A stretch of DNA of 64,000 bases. It comes from Flagellimonas yonaguniensis (GTDB lineage Bacteria; Bacteroidota; Bacteroidia; Flavobacteriales; Flavobacteriaceae). The stretch is taken from the NCBI RefSeq assembly GCF_029193885.1, contig NZ_JARFVB010000010.1, positions 62,001 through 126,000 of the forward strand, written 5' to 3'. A program made the position numbers and the translations under genes. Positions within the stretch are counted from its first letter, which is position 1; each line of letters opens with the position of its first letter. Below are positions 1 through 64,000 of the stretch, piece after piece. The notes under the pieces are model-generated. The model did not search any database. It was not told the origin of the DNA and saw only the letters and a program-made list of their open reading frames with translations.

Positions 1-60
1 CATACAATTGCATATTATTTTACTTGACAAATCCATTAAATGAGAGTGAAAGAATTATAG

Positions 61-303
61 CTATTTCCTCTTTTCATATTTTTCGGAATATTTTTTAAAT
101 CTTTTTTGATATTCTTTAATCTCTTTTGAGGTTGCCAATCGTAAATTTTTAACATTAACATAGTCAATTATAGCACCATCATGTTTATCGAAATCCCAAA
201 TTTCAACATGGTAAAAATCGTCATAATCAATGTCTAAAATAATTGCAAATGCATTATTGTAATCAATATTATTTATCACAATACATAAATCAAATCTTTT
301 CAT
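61..303 (-). CDS. Small AT-rich hypothetical protein, candidate orphan immunity protein
   Basis: Encodes about 80 residues from the ATG at 303. A TTG at 321 would add six residues, but ATG is the simpler start. The protein is acidic in the middle (DIDYDDFYHVEIWDFDKHDG) with a lysine-rich tail, and has no signal peptide or membrane segment, so it is probably cytoplasmic. I do not recognise the family. It is much more AT-rich than the neighbouring housekeeping genes and lies downstream of the toxin and its coupled immunity gene on the same strand. That position and composition are typical of spare immunity genes in polymorphic-toxin loci. The immunity role is inferred from position alone. Confidence 0.6.
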   Translation of the reverse strand: MKRFDLCIVINNIDYNNAFAIILDIDYDDFYHVEIWDFDKHDGAIIDYVNVKNLRLATSKEIKEYQKRFKKYSEKYEKRK

Positions 304-308
304 AAACT

Positions 309-391
309 CTATTTTACCCAATCTACAAATGGTAATGACAATAATAACACATCAATTTTTTCATTTTTAATTATCCATCCTGAATAAATCC
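309..391 (-). pseudogene. Remnant C-terminal tail of a second immunity-gene copy
   Basis: Read on the minus strand, this stretch ends in a frame containing SGW-IIKNEKIDVLLLS before a TAG at 309-311. The bases 373-388 (ATCCATCCTGAATAAA) are identical to 548-562 plus one flanking base in the last codons of the intact immunity gene, which encode GFYSGWMKKF. One base has been lost beside the match, shifting the frame. No upstream coding part remains, because the REP-like element starts directly at the break. The simplest reading is the 3' end of a displaced, related immunity gene. Confidence 0.5.
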
Positions 392-526
392 CCTACTGGT
401 GCGAGCGTCTCGCTCGTATCTATATCTCTATGTTATTTCAAAGAACTTTTATATAATTATTAAGGTAATCGTAATCTCTTACTCATATTTGGTACAAGCC
501 AAGAGGCTTGCGCTAGTGGAGGATAA
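392..526. repeat. REP-like inverted pair (REPIN-type) between immunity genes
   Basis: Two short palindromic units face each other. The left unit (about 393-420) has the hairpin CGAGCG-TCT-CGCTCG at 402-416. The right unit (about 491-523), reverse complemented, has the hairpin CAAGCC-TCTT-GGCTTG (495-510) and shares the flanks CTAGYGC and GTAYC with the left one. The 70-base AT-rich spacer codes for nothing I can see. Paired inverted REP units of this kind are mobilised by RAYT transposases in many bacteria; no such transposase is in this window. Confidence 0.6.
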
Positions 527-527
527 T

Positions 528-977
528 CTATCCCATAAATTTTTTCATCCATCCTGAATAAAATCCTTTTTTAGATTCAATCTTCTTAATTCCTTCCGCA
601 GTAATAAAAGCTTCATCATAAATACAAATAATATGGTCAGGTTGTAAGCGTAAATATGATAATGAAAAATCGTAAATTAGATGTTCACAATCAGCATCAG
701 CTGTCCCAGCAATCATAAAATAGTTTTGATTTTTAAATAATATTTCTAGTAAATCTGGATGATTTTGTTCAATTTGCTCCCTCTTTGTTATAATATCCAT
801 TGATAAATACTCATCATTGATATATTTTTTAGCTATTTCTATCTCAATTCTTCCATCATCATTAACAGCATTATCTTGAATACATAAATTTAAGCGAGCA
901 TTAATAATTGTTAGCACAACATTATTCAAAGTTTCATTAAATTCTTCTGCTTTTTTTGATAAAATAGCTAATCCCAT
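528..977 (-). CDS. Putative immunity protein to the adjacent toxin
   Basis: A 149-residue soluble protein with no signal peptide. Its ATG shares one base with the stop codon of the upstream toxin gene (TAATG at 975-979), so the two are probably translationally coupled. The stretch YFMIAGTADADCEHLIYDFSLSYL and the C-terminal GFYSGWMKKF look like conserved family features, and the tail is partly duplicated at 309-391. A small, AT-rich, cytoplasmic protein immediately 3' of a polymorphic toxin C-terminus is the standard immunity position. The immunity role is inferred from context; I do not recognise the family by name. Confidence 0.7.
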   Translation of the reverse strand: MGLAILSKKAEEFNETLNNVVLTIINARLNLCIQDNAVNDDGRIEIEIAKKYINDEYLSMDIITKREQIEQNHPDLLEILFKNQNYFMIAGTADADCEHLIYDFSLSYLRLQPDHIICIYDEAFITAEGIKKIESKKGFYSGWMKKFMG

Positions 978-3900
978 TATTTTAATATTAATTGAAGCTC
1001 GGTAAGAGAGTTCACAAGGGTTACATTATTTGGTATATAATTAGTTATAGTTGATTTTTGAGCTACCGTCAGTGGTTCATCAATATACAGTATAACTTTT
1101 TTATTATAAGGATTTAAAAAGTCATCCATTGATGAGTTTACAAATTTATTGACTTGAGCTTTTTTACCTGACCAAGCTGAAAAACTCTTTTTCACTTCAA
1201 TTAATTCGTCTAACGTGCTGACATCAATATCTCCTGCGACCGAATTATTCGCTCTTTTTATTTTTAAGGCATATCCATCTAACCGTTTTTGTTGTTTAAC
1301 AAATTCTCCAACTTTAGCTTCAATAATCTTTCCTGCGTTCCCTGGAATACTTGCATCTAAATTTTTAGCGGATAGTATTGCATTGTCAATATCTCCCACA
1401 CCTTGTTCTGTCCATTTCAAAATTTTACCTGAAGGGTTGGTATAATCTATCTTATTTCCTGTCCTAACTATTGACCCTAATATACTTCCTCTTTTTAACC
1501 GTTTAATTTTATTCGCTAAATCCTTTACATAATCTGCTCCCTTTTTAATGGTTTTTACGGCACTTGCTCCAGCGGTAGCTAAAAATACAGCCGTGGCTAC
1601 CCCATCCTTCCCAGCCTCATGGTCACGCAGGGCCATGTCTGTACCGGAATAGATTTCGTCCTTTTTGGCAATCCAATCATCCAAGGCCTGCTCAATGTCC
1701 AAATCCTCAAAGGCTGCTATCATCTGGTCACGAGCCTCTTGGTCCGTGGCAAAATCGGTAACCACATTGATCAATTGGGGAATGCTCTTGAGTTCGTCCA
1801 AGGCACCGTCCACAACTCCTGCAATTACTGGTTCTAAGTGTCCATTGTAAAAAGGGTAGTCTTCATCTTCTGGGTACCACGTTCCCTTTGGAAGATCAAC
1901 ACTGGCAACAGCTTCTTTTAATTGTTTGTTCAGGTTTTGAACCGACTCAGATATAACCACCGACCAATCTTCAACCTCCTGAGCCATTTGGTAGGCTTCA
2001 ACAAGGTTGGCTATGCCTTGCTTAAAGGTAAATCGTGCTTCTTCCCGTTCTTCATCACTCAATTCGCCAAAGTGGTCCGGGGCAAATTCCACCTTGTAGC
2101 CCATTACCGCTTCTGCTAAATCATAGTGAAGGTAAACAACAACACCATGGGTAGGGTTCTCCACCGCCTGCCGTGCATTGGCTATATCTGCATTACTACT
2201 CTTGCTGCTGGTTATGTAAAAGGTGTAAGCGTTCCCATCTATGGTAAATGTCCTGGGCTCTATGGTGGACAGGGTATCGTTAGAGACCAGGTTCAGTTCA
2301 AAAGTGCCATTACCATCCAAAATATTAATGGGCAAGGTTCCCTTTCCGTTCACGGCAATGGGCAACAAAGCATCAAAATAACTGTCTTCCAAAGGACTGC
2401 CAGGTTCGGCTTCAACACCCAATGCTCTGGCTTTTTCCCTTAATTGTTCGCCTACCTGTTTTGTGTTCGCATCAGCTGAAGCTATTTTTTCGTTCCCTTG
2501 TTCTTTCTTTTCAGGGCTTTCTTCTTCCAAAAGTGCCTCGCCGATTTGGATATCTTCCTTGGCCTGTTCAAGGGTGCCCATCAAGGTTTCAATTTCTTCT
2601 AATTGGGCATCCCGCTCAGATGTACCTATGCTACCATTTTCAAAGGATTCGTTTATGGCATTGATAATATCTTGGGCCAGTTCTTGAAGGCTCAATAGTT
2701 CATTGGAGAAATTTACTGTTGAGTTCCAATTCGCATCATAGCTGGTTTCCACCATGCCCTCCACCAACTGGTAATCGGTGTTGATCTTAATGTTGTCGAA
2801 CTCCACCCTAATATTGGTATCGCCAAAGTAGGGTACCGTCATAGTGCCCCAACCAGTATATCTATCATCAGCTCCCAAATAGTCCACATACTTTACGATG
2901 ATGGGGAAATCCCCAGCCGTGAACACCTCGTTTACCCCAAGGTTCAGCAACGGGTCTTGGTTGCTGATCTCTACTTCGGGTGGGATACCACAATTGTAGT
3001 AGGCCATCTCGTCCTCGGTGGGGGTGGTAAACTCGTGTATGGGCGAATAGGCCAACCCTATATCTCCCCCTTGTTGAGAAGTTGGAAGGGGGGTGCAGTC
3101 TCCTCCCACACGGAACTCGTACATCGTGCCCGCTTCCAAATTGCGGATAATGGCCTCATTGGATTGCGACCATAATCCGAACCAGTCCTCTTCCCCAAAA
3201 CCTTTTTTGCGGTACTGTACCCTATAGCGCAAATGTTCGCCCATTTGCCAATTGATTCGTACGGTCTGGGAGTTCTCGGCTTCGGAGAGCACAAAACGGG
3301 GCGGTGGGCAATTGGCACGGTAGGTAAAATGATAGATTTCGCTCATCCCACTGTTTCGGAACAAGTTTGTGATGTTTACCCCATCACTTACAAAGGCCCT
3401 TACCTGCCAGCCGTATGTCTTACCCTCCAACAACTGCATTTGTGCGGGGCCGTAGTGCAGGGTATTGGCAAAGGTGGTGGTCTGGTACAGCGGTGGACTG
3501 GCCAAAAAGGCGGCCTGTGGGTCCATACCGGTGTCCCAGAGTTCCTTTAGGGTAAACTCGTACTGTACCGCTGGGGCGTTGATGTGCCTTGGGGTCCAGT
3601 TGAAAATAATGTTCTGCGGGTTTTGGGCCGTGACGAGATCACCTCGGAAAGGAACGTTGAGCAGGGGCGGGTCGTTCAGCACCAAATATATATTGGCACA
3701 GCTACGGTTGGAGATACGCTGGCCCGAAAACTGGTCGTACACTTCAAAACAGAACCGGTACTGCCCTTCGGGCAACTGTTCGCTGTATTGTTTAGGACTG
3801 ATGCCAACCAGATTGTTCAGGTTAAAGTAGGGCTGTAGGTCCAGATTGGTCAGGCGTTGGTTGATTCCCCCATCCAGGACAATGGGCAGGGCGCCATTCA

Positions 3901-4171
3901 CAAAATCCGTGGATCGAAAATTAATGGGACCTTCCACAAAGAGTTTCAAGCGCACTTGCCTACCGGACTCTTGGGCATCCGTGAGCAAAAGGTTCAAAAA
4001 CAGTTTTTCTTGGGTCGTTGTGGTGTACTCGGACAGTTTAAAGCTATAAGGCGGAATCATTTGTGGCGTGGCCTGTACCGGGTAGATTTGGGCAGTTGAG
4101 GTTTCAACAATTAGGATAAAAAAGATAAAAAGTATTTTACTGCAAATACTTTTAACGGACTCGGTTCTCAT
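977..4171 (-). CDS. Secreted FN3-type protein with C-terminal nuclease-like toxin domain
   Basis: A 1064-residue protein with an N-terminal signal peptide (ending ...VETSTAQ). Beta-rich N-terminal domains follow, with a fibronectin-III-like unit around residues 285-385 (WQVRAFV, YRVQYRKKGFG, YEFRVGGDC); flavobacterial proteins of this type are often called TANFOR or FN3-domain proteins. A charged alpha-helical stretch lies near 520-600. From about residue 894 (near base 1490) base composition falls to AT-rich and the sequence changes character. This C-terminal part has a PD-(D/E)xK signature: GDID near 980-983 followed by IEVKK near 991-995, as in Tox-REase nuclease toxins. The conserved front with a switched, AT-rich tip is the usual polymorphic-toxin layout. 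Nuclease activity is inferred from the motif only. Confidence 0.8.
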   Translation of the reverse strand: MRTESVKSICSKILFIFFILIVETSTAQIYPVQATPQMIPPYSFKLSEYTTTTQEKLFLNLLLTDAQESGRQVRLKLFVEGPINFRSTDFVNGALPIVLDGGINQRLTNLDLQPYFNLNNLVGISPKQYSEQLPEGQYRFCFEVYDQFSGQRISNRSCANIYLVLNDPPLLNVPFRGDLVTAQNPQNIIFNWTPRHINAPAVQYEFTLKELWDTGMDPQAAFLASPPLYQTTTFANTLHYGPAQMQLLEGKTYGWQVRAFVSDGVNITNLFRNSGMSEIYHFTYRANCPPPRFVLSEAENSQTVRINWQMGEHLRYRVQYRKKGFGEEDWFGLWSQSNEAIIRNLEAGTMYEFRVGGDCTPLPTSQQGGDIGLAYSPIHEFTTPTEDEMAYYNCGIPPEVEISNQDPLLNLGVNEVFTAGDFPIIVKYVDYLGADDRYTGWGTMTVPYFGDTNIRVEFDNIKINTDYQLVEGMVETSYDANWNSTVNFSNELLSLQELAQDIINAINESFENGSIGTSERDAQLEEIETLMGTLEQAKEDIQIGEALLEEESPEKKEQGNEKIASADANTKQVGEQLREKARALGVEAEPGSPLEDSYFDALLPIAVNGKGTLPINILDGNGTFELNLVSNDTLSTIEPRTFTIDGNAYTFYITSSKSSNADIANARQAVENPTHGVVVYLHYDLAEAVMGYKVEFAPDHFGELSDEEREEARFTFKQGIANLVEAYQMAQEVEDWSVVISESVQNLNKQLKEAVASVDLPKGTWYPEDEDYPFYNGHLEPVIAGVVDGALDELKSIPQLINVVTDFATDQEARDQMIAAFEDLDIEQALDDWIAKKDEIYSGTDMALRDHEAGKDGVATAVFLATAGASAVKTIKKGADYVKDLANKIKRLKRGSILGSIVRTGNKIDYTNPSGKILKWTEQGVGDIDNAILSAKNLDASIPGNAGKIIEAKVGEFVKQQKRLDGYALKIKRANNSVAGDIDVSTLDELIEVKKSFSAWSGKKAQVNKFVNSSMDDFLNPYNKKVILYIDEPLTVAQKSTITNYIPNNVTLVNSLTELQLILK

Positions 4172-4374
4172 AAGTAGGCTTTCTTTAAAAACAGACTTAG
4201 GGAAAGTCCGTATACATATAAAATCTGAATATAAGAAGTCAATGGTCAGTAATAAGACATCAATTGACGAATACCCTGTTTGAGTTGATAAATTCAGAAA
4301 ATATGCTATTCGTCTACTGGAAATTGAGTGAAGAAGTAGTAGAAATTAAACTTGAAGTACGGCAGATGATTTAA

Positions 4375-6480
4375 TCAACTAATATAATTCCAAATGGTTT
4401 TATTGGCCATCATTTTGGAATAGGCGTTCAGAATGGGGGCATTTTCCGGCTTTTCCAATCTTGGGTCGTGCTTTAGTAGTTGAATGGCATGGTAGCGAGC
4501 GGTTTTCAAAATTTGATTGTCCTTCACAATATCAGCAATCTTAAGATTGAGCATACCGCTTTGTTGCGTGCCCATTAAATCACCAGGTCCACGAAGTTTA
4601 AGGTCGACCTCCGCAATCTCAAAACCATCGTTGGTGCGTACCATGGTTTGTAATCGAGTTTTGGAGTCTTCGGAAAGTTTGTGGCCTGTCATTAAAATAC
4701 AAAAACTTTGTTCTGCGCCTCGGCCCACACGCCCACGAAGCTGGTGCAATTGGGAGAGGCCAAAGCGCTCGGCACTCTCAATGATCATCACCGAGGCATT
4801 GGGTACGTTTACGCCTACTTCAATGACGGTTGTGGCAATCATAATCTGGGTTTCCCCTTTAACAAAGCGCTCCATTTCGTAGTCTTTGTCAGCAGGCTTC
4901 ATTTTTCCGTGCACAATGGAAATTTGATACTCGGGCTGTGGAAAATCACGGGCAATACTTTCATAGCCATCCATTAAGTCCTTGTAATCAAGTGCTTCAG
5001 ACTCTTGGATAAGAGGATACACAATATAGATTTGTCTACCTTTTTTGATTTCATCTTTGATGAAACCAAAGACCTTCAGTCGATTGCTGTCGAACCTGTG
5101 CACCGTTTTAATCGGTTTTCGACCAGGTGGTAGTTCATCAATTACCGAAATATCCAAATCCCCGTACAGACTCATCGCCAAGGTTCTTGGAATAGGGGTG
5201 GCCGTCATTACCAAAATATGGGGTGGTGTCTGATTTTTATGCCACAATTTAGATCGTTGCGCCACACCGAATCGGTGCTGTTCGTCCACAATCGCCAAAC
5301 CAAGGTTTTTGAACTGGACTTTATCCTCCAAAACCGCATGGGTGCCCACAAGTATGTTCAAATTACCATTTTCCAGTTGATTGTGGAGTAAGGTGCGTTC
5401 GGATTTCTTCGTAGAACCTGTCAGTAATGCAATTTTGACATCCATATTCTCCAAAAGCTCTTTGAGCCCATTGTAGTGTTGTGTCGCCAAAATTTCGGTG
5501 GGGGCCATCAAACAGGTTTGAAAACCATTATCAATCGCCAACAACATACACATTAATGCTACAATGGTCTTGCCTGAGCCCACATCACCTTGCAACAAGC
5601 GATTCATTTGGGCATTGCTGCCCAAATCGTTGCGGATTTCCTTAATAACCCGTTTTTGGGCTTTGGTCAATTCAAAGGGCAAGTGGTTTTCAAAGAATTC
5701 GGTAAACTTTTCACCTACGGCCTCAAAGGGCATCCCTTTGATTTTTTGCTTCCGCTGTAAATTTTGGGATATCAATCGTAATTGCACAAAAAACAGCTCT
5801 TCAAACTTTAAGCGGAACTGTGCTCTGGCCAACAATTCCTGATTCTTCGGAAAATGAATATTGAACAGCGCGGAACTCTTCGAAATCAATTTTAATTCTT
5901 CCAAAATAGTGGGCGATAACGATTCTGGAAACTTGCCTTGGCATTCCAAGAACAATTGTTGGATCATTTTGCCCAGAACTCTATTGGTAATGCCAAAATT
6001 TCCCAATTTCTCGGTTGAGGGGTAAATGGGTTGCATCACCATTTTCAATCCTTGTTGATGTTTTTGTAAGGTCTCCATTTCGGGATGTGGCATCGAGTAG
6101 GTGCTTCCGTATTTGTTGACCCGGCCAAAGACCACGTAGGGTTCGTTCAATTTTAAATTTTCCTTGATCCATTTATGCCCTCGGAACCAAACGAGGTCCA
6201 TTTGTCCCGTTTCATCCACAAATGTGGCCACCAAACGCTTTCCCCGTTTTTGTTCCACCATTTTTATATGGATAATTTTGCCCACTACCTGTACATCGGC
6301 ACCGCTGGGCTGTAGCTGGTTTATCTTGTAATAGCTCGTTCTGTCTAGATAGCGGTTGGGAAACAAGTGGAGCAGGTCCCTAAAGGTCTCAATGTCCAAT
6401 TCGGCCTTTAAAGCATCAGCCCGATTAGGGCCAACACCTTTTAAATATGCTATAGGAGTTTGCAGAAAATTGGGATTCAT
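4375..6480 (-). CDS. recG: ATP-dependent DNA helicase RecG
   Basis: A 701-residue helicase that remodels stalled forks and Holliday junctions. The order is typical: an N-terminal wedge/OB region (LKGVGPNRADAL, FPNRYLDRTSYY), Walker A GDVGSGKT, the DEQH box DEQHRFGVAQR, motif III MTATPIPRT, motif V IMIATTVIEVGVNVPNA and motif VI HQLRGRVGRG. I chose the ATG at 6480 (MNPNFLQTPIAYLKG). A longer frame to 6549 would overlap the divergent peptidase gene and adds unrelated sequence. Length and motifs fit a complete, active RecG. Confidence 0.97.
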   Translation of the reverse strand: MNPNFLQTPIAYLKGVGPNRADALKAELDIETFRDLLHLFPNRYLDRTSYYKINQLQPSGADVQVVGKIIHIKMVEQKRGKRLVATFVDETGQMDLVWFRGHKWIKENLKLNEPYVVFGRVNKYGSTYSMPHPEMETLQKHQQGLKMVMQPIYPSTEKLGNFGITNRVLGKMIQQLFLECQGKFPESLSPTILEELKLISKSSALFNIHFPKNQELLARAQFRLKFEELFFVQLRLISQNLQRKQKIKGMPFEAVGEKFTEFFENHLPFELTKAQKRVIKEIRNDLGSNAQMNRLLQGDVGSGKTIVALMCMLLAIDNGFQTCLMAPTEILATQHYNGLKELLENMDVKIALLTGSTKKSERTLLHNQLENGNLNILVGTHAVLEDKVQFKNLGLAIVDEQHRFGVAQRSKLWHKNQTPPHILVMTATPIPRTLAMSLYGDLDISVIDELPPGRKPIKTVHRFDSNRLKVFGFIKDEIKKGRQIYIVYPLIQESEALDYKDLMDGYESIARDFPQPEYQISIVHGKMKPADKDYEMERFVKGETQIMIATTVIEVGVNVPNASVMIIESAERFGLSQLHQLRGRVGRGAEQSFCILMTGHKLSEDSKTRLQTMVRTNDGFEIAEVDLKLRGPGDLMGTQQSGMLNLKIADIVKDNQILKTARYHAIQLLKHDPRLEKPENAPILNAYSKMMANKTIWNYIS

Positions 6481-6526
6481 CGAACTAAAATATGTAATTT
6501 GGAAGGACTTTTGATAAGATGATGGT

Positions 6527-8617
6527 ATGAAGCTGAGCCCCGCAGTCATTTTTTTCTTATTTGCGCAAGTCCTGTCCTCTCAAATTCAGGATAAAGTGGA
6601 CTTTATCCGTGCTGATGTTTTCATCGAACCCACACCTGCTGAAAACCGTCTTAATGGTAGTGTTGCGTATCAATTTAATGTGATTGAGGATGCGGATTCC
6701 TTTTTCTTGGATGCCGTGAATATGGAATTTTCCAATGTTTCTTTCGATGGTGTAAAAGTAGATTACGATTACAATGGCAAGAGAATCACCATTAAAAACG
6801 AAATGAAAGGAGGGGAGAACCACATCGTTTCGATGGATTATGTGGCAAAGCCAAAACAAACGGTATATTTTTTGGGATGGGACGATAAAGTTAGGAACAA
6901 TGAACAGGTTTGGACCCAGGGCCAAGGAAAATATACTAGCCATTGGTTGCCCAGTTTTGATGATATGACCGAAAAGGTCGAGTTTGACCTTGATATCATG
7001 CTAAAACAAAAATATACGGTAATTGCCAACGGGAAACTCATCACAAAAAAAAGCTTGCCCGATTCTAAGGGCTATGTATGGCAGTTTGATATGGAGAAAC
7101 CAATGAGCAGCTATCTGGTCGGTTTTGCCATTGGGGACTACAATAAAAAAGCTATTGAATCATCTTCGGGGGTGCCCATAGAGTTGTATTACGAACCCAC
7201 TGATTTTACCACAGTAGAGCCCACTTACCGCTATACCAAGCATATTTTTGACTTTTTGGAGACAGAAATCGGTGTTCCCTATCCGTGGCAGAACTACAAA
7301 CAGGTTCCAGTTCAGGATTTTCTGTACGCTGGGATGGAGAACACCACTTGTACCATATTTTCCAACCAATATGTGATAGATTCCGTGGCTTTTGTGGATA
7401 AAAACTACGTGAACGTCAATGCGCACGAACTGGCCCACCAATGGTTTGGCGATTTGGTCACTGAAACCAGTAGTGAGCACCATTGGCTGCACGAGGGTTT
7501 CGCCACATTTTACGCTTACTTGGCGGAAAAGGATATTTTTGGCGATGATCATTACTATTGGCATTTATTGGAAACTGCCAATGCCTTACAACGTTTTTCC
7601 GGTGATGACGGAGGCGAAGCATTGCGAAATTCAGGAGCTGGAAGCCTTACGTTTTACGAGAAAGGAGCCTGGGCCTTGGTAATGCTGCAAGATAGACTGG
7701 GAGAGAAGGCCTTTAAAAAAGGGATCCGGAACTATCTGAACAAATATGCATTTAAGAATGTGACCATTCCCAACTTGATGGAGGAACTGGAAAAGGTATC
7801 CAACACCGATCTTAAAGATTTTGAGCAATTGTGGTTACAGAATCCCGATTTCCCTTATGAGCATGTAGTTTCATTTTTGCAGGAGAAGAATCCGTCCATC
7901 AAAACGTATTTTGAGTTGAAAGATAAGATAACGAAGCAGCCAAACAAGACCGAAGCAATTTTAAAACGGCATTGGAGAAAATTAAAATCCAGTCAATTGA
8001 AGGAAAACCTTGTTTTGGATTATGGGGTCAACTTGTCTCCCGAGTTACTGGGTTCCATCCTTCAATCTGGAGATTTAAAAACAAGGCAAGCGGTAATCCT
8101 GTCGCAGAACAAAATCCCTACGGAACTTAAAATTGAAGCAGAAAGCCTTTTAAAAGATAAAAGTTATACAACGATAGAGGCTGCTCTATATCGTTTGTGG
8201 ACAGATTTCCCTCAAAACAGGAGCAAATACCTTAATGAAACAGATGGAATTACAGGTTTTCCAAATAAAAACATCAGATTACTATGGTTGACGCTAGCTT
8301 TGGTCACTTCTGAGTACAATAAGGATTCAAAGGCAGTCTATTTTGATGAATTAAGCGGGTATACAGGTTCCGAACATCATTTTGAGACCCGTTTGATTGC
8401 ATTTCAGTATTTGAAGAGTATCGGTGGCTTTACAGATACAGTGCTTAAGAACTTGGTGGAGTCCTGTAGTCATCATGTATGGCACTTTAAAAAATCGGCC
8501 AGGGAAATATTGAGCGACTTTTTGCAATCCGAAGGGAACACGGCCCGTATTAAGGGACTTTACCCTTTGTTAAGTCAGGAAGAAAAACAATATTTGGAGA
8601 AAACTTTAGGTGAATGA
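6527..8617 (+). CDS. M1 family metallo-aminopeptidase, secreted
   Basis: A 696-residue zinc aminopeptidase with a signal peptide (cleavage near ...QVLSSQ). The exopeptidase motif appears as AGMENTT (GAMEN variant), and the zinc site is HELAHQWFGD (H300, E301, H304) with the third ligand in LHEGFATF (E323), the expected HExxHx18E spacing. The C-terminal half is a helical repeat region as in ERAP/LTA4H-type M1 enzymes. It probably trims peptides in the periplasm or at the cell surface. Its last bases overlap the patatin start (ATGA), so the two are co-translated. The divergent neighbour is recG. Confidence 0.93.
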   Translation: MKLSPAVIFFLFAQVLSSQIQDKVDFIRADVFIEPTPAENRLNGSVAYQFNVIEDADSFFLDAVNMEFSNVSFDGVKVDYDYNGKRITIKNEMKGGENHIVSMDYVAKPKQTVYFLGWDDKVRNNEQVWTQGQGKYTSHWLPSFDDMTEKVEFDLDIMLKQKYTVIANGKLITKKSLPDSKGYVWQFDMEKPMSSYLVGFAIGDYNKKAIESSSGVPIELYYEPTDFTTVEPTYRYTKHIFDFLETEIGVPYPWQNYKQVPVQDFLYAGMENTTCTIFSNQYVIDSVAFVDKNYVNVNAHELAHQWFGDLVTETSSEHHWLHEGFATFYAYLAEKDIFGDDHYYWHLLETANALQRFSGDDGGEALRNSGAGSLTFYEKGAWALVMLQDRLGEKAFKKGIRNYLNKYAFKNVTIPNLMEELEKVSNTDLKDFEQLWLQNPDFPYEHVVSFLQEKNPSIKTYFELKDKITKQPNKTEAILKRHWRKLKSSQLKENLVLDYGVNLSPELLGSILQSGDLKTRQAVILSQNKIPTELKIEAESLLKDKSYTTIEAALYRLWTDFPQNRSKYLNETDGITGFPNKNIRLLWLTLALVTSEYNKDSKAVYFDELSGYTGSEHHFETRLIAFQYLKSIGGFTDTVLKNLVESCSHHVWHFKKSAREILSDFLQSEGNTARIKGLYPLLSQEEKQYLEKTLGE

Positions 8618-9528
8618 GGGCATTGGTCATTTCGGGAGGAGGTAGCAAGGGAGCCTTTGCTGGTGGTGTTGCCCAATTTTTGATTGAAGAAGCCAAGCAC
8701 GATTACGATCTATTCGTTGGCACCTCCACGGGAAGCCTTTTGATTTCCCATTTGGCCTTGAACAAGTTGGACAAGATCAAGCACATCTATTCAAACGTCG
8801 ACCAAGATAGCATATTCAATAATTGCCCGTTCATCATCAAGAAAAAACATGGCATTGAGACGATTGCCATCAATCATTGGAATGTCATCAAAAACTTTAT
8901 AAAGGGTAAAAAGACCTTTGGAGAGAGCGAGAACCTCCGAAAATTGATCCGTAGGTCCATCACTATCGAAGAGTTCAATGAATTGAAGCAGGGTAAGATG
9001 GATGTAGTGGTCACGGTGTCCAATCTATCACTCAATCAAGTGGAATATAAATCCATAAACAATTGTACCTATGATGAATTCATTGATTGGATATGGATTT
9101 CGTCCAACTATACACCGTTTATGAGTTTGGCAAAAAAAAATGGATGTGAGTATGCCGATGGGGGCTTGGGAACTTTAGTTCCCATTGAAGAAGCCCTGAA
9201 CCGCGGGGCAACCGAAGTCGATGTGGTGGTGCTCCATACTGAGGTAAACCATTTGAACCGTATGTCGTCCAAAAACCCATTTGATTTGATTACCACCATT
9301 TTTGGGTTTATGCTCGACCGTATAGAGAATCAGAATATCCGTATCGGCAAGTTGGTGGCCAATCAGAAGGATGCCATCATCAATTTTTATTACACGCCTA
9401 CGGTCCTTACCACAAACTCATTGGTCTTCAATAAGGAACGAATGACCTTGTGGTGGAAACGTGGTTATCTGTATGCCAAGAACAAGAACGAGGAAACGAG
9501 TCCCATTGAACCCGATAAACAGGAATAG
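8614..9528 (+). CDS. Patatin-like phospholipase
   Basis: A 304-residue serine lipase of the patatin family. The oxyanion-hole glycines are in SGGGSKGAFAGG (residues 7-18), the nucleophile is Ser38 in GTSTGS, and the catalytic Asp is in YADGGLG near residue 186. No signal peptide or barrel is visible, so it is probably cytoplasmic or peripheral to the inner membrane. It probably hydrolyses phospholipids or other acyl esters. The start ATG overlaps the stop of the M1 peptidase gene by four bases, indicating an operon with translational coupling. Confidence 0.93.
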   Translation: MRALVISGGGSKGAFAGGVAQFLIEEAKHDYDLFVGTSTGSLLISHLALNKLDKIKHIYSNVDQDSIFNNCPFIIKKKHGIETIAINHWNVIKNFIKGKKTFGESENLRKLIRRSITIEEFNELKQGKMDVVVTVSNLSLNQVEYKSINNCTYDEFIDWIWISSNYTPFMSLAKKNGCEYADGGLGTLVPIEEALNRGATEVDVVVLHTEVNHLNRMSSKNPFDLITTIFGFMLDRIENQNIRIGKLVANQKDAIINFYYTPTVLTTNSLVFNKERMTLWWKRGYLYAKNKNEETSPIEPDKQE

Positions 9529-9688
9529 GCTGTTTGATGTCAGATGCTTGGTGTAGGAGAACTCGGGAAGTCAGTTGGCAGTTTGCAGTAACTCAATAAC
9601 CGATAACTCCTAACTCTAAACTTGAGTCTTGGCTCGTGTTTCTCTTCTTTTTGTGCTAGGTTTGGACTTGGCACTTGAACTTAATTTA

Positions 9689-10210
9689 TTAATCCCAAAG
9701 TTCGCTTACCTCTTTTTTGACAAACGCAAGGGCCGCAGCAGAGGGAGATTCCTTCTCCATGGTCTGGTTAAGGATGTCCTCCCGCAATTTATCAGGCGAA
9801 TCGGTTTCGCTCATTCCAGCGGAACGAATGATTTGTATGGTAGCGTTTTTAGCCGTTTTGATGATGTTCCAACACCCATCGGACATATAGATCTGCTGCG
9901 ATAGATTGTGTTCGAACTCCGTTTCAATCTGTTTGATCAGCAAGTTTTCGTAATCACTCTTCTTTTTCCCGGTTGGCGCTACACGGACCACAAGGCTGTT
10001 CAGGGCAATCCGTTCCAAGAAAAGGGCCATACGCTCATAGGCTTGCAAACGAATGGGCAAGGTTTCCTTTTGGGAATCTTTGTGCAGCAAAAACCGTCTG
10101 CGTCCATCTTCGTTTCGTGTATGCAATCTAAAAAAATAGAAAGCGACCGCGCCAGTGACAACGGCTGGTAATAAATAAGCAAATAACTGAAGTATTTGAT
10201 CTCCACTCAT
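9689..10210 (-). CDS. Membrane-anchored hypothetical protein
   Basis: A 173-residue protein with one N-terminal membrane segment (LFAYLLPAVVTGAVAFYFF), then a basic stretch (RNEDGRRRFLLHK) and a helical cytoplasmic body with LPIRLQAYERMALFLERI. This pattern is common in an uncharacterised Bacteroidota family (possibly DUF7935; I cannot confirm this without a search). The preceding 160 bases to the patatin stop carry no gene, only simple AACTC-rich sequence. Function unknown. Confidence 0.8.
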   Translation of the reverse strand: MSGDQILQLFAYLLPAVVTGAVAFYFFRLHTRNEDGRRRFLLHKDSQKETLPIRLQAYERMALFLERIALNSLVVRVAPTGKKKSDYENLLIKQIETEFEHNLSQQIYMSDGCWNIIKTAKNATIQIIRSAGMSETDSPDKLREDILNQTMEKESPSAAALAFVKKEVSELWD

Positions 10211-10287
10211 AAGGTAGTCTGGTTTTTCATTGATTTTACACTACCTAGAACGCATCAAAATCCCAAAAAGTATTTCAGGCCAAAAGG

Positions 10288-11061
10288 TTATTGCGCCCCT
10301 TTTGCACTTTCTTTGGCCTTAGCGTAAAACCCTTTGTAATCGGGTTGTAGTTTGATGTTGATGCCTTCCTTGAAATTACCATCCTTGGCGGTAACACTGA
10401 TGCTTTCCGCGGGAACCTCCAAAACGGTTACCAATTCCGAAGCCACAGTGGCCACTTGGTTGTAGGTAGGGCCAAACTCACCAGTGATGTTCAGTCCCTC
10501 GACGACAGTCTTGAAATTTGGATTGGCTTTAATCACGTTGGCAACACCGGCCAACCATGTTTTTCCCTCTTCTGTCAATGCTGCATCTGTATCCGAACCA
10601 AAAAGGGAGCTCAGGCTGTTACTGATAATGACGATACCTTGCTCAACGCCGACTTTGGCATTTTCGCCCATTGTTTTTTTAATGTTTGTCAATGAAACAA
10701 TGGCAGTGGAATCGTTGGAAGAAATCATGTCGTTGATGCCACTGAGTTGTTTTTCCTTTCTTGCCAAGGCTTCCATGGCACGATCTACGTTGTCCGAATT
10801 TTGCTTGGATAGCTTGGAAAAGTTGCTCATGTTGCCCAAAAGCGTGGCATTGGCATCCCTAAGGGTTGCGTTTTCCGATTTCAGGGTTTCTGCTTCCGCA
10901 TTAGCGGACGATATTTCTCGCTGTGCTATGGCCAGTTCCTGCTCCACTTCGGAGATTCTGGACTTTAAGGTGTCAATTTCAGCAAAAAGTTCACTTTTTC
11001 GTTGGGAAAAAGCACTTGTGGTTATTGCCAGAAGTAGGATTAGGAGTAAATTTCTTTTCAT
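10288..11061 (-). CDS. Coiled-coil exported protein with degenerate OmpA-like domain
   Basis: A 257-residue protein with a signal peptide (MKRNLLLILLLAITTSAFSQ) and a long coiled coil (about residues 25-110). The C-terminal part aligns by eye with the OmpA domain of the protein at 19189-20061: GIVIISNSLSSLFGSDTD against GVVFVSISDKLLFRSGSY, then TVVEGLNITGEFG against MVEGHTDNVPIK. The peptidoglycan-binding residues (TDN and the LSxxRA arginine) are missing, so it probably no longer binds meso-DAP peptides. It is likely periplasmic. The paralogy is visible in the sequence; the loss of binding is inferred. Confidence 0.85.
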   Translation of the reverse strand: MKRNLLLILLLAITTSAFSQRKSELFAEIDTLKSRISEVEQELAIAQREISSANAEAETLKSENATLRDANATLLGNMSNFSKLSKQNSDNVDRAMEALARKEKQLSGINDMISSNDSTAIVSLTNIKKTMGENAKVGVEQGIVIISNSLSSLFGSDTDAALTEEGKTWLAGVANVIKANPNFKTVVEGLNITGEFGPTYNQVATVASELVTVLEVPAESISVTAKDGNFKEGINIKLQPDYKGFYAKAKESAKGAQ

Positions 11062-11099
11062 AAGTGGTACAATTGCCTGTTTAAATATTTGGGTCTAAA

Positions 11100-12674
11100 T
11101 TAAAATGTTTTTTTTAATACCGGTCTTCCACCAAGGTGTTCGCAATCAAAAAGCTTCTGCATGGACTCAAATTCGACTTTTTCTTTTTGATATCGATAAA
11201 CGGCCTCCAAGTTGCTGCTAAGATAATCATCATCCACATTTACTTGCACATCATTCATATTAAATTGACAGGGATGTTCGTAACCTGCTGCATGTGTGAT
11301 TTCCAAAAATTCTTTTCTGAAAGTTTTGAAGTATTGGGCCAATCTATCGGATTTTAACGGCACATTGATGCCATTTTGGCGCCATTTGCTTTGTGTGGCA
11401 ACCCCAGCAGGGCATCTATTGGTGTGGCAAACCTGGGCCTGAATGCACCCAATGCTCATCATGGCCTCACGGGCCACGTTGATGCAATCGGCTCCCATGG
11501 CAAATGCCATTGCCGCTTTTCCGGGGAAGCCCAATTTTCCACTGCCAATAAATACGATTCTTTCCGTAAGCCCGCGTTCCAAGAACAAACTGTATACTTT
11601 GGAAAATCCATAGGTCCAAGGTAGGGAAACATGGTCGGCAAAACTTGGAGGAGCTGCACCGGTCCCACCTTCACCGCCATCGATAGTGATGAAATCAGGT
11701 CCTTTTCCTGTTTTTTTCATTAAATCGGCCAATTCCATCCACTGGTCCACTTTTCCGATGGCGCCTTTGATGCCAACGGGCAATCCGGTTTTTTCTGCAA
11801 TGGATTCAATAAAACCCATGAGTTCAGGAATGGTGGAAAAAGCCTTGTGGGTAGGAGGGGAGATAACATCCTTGCCCACCTCAACACCACGGATTTCAGC
11901 AAGTTCAGGTGTTATTTTTGAGCCAGGAAGTACGCCGCCTTTGCCAGGTTTCGCTCCTTGGGATAGTTTTATTTCAATAGCTTTGATGCAAGGGTTTTCA
12001 TCTACCAAGGTTTTCAGTTTATCCATGGAAAATCCGCCATCTTGGGACCTTACCCCAAAATAGCCTGTTCCAAAATGAAAAATAACGTCCCCACCTTGTT
12101 TGTGATAGGGGGAAAGACCACCTTCACCAGTGTTGTGGTATGCGCCACATTTTTCAACGCCCTTGTTCAATGATGCTATGGCAGCAGCCGACAAAGACCC
12201 AAAGCTCATGGCGGAAACATTGATGATCGAGGCAGGCCGAAAGGGTTTTCTACGTTTGTTGTAAGCCCCCATTACCTTCGCGCAAGGTAAAAAATAAGGA
12301 TTGCTTTCATTGGGATGGTCTTCGGGTACTTGAAACCCGATCATTGCATTTTTAATGAAGATATGTTGGTGTTTGTAGATATCCCTATCGGTTCCAAAAC
12401 CTTCATAATTGTTCTCTTTTTTGGCTGATGCATAAATCCAGCTACGTTCAATACGGTTAAATGGGAGTTCTTCCCTGTTGTTGGCCACAAAATATTGCCG
12501 CATTTCCGGCCCAATGCTCTCCAACCAATACCTTAGGTGTCCTACTATGGGGTAGTTATGGCTAATGGTGTGGGCTTTTTGGAAAAAAATATCACGTATG
12601 GCGACCAATAAAAGAAAAATCAATATCCAGACCCACCAAGGGATATCGCCCAGAAAATCAAGGAATGCTTCCAT
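11100..12674 (-). CDS. Membrane-anchored FMN-binding glutamate synthase family protein
   Basis: A 524-residue protein consisting of an N-terminal membrane segment (WWVWILIFLLLVAI) and a GltB-type FMN/Fe-S barrel. Key stretches are NVSAMSFGSLS, HNTGEGGLSPYH, KLSQGAKPGKGG, ITIDGGEGGTGAAP, and the 3Fe-4S cysteines in CIQAQVCHTNRCPAGVATQ. The glutaminase domain and the C-terminal GXGXG domain of full glutamate synthase are absent. Members of this 'large subunit domain 2' family are widespread, with unproven substrates. The membrane anchor suggests coupling to a membrane electron carrier, which is inference. Confidence 0.93.
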   Translation of the reverse strand: MEAFLDFLGDIPWWVWILIFLLLVAIRDIFFQKAHTISHNYPIVGHLRYWLESIGPEMRQYFVANNREELPFNRIERSWIYASAKKENNYEGFGTDRDIYKHQHIFIKNAMIGFQVPEDHPNESNPYFLPCAKVMGAYNKRRKPFRPASIINVSAMSFGSLSAAAIASLNKGVEKCGAYHNTGEGGLSPYHKQGGDVIFHFGTGYFGVRSQDGGFSMDKLKTLVDENPCIKAIEIKLSQGAKPGKGGVLPGSKITPELAEIRGVEVGKDVISPPTHKAFSTIPELMGFIESIAEKTGLPVGIKGAIGKVDQWMELADLMKKTGKGPDFITIDGGEGGTGAAPPSFADHVSLPWTYGFSKVYSLFLERGLTERIVFIGSGKLGFPGKAAMAFAMGADCINVAREAMMSIGCIQAQVCHTNRCPAGVATQSKWRQNGINVPLKSDRLAQYFKTFRKEFLEITHAAGYEHPCQFNMNDVQVNVDDDYLSSNLEAVYRYQKEKVEFESMQKLFDCEHLGGRPVLKKTF

Positions 12675-12905
12675 TTGTTTAATTTGACGTAGTGGCTACA
12701 AATATCAATCCCCAATATCCAAAATCCAAATATTGGAAGATATTGACCCCAAGTTTCACATTAAAATAGCATCAGTTCGAGTTTTTCCTTTGGAAAAGGA
12801 TCGAAAACGGGCATCAACCAATATCCACCCTTAAATCCTTAATAATAATTTTTCTGCGAATCTTTTTAAAAAACACTCGAATTGACAAGTTTGAAAATAC
12901 CTATT

Positions 12906-13240
12906 TGCTTCTGTCCAAATATTCAGATGTAACTTCGGATTTGAAGTGAAGGTCGCTCCATTCGGTCCGGTAGTGCATCAATATCAGCGCTACGTGCCAC
13001 CACTTTGGCCGGATGGTCTCTTTTTAAAAGTCCCGTCACACTGGTTTGGTCGGCCCCGGTTTGCACTTTGATTTCCAAGAATTTTAACTGTGCGGCTATT
13101 TTCTCCGCAGTTTAAAACCTCCTATTGTTCGGCTCTGGATGTTGGCGCATATCGTATCGTCATTGAATCACTTTGGATCCCACTGCGGCAATGTCCGATG
13201 CTGGATCATGGTTTTGGGCATGCAGGATAAAATCGGTCAG
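12906..13240 (-). pseudogene. Decayed M20 amidohydrolase/peptidase fragment
   Basis: On the minus strand this region reads like the N-terminus of a secreted M20-type N-acyl amino acid amidohydrolase: SDIAAVGSKVIQ-stop-RYDMRQHPEPNNRRF-stop-TAEKIAAQLKFLEIKVQTG, then GLLKRDHPAKVVA and ADIDALPDR. Intact relatives have MHQHPELSNREF, TAEKIA and RADIDALPV at these points. Two in-frame stops and a frameshift (after ADIDALPDRMERPS; the next frame reads FKSEVTSEYLD) break it, and the metal-binding GHD region is gone. The flanking 12675-12905 shows no coding signal. It is a relic, not expressed as an enzyme. Confidence 0.82.
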
Positions 13241-13283
13241 GCATAGGGTAAGGGACAGTGTTTTATCATGATGGCGTTGTGGT

Positions 13284-13823
13284 TTATAATTTGATGGGAC
13301 GGTATCCTTGGTTTTGCAATTGAATATTTGCAGTCATTGCCGAGAGGGCAATTTTCACTCCAGGAATCAAATCTTCTTTTGGGAGGTCTCTTGTTTTGGA
13401 GGATTGCCCGCACATTATCACTTCCACTCCGGCATTCATTAAACTTTCAACCAGTTCGCGGTTCGGGTTGCCCACCTTATATCTTTTTTTAAAGGCTTGG
13501 TCTGTCAATAAGTTTCTTGCTGCAGTACCGTGCACAATGAGGGCAACCGTTAGTTGGGAAGCGGGGATTCCGCTTTGTGCATGCATGTTCAAAAAGCGTG
13601 CTACGGTATTTAGGTTTCTATTGATCTCTGTATCCGATTCCGGTCCGTCCTTTACATCAAAAACCACTTTGAATTCTTGTGATTTGTCCGTTTTGAAGTC
13701 GGGGTTGTCTATTTCCCAAACAGCACCATGGTTTTCTATGATGGGGCCTGTTTTGGTGGTTTGTGAAAATCCTGAAAATGCAACGATAATTAAAAAAAAT
13801 AGGGGAGTACGATAGATATTCAT
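13284..13823 (-). CDS. Exported DsrE family protein
   Basis: A 179-residue protein with a signal peptide (FFLIIVAFSGFSQ) and a DsrE/DsrF-like alpha/beta fold: VVFDVKDGP, ARFLNMHAQSGIPASQLTVALIVHGTAAR, and the conserved cysteine in EVIMCGQSSKTRDLP. This cysteine position corresponds to the sulfur-handling cysteine of DsrE-type proteins. Periplasmic members of this family are common in Bacteroidota but their role is not established. The decayed amidohydrolase fragment lies directly downstream on the same strand, so the two may once have formed an operon. Confidence 0.88.
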   Translation of the reverse strand: MNIYRTPLFFLIIVAFSGFSQTTKTGPIIENHGAVWEIDNPDFKTDKSQEFKVVFDVKDGPESDTEINRNLNTVARFLNMHAQSGIPASQLTVALIVHGTAARNLLTDQAFKKRYKVGNPNRELVESLMNAGVEVIMCGQSSKTRDLPKEDLIPGVKIALSAMTANIQLQNQGYRPIKL

Positions 13824-13926
13824 TGGTTATTTTAGTTAAGGGGTTTAAATATATTTAAAAATCAAACCAAAAACAGTATGCGGTGTTTATAAATATTGAA
13901 AGCTTGATTTTAGCAAAAGGTCAATA

Positions 13927-16296
13927 ATGGCTAATTTCACGCCTACTTTTAAAAGTTTCTGGCCCTTGAGTAATTTTATAGATGAATTGAATGATGCGCA
14001 GCGTGCCCCGGTATTGCATAAGGATGGTCCTTTGATGGTCATTGCCGGTGCGGGCTCGGGAAAGACACGGGTACTTACCTACAGAATAGCCCATTTGATG
14101 GAGCAAGGGGTGGACTCCTTTAATATTTTGGCCCTGACCTTTACCAATAAGGCGGCACGTGAAATGAAGAAACGTATTGCTACCATTGTGGGTAATTCCG
14201 AAGCCAAAAACCTTTGGATGGGTACCTTCCACTCCGTTTTTGCCAAATTGCTCCGTTTTGATGGCGACAAATTAGGCTACCCGAGCAATTTTACCATATA
14301 CGATACCCAAGATTCCCAACGATTGATTGCTGCCATCATCAAAGAAATGGGGCTGGACAAGGATGTGTACAAGTACAAACAGATCCAGAACCGGATTTCC
14401 TCTTATAAAAACAGCTTGATCACTGTCAAGGCTTATTTCCAGAACCCAGAATTGATGGAGGCGGATGCCATGGCAAAACGCCCAAGGTTGGGGGAGATTT
14501 ATCAGAACTATGTGGACCGATGCTTTAAGGCAGGTGCCATGGATTTTGATGATTTATTGCTACGTACCAACGAGTTGTTGACCCGTTTTCCGGAGGTGTT
14601 GATGAAATATCAGGATCGTTTTAGATACATTTTGGTGGATGAGTACCAGGATACCAACCATTCACAATACTTGATCGTGAAAGCGTTGTCCGATAGATAT
14701 CAGAATATTTGTGTAGTGGGGGACGATGCCCAGAGTATTTATTCCTTCCGTGGGGCGAACATCAGCAATATCCTCAATTTTCAACGGGATTATGATAATG
14801 TGGCGGTTTATCGTTTGGAGCAGAACTACCGTTCCACTAAAAACATTGTAAATGCTGCAAACTCCATTATCGCGAACAATAAAAACCAGTTGGAGAAGAA
14901 TGTATGGACCTCCAATGACGATGGCGGACTCATAAAAATACACCGAAGCGCTACCGATGCTGAGGAAGGTCGATATGTGGCGGGTTCCATTTTTGAGAAC
15001 AAGATGCAGCAACAGATGCAAAATGGTGATTTTGCCGTGTTGTACCGTACCAACTCACAATCCCGTGCCATTGAGGACGCTCTTCGTAAGCGTGATATTC
15101 CCTATCGTATTTATGGGGGATTATCGTTCTATCAAAGAAAAGAGATCAAGGATGTACTTGCTTATCTGCGATTGATCATCAATCCAAAAGATGAGGAGGC
15201 GCTAAAACGGGTCATCAACTTCCCGACAAGGGGGATTGGCCAAACTACTATCGATAAACTTGTGGTGGCAGCCAATCATTATGGACGTTCCATTTATGAG
15301 GTCATGGAGCATTTGGACAAACTCAATCTGAACATCAATGCGGGGACCAAACGCAAGTTGAAGGATTTCGTTACCATGATCAAGAGTTTCCAGATCATGA
15401 ACGAAGGTTCCGATGCTTTTACATTGGCAGAGCACGTGGCCAAAAAGACAGGGCTTTTGTTGGAGTTCAAAAAAGATGGTACTCCTGAAGGGATTGCCAA
15501 GATGGAGAACATCGAGGAGCTATTGAACGGTATCAAGGATTTTGTGGAGGGGCAAAAAGAAGTTGTTGATGCTACGGGAAGCCTGACCGAGTTTCTGGAA
15601 GATGTGGCCCTTGCCACTGACATGGACAAAGAGGTGGAGGATGATGACAGAGTGGCCCTTATGACCATTCACTTGGCCAAAGGACTGGAGTTCCCTTATG
15701 TGTACATTGTGGGAATGGAAGAGGATTTGTTTCCGTCTGCCATGAGCATGAACACACGAAGTGAGTTGGAGGAGGAGCGGAGACTGTTCTACGTTGCCCT
15801 TACCCGTGCGGAAAAACAAGCATTTCTTACCTACACCCAAAACAGGTATCGTTGGGGTAAGCTTATCGATGCCGAACCTAGTCGATTCTTGGAGGAGATA
15901 GAGGAGCAATATGTGGAGAATCTGACCCCTGTGAACGATGGCTATCGGTATAAGTCCATGATCGATAAGAATATTTTTGGGGAAGTGGACAAAAGCAGGC
16001 TTCGGCAGGTAAAACCAACAAATGGCACGCCGCCAAGTGTTCAAAAACCCAACGAGAACCAGTTGCGTAAACTAAGGAAACTGAAACCAGAGATTTCCGC
16101 TCCATCCAAATCCATGGATTTGGATCCGGGCCTTGTTACAGGGGCAAGGGTAAACCACACTCGCTTTGGAAGAGGGAAAATACTCAATATTGAAGGTGTG
16201 GGTAGCGATAGAAAAGCGGAAATCCATTTTGATCAAGGGGGCATCAAAAAATTGCTGCTCCGTTTTGCCAAGCTTGAGGTTCTGGACGATGCATAA
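13927..16296 (+). CDS. UvrD/Rep/PcrA-type superfamily 1 DNA helicase
   Basis: A 789-residue 3'-5' helicase. The Q motif is LNDAQRAPV, Walker A IAGAGSGKTRVLTYR, motif Ia ALTFTNKAAREMK, Walker B LVDEYQDTN, motif III VVGDDAQSIYSFRGA, motif IV EQNYRST, motif V TIHLAKGLEFPYVYIVGMEE and motif VI EEERRLFYVALTRAE. The C-terminus ends in a PcrA-type Tudor-like segment (GARVNHTRFGRGKILNIEG) that can contact RNA polymerase. The ATG at 13927 adds 13 residues not typical of relatives; a TTG at 13966 (LSNFIDELN) is an alternative start. Probably acts in repair and transcription-replication conflict. Confidence 0.95.
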   Translation: MANFTPTFKSFWPLSNFIDELNDAQRAPVLHKDGPLMVIAGAGSGKTRVLTYRIAHLMEQGVDSFNILALTFTNKAAREMKKRIATIVGNSEAKNLWMGTFHSVFAKLLRFDGDKLGYPSNFTIYDTQDSQRLIAAIIKEMGLDKDVYKYKQIQNRISSYKNSLITVKAYFQNPELMEADAMAKRPRLGEIYQNYVDRCFKAGAMDFDDLLLRTNELLTRFPEVLMKYQDRFRYILVDEYQDTNHSQYLIVKALSDRYQNICVVGDDAQSIYSFRGANISNILNFQRDYDNVAVYRLEQNYRSTKNIVNAANSIIANNKNQLEKNVWTSNDDGGLIKIHRSATDAEEGRYVAGSIFENKMQQQMQNGDFAVLYRTNSQSRAIEDALRKRDIPYRIYGGLSFYQRKEIKDVLAYLRLIINPKDEEALKRVINFPTRGIGQTTIDKLVVAANHYGRSIYEVMEHLDKLNLNINAGTKRKLKDFVTMIKSFQIMNEGSDAFTLAEHVAKKTGLLLEFKKDGTPEGIAKMENIEELLNGIKDFVEGQKEVVDATGSLTEFLEDVALATDMDKEVEDDDRVALMTIHLAKGLEFPYVYIVGMEEDLFPSAMSMNTRSELEEERRLFYVALTRAEKQAFLTYTQNRYRWGKLIDAEPSRFLEEIEEQYVENLTPVNDGYRYKSMIDKNIFGEVDKSRLRQVKPTNGTPPSVQKPNENQLRKLRKLKPEISAPSKSMDLDPGLVTGARVNHTRFGRGKILNIEGVGSDRKAEIHFDQGGIKKLLLRFAKLEVLDDA

Positions 16297-16336
16297 GCAG
16301 TATTTTGCTTTCCGATAATCCTCCTAATAGGTTTCC

Positions 16337-17644
16337 CTACTCTGAAAACCCGCAATATAGTTGCCCCGTAGGCATTACCGTGGGATAATCAGCCTTGTAA
16401 TCCAAGATGTGGGTTTTAAAATACCTGGTTTGGTCTCCATATAAGGAATCACATTTGGGCTTTTCTTTGAATTCATCATTCTGGCTGATTGGTTGGGAAA
16501 ACAATAAAACACCTTTTGTAAGTTTTGCACCAGCTTGGGAAATGCTGGAAACATACCTTTGTTTATGGATGTCGTAAATCAATAAAGGCGAGCTGGTCGG
16601 TATGCCGGACAGTTCGAGGAACAAAAATTGATTTCTTTTAGCCAATAATCGAGCATCATACCCATCAAAAGTGAGCTCTAGTGGTTTTGCATTACTGTTG
16701 CTGCTGATTTTGATTACCGTTGTTTCTTCTTTTGGGTAGTAACTGTGTTCAACTTCAGTGTTATCCTCAAAAACAAGTCTGTGGGAAGTTGTGTTTGCCA
16801 CTTTTATGGTATCGATGGGTATTTCAGCACCTTTTAAAAAACCATGGTCAAAATTTTTGGTGCCAAGAAAAGTATCCGCAGTGACAGGAAAGCTTATTTG
16901 GGATTCTTCAGGTTGATAACCATCTCCATTCAAAACCATTGGCCTGTAAAAAAATCCCCAATCTTCAATAGAATAGGTTTTCTCAGGGACTAGAATCCGG
17001 ATGCCATCATCACTTACCACAAAATCAATGGTATTGTCCAAAGGGTAACTGATCGTAATCGTATTTTGTTTTTCAGGAAAAATGTCAGCTTTTTTCAAAC
17101 CATCATGCAGGGTAAGGGCATAAATTGAGGTGTAAAATTCAACACTGGATGATTGACCGGAACCTTTGAGCAGGTAAACGGATTGTTCCGCTTTGTGGTC
17201 AAGTTTGTATATGTCGCTAAATCTCAGGGATTTTTCGTCTAAAACAAATGATTCCACCCTATCATTATTTGTATGCAGTAGAATGGGGTTGACCTCTGGG
17301 CTGGACCCTCCCAGTCTTGTATTCCAAGAGAGGACGATCATTACCGTATCTTTTGAAATGGCCAGTGATAATTTCTCCTTCATGTTTGCTTTTGCAAATT
17401 CACGGGCAGCATCAGGGTGGTTTACTTGGTCAATCGTTTCCATGATCTGCTGATTGATTGATGAAGCAAGTTCCCCAAAATTTGCTTCATTACTATTCAA
17501 TTGTCCCAATTCGTGAATCAGAACGGAGACTGAATCCATGATTTCTTTTCCATTTGTAATCTCCGAAATGGATTTTTTGGAGGCCTCTTTACATTGGAGG
17601 AAAAGCAGGGATAAAAATATGAAGGGGATGGTCTTGTTCCACAT
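16337..17644 (-). CDS. Putative lipoprotein, paralogue of the upstream gene
   Basis: A 435-residue predicted lipoprotein with lipobox LLFLQC after a hydrophobic signal. No known domain is recognised. The first ~150 residues match the neighbouring lipoprotein (17659-18282) in layout: a helical stretch, then SKDTVMIVLSWNTRLGG against SKDEQFGVFSWYTKMDC, and SVYLLKGSG against TVYLLLGSS. The rest (residues 190-435) is beta-rich and unmatched. It follows the paralogue on the same strand with 14 bases between them, so they form an operon born from a tandem duplication. Function unknown. Confidence 0.8.
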   Translation of the reverse strand: MWNKTIPFIFLSLLFLQCKEASKKSISEITNGKEIMDSVSVLIHELGQLNSNEANFGELASSINQQIMETIDQVNHPDAAREFAKANMKEKLSLAISKDTVMIVLSWNTRLGGSSPEVNPILLHTNNDRVESFVLDEKSLRFSDIYKLDHKAEQSVYLLKGSGQSSSVEFYTSIYALTLHDGLKKADIFPEKQNTITISYPLDNTIDFVVSDDGIRILVPEKTYSIEDWGFFYRPMVLNGDGYQPEESQISFPVTADTFLGTKNFDHGFLKGAEIPIDTIKVANTTSHRLVFEDNTEVEHSYYPKEETTVIKISSNSNAKPLELTFDGYDARLLAKRNQFLFLELSGIPTSSPLLIYDIHKQRYVSSISQAGAKLTKGVLLFSQPISQNDEFKEKPKCDSLYGDQTRYFKTHILDYKADYPTVMPTGQLYCGFSE

Positions 17645-17658
17645 GGCATTGAGCCCCT

Positions 17659-18282
17659 TTACAGTGGGGTATTGTTTACGTAGGCTTCATCGGGTAACGG
17701 GATTTGGGATTCCGCCAAGTACCCGTTGGTTATTTTATATCCTTTTGCGGTTGAATCGGTTGCATCTTGGTTTTCGGAAGAACTGCCCAATAGAAGGTAT
17801 ACGGTTTTATCTTCAGTCTGTTTTCTTGATTTTATCTCGTGGTAAATCATTGATTTACCGTATAGGGATGATGCCAGTACTTTGTTGTCGGATTTATAAA
17901 GCGCAATATTCTTGATGCTATTGCCCAAACAATCCATTTTGGTATACCATGAAAAAACACCAAATTGTTCATCTTTTGAGACTACAAAGTCAATCTGGTT
18001 TGTATTGGCATCAAATGCCTTGGCTATGCTATCAAATGCTTTGGAAGACCTGATATTTTCAACCATTCTCCGCATTTTTTCATTGATGGTCACTATTTCG
18101 TCCAAATTTCCGCAGTCAGAAGCATCCATTTGGTCAAGTTGCATCAATAGCCTATCCAATTCAGCTAAAGTGTCCTTGCCATTAAAGTGATCGTTTTTGG
18201 ATTTATTGGGAGTGCCACAACCCAAACAAAGTATCAGGAAGCTAAAGCCCATCAGTGATATGGAAAATATTTTTGATTTCAT
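17659..18282 (-). CDS. Putative lipoprotein, shorter member of a tandem paralogue pair
   Basis: A 207-residue predicted lipoprotein from the ATG at 18282 (MKSKIFSIS), with lipobox LILCLGC. The frame is open upstream to 18354, but that extension precedes the signal peptide and is not expected to be translated. Helical region LDRLLMQLDQMDASDC, then the block shared with the downstream 435-residue lipoprotein (FGVFSWYTKMDCLGNSIKNIALY, KTVYLLLGSS). It ends soon after the shared block, so it lacks the second half of its partner. Family and function not recognised. Confidence 0.8.
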   Translation of the reverse strand: MKSKIFSISLMGFSFLILCLGCGTPNKSKNDHFNGKDTLAELDRLLMQLDQMDASDCGNLDEIVTINEKMRRMVENIRSSKAFDSIAKAFDANTNQIDFVVSKDEQFGVFSWYTKMDCLGNSIKNIALYKSDNKVLASSLYGKSMIYHEIKSRKQTEDKTVYLLLGSSSENQDATDSTAKGYKITNGYLAESQIPLPDEAYVNNTPL

Positions 18283-18471
18283 GGGAACGTTATTTTTATT
18301 TAAAGTTGAGGCATTTATTTCAATATTGATGGTGACAATTAACCAATGCCCCATATGGATTGACGAATGCCTGTTTTCCTTTTATAGAGATTCCAAAAAA
18401 TGGATGGGTTGGGTGCTTTATCATATATTTAACAGGGTGTTTTTGGATGCTCGACACGCTACAATAAGTAG

Positions 18472-18479
18472 TATCTTTG
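18472..18479 (+). promoter_or_regulatory. Bacteroidota -7 promoter box
   Basis: TATCTTTG matches TAnnTTTG, 30 bases before the YciO-type gene start at 18510. No good -33 element at the right distance was found. Confidence 0.45.
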
Positions 18480-18509
18480 TAATCAATCCGTTGGGAATTA
18501 TTCAAATAG

Positions 18510-19133
18510 ATGATGGCAGAGCTGATTAAACTTTATGAAGAAAACCCCAATCCAAAGCAGGTGGAAAAAGTCGTGAACGTGCTTAGGAAAGGAGGTCTTG
18601 TGATATACCCTACGGATACGGTTTATGGGCTTGGTTGTGATATTACCAATTCCAAGGCTTTGCAGCGCATTGCAAGAATTAAAGGGGTAAAGTTGGACAA
18701 GGCCAATTGGTCCTTTATTTGTGCTGATTTGAGCAACCTGTCGGATTATGTCCGGCAGATAGACAGTACAACATTTAAAATATTAAAGCGTACGCTTCCC
18801 GGACCTTATACGTTCATACTCCCAGGGAACAATAATCTTCCCAAAGATTTCAAGAAAAAGAAGACCGTGGGTATCCGTGTGCCCGATAATGGGATTGCCC
18901 GGGCCTTGGTGGCAGGGTTGGGACATCCCATAGTTTCCACGTCCATTCGGGATGAAGACGATATTTTGGAATATACCACCGATCCGGAACTCATTTATGA
19001 GAAATGGCAGAACTTGGTGGATATTGTGATTGATGGCGGTTATGGCGATAATGTTGCTTCGACGGTCATAGACTTGTCGGGAGATGAACCTGAGCTTATA
19101 CGTGAGGGCAAGGGAAGTCTTGAAATTTATTGA
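18510..19133 (+). CDS. Sua5/YciO/YrdC family protein, YciO type
   Basis: A 207-residue YrdC-fold protein. Either ATG at 18510 or 18513 may be used. YPTDTVYGLGCDI and GPYTFILPG are family signatures. True threonylcarbamoyl-AMP synthases (TsaC/Sua5) carry KxR and SxN motifs; here the corresponding sites read IKGVKLDK and STSIRDE, as in E. coli YciO. The C-terminus (DLVIDGGYGD, ASTVIDL, LIREGKG) also follows YciO. It may bind ATP and RNA or make TC-AMP weakly, but the main t6A synthase is likely encoded elsewhere. It converges with the OmpA gene over a shared terminator. Confidence 0.9.
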   Translation: MMAELIKLYEENPNPKQVEKVVNVLRKGGLVIYPTDTVYGLGCDITNSKALQRIARIKGVKLDKANWSFICADLSNLSDYVRQIDSTTFKILKRTLPGPYTFILPGNNNLPKDFKKKKTVGIRVPDNGIARALVAGLGHPIVSTSIRDEDDILEYTTDPELIYEKWQNLVDIVIDGGYGDNVASTVIDLSGDEPELIREGKGSLEIY

Positions 19134-19138
19134 ATAAA

Positions 19139-19164
19139 AAAAGCGGCCAATTTGGCCGCTTTTC
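19139..19164. terminator. Bidirectional rho-independent terminator
   Basis: Stem AAGCGGCC/GGCCGCTT around the short loop AATTT, with A-run before and T-run after, sits between convergent genes ending at 19133 (+) and 19189 (-). It can serve both. Confidence 0.85.
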
Positions 19165-19188
19165 TATTTCTAAGCTAAAGCTCATTTC

Positions 19189-20061
19189 TTATTTGCCTGT
19201 ACCTCCGATGGCAGGATCTTTCATTCCTTCTTCAATCATGTTGTAGAACTGATCGATTTTTGGAAGTACAACGATTCTTGTTCTTCTGTTCTTGGCTCTG
19301 TTTGCTGAAGTATCATTGTCCACAAGTGGTATGTAGTAGCTACGACCAGCAGCAGTCATTCTAGCAGGGTCTACGCCAAAATCGTTCTGAAGGATTCGAA
19401 CAACGGAAGTTGCTCTCTTCACACTCAAGTCCCAGTTGTCTGCAAGTTCTGAAGTTTTGATTGGCACATTATCCGTGTGGCCTTCGACCATAAATTCAAA
19501 ATCAGGTTTGTTGTTCACTACTTTGGCTACTTTACCAAGTACTTCTTTTGCAGCACTGGTTACGTTGTAGCTTCCGCTTCTAAACAACAATTTATCAGAA
19601 ATGGATACGAATACAACACCTTTTTCAACACTGATTTCGATGTCATCGTCATCCAAGTTGCCCAACACCCCTTTTAGGCTCTGTACCAAAGCAAGGTTTA
19701 CAGAATCCCTACGTGTTACGGCATTTTGGAGTTTTCTAATGGTAAGGTCTTTTTCTTGAAGACTCTCAAGGGATTTCTCAAGGTTTTCCGCACCTTTTGT
19801 GGTAAGCGTTGTCAAGTTGCCCATGTTGTTGATGAGCTCTTGGTTGTTTGCTTTTAGGAATGCGTTTTGATCTTCAAGGGTTTTCAATCTAGAGCTTGCA
19901 GTTGCTTTTTCTTCCAAACAGTCGTTCAATTTAACGGTTGCTGAGTTCAAAAGGTCTTGTGCTTCTTTGTGCTTGGCTTCCAAATCGGCATATTTCTTTT
20001 GCGATACGCAAGAAGATAAAAGCACTGTCATCGCCAATGTTCCTAGAAAAATTTTTTTCAT
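19189..20061 (-). CDS. OmpA family peptidoglycan-binding lipoprotein
   Basis: A 290-residue lipoprotein with lipobox LLSSCVSQ and a long coiled coil (residues 22-115), followed by an OmpA C-terminal domain: GVVFVSISDKLLFRSGSYNV, VEGHTDNVPIK, WDLSVKRATSVVRIL, and NRAKNRRTRIVVLP. The Asp and Arg that grip diaminopimelate are present, so it should tether the outer membrane to peptidoglycan. The coiled-coil/OmpA arrangement is the same as in the degenerate paralogue at 10288-11061. Complete. Confidence 0.93.
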   Translation of the reverse strand: MKKIFLGTLAMTVLLSSCVSQKKYADLEAKHKEAQDLLNSATVKLNDCLEEKATASSRLKTLEDQNAFLKANNQELINNMGNLTTLTTKGAENLEKSLESLQEKDLTIRKLQNAVTRRDSVNLALVQSLKGVLGNLDDDDIEISVEKGVVFVSISDKLLFRSGSYNVTSAAKEVLGKVAKVVNNKPDFEFMVEGHTDNVPIKTSELADNWDLSVKRATSVVRILQNDFGVDPARMTAAGRSYYIPLVDNDTSANRAKNRRTRIVVLPKIDQFYNMIEEGMKDPAIGGTGK

Positions 20062-20158
20062 AGTTCAGAGTATAATTTAAGGATTGTTAGATATTTCAAA
20101 AGTTAAAGAAACTACACCAAAATTAGAGAAAAAGCAAAGCCTCCATATTTTGGTATCG

Positions 20159-21160
20159 TTAATCTTTTACTAAAATGTTAAAATTCTCTACTTGATGTAC
20201 GAAATAAGACCATACAATGGATGTCGCAATATGGTACTTTAATATAAAATTAGCTTTTTCACGCTTTCTATACATTTTTATAAAGTTAGCATAAAAACTC
20301 AAATGGGCCTTGAGTATGGCAAAACAGTGATCGAATTTTAATTGGAACACGAAACGTAAGGCTGCAATGCCATCCAAGAGCAAACGTGCAATTATGATGG
20401 GAAACGCTTTTCTTCTGGGAAGATTTTTTGTGATGGAGTAGAGGGAGTTCCTGAAATTGAGAAAGGTCTTCTTCGGATTCATATTGGATAACGTACTTCC
20501 TCCTAAGTGATAAACCTCACTTGTGCCTACATAGTACACTTTATGACCAGCATTTTTGGCACGCCAACAAAGGTCAATCTCTTCTTGATGGGCAAAATAA
20601 TCTTCATCAAAACCTTCCACTTCCTTAAAAACGTCACTTTTGATGAACATACAGGCACCTGTGGCCCAGAACACTTCCCTTGTGTCGTTGTATTGCCCTT
20701 CATCCTTTTCGATGGTCTGAAAAATACGCCCTCGGCAAAATGGATACCCGAACATATCCAAAAAACCTCCTGCGGCCCCAGCATACTCAAAATGGTCTTT
20801 TTTGTTCAAGTCCAATATTTTGGGCTGGATAATGGATGCATCAGGAAGGGATTGAAAGGCATTTCTTATGGGGTCCAACCAATTTGGTGTAACCTCTACA
20901 TCTGAATTAAGGAGACAGAAGATATCGGCCTCAATATGTTCAAGGCCATCATTGTAGCCTTTGGCAAAACCACCGTTGGTACTGTTTTGGACAATTCCGA
21001 CCTTTGGATAGTGCTGTTTTAAAAAATCAACCGACCCATCGGTGCTGGCGTTGTCCACCACATAAATATCGGCGTCTTTGGAATAGTCCATGACCGAAGG
21101 CAGGAACCTTTCGAGCAAGGCTTCCCCATTCCAATTGAGTATGACTACGGCGATTTTCAA
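20159..21160 (-). CDS. Family 2 glycosyltransferase
   Basis: A 333-residue GT-A glycosyltransferase. The nucleotide-sugar site starts at MKIAVVILNWNG, with YVVDNASTDGS, a DxD-like CLLNSDVEV, and the acceptor/catalytic region GFDEDYFAHQEEIDLCWRAKNAG, as in rhamnosyltransferase-like GT2 enzymes. The C-terminus has hydrophobic and basic helices likely to rest on the membrane. The start codon is TTG at 21160; a stop at 21173-21175 rules out a longer start. Probably adds sugars to a surface polysaccharide or lipid. No polysaccharide cluster surrounds it. Confidence 0.92.
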   Translation of the reverse strand: MKIAVVILNWNGEALLERFLPSVMDYSKDADIYVVDNASTDGSVDFLKQHYPKVGIVQNSTNGGFAKGYNDGLEHIEADIFCLLNSDVEVTPNWLDPIRNAFQSLPDASIIQPKILDLNKKDHFEYAGAAGGFLDMFGYPFCRGRIFQTIEKDEGQYNDTREVFWATGACMFIKSDVFKEVEGFDEDYFAHQEEIDLCWRAKNAGHKVYYVGTSEVYHLGGSTLSNMNPKKTFLNFRNSLYSITKNLPRRKAFPIIIARLLLDGIAALRFVFQLKFDHCFAILKAHLSFYANFIKMYRKREKANFILKYHIATSIVWSYFVHQVENFNILVKD

Positions 21161-21172
21161 AACGGAGGCAAA

Positions 21173-21619
21173 TTAACGGCTAAAATCAGGAATATCCTTC
21201 AAAAAGGTATATTTTTCATTTTTGTGATCCATTTCACAGTAGTAATGTTCCAAGCCATTGGTCACCATTAAATACTCGGCCTTTAGCTCATAGTTGTACC
21301 TTGCGATCTGATCAAAGGTATCTTGTGTGATCTTTACTTCTGGAGCCTTGCACTCGATCAATAGAAAGATGGAGCCATCAGGATTGAATACAACCACATC
21401 GTATCGTTTCTTTAGGTTGTTGACCGTGAGCTGTTTTTCAACGTTGATTAAGCTCTTTGGATAATTTTTCGTGAACACTAAATAGCGAAGTACGTGTTGA
21501 CGCACCCATTCTTCGGGTTGGAGCACTACAAATTTTTTACGTAGCCCATCAAAAATGTACTGCCTATTTTGGCTATTTTTGATTCGAAACGAATAAGGCG
21601 GAAAGTTCAAATCTTGCAT
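21173..21619 (-). CDS. Solitary HsdR-N-like nuclease-fold protein
   Basis: A 148-residue protein matching the N-terminal nuclease domain of type I restriction subunit R (HSDR_N_2 type): EEWVRQHVLRYL, then the PD-(D/E)xK core RYDVVVFNPDG and LLIECKAPEV. The helicase and other HsdR domains, and any HsdM/HsdS, are absent. Solo copies next to holA are common in Bacteroidota, so it is probably a housekeeping nuclease of unknown role and not a restriction system. It lies 12 bases upstream of the glycosyltransferase gene and is divergent from holA. Confidence 0.88.
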   Translation of the reverse strand: MQDLNFPPYSFRIKNSQNRQYIFDGLRKKFVVLQPEEWVRQHVLRYLVFTKNYPKSLINVEKQLTVNNLKKRYDVVVFNPDGSIFLLIECKAPEVKITQDTFDQIARYNYELKAEYLMVTNGLEHYYCEMDHKNEKYTFLKDIPDFSR

Positions 21620-21645
21620 TCTACAAATCTGGTGATATAAATTGA

Positions 21646-22647
21646 ATGGACAAAGTAAAAGAGATCGTAGCGGAAATCAATAAGGGAAATCCAAAACCTA
21701 TCTATTTTTTGATGGGGGAGGAGCCTTATTACATTGACCGTATTTCCCAATATATTGCAGAAAACGTTCTTACGGAGGATGAAAAGGGGTTCAACCAGAT
21801 GGTATTGTACGGTAAGGAGACCTCTGTGGATGAAGTGGTTGCCAACGCAAAGCGGTTCCCCATGATGGCCCAGTACCAAGTGGTGATCGTAAAAGAGGCG
21901 CAACACCTTTCCCGGACCATAGAAAATCTTGTTGCCTACGCGGAAAACCCGCAACCGACCACAATTTTGGTGCTTTGCTATAAGTACAAAAAACTGGATA
22001 AGCGTAAAAAGCTCTACAAAACCATTACAAAGAGCGGAGAGCTTTTTGAGAGTAAAAAGCTGTACGAAAATCAGGTGGCAGATTGGGTACGAAGAACCTT
22101 GGCCAGTAAAAAGTATAAGATTTCCCCCAAGTCCTGTGTAATGCTGGTTGAATTTTTGGGAACCGATTTGAGCAAAATCAGTAATGAACTGGACAAACTC
22201 ACTTTGATTGTGCCTTCGACCACTGAAATCACTCCCGAACTGATCGAAGAGCACATCGGTATCAGTAAGGATTTCAACAATTTTGAGTTGAAAAAGGCAA
22301 TTGGGGAACGCAATGTGAAAAAGGCTTCACGAATCATCGATTATTTTGCCCAAAATCCAAAGGATAATCCGTTTGTGGTAACGGTTACTTTATTGAACAC
22401 TTTCTTCACACAACTGTTGCAATATCATGGGCTCAATGACCATTCTCCAGGCAATGTGGCCAAAGTGTTGGGTGTAAATCCGTACTTTGTGAACGAGTAT
22501 GTGGTAGCTGCAAAAAACTACCCCATGAAAAGGGTCAGCGGGGTTATTTCCAGTCTAAGAACATTGGATTTAAAGAGCAAAGGGGTGGGCGCCAACAATA
22601 TGGCCCAAGCCGATTTGCTGAAAGAACTCCTTACCGAAATAATATAG
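21646..22647 (+). CDS. holA: DNA polymerase III subunit delta
   Basis: A 333-residue clamp-loader delta subunit. Typical stretches are YFLMGEEPYYIDRISQYI, RFPMMAQYQVVIVKEAQHL, the helical collar NFELKKAIGERNVKKASRIIDYFAQNP and VLGVNPYFVNEYVVAAKNYP. It opens the beta clamp within the clamp-loader complex during replication. It lacks Walker motifs, as expected for delta. Its stop lies two bases from the convergent DoxX gene stop. Confidence 0.95.
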   Translation: MDKVKEIVAEINKGNPKPIYFLMGEEPYYIDRISQYIAENVLTEDEKGFNQMVLYGKETSVDEVVANAKRFPMMAQYQVVIVKEAQHLSRTIENLVAYAENPQPTTILVLCYKYKKLDKRKKLYKTITKSGELFESKKLYENQVADWVRRTLASKKYKISPKSCVMLVEFLGTDLSKISNELDKLTLIVPSTTEITPELIEEHIGISKDFNNFELKKAIGERNVKKASRIIDYFAQNPKDNPFVVTVTLLNTFFTQLLQYHGLNDHSPGNVAKVLGVNPYFVNEYVVAAKNYPMKRVSGVISSLRTLDLKSKGVGANNMAQADLLKELLTEII

Positions 22648-22649
22648 GA

Positions 22650-23030
22650 TTATTTTCGGTCCACGCTATATTTGCCGGGTCCCAATAGCATAATGACCAC
22701 AAATACAACCAAGTAAAGAAGTGCTTTTTCTTTGTTACCTCCAAAGGAGTCAGCACCGTGGATGATGAAACCAGCGACAAACATGGTAATAGCGGTGGGT
22801 ATAGCGGCCCAACGTGTTTTAAAACCAATGATCATCAAAAGAGGGCAAACAAATTCAGCTACAACGGCCAAAAACAGTGATGGAGCTTGGCCAATACCAA
22901 AAGGGTTGGCAAATTCCGTGTTACCGTTGATCAGGTTCATAAGCTTTGGGTAACCATGGGTCAGCATAAAAGCAGAAGGTACGATTCTTAATATGGCAAG
23001 ACCTAGGTTGATTAAAGTGTTGTTTCTCAT
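22650..23030 (-). CDS. DoxX family membrane protein
   Basis: A 126-residue four-helix membrane protein: LGLAILRIVPSAFMLTHGYPKL, LFLAVVAEFVCPLLMIIGF, AIPTAITMFVAGFIIHG, LLYLVVFVVIMLLG. Family members are quinone-associated membrane oxidoreductases or accessory subunits. The residues LRIxxxxMxxHGxPK in helix 1 are typical of DoxX. It sits alone between convergent holA and the E1 dehydrogenase gene upstream. Confidence 0.92.
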   Translation of the reverse strand: MRNNTLINLGLAILRIVPSAFMLTHGYPKLMNLINGNTEFANPFGIGQAPSLFLAVVAEFVCPLLMIIGFKTRWAAIPTAITMFVAGFIIHGADSFGGNKEKALLYLVVFVVIMLLGPGKYSVDRK

Positions 23031-23129
23031 GTGGGGATTTTTTTAATCCACGTGAAAATATAAATTCTGTTTTAGAAAACGTAACAATAATTGACGAAAA
23101 GTGGTTTTGAATTGACCTATACCAAAAAT

Positions 23130-25541
23130 CTACCTAAGTACAGGATAGGATTTTGGGTCGGATTCGTGCATGATCTGGTACACTTTCTCAAATATGTCCT
23201 CTGCATTGGGTTTGGAAAAATAATCCCCATCAGAAGCATAAGCTGGGCGGTGTGCCTTGGCGGACAACGTTTGAGGGGCACTGTCCAAGTGGCGGTAACC
23301 ACCTTGTTTTTCAACCACTTCTTGTAACAAATAAGCAGAACAGCCTCCAGGAACATCTTCATCGATTACCAAGAATCTATTGGTTTTTTGCAGACTTTTC
23401 ACCACATCGTGGCCCAAGTCAAATGGAAGCAATGATTGTGCATCGATTACTTCGGCATCTATACCTACTTCCAAAAGTTCATTGGCCACTTTTTCAACGA
23501 TTCTCAATGTAGAACCATAGGATAGCAGTGTAATATCTGTTCCTTCTTTAAGGGTCTCCACTTTTCCAATGGGTGTGCAAAAATCTCCTAGGTTGGAAGG
23601 CTTCCTTTCTTTTAGGCGATATCCGTTTAAGCTTTCGATGATCAGGGCAGGTTCGTCACTTTTCATGAGCGTATTGTAGAAGCCCGCGGCCTGAGTCATG
23701 TTTCTAGGGACCAGGATGTACATACCCCGTAATAAATGAATCAATCCGCCCATAGGTGATCCTGAGTGCCAGATACCTTCCAATCGATGTCCTCTTGTAC
23801 GAACGATCAATGGAGCTTTTTGCTTTCCAACGGTTCGGTACATCAAGGAGGCCAAATCATCACTCAGGGTTTGAATGGCGTAAAGAATGTAATCCAAATA
23901 CTGTATTTCGGCAATGGGGCGCAACCCGCGTAGTGCCATCCCGATTCCTTGGCCGATTATGGAGGTTTCCCGGATTCCTGTGTCGGCAACCCTGAGTTTA
24001 CCATATTTCTTTTGAAGACCTTCCAGCCCTTGGTTTACATCTCCAATGTTTCCGGTGTCCTCCCCAAAAACCAAAGCCTCTGGATACATACTGAACAATT
24101 TATCAAAGTTGTCCCTTAAAATGATTCTGCCATCCACTTCTTCGGCATTATCGGAATAAGAGGGTGTTACTTGTTCCACTGTTGTGGCCTTGTTGTCCAG
24201 TTCATTATAGAGATGGGAGCTGTATTGTGGTTCGTTGGTCGCCAAAAAATCATCCACCCATTGTTGAAGCTGTTTTTTCTCTGGTGTGGATTCTTCCAAA
24301 AGATACCGAAGCGCTTGTCTGGATTTGGAGGCCAAATCTTTTTTCAAGGGTTCTTCGATGGCGATCAAATCGTTTTTCAATTTGGTGATAAAAGCTCGAT
24401 TTGGACTTTGGCTCGCAACTTTTTCGAGCAATTGAACCAATTCCTTTTTTGCTATCAGCTGTGGCTTTAAAAACTCGGACCAAGCATCTTTTTTGGCTGC
24501 CCGGACTTTGTGTTTTATGTCACGCTCCATTTTTTTCAGGTCTTCTTCGGTACTGATGCCATTTTCTAGAATCCATTCCCTGAAACGTTTGTTGCAATCA
24601 TTTTCCTTTTCCCACTGTAACCGCTCGGAAGACTTATACCTTTCGTGTGACCCAGAAGTGGAGTGGCCTTGTGGCTGTGTAAGTTCCGTTACATGGATCA
24701 ATACGGGCACATGGTTTTCACGGGCGATGTCCGAAGCGTTCTCGAATGCATGGATCAATGCGGTGTAATCCCATCCCTTGACTTTTAAAATCTCGAAGCC
24801 CTTTCCGTCATCATCACGTTGGAACCCACTGAGTGCTTCTGAAATATTTCCTTTGGTCGTGTGGTATTCGGATGGTACGGAAATCCCGTATTCATCATCC
24901 CAAACACTGATGACCATGGGCACTTGCATTACACCGGCGGCATTAAGTGTCTCAAAGAAGTGTCCTTCACTGGTGCTGGCGTTACCGATGGTTCCCCAAG
25001 CAACTTCGTTTCCGTTTTCGGAAAAATTGGTTTGATCAATACCATCAACATGTCTGTATATTTTGGAAGCTTGGGCCAAGCCAAGCAAACGGGGCATTTG
25101 ACCTGCTGTACAGGAAATATCCGCGCTACTGTTCTTTTGCTCCGTTAGGTTCTTCCATGTTCCATCTTCGTTCAAACTGTGTGTCACGAAGTGGCCACCC
25201 ATTTGCCTACCGGCACTCATGGGCTCTTTTTCTAAATCCGTTGTGGCGTATAGCCCGTGGAAAAATGCTTTGGGGCTCAAATATCCCAAGGCCATCATAA
25301 AGGTTTGATCACGATAATAACCACTTCGGAAATCGCCATCTTGAAAAGCTCTTGCCATGGCCAATTGGGGAAGTTCCTTTCCATCGCCGAAGATTCCAAA
25401 TTTGGCTTTTCCGGAAAGTACTTCACGACGTCCCATCAAGCTGCATTCCCTACTAGTGACGGCAGTCCCATAATCTTGTAGGATTTGAGATTTAAAATCA
25501 TCAAAAGAAATATCGTTGCTTGTACTAGGGTTAGGTTTCAT
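23130..25541 (-). CDS. Fused 2-oxoacid dehydrogenase E1 (alpha-beta), thiamine dependent
   Basis: An 803-residue protein with an E1-alpha half (about 1-400) and an E1-beta half (about 450-800) in one chain. Alpha: RQMGGHF, GTIGNASTSEGHFFETLNAAG, a thiamine diphosphate motif like the usual GDGxTSEG...N. Beta: VFGEDTGNIGDVNQGLEGLQKKYG, DTGIRETSIIGQGIGMALRG, YLLQEVVEKQGG. It decarboxylates branched-chain 2-oxoacids (or a related substrate) and passes the acyl group to E2. Neither E2 nor E3 is nearby, so they must be encoded elsewhere. Fused E1 of this type is common in Bacteroidota; the exact substrate is inferred. Confidence 0.93.
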   Translation of the reverse strand: MKPNPSTSNDISFDDFKSQILQDYGTAVTSRECSLMGRREVLSGKAKFGIFGDGKELPQLAMARAFQDGDFRSGYYRDQTFMMALGYLSPKAFFHGLYATTDLEKEPMSAGRQMGGHFVTHSLNEDGTWKNLTEQKNSSADISCTAGQMPRLLGLAQASKIYRHVDGIDQTNFSENGNEVAWGTIGNASTSEGHFFETLNAAGVMQVPMVISVWDDEYGISVPSEYHTTKGNISEALSGFQRDDDGKGFEILKVKGWDYTALIHAFENASDIARENHVPVLIHVTELTQPQGHSTSGSHERYKSSERLQWEKENDCNKRFREWILENGISTEEDLKKMERDIKHKVRAAKKDAWSEFLKPQLIAKKELVQLLEKVASQSPNRAFITKLKNDLIAIEEPLKKDLASKSRQALRYLLEESTPEKKQLQQWVDDFLATNEPQYSSHLYNELDNKATTVEQVTPSYSDNAEEVDGRIILRDNFDKLFSMYPEALVFGEDTGNIGDVNQGLEGLQKKYGKLRVADTGIRETSIIGQGIGMALRGLRPIAEIQYLDYILYAIQTLSDDLASLMYRTVGKQKAPLIVRTRGHRLEGIWHSGSPMGGLIHLLRGMYILVPRNMTQAAGFYNTLMKSDEPALIIESLNGYRLKERKPSNLGDFCTPIGKVETLKEGTDITLLSYGSTLRIVEKVANELLEVGIDAEVIDAQSLLPFDLGHDVVKSLQKTNRFLVIDEDVPGGCSAYLLQEVVEKQGGYRHLDSAPQTLSAKAHRPAYASDGDYFSKPNAEDIFEKVYQIMHESDPKSYPVLR

Positions 25542-25698
25542 AGATCGTTCAAGATTTCTGCGAAATTACTAAAAAACCATCAAAATTGCAATACTGAATC
25601 CTGTTAATGAATTGAAATAAATTTAAAATTAAACCTAAAAAAATGAAAATATTTTAATAAAAATACATTTTAAAAGCTATTGATTGTCAAATTAACAA

Positions 25699-28533
25699 TC
25701 AAAACCACTTTCTTGTAAACAGGCCGATCAGGGTCCTTGGGCTTATGGTCACTACAAACCTGATGCGTTGACCATAGTTGTTTTCAGCAATTTCCCAGCC
25801 TCTGTTCGAGTAAACAGGGAAGTACAGTTCAAAATAATCCGTCACTAGATTCAAACGAACCCCTGAATCATACACAAAACGGGTGTCATGTCCTTTGTTT
25901 TTAATGAATCCGAGATCGCCATAAGCTTCCACCCAACGCCAAATATTGGTACTTGCATTGGTGGTCGCGATCCAATCGTTGGCAAAGGGGTTTTCAAGTT
26001 TTGATTTAAACCCGCCTTCGGCAATGATAACCTGTTGGCTGTAAAGTCCAGAATCTTCAGACCTACCCAAATAGGCTAGGTCAAACATATAATCCGTGGG
26101 TCTGTCCAAAGCAAAACTGAAAAAGTTTGACGCTGTTTTGTTCCGCAAAAACTTACCTGCGTAAAACCGAAGATTGAGCTGTCTATTGCTCTGGAAGAGC
26201 TTTCGGTATTCCAACTCAAAGGCAAGTTTGGTAAATTCACTGGAATGCTGTGCATCCACAGACCAAGAGGAGTAGTTCAAAATATTATTCTCCACATCCG
26301 TAAAACGAACGTTCATTACCCCGTAATCGGGATCGGTGTCCAATTCGCCAACCAAACTCTCATCAATGTTCCTGAATACACTTCTGTATCGGAACAGCAA
26401 ACTTTGCCTACGGTTGGACAATAGATCATTGGGGCGCCATCCAAAGACCACAGCAGGGGTGATCGTGGTAAACCTTGAATTTTCCTGAAAGTGCGAGGTG
26501 GATGCCGAAAACGAATAGTTGGTAACATAAACCCCAGTTTTCTTATGGTACTTACGGTATCTGAAACCAACTTTCCCTACCATGGTGTTTTCCAAAAAGG
26601 AGTAGGCGGGCGAAATGTCGTACTGGAACTGCCGCTCCAAAAAGGTTTTGTTGTAAAGCCTTAATCCAGGGGTTACCCCATCATACAGGTTAAAGTTTAC
26701 GATAGGTACATAAAAAACTTGATTGTAGTACGGGTCTTCGGTATCCTTGAAGAATTGAAATTTTATTTTTTTATTGCTCGATAGCCAACCATTCAAGGTT
26801 TTCCAATTGTCACGCTGATTGAATTCTGGGATTTTCTGATCGTAGTTGAGCACCAAACGATCTTCACTTTTTCTAGGGATGGTAAAGGTCTTGGTAGTGT
26901 CTATACCCGTGAACCAATATTGTGATACAACTGAATCGTTTTCTAGTCCAAAAACGGATATGGGTACATTAGTGCCTCTTTTGTTTTTTAGGGTAAAGGT
27001 TATGGAGTCCTCGGTTTTTTCGACTTTTTTGATTTTGTAATCGATTTTATGGTCAGTGGAGACATATTCATCAAAAAACCAATCAACATCTTTATCGGCG
27101 TATTTTTGAATGGTTCTCTTAAAATCGGAAGCAGTTGTCCGTTGTTTCTGTTTGTAATTTTTGAAGAAATCCAAGACCGTGCTGTCTATTTCCTTTTTTC
27201 CCAGATAAGCGGACAGATACGACATACCTAGCCCAGCTTTGTATCCATTGGCTATTTTTTGGTTGAACTTAATCAAGGAATCATTGGATGTGGTCAGTGC
27301 TTGGTCGATGTTTTTTCGGGCAGATAGCATGCTGAACAGTGTGTACTGTTCATTGAAATCCATTTGTGCGAAATGGAAGTTTTTTATTCCCCATATCTGG
27401 GAGAGCTTTCCTGCCAATTTTTGATCTGGATAATGCTCTTCCACAAACTTGATCATCAAATAGTACCCAATGGCATCGTTGACCCAGCGTTCCTTTCGCG
27501 GGTCCAGATATAAAGATTCCTTTAAATAACTGCGAGTGGCAGTTTTCAAAAACTTCATCTCGAACTGGAACTGCTCTTCGTAGGGCCTTATGAAAGATGG
27601 AAGTTGACTAATCCCATAAAGTGGTGCCCTGTTGTAATCAAATTCGCTTACCAATAAATTATCGTGAGGGTATTCCCCTAAATTTTCATGAAGAAACCGG
27701 GAAATTTTACTGATGGATATCCCTTGTGCTATTTCCTCATATTTATTGGACTCAATATCCGTTGTGATGGTTAATTGGTCCGTAATATGTTTGGTGAATC
27801 CATCATCGATGGTCAAGATGATTTCACAATTTTTTCTTTTATTGCCTATGAGCTGTACATGTTGTCCTTCCGGAAAATCGGAAACACTTGATTTTCTGTA
27901 GTTGGTCGCCAAAAACAAACGGTTGGGAAAAGTGAAATTAATCCTTGTTTCCGTCACGTCAGTATACAGGTCATCTAGGTTCATGTTGTTGTACAACTTC
28001 CAATCGCCATCAAAAACGGCAGGGGTCAAGTACCAATCCTTTAAATTATAACCTCGGTTATCGGTATGTCCGTAACCAGTGAATTTTGCTTCAGGTAATC
28101 TAATGGTGTAGGTAAAAAAAAGCTGTATGGATTCCCCAGGCTTAAGAACTTCATTCAAGGTTACGGAAATAATGTCCATATTGCCCTCTCTTTCCCAGTC
28201 CAATCCTGCATAGTTGTCATCTACGATGGTTCTAATGGTGGTCTTGCCGCGTTCTCTGTCCTTTGCCAAATGAAGACTTCTGTTGAATTCCTCTGCAAAC
28301 CGCTTGGCCAAGGCAGTGTTTTTATTGGCGTAGGCATGGTTCCAATCATTGAAGTAAAGGGTGGTAAGCCCTTGTTGGGATTGGTTGACGTAGGTGAAAT
28401 GTTGCCGAATCCGTATTTGATTGGTGGGACCATCGAGTGTGGCCACTATCTCATTTTGGTGTTGCGACCACAGTTTGGGGCACACCATAACAATAAGTAG
28501 CGAAACGCTAAGTAAAACTCGATGGTTGATCAA
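25699..28533 (-). CDS. M1-peptidase-like protein lacking its active site, fused to an outer-membrane barrel
   Basis: A 944-residue exported protein. The start is TTG at 28533; the frame gives a good signal peptide (LLSVSLLIVMVCPKLWSQ). Residues about 25-540 follow the M1 aminopeptidase fold. Where HELAHQWFG should stand the sequence reads LKTATRSYLKES, and the WLHEGFATY site reads WVNDAIGYYLMIKFVEE, so the zinc ligands are lost. Residues about 600-944 alternate beta strands ending in RKWF, as an outer-membrane barrel does. It is probably a binding or surface protein and not a peptidase. No neighbour explains its role. Confidence 0.85.
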   Translation of the reverse strand: MINHRVLLSVSLLIVMVCPKLWSQHQNEIVATLDGPTNQIRIRQHFTYVNQSQQGLTTLYFNDWNHAYANKNTALAKRFAEEFNRSLHLAKDRERGKTTIRTIVDDNYAGLDWEREGNMDIISVTLNEVLKPGESIQLFFTYTIRLPEAKFTGYGHTDNRGYNLKDWYLTPAVFDGDWKLYNNMNLDDLYTDVTETRINFTFPNRLFLATNYRKSSVSDFPEGQHVQLIGNKRKNCEIILTIDDGFTKHITDQLTITTDIESNKYEEIAQGISISKISRFLHENLGEYPHDNLLVSEFDYNRAPLYGISQLPSFIRPYEEQFQFEMKFLKTATRSYLKESLYLDPRKERWVNDAIGYYLMIKFVEEHYPDQKLAGKLSQIWGIKNFHFAQMDFNEQYTLFSMLSARKNIDQALTTSNDSLIKFNQKIANGYKAGLGMSYLSAYLGKKEIDSTVLDFFKNYKQKQRTTASDFKRTIQKYADKDVDWFFDEYVSTDHKIDYKIKKVEKTEDSITFTLKNKRGTNVPISVFGLENDSVVSQYWFTGIDTTKTFTIPRKSEDRLVLNYDQKIPEFNQRDNWKTLNGWLSSNKKIKFQFFKDTEDPYYNQVFYVPIVNFNLYDGVTPGLRLYNKTFLERQFQYDISPAYSFLENTMVGKVGFRYRKYHKKTGVYVTNYSFSASTSHFQENSRFTTITPAVVFGWRPNDLLSNRRQSLLFRYRSVFRNIDESLVGELDTDPDYGVMNVRFTDVENNILNYSSWSVDAQHSSEFTKLAFELEYRKLFQSNRQLNLRFYAGKFLRNKTASNFFSFALDRPTDYMFDLAYLGRSEDSGLYSQQVIIAEGGFKSKLENPFANDWIATTNASTNIWRWVEAYGDLGFIKNKGHDTRFVYDSGVRLNLVTDYFELYFPVYSNRGWEIAENNYGQRIRFVVTISPRTLIGLFTRKWF

Positions 28534-28543
28534 TGTATTGGGC

Positions 28544-29236
28544 TTAAAAATTTGGACTCAGTGTTCTGCCTTTGTAGAAAGCATCTATGATTTCTACAAC
28601 TTCATCTTCGGTATCCACTAATTTGATTAAATCTAGGTCTTTTGGACTTATATTGCCGGCTTCGACCAAGGTGTTCTTGATCCAATCCATCAAACCTTTC
28701 CAGAACTCCGTTCCCACAAGAATAATAGGGAAGGTGTGTATTTTATGGGTTTGGATTAGGGTAAGTGCTTCAAAGAACTCATCCAAGGTTCCAAAACCTC
28801 CGGGCATAACCACAAAGCCTTGGGAGTATTTTACAAACATTACTTTTCGAACAAAAAAGTAGTCAAAATCCAAACTCTTGTCGTCATCGATAAAGGGATT
28901 ATCGTGTTGCTCAAAAGGCAGGTCGATGTTAAGTCCAACGGAAGTTCCTCCCGCCAAGTTGGCACCTTTGTTTCCCGCTTCCATGATCCCGGGTCCTCCG
29001 CCTGTGATCACTCCATATCCGGCCTCGGATATCTTTTGTGATATTTTTACTGCTAAATCGTAGTAGGGATGTCCTTCACGCACCCTTGCCGACCCAAAAA
29101 TGGAGACACAAGGGCCTATGACGCTCATTTTTTCGAACCCATTGACAAATTCGCCCATAATTTTGAATATGGCCCATGAATCGTTTGTCTTGATCTCATT
29201 CCATCCTTTGGAATGTTTTTCTCTTCGCATATGCAT
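28544..29236 (-). CDS. LOG family nucleotide phosphoribohydrolase (TIGR00730)
   Basis: A 230-residue Rossmann-fold protein with the LOG signature PGGFGTLDEFFEALT and SIFGSARV, YGVITGGGPGIMEAGNKGA, and the arginine in VRKVMFVKYSQGFVVMPGG. Family members release the base from nucleoside 5'-monophosphates, making free cytokinin-like bases in some organisms and acting in nucleotide salvage in most. Either ATG at 29236 or 29230 may be used. It follows uvrA on the same strand with 17 bases between them, likely one operon. Confidence 0.92.
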   Translation of the reverse strand: MHMRREKHSKGWNEIKTNDSWAIFKIMGEFVNGFEKMSVIGPCVSIFGSARVREGHPYYDLAVKISQKISEAGYGVITGGGPGIMEAGNKGANLAGGTSVGLNIDLPFEQHDNPFIDDDKSLDFDYFFVRKVMFVKYSQGFVVMPGGFGTLDEFFEALTLIQTHKIHTFPIILVGTEFWKGLMDWIKNTLVEAGNISPKDLDLIKLVDTEDEVVEIIDAFYKGRTLSPNF

Positions 29237-29253
29237 TGTTCTTCAGTATTTTT

Positions 29254-32115
29254 TTAAACTGCGCGTTTAATTTTTTGTTTTGTATTGTCCAATTCTTTCT
29301 TTAAAAACTTAGCTGTGTAGCTTTTCTTGTCCTTGGCAACTTCTTCGGGGGTGCCTGTCGCAACAACTGTTCCACCGCCTCTTCCTCCTTCATATCCAAT
29401 GTCGATGATATGGTCCATCATTTTGATGACGTCCATATTGTGTTCTATTACCAAAATGGTGTTGCCCTTGTCCACCAAGCGGTCAAGCACTTCCATAAGT
29501 ACTCGTATATCTTCAAAATGTAAGCCTGTGGTCGGTTCGTCGAGGATGTAAAATGTGTTTCCGGTATCTCTTTTGGAGAGTTCCGTTGCCAATTTTACCC
29601 GTTGGGCCTCTCCACCGGAGAGGGTAGTGGATTGCTGCCCTAATGATATATAACCCAAACCTACATCTTTTATTGTCTTAAGTTTACGATGAATTTTTGG
29701 AATATTCTCAAAGAAATCCACCGCCTCGTTGATGGTCATTTCCAACACGTCCGCAATGGACTTTCCCTTATAGCGTATCTCCAAGGTTTCCCGGTTGAAC
29801 CGTTTGCCATTACAGGTCTCACATTCCACATACACATCGGGCAAAAAGTTCATTTCAATGACCTTGAGTCCTCCACCTTGACAGGTTTCGCATCTTCCCC
29901 CGGCCACATTAAAGCTAAATCTTCCAGGTTTATAGCCCCGGATGGTAGCCTCGGTTGTTTTGGAGAAAAGCGAGCGTATCTCACTAAAAACACCAGTGTA
30001 GGTGGCCGGATTGGATCTTGGTGTACGTCCAATCGGCGATTGGTTGATATCTATGACCTTGTCGATATGTTCCAGCCCGCTGATTTTTTTATAGGGCATC
30101 GGTTTTTTAACGCCATTGAAGTAGTGGGCGTTCATAATAGGGTAGAGGGTCTCGTTCACCAAAGTGGATTTACCACTGCCCGATACTCCCGTGACCCCGA
30201 TCAGTTTTCCCAAAGGGAAATCGACGGTCACATTCTTAAGGTTATTGCCGGTACAACCGGAAAGCGTAATTTTTTTACCCGTTCCCTTACGCCGTTCTTT
30301 GGGTACGGGAATCTCCATTTCTCCTGTAATGTACTGTGCTGTTATGGTATGGTGGTCTATCAATTCTTTTGGACTTCCTTCCGAAATGATCTCGCCACCA
30401 TGTTTTCCCGCTCTTGGGCCAATATCGATGACATGGTCCGCACATTCGATCATATCACGGTCATGCTCCACCACGATCACAGAATTACCAATGTCGCGTA
30501 GTGCTTCCAAGGAATGAATCAAACGTTCGTTGTCGCGTTGGTGCAGACCTATGCTAGGTTCGTCCAAAATGTAGAGTACGCCCACCAATTGCGAGCCAAT
30601 TTGGGTGGCCAGCCGAATACGTTGCGCCTCACCACCGGATAATGATTTTGAGCTTCGGTTCAAAGAGAGATAATCAAGGCCCACATCCAATAAAAATCCG
30701 ACACGGGCTTTGATTTCTTTAATGATTTCCTCGGCAATTTTCTTTTGATTGCCTTCCAAGGTATTCTCCAGATGTTTGAAGAAATTGGCAAGCTCGGCAA
30801 TGTCCATCTGTGCTAACTCTGCAATGTTTTTGCCATCTATTTTAAAATAGAGCGACTCTTTTCGCAAGCGGGAGCCTTCGCAAGCAGGACATTCCACTTT
30901 GTCCATGTAGTCCTTTGCCCATCGCTTTATGGATGTGGAGTTGGCTTCTTCATATTGTGTTTTGATGAAATTGGAAATGCCTTCGTAGTCAATTTTATAT
31001 TGTCTTTTTACACCCAGACTTTTGGAATCGACTTCAAAACTTTCCTTGCCACCGTTCAAAATAACGTCCATGGCTTCTTCCGGAATCTTTTCAATGGCAT
31101 CCGTTAGGTCAAAATTGTAGCGTTGTGCAATGGTTTCCAGTTGTTTGAAGGCCCAGGATTTTTTGTATTCCCCCAAGGGTGCGAGCCCTCCGGATTTGAT
31201 GGATATTTTTTTGTTGGGGATGATTTTATCCTCATTTACCTGAAATACGTGACCCAATCCGCTGCATTCTGGACACATTCCTTTAGGGGAGTTGAAGGAA
31301 AAGGTATTTGGCTCGGGAGTAGGGTAGGAAATGCCAGATGACGGACACATTAAGTCCCTACTGAAATAACGCGGCACCGATTCACCTTCTTCCAGCACCA
31401 TGAGTACATTGTCCCCACTGTACATGGCCGTATTGATGGTTTCGCTCAGCCGTTTATGGAAATCTTCGCTATCACCGACTTTCAAACGGTCTATTACAAT
31501 TTCGATATCGTGGGTTTTGTATCGGTCGACTTTCATCCCCTTTGTGATGTCCATAATCTCGCCATCGACCCGAACTTTTACAAAGCCTTGCTTTGCAATT
31601 TGCTCAAACAATTCACGATAATGCCCTTTCCTTGATTTGATGACAGGAGCAAGCACATTTATTTTCTTGTCCTTATACGATTCAATGATCAAATCCTTGA
31701 TTTGCTCATCACTGTAGCTCACCATTTTTTCGCCTGTGTTGTAACTGTATGCGTCGCCAGCACGAGCAAATAACAATCGCAAAAAGTCATAAACCTCGGT
31801 AATGGTACCAACGGTGGAACGTGGGGATTTTGAAGTGGTTTTCTGTTCAATGGCGATTACCGGGGAGAGTCCATCGATTTTATCGACATCGGGACGTTCC
31901 AATCCGCCCAAAAACTGTCTGGCGTAGGCCGAAAAGGTTTCAATATACCTGCGTTGTCCTTCTGCGTAGATAGTATCAAAGGCCAAAGAGGATTTTCCGC
32001 TCCCCGAAAGCCCAGTGATGACCACCAGTTTCTCACGTGGAATGGTAACATCTATATTTTTCAGGTTATGGACCCTTGCGCCCTTAACCTCAATATGTTC
32101 TTCGTAATTGACCAT
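29254..32115 (-). CDS. uvrA: Excinuclease ABC subunit A (UvrA)
   Basis: A 953-residue damage-recognition ATPase of nucleotide excision repair. Both ABC modules are complete: Walker [15 protein letters not shown] and [14 protein letters not shown], signatures [15 protein letters not shown] and [15 protein letters not shown], Walker [16 protein letters not shown] and [15 protein letters not shown]. Zinc modules include CPACEGSRL and [20 protein letters not shown] followed by CETCNG. It works with UvrB and UvrC, encoded elsewhere. The LOG gene follows closely on the same strand. Confidence 0.98.
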
Positions 32116-32217
32116 AAATCATAGCAAACCTCAAAAGTAGCGATTTGAGATGTAAAAAGGAAGTGGTCTTATGTTTCGTTATTGTTGTTTGTTGGTTTAT
32201 TTTTGAGTTTGGAAACC

Positions 32218-32280
32218 GTCATTTCGAACGCATGTGAGAAATCTAGATTTCTCAAGAAGGCAAGGTTACATCGAAACGAC
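32218..32280. repeat. Dispersed inverted repeat, copy 1 (GTCATTTCGA family)
   Basis: Outer arms GTCATTTCGA (32218-32227) and TCGAAACGAC (32271-32280, one mismatch) enclose a hairpin GAGAAATC-TA-GATTTCTC (32236-32253). A second copy with the same arms and hairpin is at 55765-55842. No coding potential. Confidence 0.7.
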
Positions 32281-32294
32281 ATTAATTATAAGAA

Positions 32295-32822
32295 ATGAAA
32301 TTATTGGGCATTGGCTCCAGGATAGACCACCCAGAATATGGAAAAGGTGTGGTTACCAACGTATCATCCAAACATTATTGGGTAACCTTTTTGGAAAACG
32401 GATTGGAAACCATTGATTTGGATGCTGAATTTGAAGTAATCGAAGGAGTAGAGGAGGAAGTGGACAGTGTGAGCTTTTTTGATGTGGAACGCTCCTTGGT
32501 AAAAATATTGGAAAAGTGGAGCGACACCCATGAAAAAGTGGCCATGGCCGATAAATGGAAAGGTGGCAAACTGATTTTGGAGCCTGATGATGGCACTGCC
32601 AACAAGGAAATGCCCATTGAGACCTTTTTTCATAAAATTGTGATGGTGCGTGACCGCATCCGTGTGATGGAACAAAAAATAAACAGCAGCAAAAACCTGG
32701 ACGACCAAGAAAAAGTGGATCTACAGCAGTACATTACCCGCATCTATGGCAGTTTGACCAGTTTTAATGTACTGTTCAAGACCAAAAGTGACCATTTTGT
32801 GGGGGAGAGGAGTAAGGGGTGA
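32295..32822 (+). CDS. Hypothetical protein with N-terminal Tudor/KOW-like segment
   Basis: A 175-residue protein. The N-terminus (GIGSRIDHPEYGKGVVTNV) resembles the UvrD C-terminal Tudor-like and other small DNA- or RNA-polymerase-binding folds; compare GARVNHTRFGRGKILNI in the helicase at 13927-16296. The rest is acidic and helical (KEMPIETFFHKIVMVRDRIRVMEQKI). Its stop is adjacent to the stop of the convergent repair gene at 32823. The family is unknown to me; a role at nucleic acids is a guess from the N-terminal motif. Confidence 0.82.
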   Translation: MKLLGIGSRIDHPEYGKGVVTNVSSKHYWVTFLENGLETIDLDAEFEVIEGVEEEVDSVSFFDVERSLVKILEKWSDTHEKVAMADKWKGGKLILEPDDGTANKEMPIETFFHKIVMVRDRIRVMEQKINSSKNLDDQEKVDLQQYITRIYGSLTSFNVLFKTKSDHFVGERSKG

Positions 32823-33599
32823 TTAAACCGCCTCTTTCTTCTCACTCAAATACTTCCAATACCGTTTAGGCACATGTTGCGTATGTAATTTAGGGTTGAT
32901 GCGTGAGGCAATGTTGATGCTCTTAAAATAATTGTTCCAAAGGGTCTGGTATTCGTATTCCTCTGTGGTAAAGGCATCACTTTTAATTGTTTTGTTATGG
33001 TGGATGTCCTTCAAGTTCAGGGATACCATTTCCACATGGTTCAAATCATAATAGATACCATATTTCCGCTTTACGTCATAAATCAACCATTTTTGGTCTG
33101 CATAGCGGTCACGAAAATGTTTGGAGATTAGGGGCAAAACATCAAAATCAGGTTCAATGTTGGCAAAGTAAATTTCGTCCTTGGTCAACTGAAACCGAAC
33201 AAAAGCTTCCATTCGATGTTTTTCGCGGCCCACCTTTTTGGCCAATTGGTCAATGTACAGCACTGTGCTGTCGGAATAGTCCAAATACTTACCGTTTTTG
33301 GTGCGCATTAATTTTTGAATATAGGTGTAGAGCATCATTTCAACGCCCTCTGCTTCGCTTAAAAAAGCAAAGTACACATTGGAGATGGCGTTGTGGCTTT
33401 TGTTGCGAACACCGTTCCAAACGCGTTTGGCTTTTTCCACATGGGTAAAAACGGTTTCGGTTTCGGAAAACAATCCACTTTGGGATTGATCGTTCTTTTG
33501 AATGTCGGCCACATTGATTTTTTCATCAAAGGCGACGAAGACGGCGGTCAAGAATCCGTTAAAGCTACCGTCGTAGACTAAGGTTGTTGAAGCATTCAT
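32823..33599 (-). CDS. TIGR03915 family putative DNA repair protein (DUF4130)
   Basis: A 258-residue protein of the DUF4130 family, always partnered with a TIGR03916 radical-SAM protein. Typical stretches are the start LVYDGSFNGFLTAVF, the middle FVRFQLTKDEIYFANIEPDFDVLPLISKHF, and the C-terminal HTQHVPKRYWKYLSEK. The pair is predicted to repair DNA damage but the reaction is not established. The radical-SAM gene is 92 bases upstream on the same strand, with a small repeat in the gap (33635-33660, TTCGACTGCGCTCAGGATGA). Confidence 0.93.
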   Translation of the reverse strand: MNASTTLVYDGSFNGFLTAVFVAFDEKINVADIQKNDQSQSGLFSETETVFTHVEKAKRVWNGVRNKSHNAISNVYFAFLSEAEGVEMMLYTYIQKLMRTKNGKYLDYSDSTVLYIDQLAKKVGREKHRMEAFVRFQLTKDEIYFANIEPDFDVLPLISKHFRDRYADQKWLIYDVKRKYGIYYDLNHVEMVSLNLKDIHHNKTIKSDAFTTEEYEYQTLWNNYFKSINIASRINPKLHTQHVPKRYWKYLSEKKEAV

Positions 33600-33691
33600 A
33601 ATGTTTGCTTTTTAGTTTTAAAATTCTCGAGGACTCCTTCGACTGCGCTCAGGATGACATCTCGAGACGACATAATTGTCAATGCTAATTG

Positions 33692-34954
33692 TTAATTGAA
33701 CAAAGACAATTGCGTACTGTACTGATTCCGAAACTTTCCAGAGGAATGTTGTAGAATCATACCTTTTATTTTATCCGCGTCCAAGTCACGACGCTCCCAA
33801 TGACGGGAATCGCAAACCATGAAATATTGGGCACGGTTGAGGGCCACACCAATCTTTTTGAGATGGTCCCAGTTCAGTTTTCTAAATTTTCTGGCTTTTA
33901 TGATTTTGTCTACCGACCGCATTCCAATACCTGGAATTCTGGCCAAAAGGCGCTTATCGGCCGTATTCACATCCACAGGAAAATGGTGCAGGTTGCGCAA
34001 AGCCCACGAGAGCTTCGGGTCCACATCCATATCCAAATTGGGATGTTGGTTGTTCAGGATTTCCCCAATGGAAAAGCCATAAAAACGCAACAGCCAATCC
34101 GTCTGGTACAATCGGTTTTCACGCAACATGGGCACTTGCGAGCCTATGGCGGGCAAACGGGAATCGTGGGTCACGGGTACGTAGCCAGAATAGTATACAC
34201 GCTTCATATTGAACGTTTTGTAGTAATGGGTCGCGGAATACATGATATCCTTATCCGATTCTCCCGAAGCACCTACGATTATTTGTGTGCTTTGGCCCGC
34301 TGGCGCATATTTTGGGGTGCTTTTGATGATTTTACGTTCGGATGTATACCGCACGATTTCATTTTTAACCTTTTCCATGGGTTTGGTAAAGTCTTCGTGC
34401 TTTTTGTCTGGTGCCAACAATTTGAGTCCCGAGATGGTCGGAACCTCAATATTGACAGATAGTCGGTCGGCATAGAGCCCTGCTTCATACATTAATTCAT
34501 CACTTGCACCTGGAATTGACTTTAAATGGATATAGCCATTGAAATTTTCTTCTTCGCGCAGTTTTTTGGCAACTGCCACCAAGCGTTCCATGGTGTGGTC
34601 AGGACTTTTGAATATGCCAGAGCTCAAGAAAAGCCCTTCTATATAATTTCTACGATAAAAATTGATGGTAAGGTCGACCACTTCTTGTACTTTGAAGGCA
34701 GCCCTGGGTACATCGTTGCTTTTTCGGGTAACACAATAGGCACAATCAAAAATACAATGGTTGGTCAACAAAATTTTCAGCAAAGAGACACATCGCCCAT
34801 CTGCGGTGTAGCTATGACATATTCCCATTTTGGAAGCATTACCAACCCCTTTTCCCTTATTGACCCTATCACTTCCGCTACTGGCACAGGAGACATCGTA
34901 CTTGGCGGCATCTGCCAATATGTTCAATTTTTCACGTATCCTATCAAAATTCAT
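33692..34954 (-). CDS. TIGR03916 putative DNA modification/repair radical SAM protein
   Basis: A 420-residue radical-SAM enzyme. The Fe-S cluster motif CxxxCxxC is CIFDCAYC, just after LLKILLTNH. The C-terminus holds a helix-hairpin-helix DNA-binding motif (LLARIPGIGMRSVDKIIKARKF). I place the start at the ATG 34954 (MNFDRIREKLN): the next upstream ATG at 34972 lies inside an operator palindrome (34959-34971), so the shorter start fits better. It acts with the TIGR03915 protein downstream, and the pair probably reverses or processes damaged bases. Regulation by the adjacent S24 repressor is strongly suggested. Confidence 0.93.
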   Translation of the reverse strand: MNFDRIREKLNILADAAKYDVSCASSGSDRVNKGKGVGNASKMGICHSYTADGRCVSLLKILLTNHCIFDCAYCVTRKSNDVPRAAFKVQEVVDLTINFYRRNYIEGLFLSSGIFKSPDHTMERLVAVAKKLREEENFNGYIHLKSIPGASDELMYEAGLYADRLSVNIEVPTISGLKLLAPDKKHEDFTKPMEKVKNEIVRYTSERKIIKSTPKYAPAGQSTQIIVGASGESDKDIMYSATHYYKTFNMKRVYYSGYVPVTHDSRLPAIGSQVPMLRENRLYQTDWLLRFYGFSIGEILNNQHPNLDMDVDPKLSWALRNLHHFPVDVNTADKRLLARIPGIGMRSVDKIIKARKFRKLNWDHLKKIGVALNRAQYFMVCDSRHWERRDLDADKIKGMILQHSSGKFRNQYSTQLSLFN

Positions 34955-34958
34955 AGCT

Positions 34959-35035
34959 TGGAAATATTCCATTCAAATATATGGATATAATCCAAATAAT
35001 GGAAATAATCCATAAAAAGTTTTGGAAATATTCCA
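34959..35035. promoter_or_regulatory. Four operator palindromes for the S24 regulator
   Basis: Four copies of the 13-bp near-palindrome TGGAwATAwTCCA: 34959-34971 (TGGAAATATTCCA), 34982-34994 (TGGATATAATCCA), 35000-35012 (TGGAAATAATCCA), 35023-35035 (TGGAAATATTCCA). Start-to-start spacing is 23, 18 and 23 bases. They fill the divergent promoter region between the radical-SAM gene and the S24 regulator and overlap both promoters. Direct visual evidence; repressor binding is inferred. Confidence 0.85.
34974..34981 (-). promoter_or_regulatory. -7 box for the radical-SAM repair gene
   Basis: TATATTTG on the minus strand, between operators 1 and 2 and 20 bases before the start at 34954. Repressor bound at the flanking operators would cover it. 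Confidence 0.6.
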
Positions 35036-35050
35036 AAATAACTATATTTG
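35022..35050 (+). promoter_or_regulatory. Promoter of the S24 regulator gene
   Basis: TTG at 35022-35024 (-33 element) and TATATTTG at 35043-35050 (-7 element) are 18 bases apart, the usual Bacteroidota layout. Operator 4 overlaps the -33 element, fitting autorepression. Confidence 0.6.
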
Positions 35051-35134
35051 AACATGGATCGTCTGCATGAGCTCATCCGAGATTAGCACACTGCTATACG
35101 TCTCAACTGCGCTCAAGCTGACATTATTGACTTG

Positions 35135-35890
35135 ATGATGGAAAATGAAATAACCCTAAAACGATTTACCGATATCCGTAGGGAATTGGGCTATACCCAA
35201 ACCGAGTTCGCCAAATTGTTGGGCGTGAAGAACACCACGGCCGATATAGAACGGGGGAGGACCAAATTATCCGGAAAGGTGGTAACGGAACTCTTACGCC
35301 AATTCAAGATAAATCCGTTGTGGTTGTTCGGAGAGAGTGACCAAAAACATTTGGATACTTCCAAAACCAGTGTTATTCCCAAAGTGGTTACCGTGGACAA
35401 TTCCGACAACGACAATATGGTAATGGTAAATGCCAAAGCGGCGGCAGGATACCCACAGAATATATCGGATACAAGTTGGTACAGGCAGTTGCCCGCTTTT
35501 GATATGCCGATACCCGAATTCCGAAATGCAACCTATCGCGGTTTTCAAGTGGAAGGGGATAGTATGTTGCCCAATTTAAGGCCCGGCGATTGGGTGTTGG
35601 CCCGTTCCACCGAGCATATCGATCATGTGAGTCCGAATAAGATGTACGTGGTAGTACTTCAGGATTCGGTAATGGTAAAGAAGATTGAACGTAAACCAAA
35701 TTCCAATAACATTACTTTGGTTTCCTTAAATGAAACCTATCCACCGTATGAAATCAAGCCGTTTCAGATCCAAGAAATTTGGGAAGTGAGTAGTAAGCTG
35801 ACCTTTAATGTGGATGCCACCACCGAAACAGGTTTGCTCAAACAGCTTCAAGAATCGATGGAGGAGTTGAAAAAACAGATTACCAAGTAA
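35135..35890 (+). CDS. LexA/CI-like S24 family transcriptional repressor
   Basis: About 251 residues; ATG at 35135 or 35138 (the frame also has a TTG at 35132). An N-terminal helix-turn-helix (RRELGYTQTEFAKLLGVKNTTADIERG) is followed by an S24 peptidase domain: cleavage-site-like AAAGYP (Ala-Gly), nucleophile Ser in EGDSMLPNLRPGDWVL, and catalytic Lys in SVMVKKIER. Such repressors cleave themselves during DNA damage. It is divergent from the TIGR03916/TIGR03915 repair genes, with four palindromes in between, so it probably represses both itself and those genes until damage occurs. Self-cleavage is inferred from the motifs. Confidence 0.92.
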   Translation: MMENEITLKRFTDIRRELGYTQTEFAKLLGVKNTTADIERGRTKLSGKVVTELLRQFKINPLWLFGESDQKHLDTSKTSVIPKVVTVDNSDNDNMVMVNAKAAAGYPQNISDTSWYRQLPAFDMPIPEFRNATYRGFQVEGDSMLPNLRPGDWVLARSTEHIDHVSPNKMYVVVLQDSVMVKKIERKPNSNNITLVSLNETYPPYEIKPFQIQEIWEVSSKLTFNVDATTETGLLKQLQESMEELKKQITK

Positions 35891-35894
35891 ATAC

Positions 35895-36890
35895 TTAAAA
35901 ACCAGCCCCCGTGGTTTTGGTCTGAATTCGCATTAAATAGTTGTGTGCCGTCATGTAAAGGACGGAACCATCATCGCCCCAAGTGCAATTTGCTGTGCGT
36001 TGCCCCGTTTCTATGCGCCCCAAGAGCTTGCCTTTGGGAGTGATTATCAATATACCGCTGGGTCCTGTGGAGAAAATGGTTCCATCTTGGGCCACCTTTA
36101 AACCATCCAAAGAACCCACAAATCCAGATTCAATTAAAGAAGTTGCATCAAAAAAGATGCGACCTTCATCCAATGATCCTTCCTGGAGAATGTTGTATGC
36201 CATGATGTAAGGCGTATTGGAATCTGATTGGTTTACATACAGGATTGTTTCATCTGGGGACAAGGCTATTCCATTCGGACGTGTAAGATTGCTGATCACC
36301 ATATCCACATTGCCATTGGGGGCTATTTTAAACACTCCAAAAGCGTCAATTTCGCGCGAAGCTGAATTTTGTTGTTCGGGTAAGCCATAGGGAGGGTCAG
36401 TAAAATAATAGGTGCCGTTGGAGGCTTGTACAATATCATTTGGGCTATTGAATCGCTTGCCCTGCCAGGTGTCTGCCACTGTCACTTTTCCGCCATTTGA
36501 CAAGGGCATTCTGGATATTCTTCGGTCGCCGTGCTCGCAGGCGACCAATTCGTCATCATTGTTGATGATCAATCCATTACTTCCTGGCTCACGACCATAC
36601 GGTAAAACACCTGTGTAGCCCGAAGGTTTTAAAAACGCAGTGATTCCTTTACCTTCTTGCCACTTAAAAATGGTGTTCTGGGGAGCATCGGAAAATAGGA
36701 GAAATCCACCTTCCTTGACCCATACGGGGCCTTCCGACCATATAAATTCTTCGGCAAGCACCTCTATTTGGGCATCTTTGTCCACATAGTCATAAAAAGC
36801 ATCGTCCAAAGCAACTAGATTACCTGTGGTTTTTTGCTGGGCAAAACATCCTAAGGTAATACTCAACAGGAGGAAGGGTAAGTTTTTCAT
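35895..36890 (-). CDS. SMP-30/gluconolactonase family protein
   Basis: A 331-residue exported protein from the ATG at 36890 (MKNLPFLLLSITLGCFAQQ). The open frame continues upstream to 37115, but that part runs over the neighbouring gene and is not a real N-terminus. Beta-propeller motifs include EGPVWVKEGGFLLFSD, SNGLIINNDDELVACEHGDRRI, SPNDIV and RPNGIALSPDETILYV. The Glu, Asn and Asp metal ligands of gluconolactonases are present. It probably opens a sugar lactone in the periplasm; the substrate is unknown. Confidence 0.93.
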   Translation of the reverse strand: MKNLPFLLLSITLGCFAQQKTTGNLVALDDAFYDYVDKDAQIEVLAEEFIWSEGPVWVKEGGFLLFSDAPQNTIFKWQEGKGITAFLKPSGYTGVLPYGREPGSNGLIINNDDELVACEHGDRRISRMPLSNGGKVTVADTWQGKRFNSPNDIVQASNGTYYFTDPPYGLPEQQNSASREIDAFGVFKIAPNGNVDMVISNLTRPNGIALSPDETILYVNQSDSNTPYIMAYNILQEGSLDEGRIFFDATSLIESGFVGSLDGLKVAQDGTIFSTGPSGILIITPKGKLLGRIETGQRTANCTWGDDGSVLYMTAHNYLMRIQTKTTGAGF

Positions 36891-36933
36891 TTTGATGTAT
36901 TTATATAAATATAAAACAACCTGAAATACCGAT

Positions 36934-37854
36934 TCAATGGGCAAGGTAATTCTTTTTGATGGCCTTTGCCAATATATCCGCTGCACTAGGGTTGTTGCGA
37001 AACCATAGTTCTGGTTCAAAAATTTCCAATTCGGCCAAGGCCCAATTGCCTTCATTGTCCTTAAAAATATCCACTCTGGCATAGATGGGCAGTTCGGGTG
37101 CGGCATGTACCACACTTTTGGCGTATGTTATTTGCTCTTGATTGGGTTCATAATCATGAACGGTTCCTCCAAAATCATCCTGAACCCTGAAATCGCCGGG
37201 TTTGGCAATTTTCAAGACAGCATGGGTAAACTCGCCGTTAAACACCATCATGGAGATTTCTCCTTCTGAAACGATGTTTTGTTGAAACTCTTGGAGCATC
37301 ATGGCTTCTTCTTTTACCAAATTTTGAAAAATGGATTCATAGTCGGCAATCCTATCTTGTCCTATTTTGTAGGTGTGTCGAGCAGCTCCGGATACACAAG
37401 GCTTTAGGATGTATGTGTCGGCAGTAAAACCATGCTCCGATTTTGCCTTTGCTACAGTTTCAGCTAGTGTCAGTGTTGCCCCTTTTTCCACAAAGACCGT
37501 TTTGGGAATGGTTATTTCCGAGTTTGATAGGTCTTGCAGGTAATGCTTGTCAATATTCCAATAAATCAATTCTAAAGAATTGATGAACTGTGTTTGTTTA
37601 GAAGCCTTTACCAGCCATTCCGAAAATTCCACATAGCGGTCAAAATAGTCCCAAGTGGTTCTAAAAAGCGCATATTGGGTGGTCGACCAATCAAAATCGG
37701 GATCGTCCCACGATTTGCGTATGGCTTTTAGCCCTTGATTTTCCAAAGCTTTTAAAACCAATTGGTCTTCCTGAAGCACATTTTCAATATAGGGTGTCTT
37801 CTTCTGTGGAGCCACGTAGCGGTGGTCCGTCAAAACAACAACATCGTATTCCAT
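36934..37854 (-). CDS. ATP-grasp domain protein, glutathione synthetase-like
   Basis: A 306-residue ATP-grasp enzyme. Visible parts are the N-terminal substrate region (VVVLTDHRYVAP, FRTTWDYFDRYVEF), the ATP-binding ADTYILKPCVSGAARHTYKI, the Mg site in ARVDIFKDNEGNWALAELEIFEPELW, and a final ADILAKAIKK. Members join a carboxylate to an amine using ATP. The substrate cannot be read from the sequence. It lies 10 bases upstream-to-stop from the gamma-glutamyltransferase gene on the same strand, which may point to a peptide or glutathione-like product, but that is only suggestive. Confidence 0.9.
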   Translation of the reverse strand: MEYDVVVLTDHRYVAPQKKTPYIENVLQEDQLVLKALENQGLKAIRKSWDDPDFDWSTTQYALFRTTWDYFDRYVEFSEWLVKASKQTQFINSLELIYWNIDKHYLQDLSNSEITIPKTVFVEKGATLTLAETVAKAKSEHGFTADTYILKPCVSGAARHTYKIGQDRIADYESIFQNLVKEEAMMLQEFQQNIVSEGEISMMVFNGEFTHAVLKIAKPGDFRVQDDFGGTVHDYEPNQEQITYAKSVVHAAPELPIYARVDIFKDNEGNWALAELEIFEPELWFRNNPSAADILAKAIKKNYLAH

Positions 37855-37864
37855 TCAAAGAAAA

Positions 37865-39547
37865 TTAATATCCCACGGCGGTGTCATCCCCGCGCTTGTC
37901 GGCTCCGCCTTCCAGTTTTCCATCAGGCAGTACACGAATCGCATCCACTTTACCAATGATGGGTGTACGGTCTTCGTTGATAATGTATCCCTTGGATTTC
38001 AAGTCGGCTTTAAGTTTGTCGGAAAACCCTTTGGGTTCAAAAACCACCATATCGGGCAACCATTGGTGGTGGAACCTTGGAGCGTTTACCGCATCTTGCA
38101 TACTCAGATTGAACTCATACACATTTAAAATGGTTTGGGCGACTGCCGTGATGATGGTAGAGCCACCCGGTGTACCCACGACCATATACAGTTTACCGTC
38201 TTTTTCCACGATGGTGGGGGTCATACTGCTCAACATGCGCTTTTCCGGTGCTATGCTGTTGGCCTCGGCGCCAATGAGCCCAAACATATTGGGCACTCCG
38301 GCCTTGGCGCTAAAATCGTCCATTTCGTTGTTCAAGAAGATGCCAACCTCGGCACAGTACAATTTGGAACCATAGCCTCCGTTGAGTGTCGAAGTTACAG
38401 AAACCGCATTCCCTTCACTATCCACGATGGAAAAATGTGTGGTTTGGTCGCTCTCAACGATTTCCACTTCCCCATGGCTTACTTCTGATGACAATGTGGC
38501 CTTGTCAAAAGAGAAATTGGACATCCGATTTTGAAGATAATCATCACTTAGTAAGACATCATAGGGAATGTCTACAAAATCAGGGTCGCCCAAATAATAA
38601 TTTCTGTCGGCATAAGCCCTGCGTGATGCTTCTGTAAACAACTGAATGGTTTTTTCCGAGTTATGCCCAAATTTTGAAACATCGTAGGGCTCCATCATTT
38701 TAAATATTTGGTTGATGGTTACCCCTCCGCTACTGGGTGGACTCATGGAAATCACTTTAATGTCCTTATAATCGAAAACTATGGGGTCTCTCCAAACCGC
38801 TTCGTACTTTTCCAAATCCTCTTCTGTGATCAGACCTCCGTTTTCCTGAACAAAAGCGGCCAATTTTTGTGCCACTTCGCCTTTGTAGAAACCATCACGG
38901 CCTTCTTCCATGATTCTTTGTAATGTTTTGGCATAGGCTGGGTGCTTTATGGTGTCTCCTGCTACAAAGGGACCTGCAAATTTGGTGCTATCGCCATTAG
39001 CCTCAATGAATCGTTCCCTATATCCTTCCAATCGGTTAGCTTGCTTTTCAGTCACCACCAGACCTTTGTTGGCGAGTTCGATGATAGGTTGTATGATTTG
39101 CTTTAAAGGAAGTTTTCCGAATTTTTTGTGCACTTCGATAACGCCAGCCACAGTGCCAGGCACACCTACTGCGGTTCCTCCGGAAGTGCTCATATCGGGA
39201 ATCACATTGCCCAAGGAATCCAAATACATGTCCTTGTGAGCAGCTAATGGGGCTTTTTCGCGATAATCGATTCCTCCAATTTCGCCATCATTTTTGCGGT
39301 AGACCATAAACCCTCCACCGCCTACACTTCCGGCAAACGGATAAGCGATTACTAGAGTAAGTTCCGTAGCCACCATGGCATCAAAGGCATTTCCTCCTTT
39401 TTTCATAATGTCGACTGCCAGTTGTGATGCTTCTTCGCGTGCGGATACGACCATGGCTTTTTCAGCGACCAGTCCTGTAGGTGTTGCTGGTTGTTGCTTG
39501 CAATTGATGAATAAGATAAGGGGGAGGAGGAGTGTTAGTCTTCGCAT
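37865..39547 (-). CDS. ggt: Gamma-glutamyltransferase, lipoprotein
   Basis: A 560-residue Ntn-hydrolase with lipobox LLPLILFINC, so it is probably outer-membrane anchored. The autocatalytic Thr is in ESDQTTHFSIVDSEGNAVSVTSTLN. Other family stretches are GGNAFDAMVA, SVGGGGFMVYR, NEMDDFS, and SSMTPTIVEKDGKLYMVVGTPGGSTI. It breaks gamma-glutamyl bonds of glutathione-like compounds in the periplasm. Its first 13 bases overlap the end of the upstream acpH-like gene. Confidence 0.96.
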   Translation of the reverse strand: MRRLTLLLPLILFINCKQQPATPTGLVAEKAMVVSAREEASQLAVDIMKKGGNAFDAMVATELTLVIAYPFAGSVGGGGFMVYRKNDGEIGGIDYREKAPLAAHKDMYLDSLGNVIPDMSTSGGTAVGVPGTVAGVIEVHKKFGKLPLKQIIQPIIELANKGLVVTEKQANRLEGYRERFIEANGDSTKFAGPFVAGDTIKHPAYAKTLQRIMEEGRDGFYKGEVAQKLAAFVQENGGLITEEDLEKYEAVWRDPIVFDYKDIKVISMSPPSSGGVTINQIFKMMEPYDVSKFGHNSEKTIQLFTEASRRAYADRNYYLGDPDFVDIPYDVLLSDDYLQNRMSNFSFDKATLSSEVSHGEVEIVESDQTTHFSIVDSEGNAVSVTSTLNGGYGSKLYCAEVGIFLNNEMDDFSAKAGVPNMFGLIGAEANSIAPEKRMLSSMTPTIVEKDGKLYMVVGTPGGSTIITAVAQTILNVYEFNLSMQDAVNAPRFHHQWLPDMVVFEPKGFSDKLKADLKSKGYIINEDRTPIIGKVDAIRVLPDGKLEGGADKRGDDTAVGY

Positions 39548-40128
39548 AGGGAAATAAATTTTTGGTTGGAAAAGGTAATTAATTCTTCGAAAAAGGAGGT
39601 AAACTCATTTTCGAATTCTGTATAGTGTTCTTCAAGGTCCAAAATGGCAAAATTCATTCTGGATTTGTTTTTGGTTCTTCGGTTCATTCCGTTGAGTACA
39701 CGGTCGATTCCTGCTAAGTTGGCATAGTTGAGAAGCCAATTGTCCGTAATCATATAGGGCATCATCCGTTTGGTGGCCATGGGCAGGATGTCGTAATTGT
39801 CCTCTAGTAAGTCATAGAAGTTTTCGACATATTCATCTAAAGGCACATCTGAATAATCGCTCCAGTTTTTGGCCAAAAAATGATCGTAATAGATATCTAC
39901 GATCACTCGGCTGTAATGGCTGTAATTTTTGTGCAGGCGTTTGCTGCTCTGCCTTACTGTGGGATGTGAATCGGTAAAGGTGTCGATTTCGCGGTGGAGG
40001 AGGATGCCTTTTTGGATTTTATCGGGCAAATGTTTGTACTTGTTTCCTCGGATATGGTCGGCAAAGAAATTACCCAGAGTGATTTCCTCATCATCAAAAG
40101 AGAGATAGATATGCGCTAAGAAGTTCAT
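39535..40128 (-). CDS. acpH: Acyl carrier protein phosphodiesterase
   Basis: A 197-residue HD-fold phosphodiesterase that removes phosphopantetheine from acyl carrier protein. The typical start MNFLAHIYLSFDDEEITLGNFFADHIRG, metal-binding HREIDTFTDSHP, and SRVIVDIYYDHFLAKNW are present, and the length matches E. coli AcpH (193). The gene overlaps ggt by 13 bases on the same strand. Confidence 0.9.
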   Translation of the reverse strand: MNFLAHIYLSFDDEEITLGNFFADHIRGNKYKHLPDKIQKGILLHREIDTFTDSHPTVRQSSKRLHKNYSHYSRVIVDIYYDHFLAKNWSDYSDVPLDEYVENFYDLLEDNYDILPMATKRMMPYMITDNWLLNYANLAGIDRVLNGMNRRTKNKSRMNFAILDLEEHYTEFENEFTSFFEELITFSNQKFISLCED

Positions 40129-40191
40129 CGGGGCAAATTCCTTTTCTGTCGAAATTTACAAATTCAAAACATGTAATCGGGTAAGCCCAAC

Positions 40192-40199
40192 TATATTTG
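40192..40199 (+). promoter_or_regulatory. -7 promoter box of glmM
   Basis: TATATTTG, 20 bases before the glmM ATG; a transcription start near 40205 would leave a very short leader. Confidence 0.55.
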
Positions 40200-40219
40200 C
40201 AAAAACTTTTTTAACAATT

Positions 40220-41611
40220 ATGACACTAATCAAATCCATTTCTGGTATACGGGGCACCATTGGGGGCCAAACAAACGACAATTTAACGCCCGTGGATGCG
40301 GTTAAATTTGCAGCTGCGTACGGTTCATGGTTAAAATCGTATTCCGAGAAGGATAAATTAAAGGTTGTGATTGGAAGGGATGCACGTTTATCGGGGGAGA
40401 TGATCCAGAATTTGGTGGTTTCCACCTTGGTGGGTCTTGGAATCGATGTCATCGACCTAGGGTTGTCCACCACACCAACGGTGGAAATAGCGGTTCCTTT
40501 GGAAAAAGTGGATGGCGGCATCATTTTAACGGCCAGTCACAATCCCAAGCAATGGAACGCCTTGAAATTATTGAATGAAAAAGGCGAGTTTTTGGATGCC
40601 GAGCAGGGAGCAAAGATTCTGGCCCTGGCCGAGAAAGAGGATTTTGAGTTTGCGGAGGTCGATGATTTGGGGGAAATCATTAAAAATGATTCCTATATCG
40701 ATATCCATATTGATGAAGTGCTGGAGTTACCCTTGGTAGATGCCGAAACCATCAAAAAGGCAGGATTTAAAGTTGTGGTGGATGGTGTGAACTCCACGGG
40801 AGGTATTGCCATTCCCAAGTTGCTTGAAGAACTCGGGGTAGAAGTGGTAAAGCTTTATTGCGACCCAACGGGACAATTTCCGCACAATCCAGAACCTTTA
40901 AAAGAACATTTGGGTGATATCTGTAAAAAGGTAGTTGAGGAACAGGCTGATTTTGGTATTGTGGTCGACCCCGATGTGGATCGTTTGGCATTCATCAGCA
41001 ATGATGGGGAAATGTTTGGTGAGGAATATACCTTGGTGGCTTGTGCCGATTATGTATTGTCCAAAACCAAAGGGAATACGGTTTCCAACTTATCCTCTTC
41101 GAGAGCTTTGCGCGATGTTACCGAAAAACATGGTGGTGCCTACGAAGCTGCTGCAGTAGGAGAAGTGAACGTGGTTGCCAAAATGAAAGCCAACAATGCC
41201 ATTATTGGTGGTGAAGGGAATGGCGGAATCATTTACCCAGAAAGCCATTATGGACGTGACGCCTTGGTGGGAACTGCTTTGTTCTTGATGCTGATGGCTG
41301 AGCGAGGAGGAACGGTTGCCGAACTGCGTGCTAGCTATCCGAGTTACTTTATGAGCAAAAAGAAAATTCAATTGACGTCGGACTTGGATGTGGATGCACT
41401 TTTGGAAGCCATGCACAACAAATACAAAGATGAGGAAGTATCCACCATTGATGGGGTTAAGATTGATTTCCCGGAAAATTGGGTACACCTTAGAAAATCC
41501 AACACGGAACCTATCATCCGAATTTATACTGAGGCAAAATCACAGGATGAAGCGGATGTTTTGGCCGATAGGATCATTGGTGAGATCAAGGAGGTGGCAG
41601 GATTGGAATAA
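40220..41611 (+). CDS. glmM: Phosphoglucosamine mutase
   Basis: A 463-residue alpha-D-phosphohexomutase. The phospho-Ser loop is TASHNPKQWNALK (Ser106), the metal loop DPDVDRLAF, the sugar loop GEGNGGIIYPE, and the phosphate-binding loop RKSNTEPIIRIYTEA. The GlmM assignment follows from the GEGNGG loop and overall length; it makes glucosamine-1-phosphate for peptidoglycan and lipopolysaccharide. A promoter is visible just upstream, and the next gene is convergent with two bases between the stops. Confidence 0.93.
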   Translation: MTLIKSISGIRGTIGGQTNDNLTPVDAVKFAAAYGSWLKSYSEKDKLKVVIGRDARLSGEMIQNLVVSTLVGLGIDVIDLGLSTTPTVEIAVPLEKVDGGIILTASHNPKQWNALKLLNEKGEFLDAEQGAKILALAEKEDFEFAEVDDLGEIIKNDSYIDIHIDEVLELPLVDAETIKKAGFKVVVDGVNSTGGIAIPKLLEELGVEVVKLYCDPTGQFPHNPEPLKEHLGDICKKVVEEQADFGIVVDPDVDRLAFISNDGEMFGEEYTLVACADYVLSKTKGNTVSNLSSSRALRDVTEKHGGAYEAAAVGEVNVVAKMKANNAIIGGEGNGGIIYPESHYGRDALVGTALFLMLMAERGGTVAELRASYPSYFMSKKKIQLTSDLDVDALLEAMHNKYKDEEVSTIDGVKIDFPENWVHLRKSNTEPIIRIYTEAKSQDEADVLADRIIGEIKEVAGLE

Positions 41612-41613
41612 AT

Positions 41614-42150
41614 CTATTTTTCCAACTCATAGATGATTTTTGAACTCTCAAATTCATCGTCTGAAATATCGGTGCGGCTATCGGAATCCAGCCAGATTTT
41701 CCATGTTCCGTTTTCCTTGCGGAGTCCAACATTGAAAAAACCATAACCTACATATTGAGGTTCGGCATTTTTTGTATCATATCGAGTTAAACGATAATAA
41801 CCGGTTTGATAGGCAACATCTTCCATGGAATTAAGGGCTGTGGTAAGAATTGCAAAAGCTATGCTCAGGTGGTTTCCTTGAGCTTTTACTGCATCCAAAA
41901 ATCCGCCAAACCCTTCCAGATAGTTACTTCCGGATTCAATATTGTTTTGACTGATGGTTACCCGGACAATATCCTGGGTATGGATGGATTTGATTTTCTG
42001 GGAATCCAATTGGTCGTAAGCCTCCATAAAAGGTACCCAAACATCATTTTTGATGGCTTCCATGATTTCCGATGGTACTTGTTTGGGAGCCGTTTGCCCA
42101 AAGCATAGACCAATTCCGAGGCAAAAAAAGATAATGATTGATTTTTTCAT
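41614..42150 (-). CDS. Exported NTF2-fold (SnoaL-like/DUF4440-like) protein
   Basis: A 178-residue protein with a signal peptide (MKKSIIIFFCLGIGLCFGQ). The fold of NTF2/SnoaL type is suggested by the long first helix (FMEAYDQLDSQKIKSIHTQDIVRV) and the final strands (YVGYGFFNVGLRKENGTWKIWLDSDS). Such proteins bind small molecules or act as hydrolases. No catalytic set is visible. The gene may be co-transcribed with the acyltransferase upstream, 26 bases away. Confidence 0.82.
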   Translation of the reverse strand: MKKSIIIFFCLGIGLCFGQTAPKQVPSEIMEAIKNDVWVPFMEAYDQLDSQKIKSIHTQDIVRVTISQNNIESGSNYLEGFGGFLDAVKAQGNHLSIAFAILTTALNSMEDVAYQTGYYRLTRYDTKNAEPQYVGYGFFNVGLRKENGTWKIWLDSDSRTDISDDEFESSKIIYELEK

Positions 42151-42176
42151 CGACAGTTCCTTGTCTTGTCAAGATA

Positions 42177-43070
42177 TCACTTTTTTAGCGATTTAGGTGC
42201 TCTATCTTTGTGCTTCCAGCGCTTATGCGTCCAGAAATAATACTCGGGTGCTTCTCGTATGGATTTTTCCGTTTCTCGTAGAAAGGCATCGGTAAGTTCA
42301 TAATCGGGCACTTCGGAAGGATTTTCAGATAGAATTTTAAAGGTGCCTTCGTAATACCCTCTTTTCTTTTTGCGAACCTTGAGGTAGACAGGGGTAAAGT
42401 TGTTGGCTTTACAGATTTCTTCACCACCAACGTGAGCTGGAACCACTATACCCATAAAGTCGGTCCAGTATTTTGCCCTGCTGACCATTGGGGATTGGTC
42501 ACTGATTATACCTACCATTAAAAGTTCTTTGCTTTCTTTTGCGGCCTTGAGAATTTTTCTAGATTCTCTTGTGGATATCAATGTGGTATTGAATTTACCT
42601 CGGATTCGACGAATCATTTGATCAAAATACTTATTCTGTATTTTTTGATAGATACCATATCCTTTGGATTTGATTTGTAAATTCAATGATAAGACCCATT
42701 CCCAGCTAGCATAATGGGGGAGCATCAGCATAGTGTTTATGCCCTTGCTCTCAAGATCATTGATAAGTTCTATGTTTGTAAGGGTAAATCGCTTTTGAAT
42801 CTCTTTTTTACTTATCCCCAAGGTTTTGATCATTTCCAAGAACATATCGCACATGTGCTTGAAGAACTTTTTTTCTATCAACAACCGTTCTTTTTCAGAC
42901 TTTTCGGGGAAAACCAACGCTAAATTGTTGCGGACTACTTTTTTGCGGTAACCGATTATATGATAGAGCAGTGCGTGCACTCCATCAGAAATAAAATAAA
43001 TGACTTTAAGGGGGAGTCTGGAAATCAACCAGAGCAATGGATAAACAAGGATATAAACTACCAGCTGCAT
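42177..43070 (-). CDS. LpxL/HtrB-type lipid A acyltransferase
   Basis: A 297-residue inner-membrane acyltransferase. N-terminal membrane helix (LVVYILVYPLLWLISRLPLKVIYFISD), catalytic HxxxxE in MLPHYASWEW, then GIISDQSPMVSRAKYWTDFMG and the C-terminal YFWTHKRWKHKDRAP. These are standard for late lipid A acyltransferases, which add a secondary acyl chain to lipid A. The gene is divergent from the rhomboid protease and shares an 18-bp palindromic promoter with it. Confidence 0.92.
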   Translation of the reverse strand: MQLVVYILVYPLLWLISRLPLKVIYFISDGVHALLYHIIGYRKKVVRNNLALVFPEKSEKERLLIEKKFFKHMCDMFLEMIKTLGISKKEIQKRFTLTNIELINDLESKGINTMLMLPHYASWEWVLSLNLQIKSKGYGIYQKIQNKYFDQMIRRIRGKFNTTLISTRESRKILKAAKESKELLMVGIISDQSPMVSRAKYWTDFMGIVVPAHVGGEEICKANNFTPVYLKVRKKKRGYYEGTFKILSENPSEVPDYELTDAFLRETEKSIREAPEYYFWTHKRWKHKDRAPKSLKK

Positions 43071-43086
43071 AGACTATTCTTGTGTG

Positions 43087-43104
43087 CAAATATAGCTATA
43101 TTTG
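43087..43104. promoter_or_regulatory. Palindromic divergent promoter (two overlapping -7 boxes)
   Basis: CAAATATAGCTATATTTG is a perfect 18-bp palindrome. Its right half is TATATTTG (43097-43104) facing the rhomboid gene (ATG 43124); its left half is the same box on the minus strand (43094-43087) facing the acyltransferase gene (ATG 43070). One site could thus fire in both directions. Confidence 0.75.
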
Positions 43105-43123
43105 AACCCAAACCTTTATTTAC

Positions 43124-43774
43124 ATGCTCAATTTACATATCGCCACCATTGCCATTATGGCTGCCAATGTTTTGGTTTCTCTACGTGGGTTCAGTAACAT
43201 GGCTTTTTTTGATAGATATAAGTTCAGTATCAATGCCATACAGGCGGGTCAGCGAGAACGAATGGTGACATCGGGCTTTTTGCACGTGGACATTTCGCAT
43301 TTGTTCCTGAACATGTTCACCCTCTACTTTTTTGCTCCAGTAGTGATCGGATGGTTTGGTTCGATAAAATTTTTGATCATCTACTTTGTTAGTTTGGTGG
43401 CAGGAAGTCTTCTGGCACTCGTTTTTCATAAAGATGAGCCATTTTACAGTGCTGTTGGTGCCAGTGGAGCCGTAATGGGAGTACTCTATGCAGCCATATT
43501 GTTGAATCCCGATATGCAATTGGGCATTATGTTCATCCCGATTCCGCTACCTGCCTATGTGTTGGGTATCGCTTATCTATTGTATTCCATCTGGGGTATG
43601 AAGAGTAGGATGGGCAACATAGGTCATACCGCTCACTTTGGTGGTGCTATTGGGGGCTATGCAACTACCTTGCTTTTTAGGCCAGAACTTTTTGTCACGG
43701 ACACCTTGATTGTGGTATTGCTGGCTATTCCGATCATCATCCTATTTGTTTTGGATAAAATGGGGAAGATTTAG
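43124..43774 (+). CDS. Rhomboid family intramembrane serine protease
   Basis: A 216-residue six-helix membrane protein. The catalytic Ser is in GASGAVMGVLYA and the His in GHTAHFGGAIGGY; the loop motif after helix 1 reads ERMVTSGFLHVDISHLFLNM, with the family HxxxN. It cuts transmembrane segments of other proteins. The ORF starts at MLNLHIATIAIM, 20 bases after the shared promoter. Confidence 0.94.
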   Translation: MLNLHIATIAIMAANVLVSLRGFSNMAFFDRYKFSINAIQAGQRERMVTSGFLHVDISHLFLNMFTLYFFAPVVIGWFGSIKFLIIYFVSLVAGSLLALVFHKDEPFYSAVGASGAVMGVLYAAILLNPDMQLGIMFIPIPLPAYVLGIAYLLYSIWGMKSRMGNIGHTAHFGGAIGGYATTLLFRPELFVTDTLIVVLLAIPIIILFVLDKMGKI

Positions 43775-43900
43775 CGAAGTAGTGCCTACGGAGCTTTAAG
43801 GCTTGATTCCCGACAATAGACTTTAATATGAAAGACATCAGAATGGAGATGGATTCCGTGTCAAACACGCAATGACACTCGTACCAGTTGCGATTATCCA

Positions 43901-43933
43901 ATAAAAAAGGCCTTGAAATTATCAAGACCTTCT
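43901..43933 (-). terminator. Rho-independent terminator after the TlpA-like gene
   Basis: On the minus strand AAGGTCTTGA and TCAAGGCCTT form a stem (one mismatch) followed by a T-run, 25 bases past the stop at 43958. A degenerate hairpin repeat (about 43848-43877) lies farther downstream. Confidence 0.75.
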
Positions 43934-43957
43934 TTCATCAAAGATATATTTTATTGC

Positions 43958-45079
43958 TTAGCTCTTGCCGAGAATTTCAGCTACTTTTTGTTCCAATGCA
44001 GGACCTCTGAGGTCTCTTGCCACGATAACGCCATTTTCATCCAGTAAAAATGCCGCTGGTATTGCATTGATGTTGTACAAGCGAGCAATGGGATCTTGAA
44101 AACGCTGTAGATTGGAAATGTGGTTCCACTCCAATCCGTCTGATTCTATCGCATTGGTCCAATGTTCGGCTTTGTTGTCCAAAGAGACGCCCAATACATC
44201 AAATCCTTTTTCGTGATATTTTTTGTAAACTGACACAATGTTCGGGTTTTCAGCACGACATGGTCTGCACCAAGCTGCCCAAAAGTCCACCAAAGTAAGT
44301 TTGGCCTTGCTGGTCACATCGTTGAGTGCCAGTACATCGCCGGTTGGGGTGGGAGCTGAAAAGTCTGGTGCAACGGCGCCAATTTCAGTGGATTTCAAAT
44401 TTTCCAGCTGTTCGCCAATTTTTTTCCCGGGTTCGGTTGCTTTCATGTCAGGGGAAAGACCATCGTACAATTCACTTATCTCTTCCACAGGAAGAGCTTT
44501 TGTAGCCAAAAAGTTTGCGACCACCAATACGGATACAAACGCATTGGGATTGTTCTTGGCAAAATCAATGTTGAAGTTTTTTGCGTCCTCTTGGAATTCG
44601 ATAAATTCTTCACGCAATGCCGCTACTGTGGCGGTATCCCTTTGTTGGGCTGCGGTACGCATATCGTTTTGCATGGTTCTGGCACGGTCGGATAGTTTGC
44701 GGGATTCGGTCAAAAAGTCCATGAACAAATCATTTTGTTCAGTTCCTTTGACCTTCGCAAAACCAATACTGTCTTTTTGGAATTCTATCTCAATGGTAGC
44801 GTTTTCCACAATCACAGGCACGTTTCCACGAACTTTATCCACAAAGATATAGTGCATTTTTGGTCCGGCCTGATCTCCACTAAAGCTGAACAAACCATTC
44901 TCGACGGTAGTAGTGTCAATATCCACCAATTGATTGATGGAATCCGTGGTTTTTAAGAATATCTGGGTGCCATTTTCGGATTCTCCGGTAATGGTTCCGC
45001 TTAAGGTGTATCCTTTAGGGTCAGAATTACAGGAAGTTAAAAAAAGAACTCCCAAGGATAATGCAAATAGTCTTTTCAT
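43958..45079 (-). CDS. TlpA-like thioredoxin-fold lipoprotein with N-terminal DUF4369-like domain
   Basis: A 373-residue lipoprotein with lipobox VLFLTSC. Residues about 20-120 are a beta-rich DUF4369-like domain (YTLSGTITGESENG), then a helical linker, then a thioredoxin domain from about 235: GAVAPDFSAPTPTGDVLAL, DFWAAWCRPCRAENPNIV (CxxC active site), IPAAFLLDENGVIVARDLRG. It probably reduces disulfides in periplasmic or outer-membrane proteins. Its own terminator is visible at 43901-43933. Confidence 0.93.
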   Translation of the reverse strand: MKRLFALSLGVLFLTSCNSDPKGYTLSGTITGESENGTQIFLKTTDSINQLVDIDTTTVENGLFSFSGDQAGPKMHYIFVDKVRGNVPVIVENATIEIEFQKDSIGFAKVKGTEQNDLFMDFLTESRKLSDRARTMQNDMRTAAQQRDTATVAALREEFIEFQEDAKNFNIDFAKNNPNAFVSVLVVANFLATKALPVEEISELYDGLSPDMKATEPGKKIGEQLENLKSTEIGAVAPDFSAPTPTGDVLALNDVTSKAKLTLVDFWAAWCRPCRAENPNIVSVYKKYHEKGFDVLGVSLDNKAEHWTNAIESDGLEWNHISNLQRFQDPIARLYNINAIPAAFLLDENGVIVARDLRGPALEQKVAEILGKS

Positions 45080-45120
45080 TTCTATATGTTTGGATTGCGA
45101 AGGTATTCAATGTTTATGGT

Positions 45121-45157
45121 ATAAAAAAACCCTTGGCTTTAATAGGACCAAGGGTTG
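45121..45157 (-). terminator. Rho-independent terminator after the outer-membrane protein gene
   Basis: Stem AACCCTTGG (45128-45136) / CCAAGGGTT (45148-45156); on the minus strand a seven-T run follows, 20 bases past the stop at 45177. Confidence 0.8.
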
Positions 45158-45176
45158 ACTATAAAGTTTTCTTAAT

Positions 45177-45674
45177 TTAGAACTGGTATCGGATACCAAG
45201 TGCGATATCAAAATCAAAATCATTGTCAAAGCCATCGTAACCGATCAAGCCAATTTCAGGCCTAAAATCCAATGAGAGTAGTAGAGGGATGTCAAAATCA
45301 TATTCGACACCAATGTTACCGGCGGCAAAAACGAACAAGCCATCGTTGTCGTCATCAAAATTGGGGTTAGGTTCAAAATCCACGTTACCTAATCCACCAC
45401 CAACACCATAGTACCAATTAAAATTGCCGTCCAACTGGTGCACCCATTGGTAAACACCTGTTAATTTAAAGGCATCAAAATCCCTGCTGTCCCTCCAGCC
45501 GAGGTCGAATTCGGCACGGTTATATTGGCCTATTGATTTTTGATAGGATATTTCGGCTCCGAAGCCATCACTGTCACCCAAACGTAATCCCAAGGCATGC
45601 TCGGAAATGCTCTGGGCACTGAGGCCAACTGTTGCAAACAAAAATAAAACGGAAAATAATGTGGTAATCTTCAT
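45177..45674 (-). CDS. Small outer-membrane beta-barrel protein
   Basis: A 165-residue protein with a signal peptide (LFSVLFLFATVGLSAQ) and alternating strands typical of small barrels (ALGLRLGDSDGFGAEISYQK, NFNWYYGVGGGLGNVDF, DIALGIRYQF with C-terminal Phe). An acidic loop (NPNFDDDNDG) is probably exposed at the surface. No enzyme motif; function unknown. Confidence 0.85.
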   Translation of the reverse strand: MKITTLFSVLFLFATVGLSAQSISEHALGLRLGDSDGFGAEISYQKSIGQYNRAEFDLGWRDSRDFDAFKLTGVYQWVHQLDGNFNWYYGVGGGLGNVDFEPNPNFDDDNDGLFVFAAGNIGVEYDFDIPLLLSLDFRPEIGLIGYDGFDNDFDFDIALGIRYQF

Positions 45675-45762
45675 GAGGTTCTCGTTAAGTTAAAAATTAG
45701 AGATAGTTTTGTGTTAGATTTACGTTCTAAAACTAATTTTAGTTCCCAAAAAGTATTCCGAA

Positions 45763-48678
45763 TTGGATAAAAAATTGTTAAAAGACCTTTCAGTGGCATT
45801 GAAAGGGGAGTTGTTGTTCGATGATTTGAGCAAGGCCATCTACGCCACAGATGCTTCCGTGTATAGAAAGCTGCCCACAGCGGTGGCCTACCCCAAAAAT
45901 GTCGAGGATTTAAAAATTTTGCTCGCATTTGCCAACAAAAATAAAGTGGGGCTGATTCCCAGAACAGCGGGGACATCCTTGGCTGGACAATGCGTGGGAG
46001 AAGGTATTGTGGTCGATGTAAGTCGCCATTTTACCAAAATCATAAGTCTGGATAGGGATAAAAAAGAAGTTACTGTGCAGCCGGGTGTTGTTCGCGACGA
46101 GCTCAACCAATATTTAAAACCATTCGGTCTTTTCTTTGGCCCCAACACTTCTACGTCCAATCGATGTATGATAGGGGGAATGGTCGGGAACAATTCTTCT
46201 GGGACCACTTCCATCCAATATGGGGTTACTCGAGATAAGGTAATTGCTATGCAATGTGTTTTATCCGACGGAAGTGATGCTCATTTCTCGAATATTTCCA
46301 AAGAAGAGTTTGAAAAGAAGAAGCAAGGCGATTCGTTGGAAGCCGAAATCTACAGTAAACTTTACGAGGAGCTTTCCAATCCAGAAAATCAGAACAACAT
46401 AAAATCCGAGTTTCCAAAACCCAGTATTCATAGGAGAAATACGGGATACGCAGTGGATGAGCTATTGAAAAACAACATTTTTGGAGAAGTGGATACTGAA
46501 TTCAACCTCTGTAAATTGTTGTCAGGAAGTGAAGGTACCCTTGCCTTTACCGCCGAAGTCACGCTTCAACTCGATGATTTGCCTCCGCAGTATGCGGCCA
46601 TGGTGGCCACGCATTATACCACATTGGAAGATTGTTTGAGCGATGTGGCACCTGTGATGCAACATAACCTCCATCTATGCGAAATGATGGACAAAGTAAT
46701 TCTGGACTGCACAAAAAATAACCGTGCCCAATTGGCCAATCGTTTTTTTGTGGATGGTGACCCAGCGGGCATTTTAATGTTGGAAGTCAAAGCGGATTCC
46801 AAAGAGGATTTGGATAAACAGCTCAATGGATTGTTGAAAACCATTGAAAAGTCTGGTTTGAGCTACGCCAACCCAATTTTATACGGGGAGGATATCAATA
46901 AGGCCATTGAACTGCGTAAAGCTGGACTTGGCTTGTTGGGTAATATGGTTGGGGATAGGAAAGCGGTGGCCTGTATCGAGGATACGGCTGTGGCTTTGGA
47001 GGACCTGAAAGATTTTATTGGCGAGTTTTCCCAGATTATGAAAGGGTATGGCCAAGATGCAGTGTATTATGCCCATGCCGGTGCAGGGGAATTGCATTTG
47101 AGACCTATTCTCAATTTAAAAAAGTCCGAGGATGTAGTGTTGTTCCGAAGCATTACCACTGATGTGGCCAAGTTGACCAAAAAATACAACGGAAGTTTTA
47201 GTGGTGAGCATGGTGATGGTATTGTACGTGCCGAGTTCATCCCGTTGATGATAGGTGATACCAATTATGAACTTTTGAAAAGGGTAAAAGCACTTTTTGA
47301 CCCCAATTTGGTACTCAATCCTGGCAAAATAGTGGATGCCTATCCAATGGATGAATCTTTGCGTTACGTGGTTGATCGCAAGGAGCCCGAAGTGGATACA
47401 GTGCTGGACTTTTCGGATAGTGAAGGCATCCTTAAAGCCGCTGAAAAGTGCAACGGAAGCGGAGACTGTAGAAAAAGCCATCACATGAGCGGAGGAATGT
47501 GTCCCAGTTACCAAGCTACGAAGAATGAAAAGGATACGACACGCGCCAGGGCCAATGCTTTACGGGAGTTTTTGACCAATTCGGAAAAAACCAATCGGTT
47601 CGACCATGAAGAACTTAAAAGAGCCTTTGACCTTTGCTTGAGCTGCAAAGCATGTGCCAGCGAATGTCCCAGTAATGTGGATGTTGCTGCCCTAAAGGCC
47701 GAATTCCTGTACAACTATCAAGAAGCTAACGGGTATTCGTTGCGAAGCAAGTTGTTTGCCCACAACACCCAATTGAATGCCATGGGAAGTAAGGTTTCCG
47801 GCATTACCAATTGGATGTACGAGTCCAAAGCGATTGGGGGAATGCTCAAAAAAGCGTTGGGGGTGGCCCCAGAGCGTCATTTGCCCAAAGTGGGGCGATT
47901 CAATTTTAAAAATCATTTGAAAAAGCATCGGGTAAAGCGAACGGACCTTTCCAAAAAGCAGGTGGTCCTTTATATTGATGAATTTGTCAAATATTTGGAT
48001 ATCCAAATTGGGAAGGATGCCATTGAGCTATTGTGCAAATTGGGTTACGATGTGGAGCTGTTTTATGGTGAAAGTGGAAGAACCTATCTATCCAAAGGTT
48101 TTTTGAAGCAGGCCAAAAAGTTAGTGGCCCAGAATATGGATAATCTCAAAGAGATTTTAAAAGCCGGAACCCCAATTGTGGGGTTGGAACCTTCTGCTAT
48201 TCTATCATTCAGGGACGAATACCAGCGGTTGCATGATGATAAGGAACAATTAAGCAAGTTAGCCTCCCAATCATTTTTGATAGAAGAGTTTTTGGCTGCC
48301 GAAATTGCAGCAGGCCATATTACATCCGATAGTTTTACCGATGAGGAAAAGACCATCAAAATTCACGGGCATTGCCATCAAAAAGCATTGAGCAATCAAA
48401 AAGTGACCTTCGATGTGCTGAATTTGCCCAAAAATTACAAAGTGACGATTATACCATCAGGGTGTTGTGGTATGGCAGGTTCTTTTGGTTACGAAAAAGA
48501 GCATTACGGGGTAAGTATGCAGGTCGGTGGGCTAAAGTTGTTCCCTGCTGTGGAGAAAAGCCCTTCGGAAACATTGATTGCGGCCAATGGTACTAGTTGT
48601 CGGCATCAAATTAAGGATGGGACGAAAAGGGAGGCGCAGCACCCCGTTTCAATCTTGAGACAGGCCCTTGTCATCTAA
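45763..48678 (+). CDS. Fused FAD-linked oxidase and Fe-S protein (D-lactate/2-hydroxyacid dehydrogenase type)
   Basis: A 971-residue protein. The start is TTG at 45763; no ATG precedes it in frame. Order: FAD-binding PCMH domain (PRTAGTSLAGQCVGEGIVVDVSRH, GGMVGNNSSGTTSIQYG), FAD-oxidase C-terminal domain (GEHGDGIVRAEF), a Fe-S region with CNGSGDCRK, CPSYQATKNEKDTTRARA and CLSCKACASECPSNVD, then CCG-type motifs GHCHQKAL and SGCCGMAGSFGYE. This is the GlcD-GlcF-like fusion seen in YdiJ-type D-2-hydroxyacid dehydrogenases. It probably oxidises D-lactate or D-2-hydroxyglutarate and gives electrons to quinone; the substrate is inferred. Confidence 0.93.
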   Translation: MDKKLLKDLSVALKGELLFDDLSKAIYATDASVYRKLPTAVAYPKNVEDLKILLAFANKNKVGLIPRTAGTSLAGQCVGEGIVVDVSRHFTKIISLDRDKKEVTVQPGVVRDELNQYLKPFGLFFGPNTSTSNRCMIGGMVGNNSSGTTSIQYGVTRDKVIAMQCVLSDGSDAHFSNISKEEFEKKKQGDSLEAEIYSKLYEELSNPENQNNIKSEFPKPSIHRRNTGYAVDELLKNNIFGEVDTEFNLCKLLSGSEGTLAFTAEVTLQLDDLPPQYAAMVATHYTTLEDCLSDVAPVMQHNLHLCEMMDKVILDCTKNNRAQLANRFFVDGDPAGILMLEVKADSKEDLDKQLNGLLKTIEKSGLSYANPILYGEDINKAIELRKAGLGLLGNMVGDRKAVACIEDTAVALEDLKDFIGEFSQIMKGYGQDAVYYAHAGAGELHLRPILNLKKSEDVVLFRSITTDVAKLTKKYNGSFSGEHGDGIVRAEFIPLMIGDTNYELLKRVKALFDPNLVLNPGKIVDAYPMDESLRYVVDRKEPEVDTVLDFSDSEGILKAAEKCNGSGDCRKSHHMSGGMCPSYQATKNEKDTTRARANALREFLTNSEKTNRFDHEELKRAFDLCLSCKACASECPSNVDVAALKAEFLYNYQEANGYSLRSKLFAHNTQLNAMGSKVSGITNWMYESKAIGGMLKKALGVAPERHLPKVGRFNFKNHLKKHRVKRTDLSKKQVVLYIDEFVKYLDIQIGKDAIELLCKLGYDVELFYGESGRTYLSKGFLKQAKKLVAQNMDNLKEILKAGTPIVGLEPSAILSFRDEYQRLHDDKEQLSKLASQSFLIEEFLAAEIAAGHITSDSFTDEEKTIKIHGHCHQKALSNQKVTFDVLNLPKNYKVTIIPSGCCGMAGSFGYEKEHYGVSMQVGGLKLFPAVEKSPSETLIAANGTSCRHQIKDGTKREAQHPVSILRQALVI

Positions 48679-49569
48679 GAAGTCTTTATCGATATTTTCT
48701 TCTTCCTTTTCACTGAGGTGTTCTTCGGTCACATCTTCAATGTTGACTTCTTTGTCGGTTATGGAAGCGATGAGATCGTTCATGTCCATTTCCTTTAAAT
48801 CCTCGTCCACAAAGAAAGGGGAAAGTCTATCGTGATTGTAATGGTAGATTCTCCAGCGCTTGAAGGAATATTCCAAAGCGGTCAGGTTTTCCACCCAATC
48901 CCCTGAATTCAAATAGGTGCAACTGCCATATTTGTTTTCGTATATCTCCTTTTTGGGTTGATGGATATGTCCGCAGACCACATAGTCGTATTCGTTTTCT
49001 ATGGCCAGCTCTGCAGCGGTCTTTTCAAAATTGTTGATATACTTGACAGCACCCTTTACGCTGTTCTTGATTTTCTTGGACAAAGAATATTTCTCCCGGC
49101 CCATTTTGGAAAGGCACCAGTTGAGGAAGCTGTTGATCAAAATAAGGAGGTCATAGCCGTAGCCGCCCAACTTTGCCAACCATTTGGCATTTTGTATGGA
49201 AACATCGAACACATCACCATGGAAAATCCATGCCTTTTTGCCATCCAGATTCAGCACAAGTTTGTTCATTATCTTAAAGTTCCCCATTGAAGTATCACTG
49301 AATTTACGAAGCATTTCATCATGATTTCCAGTGATATAGTAAACTTCAGTGCCTTTTGAAGCCATCCCGATGATTTTTCTCAACACTTTGAGATGGGAGG
49401 GGGGGAAATACCGTTTGCTGAACTGCCAAATATCAATAATGTCTCCATTCAAAATCAGCTTTTTGGGCTGTATACTATTGAGATACGTGATGAGTTCATC
49501 TGCATGGCAGCCATAAGTTCCCAAATGTACATCCGAGATAACCGCCAATTCTATCTTCCTTTTTTTCAA
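48649..49569 (-). CDS. LpxH-like metallophosphoesterase (UDP-2,3-diacylglucosamine diphosphatase type)
   Basis: A 306-residue calcineurin-fold phosphoesterase with metal motifs ISDVHLGTYG, LNGDIIDIWQ, ITGNHDEML, FHGDVFD and VVCGHIHQPKKEIY. The layout fits LpxH-like enzymes of Bacteroidota, though a wider substrate range is possible. An acidic tail (EEHLSEKEEENIDKDF) follows. The start is TTG at 49569; no in-frame ATG is close. Its last 30 bases overlap the end of the convergent oxidoreductase gene. Confidence 0.88.
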   Translation of the reverse strand: MKKRKIELAVISDVHLGTYGCHADELITYLNSIQPKKLILNGDIIDIWQFSKRYFPPSHLKVLRKIIGMASKGTEVYYITGNHDEMLRKFSDTSMGNFKIMNKLVLNLDGKKAWIFHGDVFDVSIQNAKWLAKLGGYGYDLLILINSFLNWCLSKMGREKYSLSKKIKNSVKGAVKYINNFEKTAAELAIENEYDYVVCGHIHQPKKEIYENKYGSCTYLNSGDWVENLTALEYSFKRWRIYHYNHDRLSPFFVDEDLKEMDMNDLIASITDKEVNIEDVTEEHLSEKEEENIDKDFLDDKGLSQD

Positions 49570-49709
49570 TCGTATAAGGTTTAATGCAAAATAAAATGGT
49601 TGGAATAAATTAAAAATGAAATCGAAGTCATTAATTCATGAGGATAATGTTAAAAAATCATCATGCTGAAATTAAATATGTTACAATAATATTAAGGCAT
49701 GACATCGTT

Positions 49710-49739
49710 TTTGAATTAGATTTGTATCGTCTACCTTTG
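49710..49739 (+). promoter_or_regulatory. Promoter of aroC
   Basis: TTTG at 49710-49713 and TACCTTTG at 49732-49739 are 18 bases apart, a good Bacteroidota -33/-7 pair, with the aroC ATG 24 bases downstream. Confidence 0.6.
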
Positions 49740-49763
49740 GGGACATCATAATTTTTATACCGA

Positions 49764-50828
49764 ATGGCAGGAAATTCTTTTGGACAACTTTTTAGGCTCA
49801 CCACCTTTGGTGAATCTCACGGAAAAGCATTGGGAGGTATCATTGACGGTTGTCCAGCAGGGATGACATTGGACTTGGAAAAGATCCAAGAGGAGTTGAA
49901 CAGAAGAAAACCAGGGCAATCCGCTATTGTGACCCAGCGAAAGGAACCTGATACGGTCGAGATTTATTCGGGAGTGTTCGAAGGACAAACCACAGGTACG
50001 CCCATTGGCTTTGCTATTCATAATACGAATCAAAAGTCCAAGGATTATTCACATATCAAAGATTCGTACCGACCATCGCATGCGGATTATGTATATGATA
50101 AAAAATACGGTTTCCGTGATTATCGTGGTGGTGGAAGAAGCTCAGCTCGTGAAACTGCCAGTAGGGTAGTGGCAGGTGCCATTGCAAAGCAATTTTTAAG
50201 TGATATCAAAATAAACGCCTTTGTCTCTCAAGTTGGAGAGATGAAATTGAACAAGCCCTATCAGGAATTGGACTTTTCCATGATTGAGTCCAATGCCGTT
50301 CGTTGTCCCGATACCGAAATGGCCCAAAAAATGGAAGATTACATCAAATCCATAAAAAAAGAAGGCGATACCATTGGAGGTGTAATCACTTGTGTCATTC
50401 AAAATGTACCAATTGGTCTGGGAGAGCCTGTTTTTGATAAACTTCATGCCCGTTTGGGAGAAGCTATGTTGTCCATAAATGCCGTAAAAGGATTCGAATA
50501 CGGGAGCGGTTTCGCGGGTGTTGCCATGAGGGGAAGTGAGCACAATGATGCTTTCAATACGGATGGCACCACAAAAACGAATCGTAGTGGAGGTGTGCAA
50601 GGAGGTATCAGTAACGGTATGGATATTTACTTCAGTGTGGCTTTTAAACCTGTTGCCACTGTGTTACAATCTTACGAGACCATCAATAAGGAAGGCGAAA
50701 AAGTGACCACCCAAGGCAAGGGGCGCCATGATCCCTGTGTTGTTCCAAGAGCGGTACCCATCGTGGAGGCCATGGCTGCATTGGTCTTAGCGGACTACAC
50801 GTTATTGGCCCGCACCAACAAAATCTAG
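49764..50828 (+). CDS. aroC: Chorismate synthase
   Basis: A 354-residue FMN-dependent lyase, last enzyme of the shikimate pathway. Signatures: [18 protein letters not shown] at the start, [36 protein letters not shown], and [23 protein letters not shown] at the end. Complete, with the usual length. No other aro genes are in the window. Confidence 0.97.
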
Positions 50829-50886
50829 CCCACGTTAGGACGTTTCCGTTCAAAAAAGTATCTTTCCGACACTAACTTGACTTTTT

Positions 50887-52212
50887 ATGAAGAAACTGGA
50901 ATTGCACTGGCAAATCCTGATCGGGATGCTACTTGGTATTCTTTTTGGATTTGCGATGACCCAGATTAGCTGGGGCAAGGAATTTGTGAATGATTGGATC
51001 CAGCCCCTCGGAACCATTTTTGTAAAACTTCTTAAACTTATTGCCATACCCTTGATTGTGGCATCCTTGGTCAAAGGGATTTCCGACCTCAAGGATATAT
51101 CAAAATTCAGGAATATCGGTCTCCGTACCATTGCAACGTACATTGTCACTACGGTAGTTGCCATTACCATTGGGCTGCTTTTGGTCAATGTGATGAATCC
51201 AGGAAGTGGTATTTCAGAAGAAACTGTTACCAAGCTCACTGATACCTATGCGGGCGATGCTGGTGTCACTTCCAAAATTGAAGAGGCTTCGCGACAAAAA
51301 GACAGTGGGCCTTTGCAATTCTTGATAGATATGGTGCCAGACAACGCATTGGCTGCCATGACGGACAACTCTTTAATGCTTCAGGTCATATTCTTTACCA
51401 TCTTTTTGGGTATTTCCATGTTGTTGATCGGGGAGAAAAAGGCAAAGCCACTAAAAGATTTTTTTGATGCCCTCAACTTTGTCGTCTTAAAAATGGTCGA
51501 TTTGATCATGTTGACGGCTCCCTACGCCGTATTTGCCCTATTGGCAGGTGTTGTGGTATCATCAAGTGACCCAGACTTATTGTTGGCCCTGTTGAAATAT
51601 GCAGGTGTTGTGGTTTTGGGTCTTGCCTTAATGATTGTATTCTATGCCACTATTGTAGGCCTTATTGCCAAAAAGAACCCGTTTTGGTTTTTAAAAGAGA
51701 TAAGTCCGGCACAACTGTTGGCCTTTTCCACCAGTTCCAGTGCAGCGACCTTACCTGTGACCATGGAAAGGGTAGAGGAGCATATCGGTGTGGACCAGGA
51801 AGTATCCAGTTTTGTGCTGCCCGTAGGAGCTACCATAAATATGGACGGAACCAGTTTGTACCAAGGGGTTGCCGCTGTGTTTATTTCTCAAGCTCTTGGG
51901 TTTGATTTGACTTTTGGCAATCAGTTGACCATCGTATTGACAGCTTTACTCGCCTCTATTGGTTCAGCGGCTGTTCCCGGAGCGGGAATGGTGATGTTGG
52001 TCATAGTTTTGGAGTCCATTGGATTTCCACCGGATAAATTAGCGATTGGCCTTGCATTGATTTTTGCCGTAGATAGACCATTGGATATGTGCAGGACCGT
52101 AGTGAACGTTACCGGTGATGCCACGGTTTCCATGCTCGTTGCAAAATCTGTGGACAAACTGGGTGATCCACATGTGGAAGAATGGGATGACCATTATGAT
52201 GAGGTAAAATAA
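50887..52212 (+). CDS. Dicarboxylate/amino acid:cation symporter (DAACS family)
   Basis: A 441-residue membrane transporter of the GltP/DctA/EAAT family. The serine-rich re-entrant loop is FSTSSSAATLP, helix 7 has GATINMDGTSLYQGVAAVF, and helix 8 ends in DRPLDMCRTVVNVTGDATVSMLVA. It imports glutamate, aspartate or C4-dicarboxylates with Na+ or H+; the Arg in DMCRT favours acidic amino acids. It ends at a bidirectional terminator. Confidence 0.95.
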   Translation: MKKLELHWQILIGMLLGILFGFAMTQISWGKEFVNDWIQPLGTIFVKLLKLIAIPLIVASLVKGISDLKDISKFRNIGLRTIATYIVTTVVAITIGLLLVNVMNPGSGISEETVTKLTDTYAGDAGVTSKIEEASRQKDSGPLQFLIDMVPDNALAAMTDNSLMLQVIFFTIFLGISMLLIGEKKAKPLKDFFDALNFVVLKMVDLIMLTAPYAVFALLAGVVVSSSDPDLLLALLKYAGVVVLGLALMIVFYATIVGLIAKKNPFWFLKEISPAQLLAFSTSSSAATLPVTMERVEEHIGVDQEVSSFVLPVGATINMDGTSLYQGVAAVFISQALGFDLTFGNQLTIVLTALLASIGSAAVPGAGMVMLVIVLESIGFPPDKLAIGLALIFAVDRPLDMCRTVVNVTGDATVSMLVAKSVDKLGDPHVEEWDDHYDEVK

Positions 52213-52232
52213 AAGAAAGAAACATTGAACAT

Positions 52233-52263
52233 AAAAAAGACCTCCATTTTGGAGGTCTTTTTA
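52233..52263. terminator. Bidirectional rho-independent terminator
   Basis: Stem AAAGACCTCC / GGAGGTCTTT around ATTTT, A-run before and T-run after, between the symporter (+) and MuiA-like gene (-). Confidence 0.9.
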
Positions 52264-52266
52264 GTT

Positions 52267-54306
52267 TTAGAGGGAGATATGTCTTTCTTTTGGGAACTTT
52301 ACTTGAAAGGAGAAGTTTGTCTTTTGAACGGACTTAGGTTCCATTGCCATGTTCCAGGTCAACAAACCTTTGCTTTCATCATAAGTGGCATTATGGGTAA
52401 TGATGTCATCCACTTTGATTTCCTTGTTTTGTGATTTTGGAATCCTGTCCATGAGCTTTAGATTAATCGATGTATTCTTATTGTTTTTGACCTCCAAAAC
52501 ATAACTGCGGTCCAATATTCGGTTACTGCCCACAAAAGGTCTGCTTTTAAAATTACGTTCTTGTTGCCTTGTTACCGTGATATTGGGTTCAATGCCAAGG
52601 GATAATATCATTTCCTTTTTAGTGGTATATGGGTCTATCACGGTCTTACCGGCATAGGCGCCTTCAAAATAGATATTGGCTTCCCCAGGTAATAATTGAT
52701 GCTTTTCCCAATCCTTGAAACTTGCTGTGAGATAGACATTCTCATTTAAAACCGGAGCTGCAAAATATTCATAAGCGGCTGGAATTTTGAACGTATTCAC
52801 CTCAATGGCGGTAATATCCCCATTGGCCATGATGGTATATGGTTTTTTGATGGCAAACTCTGTTTTGGTGGCTCCTTCGTGCATCTGGCTTTTCTTGGTG
52901 GTTATCACTACTACGCCATTGGCACCTCGGGTTCCGTATATGGCGGATGCATTGGAACCTTTCAGTACCTCAATGTCTTGAATTTCGTTCTCATCCAAAT
53001 CTCCATCGACAAAACCATCCACGGGAATACCATCAATAATGTACAGAGGTTGGGGATTGTTGCTCACATTTGAAGCACCTCTGATGGAAACGCCGGCTAC
53101 ACGGCCGCTTAGTGTTCGTTCCACAGACGCAGTGCTATATCCGGTCACAACTACTTCATCCAAATGTTGTGCATCTTCCTCCATACGAACATTCATGATG
53201 GAAGAGTAAATGGGCAATTCTTGCATGTGCATCCCAATATAGGAGTAGACTAATTCTTTTCCGGAAGGCACATCCAAACTATAATTACCATCAAAATCCG
53301 AGGTGGTGCCAATACTAGTGCCCTTGACCAGAATACTTACCCCAGGCAGTGGAGCTCCTGATTCATCCGTTACCGTTCCTACAACCTTTTTCACATTGGG
53401 GTTAAAAGCATATCCTTTTTTGGCGGTGGTCGTGACTTTTCTTTTGTGGTAGGCGCTAACAAAATTCAAATAATGGGCCTCTACGGTGGGCTTACTTATG
53501 TTATAATTGGGATTGCCCGTTGATAAAGAAATTTTGACATCTTTCCAATCCTGTCCCGTATTCTGGTAAACGTTGCCCTTATATGCCATGGAGAGTGGTG
53601 CGTTCAATCCATTGGATTTAATGTCGTAATTGGGTACCCATCCGGCATCTTTGACCAAATAGGATAGCGTAGCGTTCAAGTTAGTGGAAATAGGTGCATC
53701 AAAAGTGATTGTGATTTCCCCTTGAGGAGTTTCACTGGCATTGTTGGCTTCAGCCAATTGTTGCTGCAGGTCGTTGATCTCAAGTTTGATTTTATTGATG
53801 TTCAGATTGGTCTTGAAAATCTCATTTTTGATTTTCGTGATCCTTTCCCGGTAGTAGGCACTGATCTGTTTGATACGTTCCAGGTCCAACATCTGCCCCT
53901 CTCCATTGACATTGCGATTGGAGTTGATTACCTTTTCTTCCTCTTCAAGACCGGCAATGGTGTTCTTTAGTAGTGAGATTTCATGCTCCAGTTCTTCAAT
54001 CCGGTTTTCCCACTCTTTGATTTTTGGATTGCTCTCGGATTTTTCAAGATAATTGATGTTGTATGCGATGGATAAAATGGAGACCGCGCCCAAACCCGAA
54101 ATTTGAATGCTGCTTCCATCAATTTTGTGGGATAGTCCTGTAAAAACCACTTCGTTGGAACCTTCTTGGAGCAGACAAGAGGCTGTCCGGGTAATCTGGG
54201 CCCCATTCAGGTAAACAGTTACTTCCTTGATTTTGGAAGGGGTTTTTGTCGTATTGGCAAATAAAAACAGGGGTGCCAACAAAAATAGGATGACTGTATT
54301 TTTCAT
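52267..54306 (-). CDS. MuiA/DUF4139 family protein with an inserted CarboxypepD-reg and TonB-plug module
   Basis: A 679-residue exported protein. Order: signal peptide, N-terminal DUF4140-like domain (KEVTVYLNGAQITRTAS), coiled coil (residues 95-190), first DUF4139 part (ISTNLNATLSYLVKDAGWVPNYDIKS, about 205-300), a CarboxypepD_reg-like domain (VVGTVTDESGAPLPGVSILVKG, about 308-375), a TonB-receptor plug (LDEVVVTGYSTASVERTLSGR to IYGTRGANGVVVITTKK, about 381-472) and the rest of DUF4139 (to 679, SNRILDRSYVLEVKN). The plug domain has no beta-barrel behind it. It may bind a partner at the outer membrane; function is not established. Confidence 0.9.
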   Translation of the reverse strand: MKNTVILFLLAPLFLFANTTKTPSKIKEVTVYLNGAQITRTASCLLQEGSNEVVFTGLSHKIDGSSIQISGLGAVSILSIAYNINYLEKSESNPKIKEWENRIEELEHEISLLKNTIAGLEEEEKVINSNRNVNGEGQMLDLERIKQISAYYRERITKIKNEIFKTNLNINKIKLEINDLQQQLAEANNASETPQGEITITFDAPISTNLNATLSYLVKDAGWVPNYDIKSNGLNAPLSMAYKGNVYQNTGQDWKDVKISLSTGNPNYNISKPTVEAHYLNFVSAYHKRKVTTTAKKGYAFNPNVKKVVGTVTDESGAPLPGVSILVKGTSIGTTSDFDGNYSLDVPSGKELVYSYIGMHMQELPIYSSIMNVRMEEDAQHLDEVVVTGYSTASVERTLSGRVAGVSIRGASNVSNNPQPLYIIDGIPVDGFVDGDLDENEIQDIEVLKGSNASAIYGTRGANGVVVITTKKSQMHEGATKTEFAIKKPYTIMANGDITAIEVNTFKIPAAYEYFAAPVLNENVYLTASFKDWEKHQLLPGEANIYFEGAYAGKTVIDPYTTKKEMILSLGIEPNITVTRQQERNFKSRPFVGSNRILDRSYVLEVKNNKNTSINLKLMDRIPKSQNKEIKVDDIITHNATYDESKGLLTWNMAMEPKSVQKTNFSFQVKFPKERHISL

Positions 54307-54417
54307 AAGGATTGGATATTTAATTGTTTATCCAAACCTATGGTTCACTTCAGCAAATTAAAACTGGCAATGGTGTGAATGGGCCGATTGATTTAGGGAA
54401 AGTCAGGTTTTGATGAG

Positions 54418-54822
54418 TCAATCCAAAAACTTGGCCTTTAGCTCGGGCGTGGGAATCATACAGGATTCCTGTTTCCCAAACCATTTATAGCGGTTTTTGG
54501 CCACAAAATCATAAATGCCATTTCTGATGGAAGTTGGAATCCAAGTGAAAATCGTGGATAACTTCCATAATCCGCCCAACTCCCGGGCTATTTCCAAAGC
54601 AGCATCGGATTTTGTATAATAGGCCACTCCGGGCTCGATAAGGATAATGGAATCCACCTTGGAGGTGTCGATATGGCGTTGTGCTGCCAATTCTTGCCCC
54701 GCTCCACTTTGCAGGGCCGCATAGCGGAAAATATCCTTTTTGTCCCGTTTGATTACAAACTGAACAGAACCATTGCACAAATTGCAGACCCCATCGAACA
54801 AGATTATCTTTTTATTTTCCAT
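54418..54822 (-). CDS. Thiol-disulfide oxidoreductase DCC family protein (DUF393)
   Basis: A 134-residue protein of the DCC family with the eponymous motif DGVCNLCNGSVQF near the start, then RDKKDIFRYAALQSGAGQEL and a C-terminal SIRNGIYDFVAKNRYKWFGK. The start is the ATG at 54822 (MENKK); the frame upstream to 54855 is encoded by a dispersed hairpin repeat and is not a real N-terminus. The family has a CxxC-like pair and is predicted to handle disulfides. Confidence 0.9.
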   Translation of the reverse strand: MENKKIILFDGVCNLCNGSVQFVIKRDKKDIFRYAALQSGAGQELAAQRHIDTSKVDSIILIEPGVAYYTKSDAALEIARELGGLWKLSTIFTWIPTSIRNGIYDFVAKNRYKWFGKQESCMIPTPELKAKFLD

Positions 54823-54825
54823 ATT

Positions 54826-54864
54826 GCTGTCATTCCTGTGCAGGCAGGAATCCAATTACTTTTT
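54826..54864. repeat. Dispersed hairpin repeat, copy 1 (GTCATTCC/GCAGGCAGG family)
   Basis: Begins GCTGTCATTCCTG and ends ATCCAATTACTTTTT, with an inner arm GCAGGCAGGAA. A near-identical copy, same orientation, at 55862-55900; the two flank the gene at 54929-55669. A more distant hairpin relative is at about 43848-43877. Confidence 0.75.
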
Positions 54865-54928
54865 CACAAAGATACGGCAGCGTGTCATCAAAGCCTAGCT
54901 TGTGGATGGGGCTTGCCTTTTAAGGGTT

Positions 54929-55669
54929 TTAGTGCCCTGCCAGTTGAAATATTTCATCAGGGCTGAGTTCACTCAATTCCAATACGCTTTTTCTAGATCT
55001 GGTCATTGCTTTCCGAATCAAATAGTTGCCTGTTCGGTATCCGATGGATTGGCGACCATCCGGATGCTGGAACATCCATTGTTGATAGTCGGCATTTTTG
55101 GGCAAAGCCATTATTTCCGTTACCCATTGCTCGGCAATTTCATCTTCTGGCGGACTATCGGCCTCCATGGCAGAGGTGTATTCTTCGGAGAAGACTACGG
55201 CCAACCCTTCATTTATGGCCGCAATGGGTATGCCTGGTCCAAATTTGTTGTCCCGAATGGCCCAACCTCGGTATAGATGGTGGAACTCATGAAATATGGT
55301 GTGCTTCAACGCCTTATGGGTCGCAGCGGCCACACCGCCCGGATAATTTTTGGATATTTGAATGAACACCACGGGAGGGCTATTGGTTTCGGTACGCCCG
55401 GTAACACCACCGACCACATCAAGGTTCCAATCTACGATTTCCAAGGATACCTGTATGCTGTCGGGTAGGGTGGGGAGTAGGGTTCTGATTTCTTTTTCGG
55501 ATTCCAGAACTACTTGTTGAATGAGTTCTTTTTGCTCCGTGGTAAATTTCCCGTCTTTTTCGGTAAAGGTGATAATGGAACTTGTAGCTTCTGAATTGTT
55601 TGAAGTGTTTTTACAATTACTGATTAGGTTTAGTGCCAAAAAAAGCACTAGAATTTTGATTGATTTCAT
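54929..55669 (-). CDS. Putative zinc protease lipoprotein (DUF2268/YjaZ-like)
   Basis: A 246-residue lipoprotein from the ATG at 55669 (MKSIKILVLFLALNLISNC; lipobox LISNC). The open frame to 55738 is not used. The zinc site is HEFHHLYRGWA, a HExxH motif, and the third ligand is likely in INEGLAVVFSEEY, as in predicted YjaZ-type DUF2268 proteases. It is tethered to a membrane and probably cleaves unknown proteins. Two direct copies of a hairpin repeat flank the gene, one on each side. Confidence 0.85.
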   Translation of the reverse strand: MKSIKILVLFLALNLISNCKNTSNNSEATSSIITFTEKDGKFTTEQKELIQQVVLESEKEIRTLLPTLPDSIQVSLEIVDWNLDVVGGVTGRTETNSPPVVFIQISKNYPGGVAAATHKALKHTIFHEFHHLYRGWAIRDNKFGPGIPIAAINEGLAVVFSEEYTSAMEADSPPEDEIAEQWVTEIMALPKNADYQQWMFQHPDGRQSIGYRTGNYLIRKAMTRSRKSVLELSELSPDEIFQLAGH

Positions 55670-55764
55670 TGATGTTCGTTTTACTTGTAGACTCGGTAGA
55701 AGCAAAAATGTTACATCAAAAAAATAGGAGCACATCATCTTTAGATAGAACTGATGATAAGAGT

Positions 55765-55842
55765 GTCATTTCGAACCGAGCTATGCGAGTGTGAGAAATC
55801 TGGATTTCTCAATCGGAACTTTGTTCCTCATATCGAAATGAC
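55765..55842. repeat. Dispersed inverted repeat, copy 2 (GTCATTTCGA family)
   Basis: Arms GTCATTTCGA (55765-55774) and TCGAAATGAC (55833-55842) are perfect inverted repeats around the hairpin GAGAAATC-TG-GATTTCTC (55793-55810). Copy 1 is at 32218-32280. With the next repeats it fills the 400-base gap between 55670 and 56071, where no gene is seen. Confidence 0.75.
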
Positions 55843-55861
55843 TCTGGTGCTGTGGTGCGGT

Positions 55862-55900
55862 GCTGTCATCCCTGCGCAGGCAGGGATCCATTTACTTTTT
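55862..55900. repeat. Dispersed hairpin repeat, copy 2 (GTCATCCC/GCAGGCAGG family)
   Basis: Same orientation and nearly the same sequence as 54826-54864 (GCTGTCATCCCTG ... ATCCATTTACTTTTT), 1036 bases apart. Confidence 0.75.
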
Positions 55901-56010
55901 TAAAAAGACATATAGCTTTACAATTAAAGGTTAGTAGGCTGACACTAATGGCGCGAATTCTCGCGAATGACTTTGAGGAGACCAATGCCGTAGCACGACA
56001 CCATTCCAAA

Positions 56011-56045
56011 AAGTAGGGAGTTTGGTTTAGGGGTGGGGGAGCAAT
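56011..56045. repeat. 35-bp imperfect direct repeat, left copy
   Basis: AAGTAGGGAGTTTGGTTTAG and following GGGTGGGGGAGCAAT match 57771-57805 at all but four positions. The pair encloses three genes (56072-57753). Confidence 0.7.
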
Positions 56046-56071
56046 CGATTAATTCCACTGTTGTGATTTCA

Positions 56072-56554
56072 TCACTCTTCTATCCCGGATTTTTTTCTTT
56101 GAGTTCTACCATACTCAATAAATGAGCCATCAAAAAATTTACTGAACGGATGTTTTAGTAATGCTCCAAAACCTGCGGTGAGTACTATCCCATCAACCAG
56201 TGCTTTTCTGGATCTCCAATTTTTTGCACTCAACATTTTATTTTCATTTTGCAAAAACAAATTTTCAACATGCCGAACTTCCGCGCCAAACAAATAAAAT
56301 CCATGAATCTGTTCTTCTTCGCTCAATGAGTCGGGATCATCTCTATACATTGTTATCAATCTTGCTAATTCTGGAGAACTGCCAAAATTGAGCAATATGT
56401 TGATGTCCAAAGTTGCAATTTCATGAAAAGTTGACGCTTGTGTTGCCTTTGTATTTGCTCTAATCTGAACACCAACAAATATCAAAGATATTATGATGGC
56501 AACTGCTGATATAATTTCAGCAGCTAATGCATATTCTTCCAATGTTTCTATCAT
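56072..56554 (-). CDS. Single-pass membrane hypothetical protein
   Basis: A 160-residue protein with one N-terminal membrane helix (IISAVAIIISLIFVGVQI) preceded by a short acidic stretch, then a helical cytoplasmic body (RANTKATQASTFHEIATLDINILLN, EEEQIHGFYLFGAEVRHVENLF). This arrangement occurs in a widespread small family that I cannot name. It is the first gene inside the 35-bp direct repeats. Confidence 0.75.
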   Translation of the reverse strand: MIETLEEYALAAEIISAVAIIISLIFVGVQIRANTKATQASTFHEIATLDINILLNFGSSPELARLITMYRDDPDSLSEEEQIHGFYLFGAEVRHVENLFLQNENKMLSAKNWRSRKALVDGIVLTAGFGALLKHPFSKFFDGSFIEYGRTQRKKSGIEE

Positions 56555-56640
56555 AATCCAAAGTTGTTTTCTTACTAATGGTGAATTTGGTCAAGGGGAT
56601 ATGGGTACTGGATCATAGCTTTTGTTGTTCGTTTGTACAA

Positions 56641-57159
56641 TTACTCCGATTTATGTACTTCAAGTTCGATTTCAACCATAAATTCGGGTAAAGCCAACCC
56701 CGTTACTTCAAGCCAAGAACCCGTTGGAAAACCATTTTTATAAATTTCAGCTCGGTAGGCAGATTTTTCCAGCATTTGTGCCATATCAGTGGTAAAAATA
56801 TCTTCTTTGACCACATCGTCAAATGTGCAGCCAAAGTGCTTTAATATTTTTTCCAAATCAGCATAACAGTTTTTCATTTGTTGTTCTATATCGCCAATTG
56901 CGGTAGGGTTTCCCTCATCGTCCATACTTACTGCTCCAGATATTTTAATGTCGTTTCCAATTTTCACAGCGTGTGAATATCCATAAGCATTTTCCACTTC
57001 TGGACGTAAAAGAAAATATTCAGGTTTCTCCGATTCAACGATTACCTCCTTTTCAATTTCTTTGGTTTCTTCCTTTTGTTTTTGTTCGCAACTCAGGAAT
57101 CCAAAAGCTATTGCAATTAGCGTTGCGAACAATGTAACTTGGTTGGTTGATTTTTTCAT
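56641..57159 (-). CDS. RidA/YjgF-like lipoprotein without the catalytic arginine
   Basis: A 172-residue lipoprotein (lipobox GFLSC) followed by a Glu/Lys-rich linker and a RidA fold: YGYSHAVKIGNDIKISGAVSMDD, DIEQQMKNCYADLEKILKHFGCTFDDVVKEDIFTTDM, and FPTGSWLEVTGLALPEFMVEIELEV. RidA enzymes deaminate reactive enamines using a conserved Arg, seen as PARS in active members. Here that position reads PTGS, so the arginine is missing and activity is doubtful. It lies inside the 35-bp direct repeats. Confidence 0.88.
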   Translation of the reverse strand: MKKSTNQVTLFATLIAIAFGFLSCEQKQKEETKEIEKEVIVESEKPEYFLLRPEVENAYGYSHAVKIGNDIKISGAVSMDDEGNPTAIGDIEQQMKNCYADLEKILKHFGCTFDDVVKEDIFTTDMAQMLEKSAYRAEIYKNGFPTGSWLEVTGLALPEFMVEIELEVHKSE

Positions 57160-57366
57160 AATTGGTAGTGTTTAGTGCCTACTTTGGTCGGTTTTCGGCT
57201 TTCCCGTTCCTTTTCTCTCCATTGGGTTTCAGGTTTTTCCTTCTGAAAGCAATCGCTGACGGATGCTGCGGAAGAACTTGATCACAAGCGGTTGGTTTCT
57301 CTAAAGATATGATTTTAAATGGATTGGATTTAGGAACAATGAATTATGGTTATTTTATGTGCCGAC

Positions 57367-57753
57367 TTACTCCGTTATTTCAATCCAATTGCCTTCGGGG
57401 TCGGCAATAACACTTTCGTAATAGCCATCGCCAGTGGTTCTGGGTTCTCCGATGACCGTGAATCCGTTTTTGCGGATGGATTCGGTAAGGGCATCCACTT
57501 TTTGCTTGGAACCAACGGATATGGCAAAATGGGCAAGGCCCAGTTTGGTATCCCTATTAGTAATGAATTCGGAAATATCGGGTCTGTGCATTAATTCGAT
57601 GCGTGCCCCATTTTTAAAGGAGAGGAAATAGGAACTGAATTGTTTTTTTGGATTGTAATATTTTTCGTTGGATTCCAACTCGAAAAAACGCAGGTAAAAC
57701 GCTCTCATTTTTTCTAGATCCGAAGTCCAAATGGCGATATGCTCAATTTTCAT
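57367..57753 (-). CDS. VOC family (glyoxalase-like) protein
   Basis: A 128-residue protein with two beta-alpha-beta-beta-beta units, MKIEHIAIWTSDLEKMRAFYLRFFEL and GLAHFAISVGSKQKVDALTESIRKNGF, ending DPEGNWIEITE. The metal ligands are the His in the first strand, Glu in ARIELMH, the His in AHFAIS and the final Glu. The reaction is unknown. It is the last gene inside the 35-bp direct repeats. Confidence 0.92.
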   Translation of the reverse strand: MKIEHIAIWTSDLEKMRAFYLRFFELESNEKYYNPKKQFSSYFLSFKNGARIELMHRPDISEFITNRDTKLGLAHFAISVGSKQKVDALTESIRKNGFTVIGEPRTTGDGYYESVIADPEGNWIEITE

Positions 57754-57770
57754 TACACTCTTTTTAATAA

Positions 57771-57805
57771 AAGTAGGGAATTTGGTTTAGGGGAGGGAAA
57801 GCAAT
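57771..57805. repeat. 35-bp imperfect direct repeat, right copy
   Basis: AAGTAGGGAATTTGGTTTAG and following GGGAGGGAAAGCAAT, direct repeat of 56011-56045, 1760 bases downstream. Confidence 0.7.
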
Positions 57806-57830
57806 GGGTTTTAGCTGTTATTATGTATGG

Positions 57831-58835
57831 TTATTTTTCATAATTGAATTGTATTTCTATTTTTCCTTTTTTTATTTCCGCTGAAACCCATGGTAAGTTA
57901 TCAATTTCATTTTGGTCAGTAAAGAATTCAAAGAACATTACTTTTCCTTCATTAAATAAATTCTTTTTCAAATAGTTAATTAAAGTTTCAATTTCTGATT
58001 TATTTAATTCTTGTTTTAATAATACTTTGAATTCTCCAATACCTCCAGAATTGAATATTTTGCTTTTTATGATTTCAAATTTTATAGATTTACCATTAGA
58101 AATTAGTATTTCCTTTAGGTAATTAGAATCAATACAGCTTTCAGTCTCAACTTTTACAGCTTTAAAGGAGTAGCTGTTTTTTTCTAATTCTATTTGATAA
58201 AAATTTACTCCTCTTTCTTTTAATAGGTTTATAATTTGATTTTTATCTGATGCACTAGTTTTTAGACCAAAATAAATTGATTTCAATGCTTTGTAATCGT
58301 AGGAATTCAGTCCCTTTTTACTGGTTACAATTCGATGTTCTTGCTCATATTCCCACCTTTTTGATTTATAAAAAGCAAACTTCTTAATGAGGTCATTTTG
58401 TTTGTTTCTTATGATGTCCAAAAAGCCAATGCTTGGTGGCTCTTTTGAATATACAACAGGAAAAGAATGAACATGATTTTTTCCGTCATTTTTCAGTAAA
58501 ACTTCTAAATCATATTCTATGCAAAATCCTTTGTGCGAATTAGCATAATGAGCCCAAAGTAATTCGTCTAACGGTGTTTTGGAGAGTGAGTAAATACCCA
58601 TCTTATCGTCCATCGATAAAACCTCATCAGTATTGTTATTGATTAACTCGAAATCTTCTTTAGTTTTGGCTCCAACTTTTTGTCCAATATAATTCAGAAA
58701 ATGTTTTACTCTTTTTGTGTCAGTAGTTGCTTCACACGGGTCATTTAATTGTTGAATAGAAGACGACCAATATTGATTGTTTTCAATAGCTATTAAATCA
58801 TTGTCTGTTCCACTCCTATATTTATATACAAGCAT
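57831..58835 (-). CDS. DUF2971 domain protein
   Basis: A 334-residue protein with the DUF2971 signatures LVYKYRSGTDNDLIAIENNQYWSSSIQQLNDPCEA, LLWAHYANSHKGFCIEYDL and KSKRWEYEQEHRIV. No signal peptide. Strikingly AT-rich compared with genes on either side. Members occur in many genomic islands, but their activity is not established. It follows the caspase-like gene on the same strand with 30 bases between them, so the two are probably one operon. Confidence 0.92.
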   Translation of the reverse strand: MLVYKYRSGTDNDLIAIENNQYWSSSIQQLNDPCEATTDTKRVKHFLNYIGQKVGAKTKEDFELINNNTDEVLSMDDKMGIYSLSKTPLDELLWAHYANSHKGFCIEYDLEVLLKNDGKNHVHSFPVVYSKEPPSIGFLDIIRNKQNDLIKKFAFYKSKRWEYEQEHRIVTSKKGLNSYDYKALKSIYFGLKTSASDKNQIINLLKERGVNFYQIELEKNSYSFKAVKVETESCIDSNYLKEILISNGKSIKFEIIKSKIFNSGGIGEFKVLLKQELNKSEIETLINYLKKNLFNEGKVMFFEFFTDQNEIDNLPWVSAEIKKGKIEIQFNYEK

Positions 58836-58865
58836 TTACTTTATTGGTTTTGTTGGCTTAAGCAA

Positions 58866-60305
58866 TCATTCTTCTCCTTTTTTCTTTTCATTAAAAGTTT
58901 CATTGAGGATATTATTTATTTTGTTTTGAAACATATCAAATATTTTTTTTAAACCCGAAACAACTTCATCTGTTTTTGTAATTGGATAAGCTGAATGAAA
59001 CCATTCAATATTTGTGTTTAAGGTTTTCTTGTCCCAATTCTTTTCTTCAAAGTTTGTAGTAAAGTAAAAAAATGCAATCTCTCTTTTTGAAATGAGATAA
59101 ATAACACGGCACGTAAAAGAATCAACATTAGGAAATTGAGAATTTAGATTAAATACAATTGTTTTGTAGGGAACTTCAACATCCAAGTCAAATCCGTCCA
59201 TTATCCATTCATATTCATCATTATTCTCCTGCCCAAGTATTTGAACTCTACCAAACGAGAGTGAACCATAAGGGTTTGTATATCTGTCTTTCCGAACTCT
59301 TTTGTGCTTTGATTGAGCAAAATATTCATGGTCATTGTCTTTGAGCCATTTACCAATAATGTTTTCCTTTACAATTGGATCATAACCTTCATGAAAGCTA
59401 ATATCAAGTTCAAATATACTTTCGATGTCACCTTCTAAAGAAAATTTGTCTACTTTCTCTTTGAGGGTCGTAATGAGTTGTAAAGCTTCTTCTTTCCCAC
59501 TATAACCTTCGGCCTTTTTCTTAATTTGATCCAATAATGATGTTGCTTCTGACTTGTCTGCCTCCTTTGTTTTAATATTGAATTTCAGTGTTTCCAAATA
59601 TTCCTTTAATGGTTTGTCTATTGAACAGAACTTCTCTGTATAGTCTGCCTGTATAACGAAGAATGGTGTCTGGGATGTGTTACCTTCAAACTCGTCTGAA
59701 ATAAAATCAATAATGTCTTTATATCGTATTTCAGTGCTGTTGTGGTTCTTTATTGATAATATGAAGCTTTTGGTAAAGTCACTAATAATATCGGATTGAT
59801 ATGAACTTTGATCATTCAAAGACGAATTTAAGAAGTAGCACCTATTAAATCGTTCTTGAGTCTTCTTGAAATACTTACTGATGCCATTTGCCTCCTTGAT
59901 ATAAGATTTTCCAGATTGGCAAGCATCAATAATTTTAACCACTAAATCAGGACTAAGCGCCTTAATGAGGTTGTCAACTTCTTCATTTTGTAGCGAAGTC
60001 TGTTTTCGTTTATGTTCGTCATAGTCTGATAATTGAAAGTAGAATTCATCATTAAAAAACTCACCATGCCCCGTATAGTAGAGAAGTAATTCTGATATGT
60101 CGTCCTTTTTATGATCTGCAATGAATTCTGTGAGTCTTTCCTTGATTATAGCACTTTCAAGTTTTTCATTGATATAAAGTATATCATCGTACTTACCAGT
60201 TTTAACCATAATATCGTGTATTGCCTTAGCATCTTTATGGCAGCCAGGTAGATTATTGGCAGCGTTCTTATACTCGCTAATTCCTAAAATTATTCCAATA
60301 TTCAT
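58866..60305 (-). CDS. Caspase-like (C14) protease
   Basis: A 479-residue protein with a caspase/metacaspase domain at the N-terminus (1-235). The catalytic His is His80 in YYTGHGEFF and the Cys is Cys129 in KIIDACQSGKSY; the N-terminal GIILGISEYKNAANNLPGCHKDAKAIHDIM is typical of bacterial caspases. A coiled linker (235-300) and an unrecognised beta-rich C-terminal domain (about 330-479; YGSLSFGRVQILGQENNDEY) follow. AT-rich like its partner DUF2971 gene. Bacterial caspase-like proteases are found in several immune systems (for example next to gasdermins), so a defence role is plausible but unproven here. Confidence 0.92.
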   Translation of the reverse strand: MNIGIILGISEYKNAANNLPGCHKDAKAIHDIMVKTGKYDDILYINEKLESAIIKERLTEFIADHKKDDISELLLYYTGHGEFFNDEFYFQLSDYDEHKRKQTSLQNEEVDNLIKALSPDLVVKIIDACQSGKSYIKEANGISKYFKKTQERFNRCYFLNSSLNDQSSYQSDIISDFTKSFILSIKNHNSTEIRYKDIIDFISDEFEGNTSQTPFFVIQADYTEKFCSIDKPLKEYLETLKFNIKTKEADKSEATSLLDQIKKKAEGYSGKEEALQLITTLKEKVDKFSLEGDIESIFELDISFHEGYDPIVKENIIGKWLKDNDHEYFAQSKHKRVRKDRYTNPYGSLSFGRVQILGQENNDEYEWIMDGFDLDVEVPYKTIVFNLNSQFPNVDSFTCRVIYLISKREIAFFYFTTNFEEKNWDKKTLNTNIEWFHSAYPITKTDEVVSGLKKIFDMFQNKINNILNETFNEKKKGEE

Positions 60306-60459
60306 TGTTCTTTATTTATTACAGTTAACAGGTTTTTTTGGACTAAAAATCCAATAGCACTCTAAATTCAACGAAATTTCCCTCAAAATCAATAAGTTAA
60401 CCTGCCAAGTTGTAAGAAGTTATCAACCGACCCGCTATTTTCAGTTTCGGGAGAAAATG

Positions 60460-60467
60460 TATATTTG
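60460..60467 (+). promoter_or_regulatory. -7 promoter box of the leader RNA
   Basis: TATATTTG, 4 bases before the 5' strand of the leader's closing stem, so transcription should start near 60472. No clear -33 element. Confidence 0.5.
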
Positions 60468-60470
60468 AGT

Positions 60471-60646
60471 CGTCAACACATTTTAATAATCTCGCAATGC
60501 GAAAATTTCAAAATCGGTTTAAACAGAAAAAACTGGGAAGGCATACGGGTGCAAGTCCCGAGACCTATCTGAGCATTGCTTGGAATGTGTTGACGGTGAC
60601 CTTCCCTTTTTGTTTCATTAATAACCTACTTACTTATGTCAACACA
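60471..60646 (+). ncRNA. Structured leader RNA, candidate riboswitch overlapping the start codon
   Basis: A perfect 12-bp closing stem (CGTCAACACATT, 60471-60482, with AATGTGTTGACG, 60584-60595) encloses a second helix (GCAATGC 60494-60500 / GCATTGC 60573-60579) and the hairpin CGGG-TGCAAGT-CCCG (60546-60560) preceded by GGGAAGG. The order GGGAA then GGGTGCAAGTCCC resembles part of the cobalamin riboswitch core, but its later conserved boxes are not seen. The 3' arm TGTGTTGAC (60586-60594) can pair instead with GTCAACACA at 60638-60646, covering the start codon of the 91-aa gene. A second alternative pairs GGGAAGG with CCTTCCC (60600-60606), followed by five Ts. Ligand unknown. Confidence 0.6.
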
Positions 60647-60911
60647 AGATGGTCAAAAAAACTGCCCCCAATGCAGTAACACGAATGCGCAAAGCGCTCC
60701 CGAAATTTCCCAAATGCTAACCCAAGCACAAATCCAATTGTTGGACTACGCCGATGCCTTGGATGGTCCCGATCTGGTAAAATCCCTAAAACTGCTGCAC
60801 AATATTGCGGTGTACCATTCCTCCGAACCTTTGGATGAAGTGGAAAAAGATGCGCTCTTCAACATAAAAGGGCTGTGGGAGTGTATTGAGCGGATTGTTA
60901 TTGAAAAGTGA
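60636..60911 (+). CDS. 91-residue hypothetical protein under leader-RNA control
   Basis: A small soluble protein with an N-terminal CPQC (a lone zinc-knuckle half), a serine/asparagine linker, and a helical domain (MLTQAQIQLLDYADALDGPDLVKSLKLLHNIAVYHSSEPLDEVEKDALFNIKGLWECIERI). I do not recognise the family. Its start codon sits in the second half of a leader RNA stem-swap (see 60471-60646), so its translation is probably switched. Downstream, 60912-61003 is purine-rich with repeated AAAAGGT/GTAAAA motifs and no gene. Confidence 0.8.
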   Translation: MSTQDGQKNCPQCSNTNAQSAPEISQMLTQAQIQLLDYADALDGPDLVKSLKLLHNIAVYHSSEPLDEVEKDALFNIKGLWECIERIVIEK

Positions 60912-61003
60912 AAAGTAAAAAAGTAAAAGTGAAAAGGTTAACGGTTATGGGTAAAAGGTGAATGGTAAAAAGGTTAAGGGGGGTAGTAGTACTATCCGAG
61001 CGT

Positions 61004-61924
61004 TTACTGGCAATCCTCGTTCAATGCTTGGTATTCGGATAATGTGACCGAGAGTATTTCCTGCCCGCTCTGTATTTTAATACAGTTTAAGTCTGGGTTT
61101 CTATCCACACGTAGATCTATGAGTGCTGTGTTCTGGCTCACATCCAAACGGGTCATTTCGTTGGATGAGGCATAAAAATACATCAGGTTCGGATTACCAT
61201 CAAGATTGATGTGCTGCAGCTTATTGTTGGAAATCACTAAGGTTTCCAGAGACGGATTGTCACTGAAATCTACCGAGCTCAGTTGATTCGTGGTCAATAA
61301 AATACTTTTTAAATTGGGGGCTTCGGTCAAATCGACAGAGGTCAAAAGGTTGTCGCTCATGAGCAAATGCTCAATGGACGCATTGGTAATGCTAAAATCC
61401 TCAAAGTAGTTATAGGACAGGTTCAATTCCTTTAATTGTGTTGCTTGCTCCAGTCCAACAATCTCGGTCAATTCGTTTACCAACACATGCGCCAAGATCA
61501 GATCGGTATTTTTACTCAGGTCGAGGGTGGTGAGATAATTGTTCTGAAGGTACAAAGTGTCCAATTTTGTATTGGAACTAACATCGATGTCCACAAGGTT
61601 TTGTCCGGCTGCTGATAAAAAAGTAATATTTGTAAACCCTTCGATACCTTTTAAATCTTCAATTTCACCGAAGTGATTATCGAGGTTTAAGTCCAATCGA
61701 TTGACCTGTTCCGCATCTTCCCTCAACATTTGCTGGTTTATTGTACCATCTGTGTCGATTCCTTGGTCAATGAGCAACTGTTCAAAATGCGCATCTTGTA
61801 TGGATAGGTATTTATCATTTTCCAGATCATTGCTCAAACTCTCTTTTGAACAGGATGTCATAAGAAAAATGGAAGAAACAAAAATCAGGGCAATGCTTGT
61901 ATTTGCCTTTCTAGACTTTATCAT
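61004..61924 (-). CDS. Leucine-rich-repeat lipoprotein
   Basis: A 306-residue lipoprotein with lipobox IFLMTSC. After a calcium-like start region (DGTINQQMLREDAEQVNRLDLN) come about nine internalin-like leucine-rich repeats of 20-22 residues (for example KLDTLYLQNNYLTTLDLSKN and NLKSILLTTNQLSSVDFSDN). The C-terminus carries a conserved cysteine pair (NCIKI, NEDCQ). Probably a surface protein that binds other proteins. Confidence 0.92.
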   Translation of the reverse strand: MIKSRKANTSIALIFVSSIFLMTSCSKESLSNDLENDKYLSIQDAHFEQLLIDQGIDTDGTINQQMLREDAEQVNRLDLNLDNHFGEIEDLKGIEGFTNITFLSAAGQNLVDIDVSSNTKLDTLYLQNNYLTTLDLSKNTDLILAHVLVNELTEIVGLEQATQLKELNLSYNYFEDFSITNASIEHLLMSDNLLTSVDLTEAPNLKSILLTTNQLSSVDFSDNPSLETLVISNNKLQHINLDGNPNLMYFYASSNEMTRLDVSQNTALIDLRVDRNPDLNCIKIQSGQEILSVTLSEYQALNEDCQ

Positions 61925-62009
61925 GATGAATGTTTTTTGATGAAAGCCTATAAGACTAAGAACTGTATAAATTGTTACATTTTTTTTGAAGAGAATTAAG
62001 TATTGAAAA

Positions 62010-62918
62010 TCAATGTTTTTGATTCATCATGTGGTCATAAAAGGTTTTTGAAATGTCCGCCAGTTGTTTAGTGCCCTTATCAAAATCCTTTAAGTTTTTG
62101 GAGAGCAGCACCAATACATAGCTTTTTCCATTGGGCAGGTACACAATGCCCGCATCATGGTGCACACCGGTTATGGACCCGGTTTTATGGGCAACCTCAA
62201 CGTCTATGGGGAGTTTGGCCGGAATCATGTCATTGAACTGTTGGTCTTTTAAAATACGAAGCATATCCTGACAGTCCGTTTCGTTTCCTGCCTTGTTCAT
62301 GGCAATGGCTTCCATAATGACAAGTAGGTCCTTTGCCGTTGTTGAATTGCTAAGCCCCAATTCATAAGCCTTGATATCTTCAACACCCCGTAGGACTTCA
62401 ATAGTATCCGCACCCAAATCCCGCATGGTGGCGGTCACTTTTTTGGCATCCACTAGCTCAATCAGCACATTGGTGGCCAGATTGCTGCTTACGGTGATCA
62501 TGCTGTACATTAAATCTTTGAGTGCCACGTTGGTGTTTATCTTATCATAGATGACATCATCACTGTCATCCGCAATGTCCATACTGTAGGGACTACCGTC
62601 AACAATGCTCTTAAACTCATTGACAAGAAGGATGGAATCGTTCAGGTTGATTTTTCCTGAAGCCTGTTGTTTGAAGAGTTCAATCATCACGGGAACCTTC
62701 ATGGTACTGGCGGCGTGGAATTCTTGGTTGGCATTGATATGGAGACTATCCGCAGGGTCAGAGAGATTTAGGAACGCCACTGCCACATCACCTTCAATGG
62801 TATCGATTTGTGTTCGGACTTTGGTTTCCAACGCTTCTTTTGGGGTTGGTTTTGGTTGGCAGGCTGTTATGCAGTAGCAAAGCAAAACAAAAAGCATGAA
62901 TTTCGGTTGATTAATCAT
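62010..62918 (-). CDS. Class A beta-lactamase-like serine hydrolase, lipoprotein
   Basis: A 302-residue lipoprotein (lipobox YCITAC) with the serine beta-lactamase core: SxxK in ASTMKVP (Ser71, Lys74), SxN in TVSSNLATN (Ser144, Asn146) and KTG in HKTGSITG (Lys245). The omega-loop region reads AYELGLSNSTTAKDLLV, unlike typical class A EPELN, so activity against beta-lactams is uncertain. It may be a penicillin-binding-type or peptidase-type hydrolase. No regulator is adjacent. Confidence 0.9.
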   Translation of the reverse strand: MINQPKFMLFVLLCYCITACQPKPTPKEALETKVRTQIDTIEGDVAVAFLNLSDPADSLHINANQEFHAASTMKVPVMIELFKQQASGKINLNDSILLVNEFKSIVDGSPYSMDIADDSDDVIYDKINTNVALKDLMYSMITVSSNLATNVLIELVDAKKVTATMRDLGADTIEVLRGVEDIKAYELGLSNSTTAKDLLVIMEAIAMNKAGNETDCQDMLRILKDQQFNDMIPAKLPIDVEVAHKTGSITGVHHDAGIVYLPNGKSYVLVLLSKNLKDFDKGTKQLADISKTFYDHMMNQKH

Positions 62919-62983
62919 ATTGGTTTGGTATAGTTTTTCGAAAGTTCTAGTTTTCTACTTCGCGAGTCAAGTTTTCCAAAGGA

Positions 62984-63763
62984 TTAATTTTCCGCTAATT
63001 CCTCATCTATCAAATTAATGGTTCTGTTTGTAATAGTTTCAAGACTAAACTTTACCCAAATCTCATCGCTGTACTGGTTTTGATAAACCCTATATAGATC
63101 TAGATAGGTTTCACTATCTTTAACCAAAGTTGCAATTTCATCATCGGATAACATAAAATCTGGGTGTAAGGGAATTGTCGGATGAATCTTTAACTGCTCA
63201 GGAAGTTCAAATACCAAACCTAATTTGGCCCAAAGCTTGTCAAATTTATTATCAATATCATTGGTGTACAATTGACTCCCTTGATCTCGGATTAAATTTC
63301 TGGATTCTATATTATCCTTTAAAATGGAGAGGTGTTGTTTGAGCGTGTCACTCAACATGACAAATTTCCCTGATGAGATGGCTTCTTCCTGAACAGAAGT
63401 TAGAATGCCCAATTCTCCATAGTACTGCATTTCCTTTAAATACAGCTTTAGGCTATCCATGGGAATATGTAGGGGTCCAGTGGAGAACTGAAGCACTTTG
63501 TTCAAAATTGCATTGCTGTTATGCAAACCGAGGATGTGATGCTCCATTCTCAATTTATTTTCCATCAGTTCTGCTCTGATGTTGAGCATCAATTTTTTCT
63601 TACTGGTTTCTTCCTTTCGGTGTTCGTTCCAATTATTGATTTGAAGTGCAAGAAGAATACCTATGACCACCAAAATGATTTCACCCAATGCATACAACAG
63701 GTATTTGGTAAAGCGGTTTTCTTGAAGTAGTTTTTGGCGTAATCTTCTAAAGAGTTTAGTCAT
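62984..63763 (-). CDS. DUF6090 family membrane protein
   Basis: A 259-residue protein with the family hallmark near the N-terminus: RFTKYLLYALGEIILVVIGILLALQINNWNE, a single membrane helix followed by a helical cytoplasmic domain. Members often occur in tandem in Flavobacteriaceae; function unknown. A related partial gene lies directly upstream, nine bases away. Confidence 0.92.
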   Translation of the reverse strand: MTKLFRRLRQKLLQENRFTKYLLYALGEIILVVIGILLALQINNWNEHRKEETSKKKLMLNIRAELMENKLRMEHHILGLHNSNAILNKVLQFSTGPLHIPMDSLKLYLKEMQYYGELGILTSVQEEAISSGKFVMLSDTLKQHLSILKDNIESRNLIRDQGSQLYTNDIDNKFDKLWAKLGLVFELPEQLKIHPTIPLHPDFMLSDDEIATLVKDSETYLDLYRVYQNQYSDEIWVKFSLETITNRTINLIDEELAEN

Positions 63764-63771
63764 GAATGAGT

Positions 63772-64000
63772 TTATTTGGTTGAGATAACTGACGGGTAAG
63801 CTTTTTCGATATGCGTTATTAGGTTTTTTGTTAATTCAATATTACGCTCTAAAGCGAAAATGTATGAAGTGTAAGATGCAAACAAATCGGCATATAGATT
63901 TTCAAATGCCATAGATTTAATAATGGGGCCAACATCAACAATACTATCATTTTTGGTGATTTTTTCAGGGTAAATCTCATGCATCAAATTTTTTAAACTC
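63772..64000 (-). CDS. Partial DUF6090-like protein, truncated by the window edge
   Basis: Only the C-terminal about 76 residues are in the window; the reading frame stays open to base 64000, so the start lies outside. The visible part (IIKSMAFENLYADLFASYTSYIFALERNIELTKNLITHIEKAYP) has the helical C-terminal pattern of DUF6090 proteins and the next gene is a DUF6090 protein, so it is probably a tandem paralogue. An internal ATG at 63984 is not the start. Confidence 0.7.
   Translation of the reverse strand, partial: SLKNLMHEIYPEKITKNDSIVDVGPIIKSMAFENLYADLFASYTSYIFALERNIELTKNLITHIEKAYPSVISTK

Follow-up and report, generated by a model that had tools for sequence, protein, structure and literature searches.

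Upstream of a 91-aa open reading frame in Flagellimonas yonaguniensis lies a leader in which a single strand is complementary to two other segments, one at the 5' end of the predicted transcript and one at the start codon of the ORF. What kind of RNA this arrangement encodes, and what it could control, was asked in a window of 64,000 nucleotides (the whole stretch of DNA analysed, to which all coordinates refer) and in relatives of the leader from bacterial genomes and viral contigs. A sequence-only reading of the window had proposed a candidate riboswitch, either a cobalamin variant or a new class. The pairing arrangement behind that proposal was confirmed, the riboswitch interpretation itself is partly supported, and the interpretation now favoured is an antisense switch resembling C4 and derived from phages.

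One strand and its two partners

The elements of the leader are listed in Table 1. The 12-bp closing stem of P1 (60471-60482 with 60584-60595, perfect), the inner 7-bp helix and the 9-bp pairing of the 3' arm with the start codon were found exactly where the sequence-only reading had placed them. When wobbles are counted, P1 forms a run of 15 starting at 60472. The 3' arm can take either the 5' arm or the start copy as its partner. The opening of the 91-aa ORF, ATGTCAACACA (60636-60646), occurs once in the genome to which the window belongs, this occurrence being the gene's own. The element TATATTTG, which we take to be a -7 box of the Bacteroidota type, stands ahead of the stem as had been pointed out, and a similar box precedes the 5' arm in relatives. 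None of 20,000 mononucleotide shuffles contained a 12-bp arm pair together with a 9-nt third copy, and none of 200 dinucleotide shuffles folded as well as the leader (z = -5.2).

Table 1. Positions of the leader elements and of neighbouring genes in the window
Feature	Position	Strand	Observation
-7 promoter box TATATTTG	60460..60467	+	Read from sequence; transcription would begin at the 5' arm
5' arm of P1, first copy (a1-like)	60471..60486	+	Pairs with 60584-60595
Inner helix P2, 5' strand GCAATGC	60494..60500	+	Pairs with 60573-60579 (7 bp)
Pseudoknot stem, 5' strand GGGAAGGCA	60535..60543	+	Covaries with 60597-60606
T-loop hairpin CGGG-TGCAAGT-CCCG	60546..60560	+	Core GGTG.AAGTCC kept in 49 distinct leaders, in part a product of the search patterns for viral members
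Hairpin H, TCTGAGC-ATT-GCTTGGA	60568..60584	+	Alternative to P2 and to the longest P1
P2, 3' strand GCATTGC, within hairpin H	60573..60579	+	Read from sequence
3' arm, antisense strand (a'-like); core 60586-60594 TGTGTTGAC	60584..60595	+	Covaries with both partners
Pseudoknot stem, 3' strand TGACCTTCCC	60597..60606	+	One A bulged; covaries with 60535-60543
Start copy GTCAACACA (a2-like)	60638..60646	+	Begins at the G of ATG; 9 bp with 60586-60594
91-aa ORF	60636..60911	+	No Pfam, PHROG or NCBIfam match
Caspase-domain gene, divergent neighbour	58866-60305	-	Peptidase_C14 3.6e-16; PADLOC caspase 3e-05
DUF2971 gene, divergent neighbour	57831-58835	-	DUF2971 3e-12; PADLOC candidate PDC-S31 2.6e-50

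Two other elements were described less completely at first. The inner helix exists as claimed, yet it competes with a hairpin that had not been listed (hairpin H). A third pairing, GGGAAGG (60535-60541) with CCTTCCC (60600-60606), had been proposed as a terminator excluding the other two. Its 7 bp are present, directly followed by TTTTT (60607-60611), and the stem is real and actually longer (Table 1); its exclusion of the other pairings did not hold. The 3' arm is located in the loop of this stem, two bases 5' of its 3' strand, and the order and spacing of the segments suggest that the 3' arm on either partner would form an H-type pseudoknot on the same stem. The supposed terminator would thus be the pseudoknot partner in both states. 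A run of at least four T lies within 22 nt after the pseudoknot stem in 46 of 59 leaders.

The two pairings of the 3' arm were then compared across relatives. The strand before the motif RGTGACC was complementary to the start-codon region, over a run of at least 8, in all 57 distinct leaders including that of the window; the start-side repeat, whose absence from homologues had been named as a point against a switch, is thus kept in this set, but it is missing from two viral matches, L275 (core and a 12-nt 5' arm, with a run of just 6 at the start) and its relative L269 (core, with neither copy). Complementarity of the same strand to the transcript 5' end, again over at least 8, was found in 54 of the 57. 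The sequence of the strand itself varies, with 25 distinct decamers, a count from which L199 was omitted since its copy ends rather than begins at ATG. Over these 25 arms the start pairing scored 8.0 of 8, against 4.7 after permutation (maximum 5.84 in 10,000 rounds), and over 23 arms P1 scored 7.91 of 8 (permuted maximum 6.09, 10,000 rounds); L095, whose register is shifted by an extra base, and L215, at a contig end, were left out of the P1 count and of the energy set. As related leaders are not independent events, these figures describe a pattern and are not probabilities.

P1, the start pairing, the GGGAAGG/CCTTCCC stem and the T-loop stem all vary among relatives with pairing kept, and the pseudoknot stem covaries at columns 68-70 of alignment A4 of the genus leaders. 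Beside these variable helices the core GGCA, GGTG.AAGTCC and GTGACC is conserved. Compensatory changes, which had been suggested as a check, were found in both alternative pairings, and covariation supports the claim that one leader strand has two alternative partners of which one is the start codon. Positions at which the 5' arm differs from the start copy while both remain paired show U in the former and C in the latter opposite G, in 11 of 11 cases or, with more leaders included, in 16 of 17. A scan for RGTGAYC with both complementarities, in which the T-loop was not required, returned 50 distinct places in 1.86 Mb (the loci already fetched for relatives), all of them with the T-loop core, while the same scan on shuffled sequence returned 1. 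The sequence TT[TC][GA] stands 3-6 nt ahead of the 5' arm in 59 of 59 leaders, and the stricter TA..TTT[GA] in 48, which puts the 5' arm directly downstream of a promoter-like box.

Relatives in the genus and in viral contigs

Within the genus, the 91-aa protein is encoded in 36 of 71 Allomuricauda/Flagellimonas genomes, and a model built from 25 leaders detected the RNA in 30 of the 71 (35 matches). At the family level, this genus-built model with stricter filters found the leader in one of 299 genomes, the window's own, and the protein was found in two, the window's own and one weak match (G214, E 2e-4); the 299 genomes include at least one further member of the genus. A broad leader pattern matched two of 395 genomes of the phylum, the window's own and G369. 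Scanning 84,980 species genomes with a peptide pattern gave 34 loci, 32 in Allomuricauda/Muricauda/Flagellimonas and two in Bacteroidia MAGs.

The genus leaders fall into three main arm types, GTCAACACA, GCGAAAC(ACA/GTA) and GCTACAC, and all three copies change jointly. Ten of 37 rows have no intact leader (five decayed, five without most of it), and the start copy is lost or decayed at these same ten loci, both as judged by eye. In L125, L146, L148 and L149 the middle of the leader is mostly gone, and what is left of the 3' part, judged by eye, differs in type from the 5' arm. For the 91-aa protein, AlphaFold2 gave a mean pLDDT of 70.7, with residues 1-25 mostly below 50 and helices from 30 to 90; no viral structure matched the model at E<=0.001, and the best hit of a PDB profile search had E 0.76.

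In IMG/VR, the T-loop pattern matched 20 stretches, 12 of which also had GTGACC at the right distance; the eight without it were dropped. Relaxed patterns gave 24, 24, 24 and then 34 matches, and in two further searches 28 of 29 and 6 of 6 matches were discarded as chance or unfit. A start copy (run of at least 8 at the start codon) was present in 28 of the 34 pattern matches, and the 5' arm reached at least 8 in 26 of these 28; it was 6 in L204, and L215 is cut by the contig end. The six others were put aside: L271, L274 and L276 as chance-like, L269 and L275 for want of a start copy, and L270, unmatched by the script, uninspected. Among named phages in INPHARED, three leaders and one small ORF had no match.

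A Pfam antirepressor-type domain was encoded within about 620 nt downstream of 16 of the 28 viral relatives, a raw count that includes any antirepressors expected behind arbitrary phage leaders. The domains were Bro-N (L197, L203, L208, L215, L223), KilA-N (L206, L227), Phage_pRha (L218, L219, L222 and, with ANT, L226), AntA (L225, L244 and, with ANT, L220) and P22_AR_N (L210, L273). The antirepressor is the first gene in four of the 16 (L197, L203, L208, L215), and in the other 12 one or two ORFs intervene, of which the first usually has about 80-130 aa. The domain scan covered 21 of the 28 (all but L201, L205, L216, L217, L224, L272 and L277) and revealed no antirepressor domain behind L199, L202, L204, L212 and L221. 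L244 (IMGVR_UViG_2898713307_000001) has the antisense core and start copy of the window itself (TGTGTTGAC / ATGTCAACACA), followed by a 108-aa ORF and the AntA gene.

Some of the viral contigs may be chromosomal: L212, on the contig of L202, is near a SufE-domain gene. This 48-kb contig (IMGVR_UViG_3300027891_000600) carries two copies of the RNA, L202 and L212, with different arms and similar small proteins behind them, and a third protein similar to these is found at L221. Of 16 viral contigs inspected, those of L203, L206 and L208 have, directly upstream of the RNA, ORFs of 100-118 aa that resemble one another (RRRFDDV..LS..EFFIS).

Comparison with C4 and alternative explanations

Phages of the P1/P7 type are known to control their antirepressors by antisense RNA. 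In the P1 record a1 and b1 lie close to the transcript start and are followed by C4, a2, b2, icd (73 aa) and ant1. The c4 RNA is described as acting in trans on Ant synthesis (PMC8546580) and C4 RNA as being processed by RNase P (PMC5320573). As relatives of our leader precede phage antirepressor genes, this RNA is most likely a Bacteroidota counterpart of phage P1 C4. With the C4 of P1/P7 (RF01695; c4-a1b1, RF03163) the window shares an antisense strand that is complementary both to a copy close to the transcript start and to another at the first gene. The succession of RNA, small ORF (like icd) and antirepressor in one operon occurs in phage relatives and not in the window. In contrast to C4, the RNA has a T-loop hairpin and pseudoknot fold, one antisense site instead of two (a, b), a start copy on the start codon itself, a 5' copy at the transcript end, and a host among the Bacteroidota, whereas Weinberg 2010 assigns C4 to Proteobacteria and phages (PMC2864571). 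The leader is not a member of the Rfam C4 family: the RF01695 model finds phage P1 with E 1e-12 but neither the window nor any relative scanned. We consider it somewhat more likely than not that the RNA is a Bacteroidota C4-like antisense switch of phages and that the window holds a chromosomal copy without the antirepressor. Against this reading stand the different fold and the lack of a C4-model match, the 12 of 28 viral relatives for which no antirepressor is recorded, its absence behind the genus copies seen, the missing start copy of L275 and L269, and the single occurrence of ATGTCAACACA in the window's genome.

In its ON state, such a switch would have the 3' arm paired upstream with the transcript 5' end, leaving the start codon free, and in its OFF state the 3' arm would be paired downstream with the start codon. 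Mean energies, the pseudoknot being ignored, are -18.1 kcal/mol for the 14-nt P1 duplex and -14.9 for the start duplex; in 56 of 59 leaders P1 equals or exceeds the start duplex in strength, and the start duplex is the stronger in three. Because P1 is longer or stronger in the intact transcript, the start codon should be free and the first transcript translated; and because P1 is usually the stronger of the two, repression should depend on a 3' arm that has no 5' partner to bind, perhaps as a result of processing; this agrees with the published account of C4. A copy lacking the 5' arm, or one meeting the start codon of another copy in trans, would then block translation. The effect in phages would be to shut down the antirepressor operon of a prophage and of a related superinfecting phage, with the variable arm sequences acting as immunity specificities. 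The duplex of a leader with its own start has a mean of -15.3 kcal/mol, versus -5.0 with the starts of other leaders, and none of 756 of the latter was as good.

We find it unlikely that the RNA is a metabolite riboswitch of a new class acting in cis, with a ligand on the T-loop/pseudoknot core that locks P1 and exposes the start codon, or does the opposite. The alternative structures exposing or hiding the start codon that a riboswitch would need are there, both pairings covarying, and a strongly kept core stands beside variable helices. However, the conservation of the core in viral members is due in part to the search patterns, the neighbouring genes hint at no metabolite, and the relatives precede phage antirepressors.

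A co-transcriptional timer would do without a ligand or a second RNA: P1 would form first and allow translation at the outset, until a slow rearrangement to the start pairing ended it. The order in which the three copies are transcribed suits this mechanism, as does the finding that 16 of the 17 differing positions have U.G in P1 and C-G at the start. We hold it to be improbable because the start duplex is the stronger one in very few leaders, which, by energies that omit the pseudoknot, disfavours spontaneous refolding.

Slightly less credit still goes to autoregulation, in which the small protein encoded behind the leader would bind the T-loop core. In the genus the leader stands before one and the same 91-aa family, and the protein is otherwise absent from the family of bacteria except for the one weak match. 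Against this, phage relatives precede proteins without detectable similarity to it, including Bro-N proteins directly, and its tie to some phage small ORFs is a weak likeness (hhalign E 3.4e-4, probability 38%). In one case (L093, G005:C1:789000-801000), moreover, the leader is intact although the ORF behind it is broken.

The cobalamin riboswitch suggested by the sequence-only reading fared worst together with a DNA-level origin, and we regard it as very improbable. The hairpin GG-TGNAAGT-CC resembles the cobalamin P4/L4, and that riboswitch has a T-loop hairpin of the same type. Nevertheless, a search of 60200-61000 at E<=10 gave no hit to RF00174 or to its AdoCbl variant RF01689, three relatives gave none at E<=5, and the window and twelve viral loci gave none at gathering score; no scan made of the relatives gave a match to these models, and no B12-related genes are near the RNA. 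More generally, the 4227 families of Rfam 15 gave no gathering-score match in the 64,000 bases of the window, and no known RNA family matched the leader of any relative that was scanned. Around the leader of the window, snR39 (E 2) and the Tymovirus tRNA-like element (RF00233; E 7.7, 12.6 bits against a cutoff of 40) were the only hits at E<=10, both at chance level; the latter does share a T-loop arm next to a pseudoknotted stem. That the three copies are an accident of duplication or insertion in DNA, a known source of direct and inverted repeats in a region whose upstream part exchanges genes, is just as hard to credit, being strongly disfavoured by compensatory change in three copies over 25 arms and in the pseudoknot stem.

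A literature search, covering the field without most subscription papers, returned no report of such an RNA. Phage antisense immunity is a known kind of system to which, as far as our searches can tell, this RNA fold and this phylum are new. The nearest chromosomal parallel is the C4-like small RNAs of Acinetobacter, for which an action on incoming phage or host genes has been suggested (PMC5320573); they too are phage-type antisense RNAs kept in chromosomes, although they match the C4 model and the present RNA does not.

Exchange of arm types and the gene neighbourhood

We placed the arm types on a tree of the protein bodies minus their first nine residues. Over 37 rows there were 22 changes, against a mean of 20.2 with shuffled labels (22 or fewer in 189 of 200 shuffles), and on starred branches the pairs L114/L124, L129/L130 and L117/L123 differ in arm type. 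Such scrambling is expected if arm types are exchanged between loci, and it indicates that they have been exchanged between loci of the genus.

In 39 of 40 genus loci the first upstream ORF with 100 aa or more is divergent, and among the 40 upstream proteins just two pairs are similar at E<=1e-5. Of ten upstream genes picked by hand from the forty, seven have domains (OLD-like AAA, TIR, AAA_15/21, SLATT_6, GmrSD twice, AAA_21), which we take to be associated with defence, and three have none. A chromosomal relative from another family of the class, L229, has an AbiH gene divergently upstream. The conserved flanks differ from one group of loci to another. In the window no antirepressor follows the RNA, the next gene being on the other strand, and the other genus copies seen are likewise without one. 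The caspase-domain and DUF2971 genes of the window (57831-60305, minus strand) form a possible defence pair.

A fuller version of the C4-like reading can be offered tentatively, and we hold it with less than even confidence. It would be a separate Bacteroidota invention of C4-type immunity, with an unrelated fold and with specificity set by the first codons of the target gene, that runs the antirepressor operons of temperate phages; in Allomuricauda/Flagellimonas it would persist as a chromosomal, allele-swapping locus beside exchangeable defence genes and would silence matching incoming phages. L244, with the arm and start copy of the window before an AntA operon, is an example of what such a matching phage could look like. 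If a distinct structured RNA does control antirepressors of Bacteroidota phages by antisense pairing, the phylum would have an RNA immunity system whose specificity is readable from some nine letters. It would also offer a clean natural example of an RNA strand with a choice of two nearly identical partners, one of which carries the wobbles.

Two observations concern the surroundings of the RNA. A repeat of 50-56 bp (CATTG...TAAACCAAATTCCCTACTTTTAA, gene sense) lies between same-strand neighbours in the window (57763-57814 and 56005-56051), at L116:3753-3808 and at L187 and L188, with up to 6 copies in 19.5 kb (L187), and also in genomes without the 91-aa gene. An integron-like cassette array was considered, as the 53-bp repeat resembled a cassette site, and was rejected; the repeat, which is outside the RNA, reads as promoter-like and may be a promoter present in several copies or mark the edge of a cassette. 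Further along the window, a 302-aa ORF (62010-62918, minus strand) encodes a putative serine beta-lactamase family protein.
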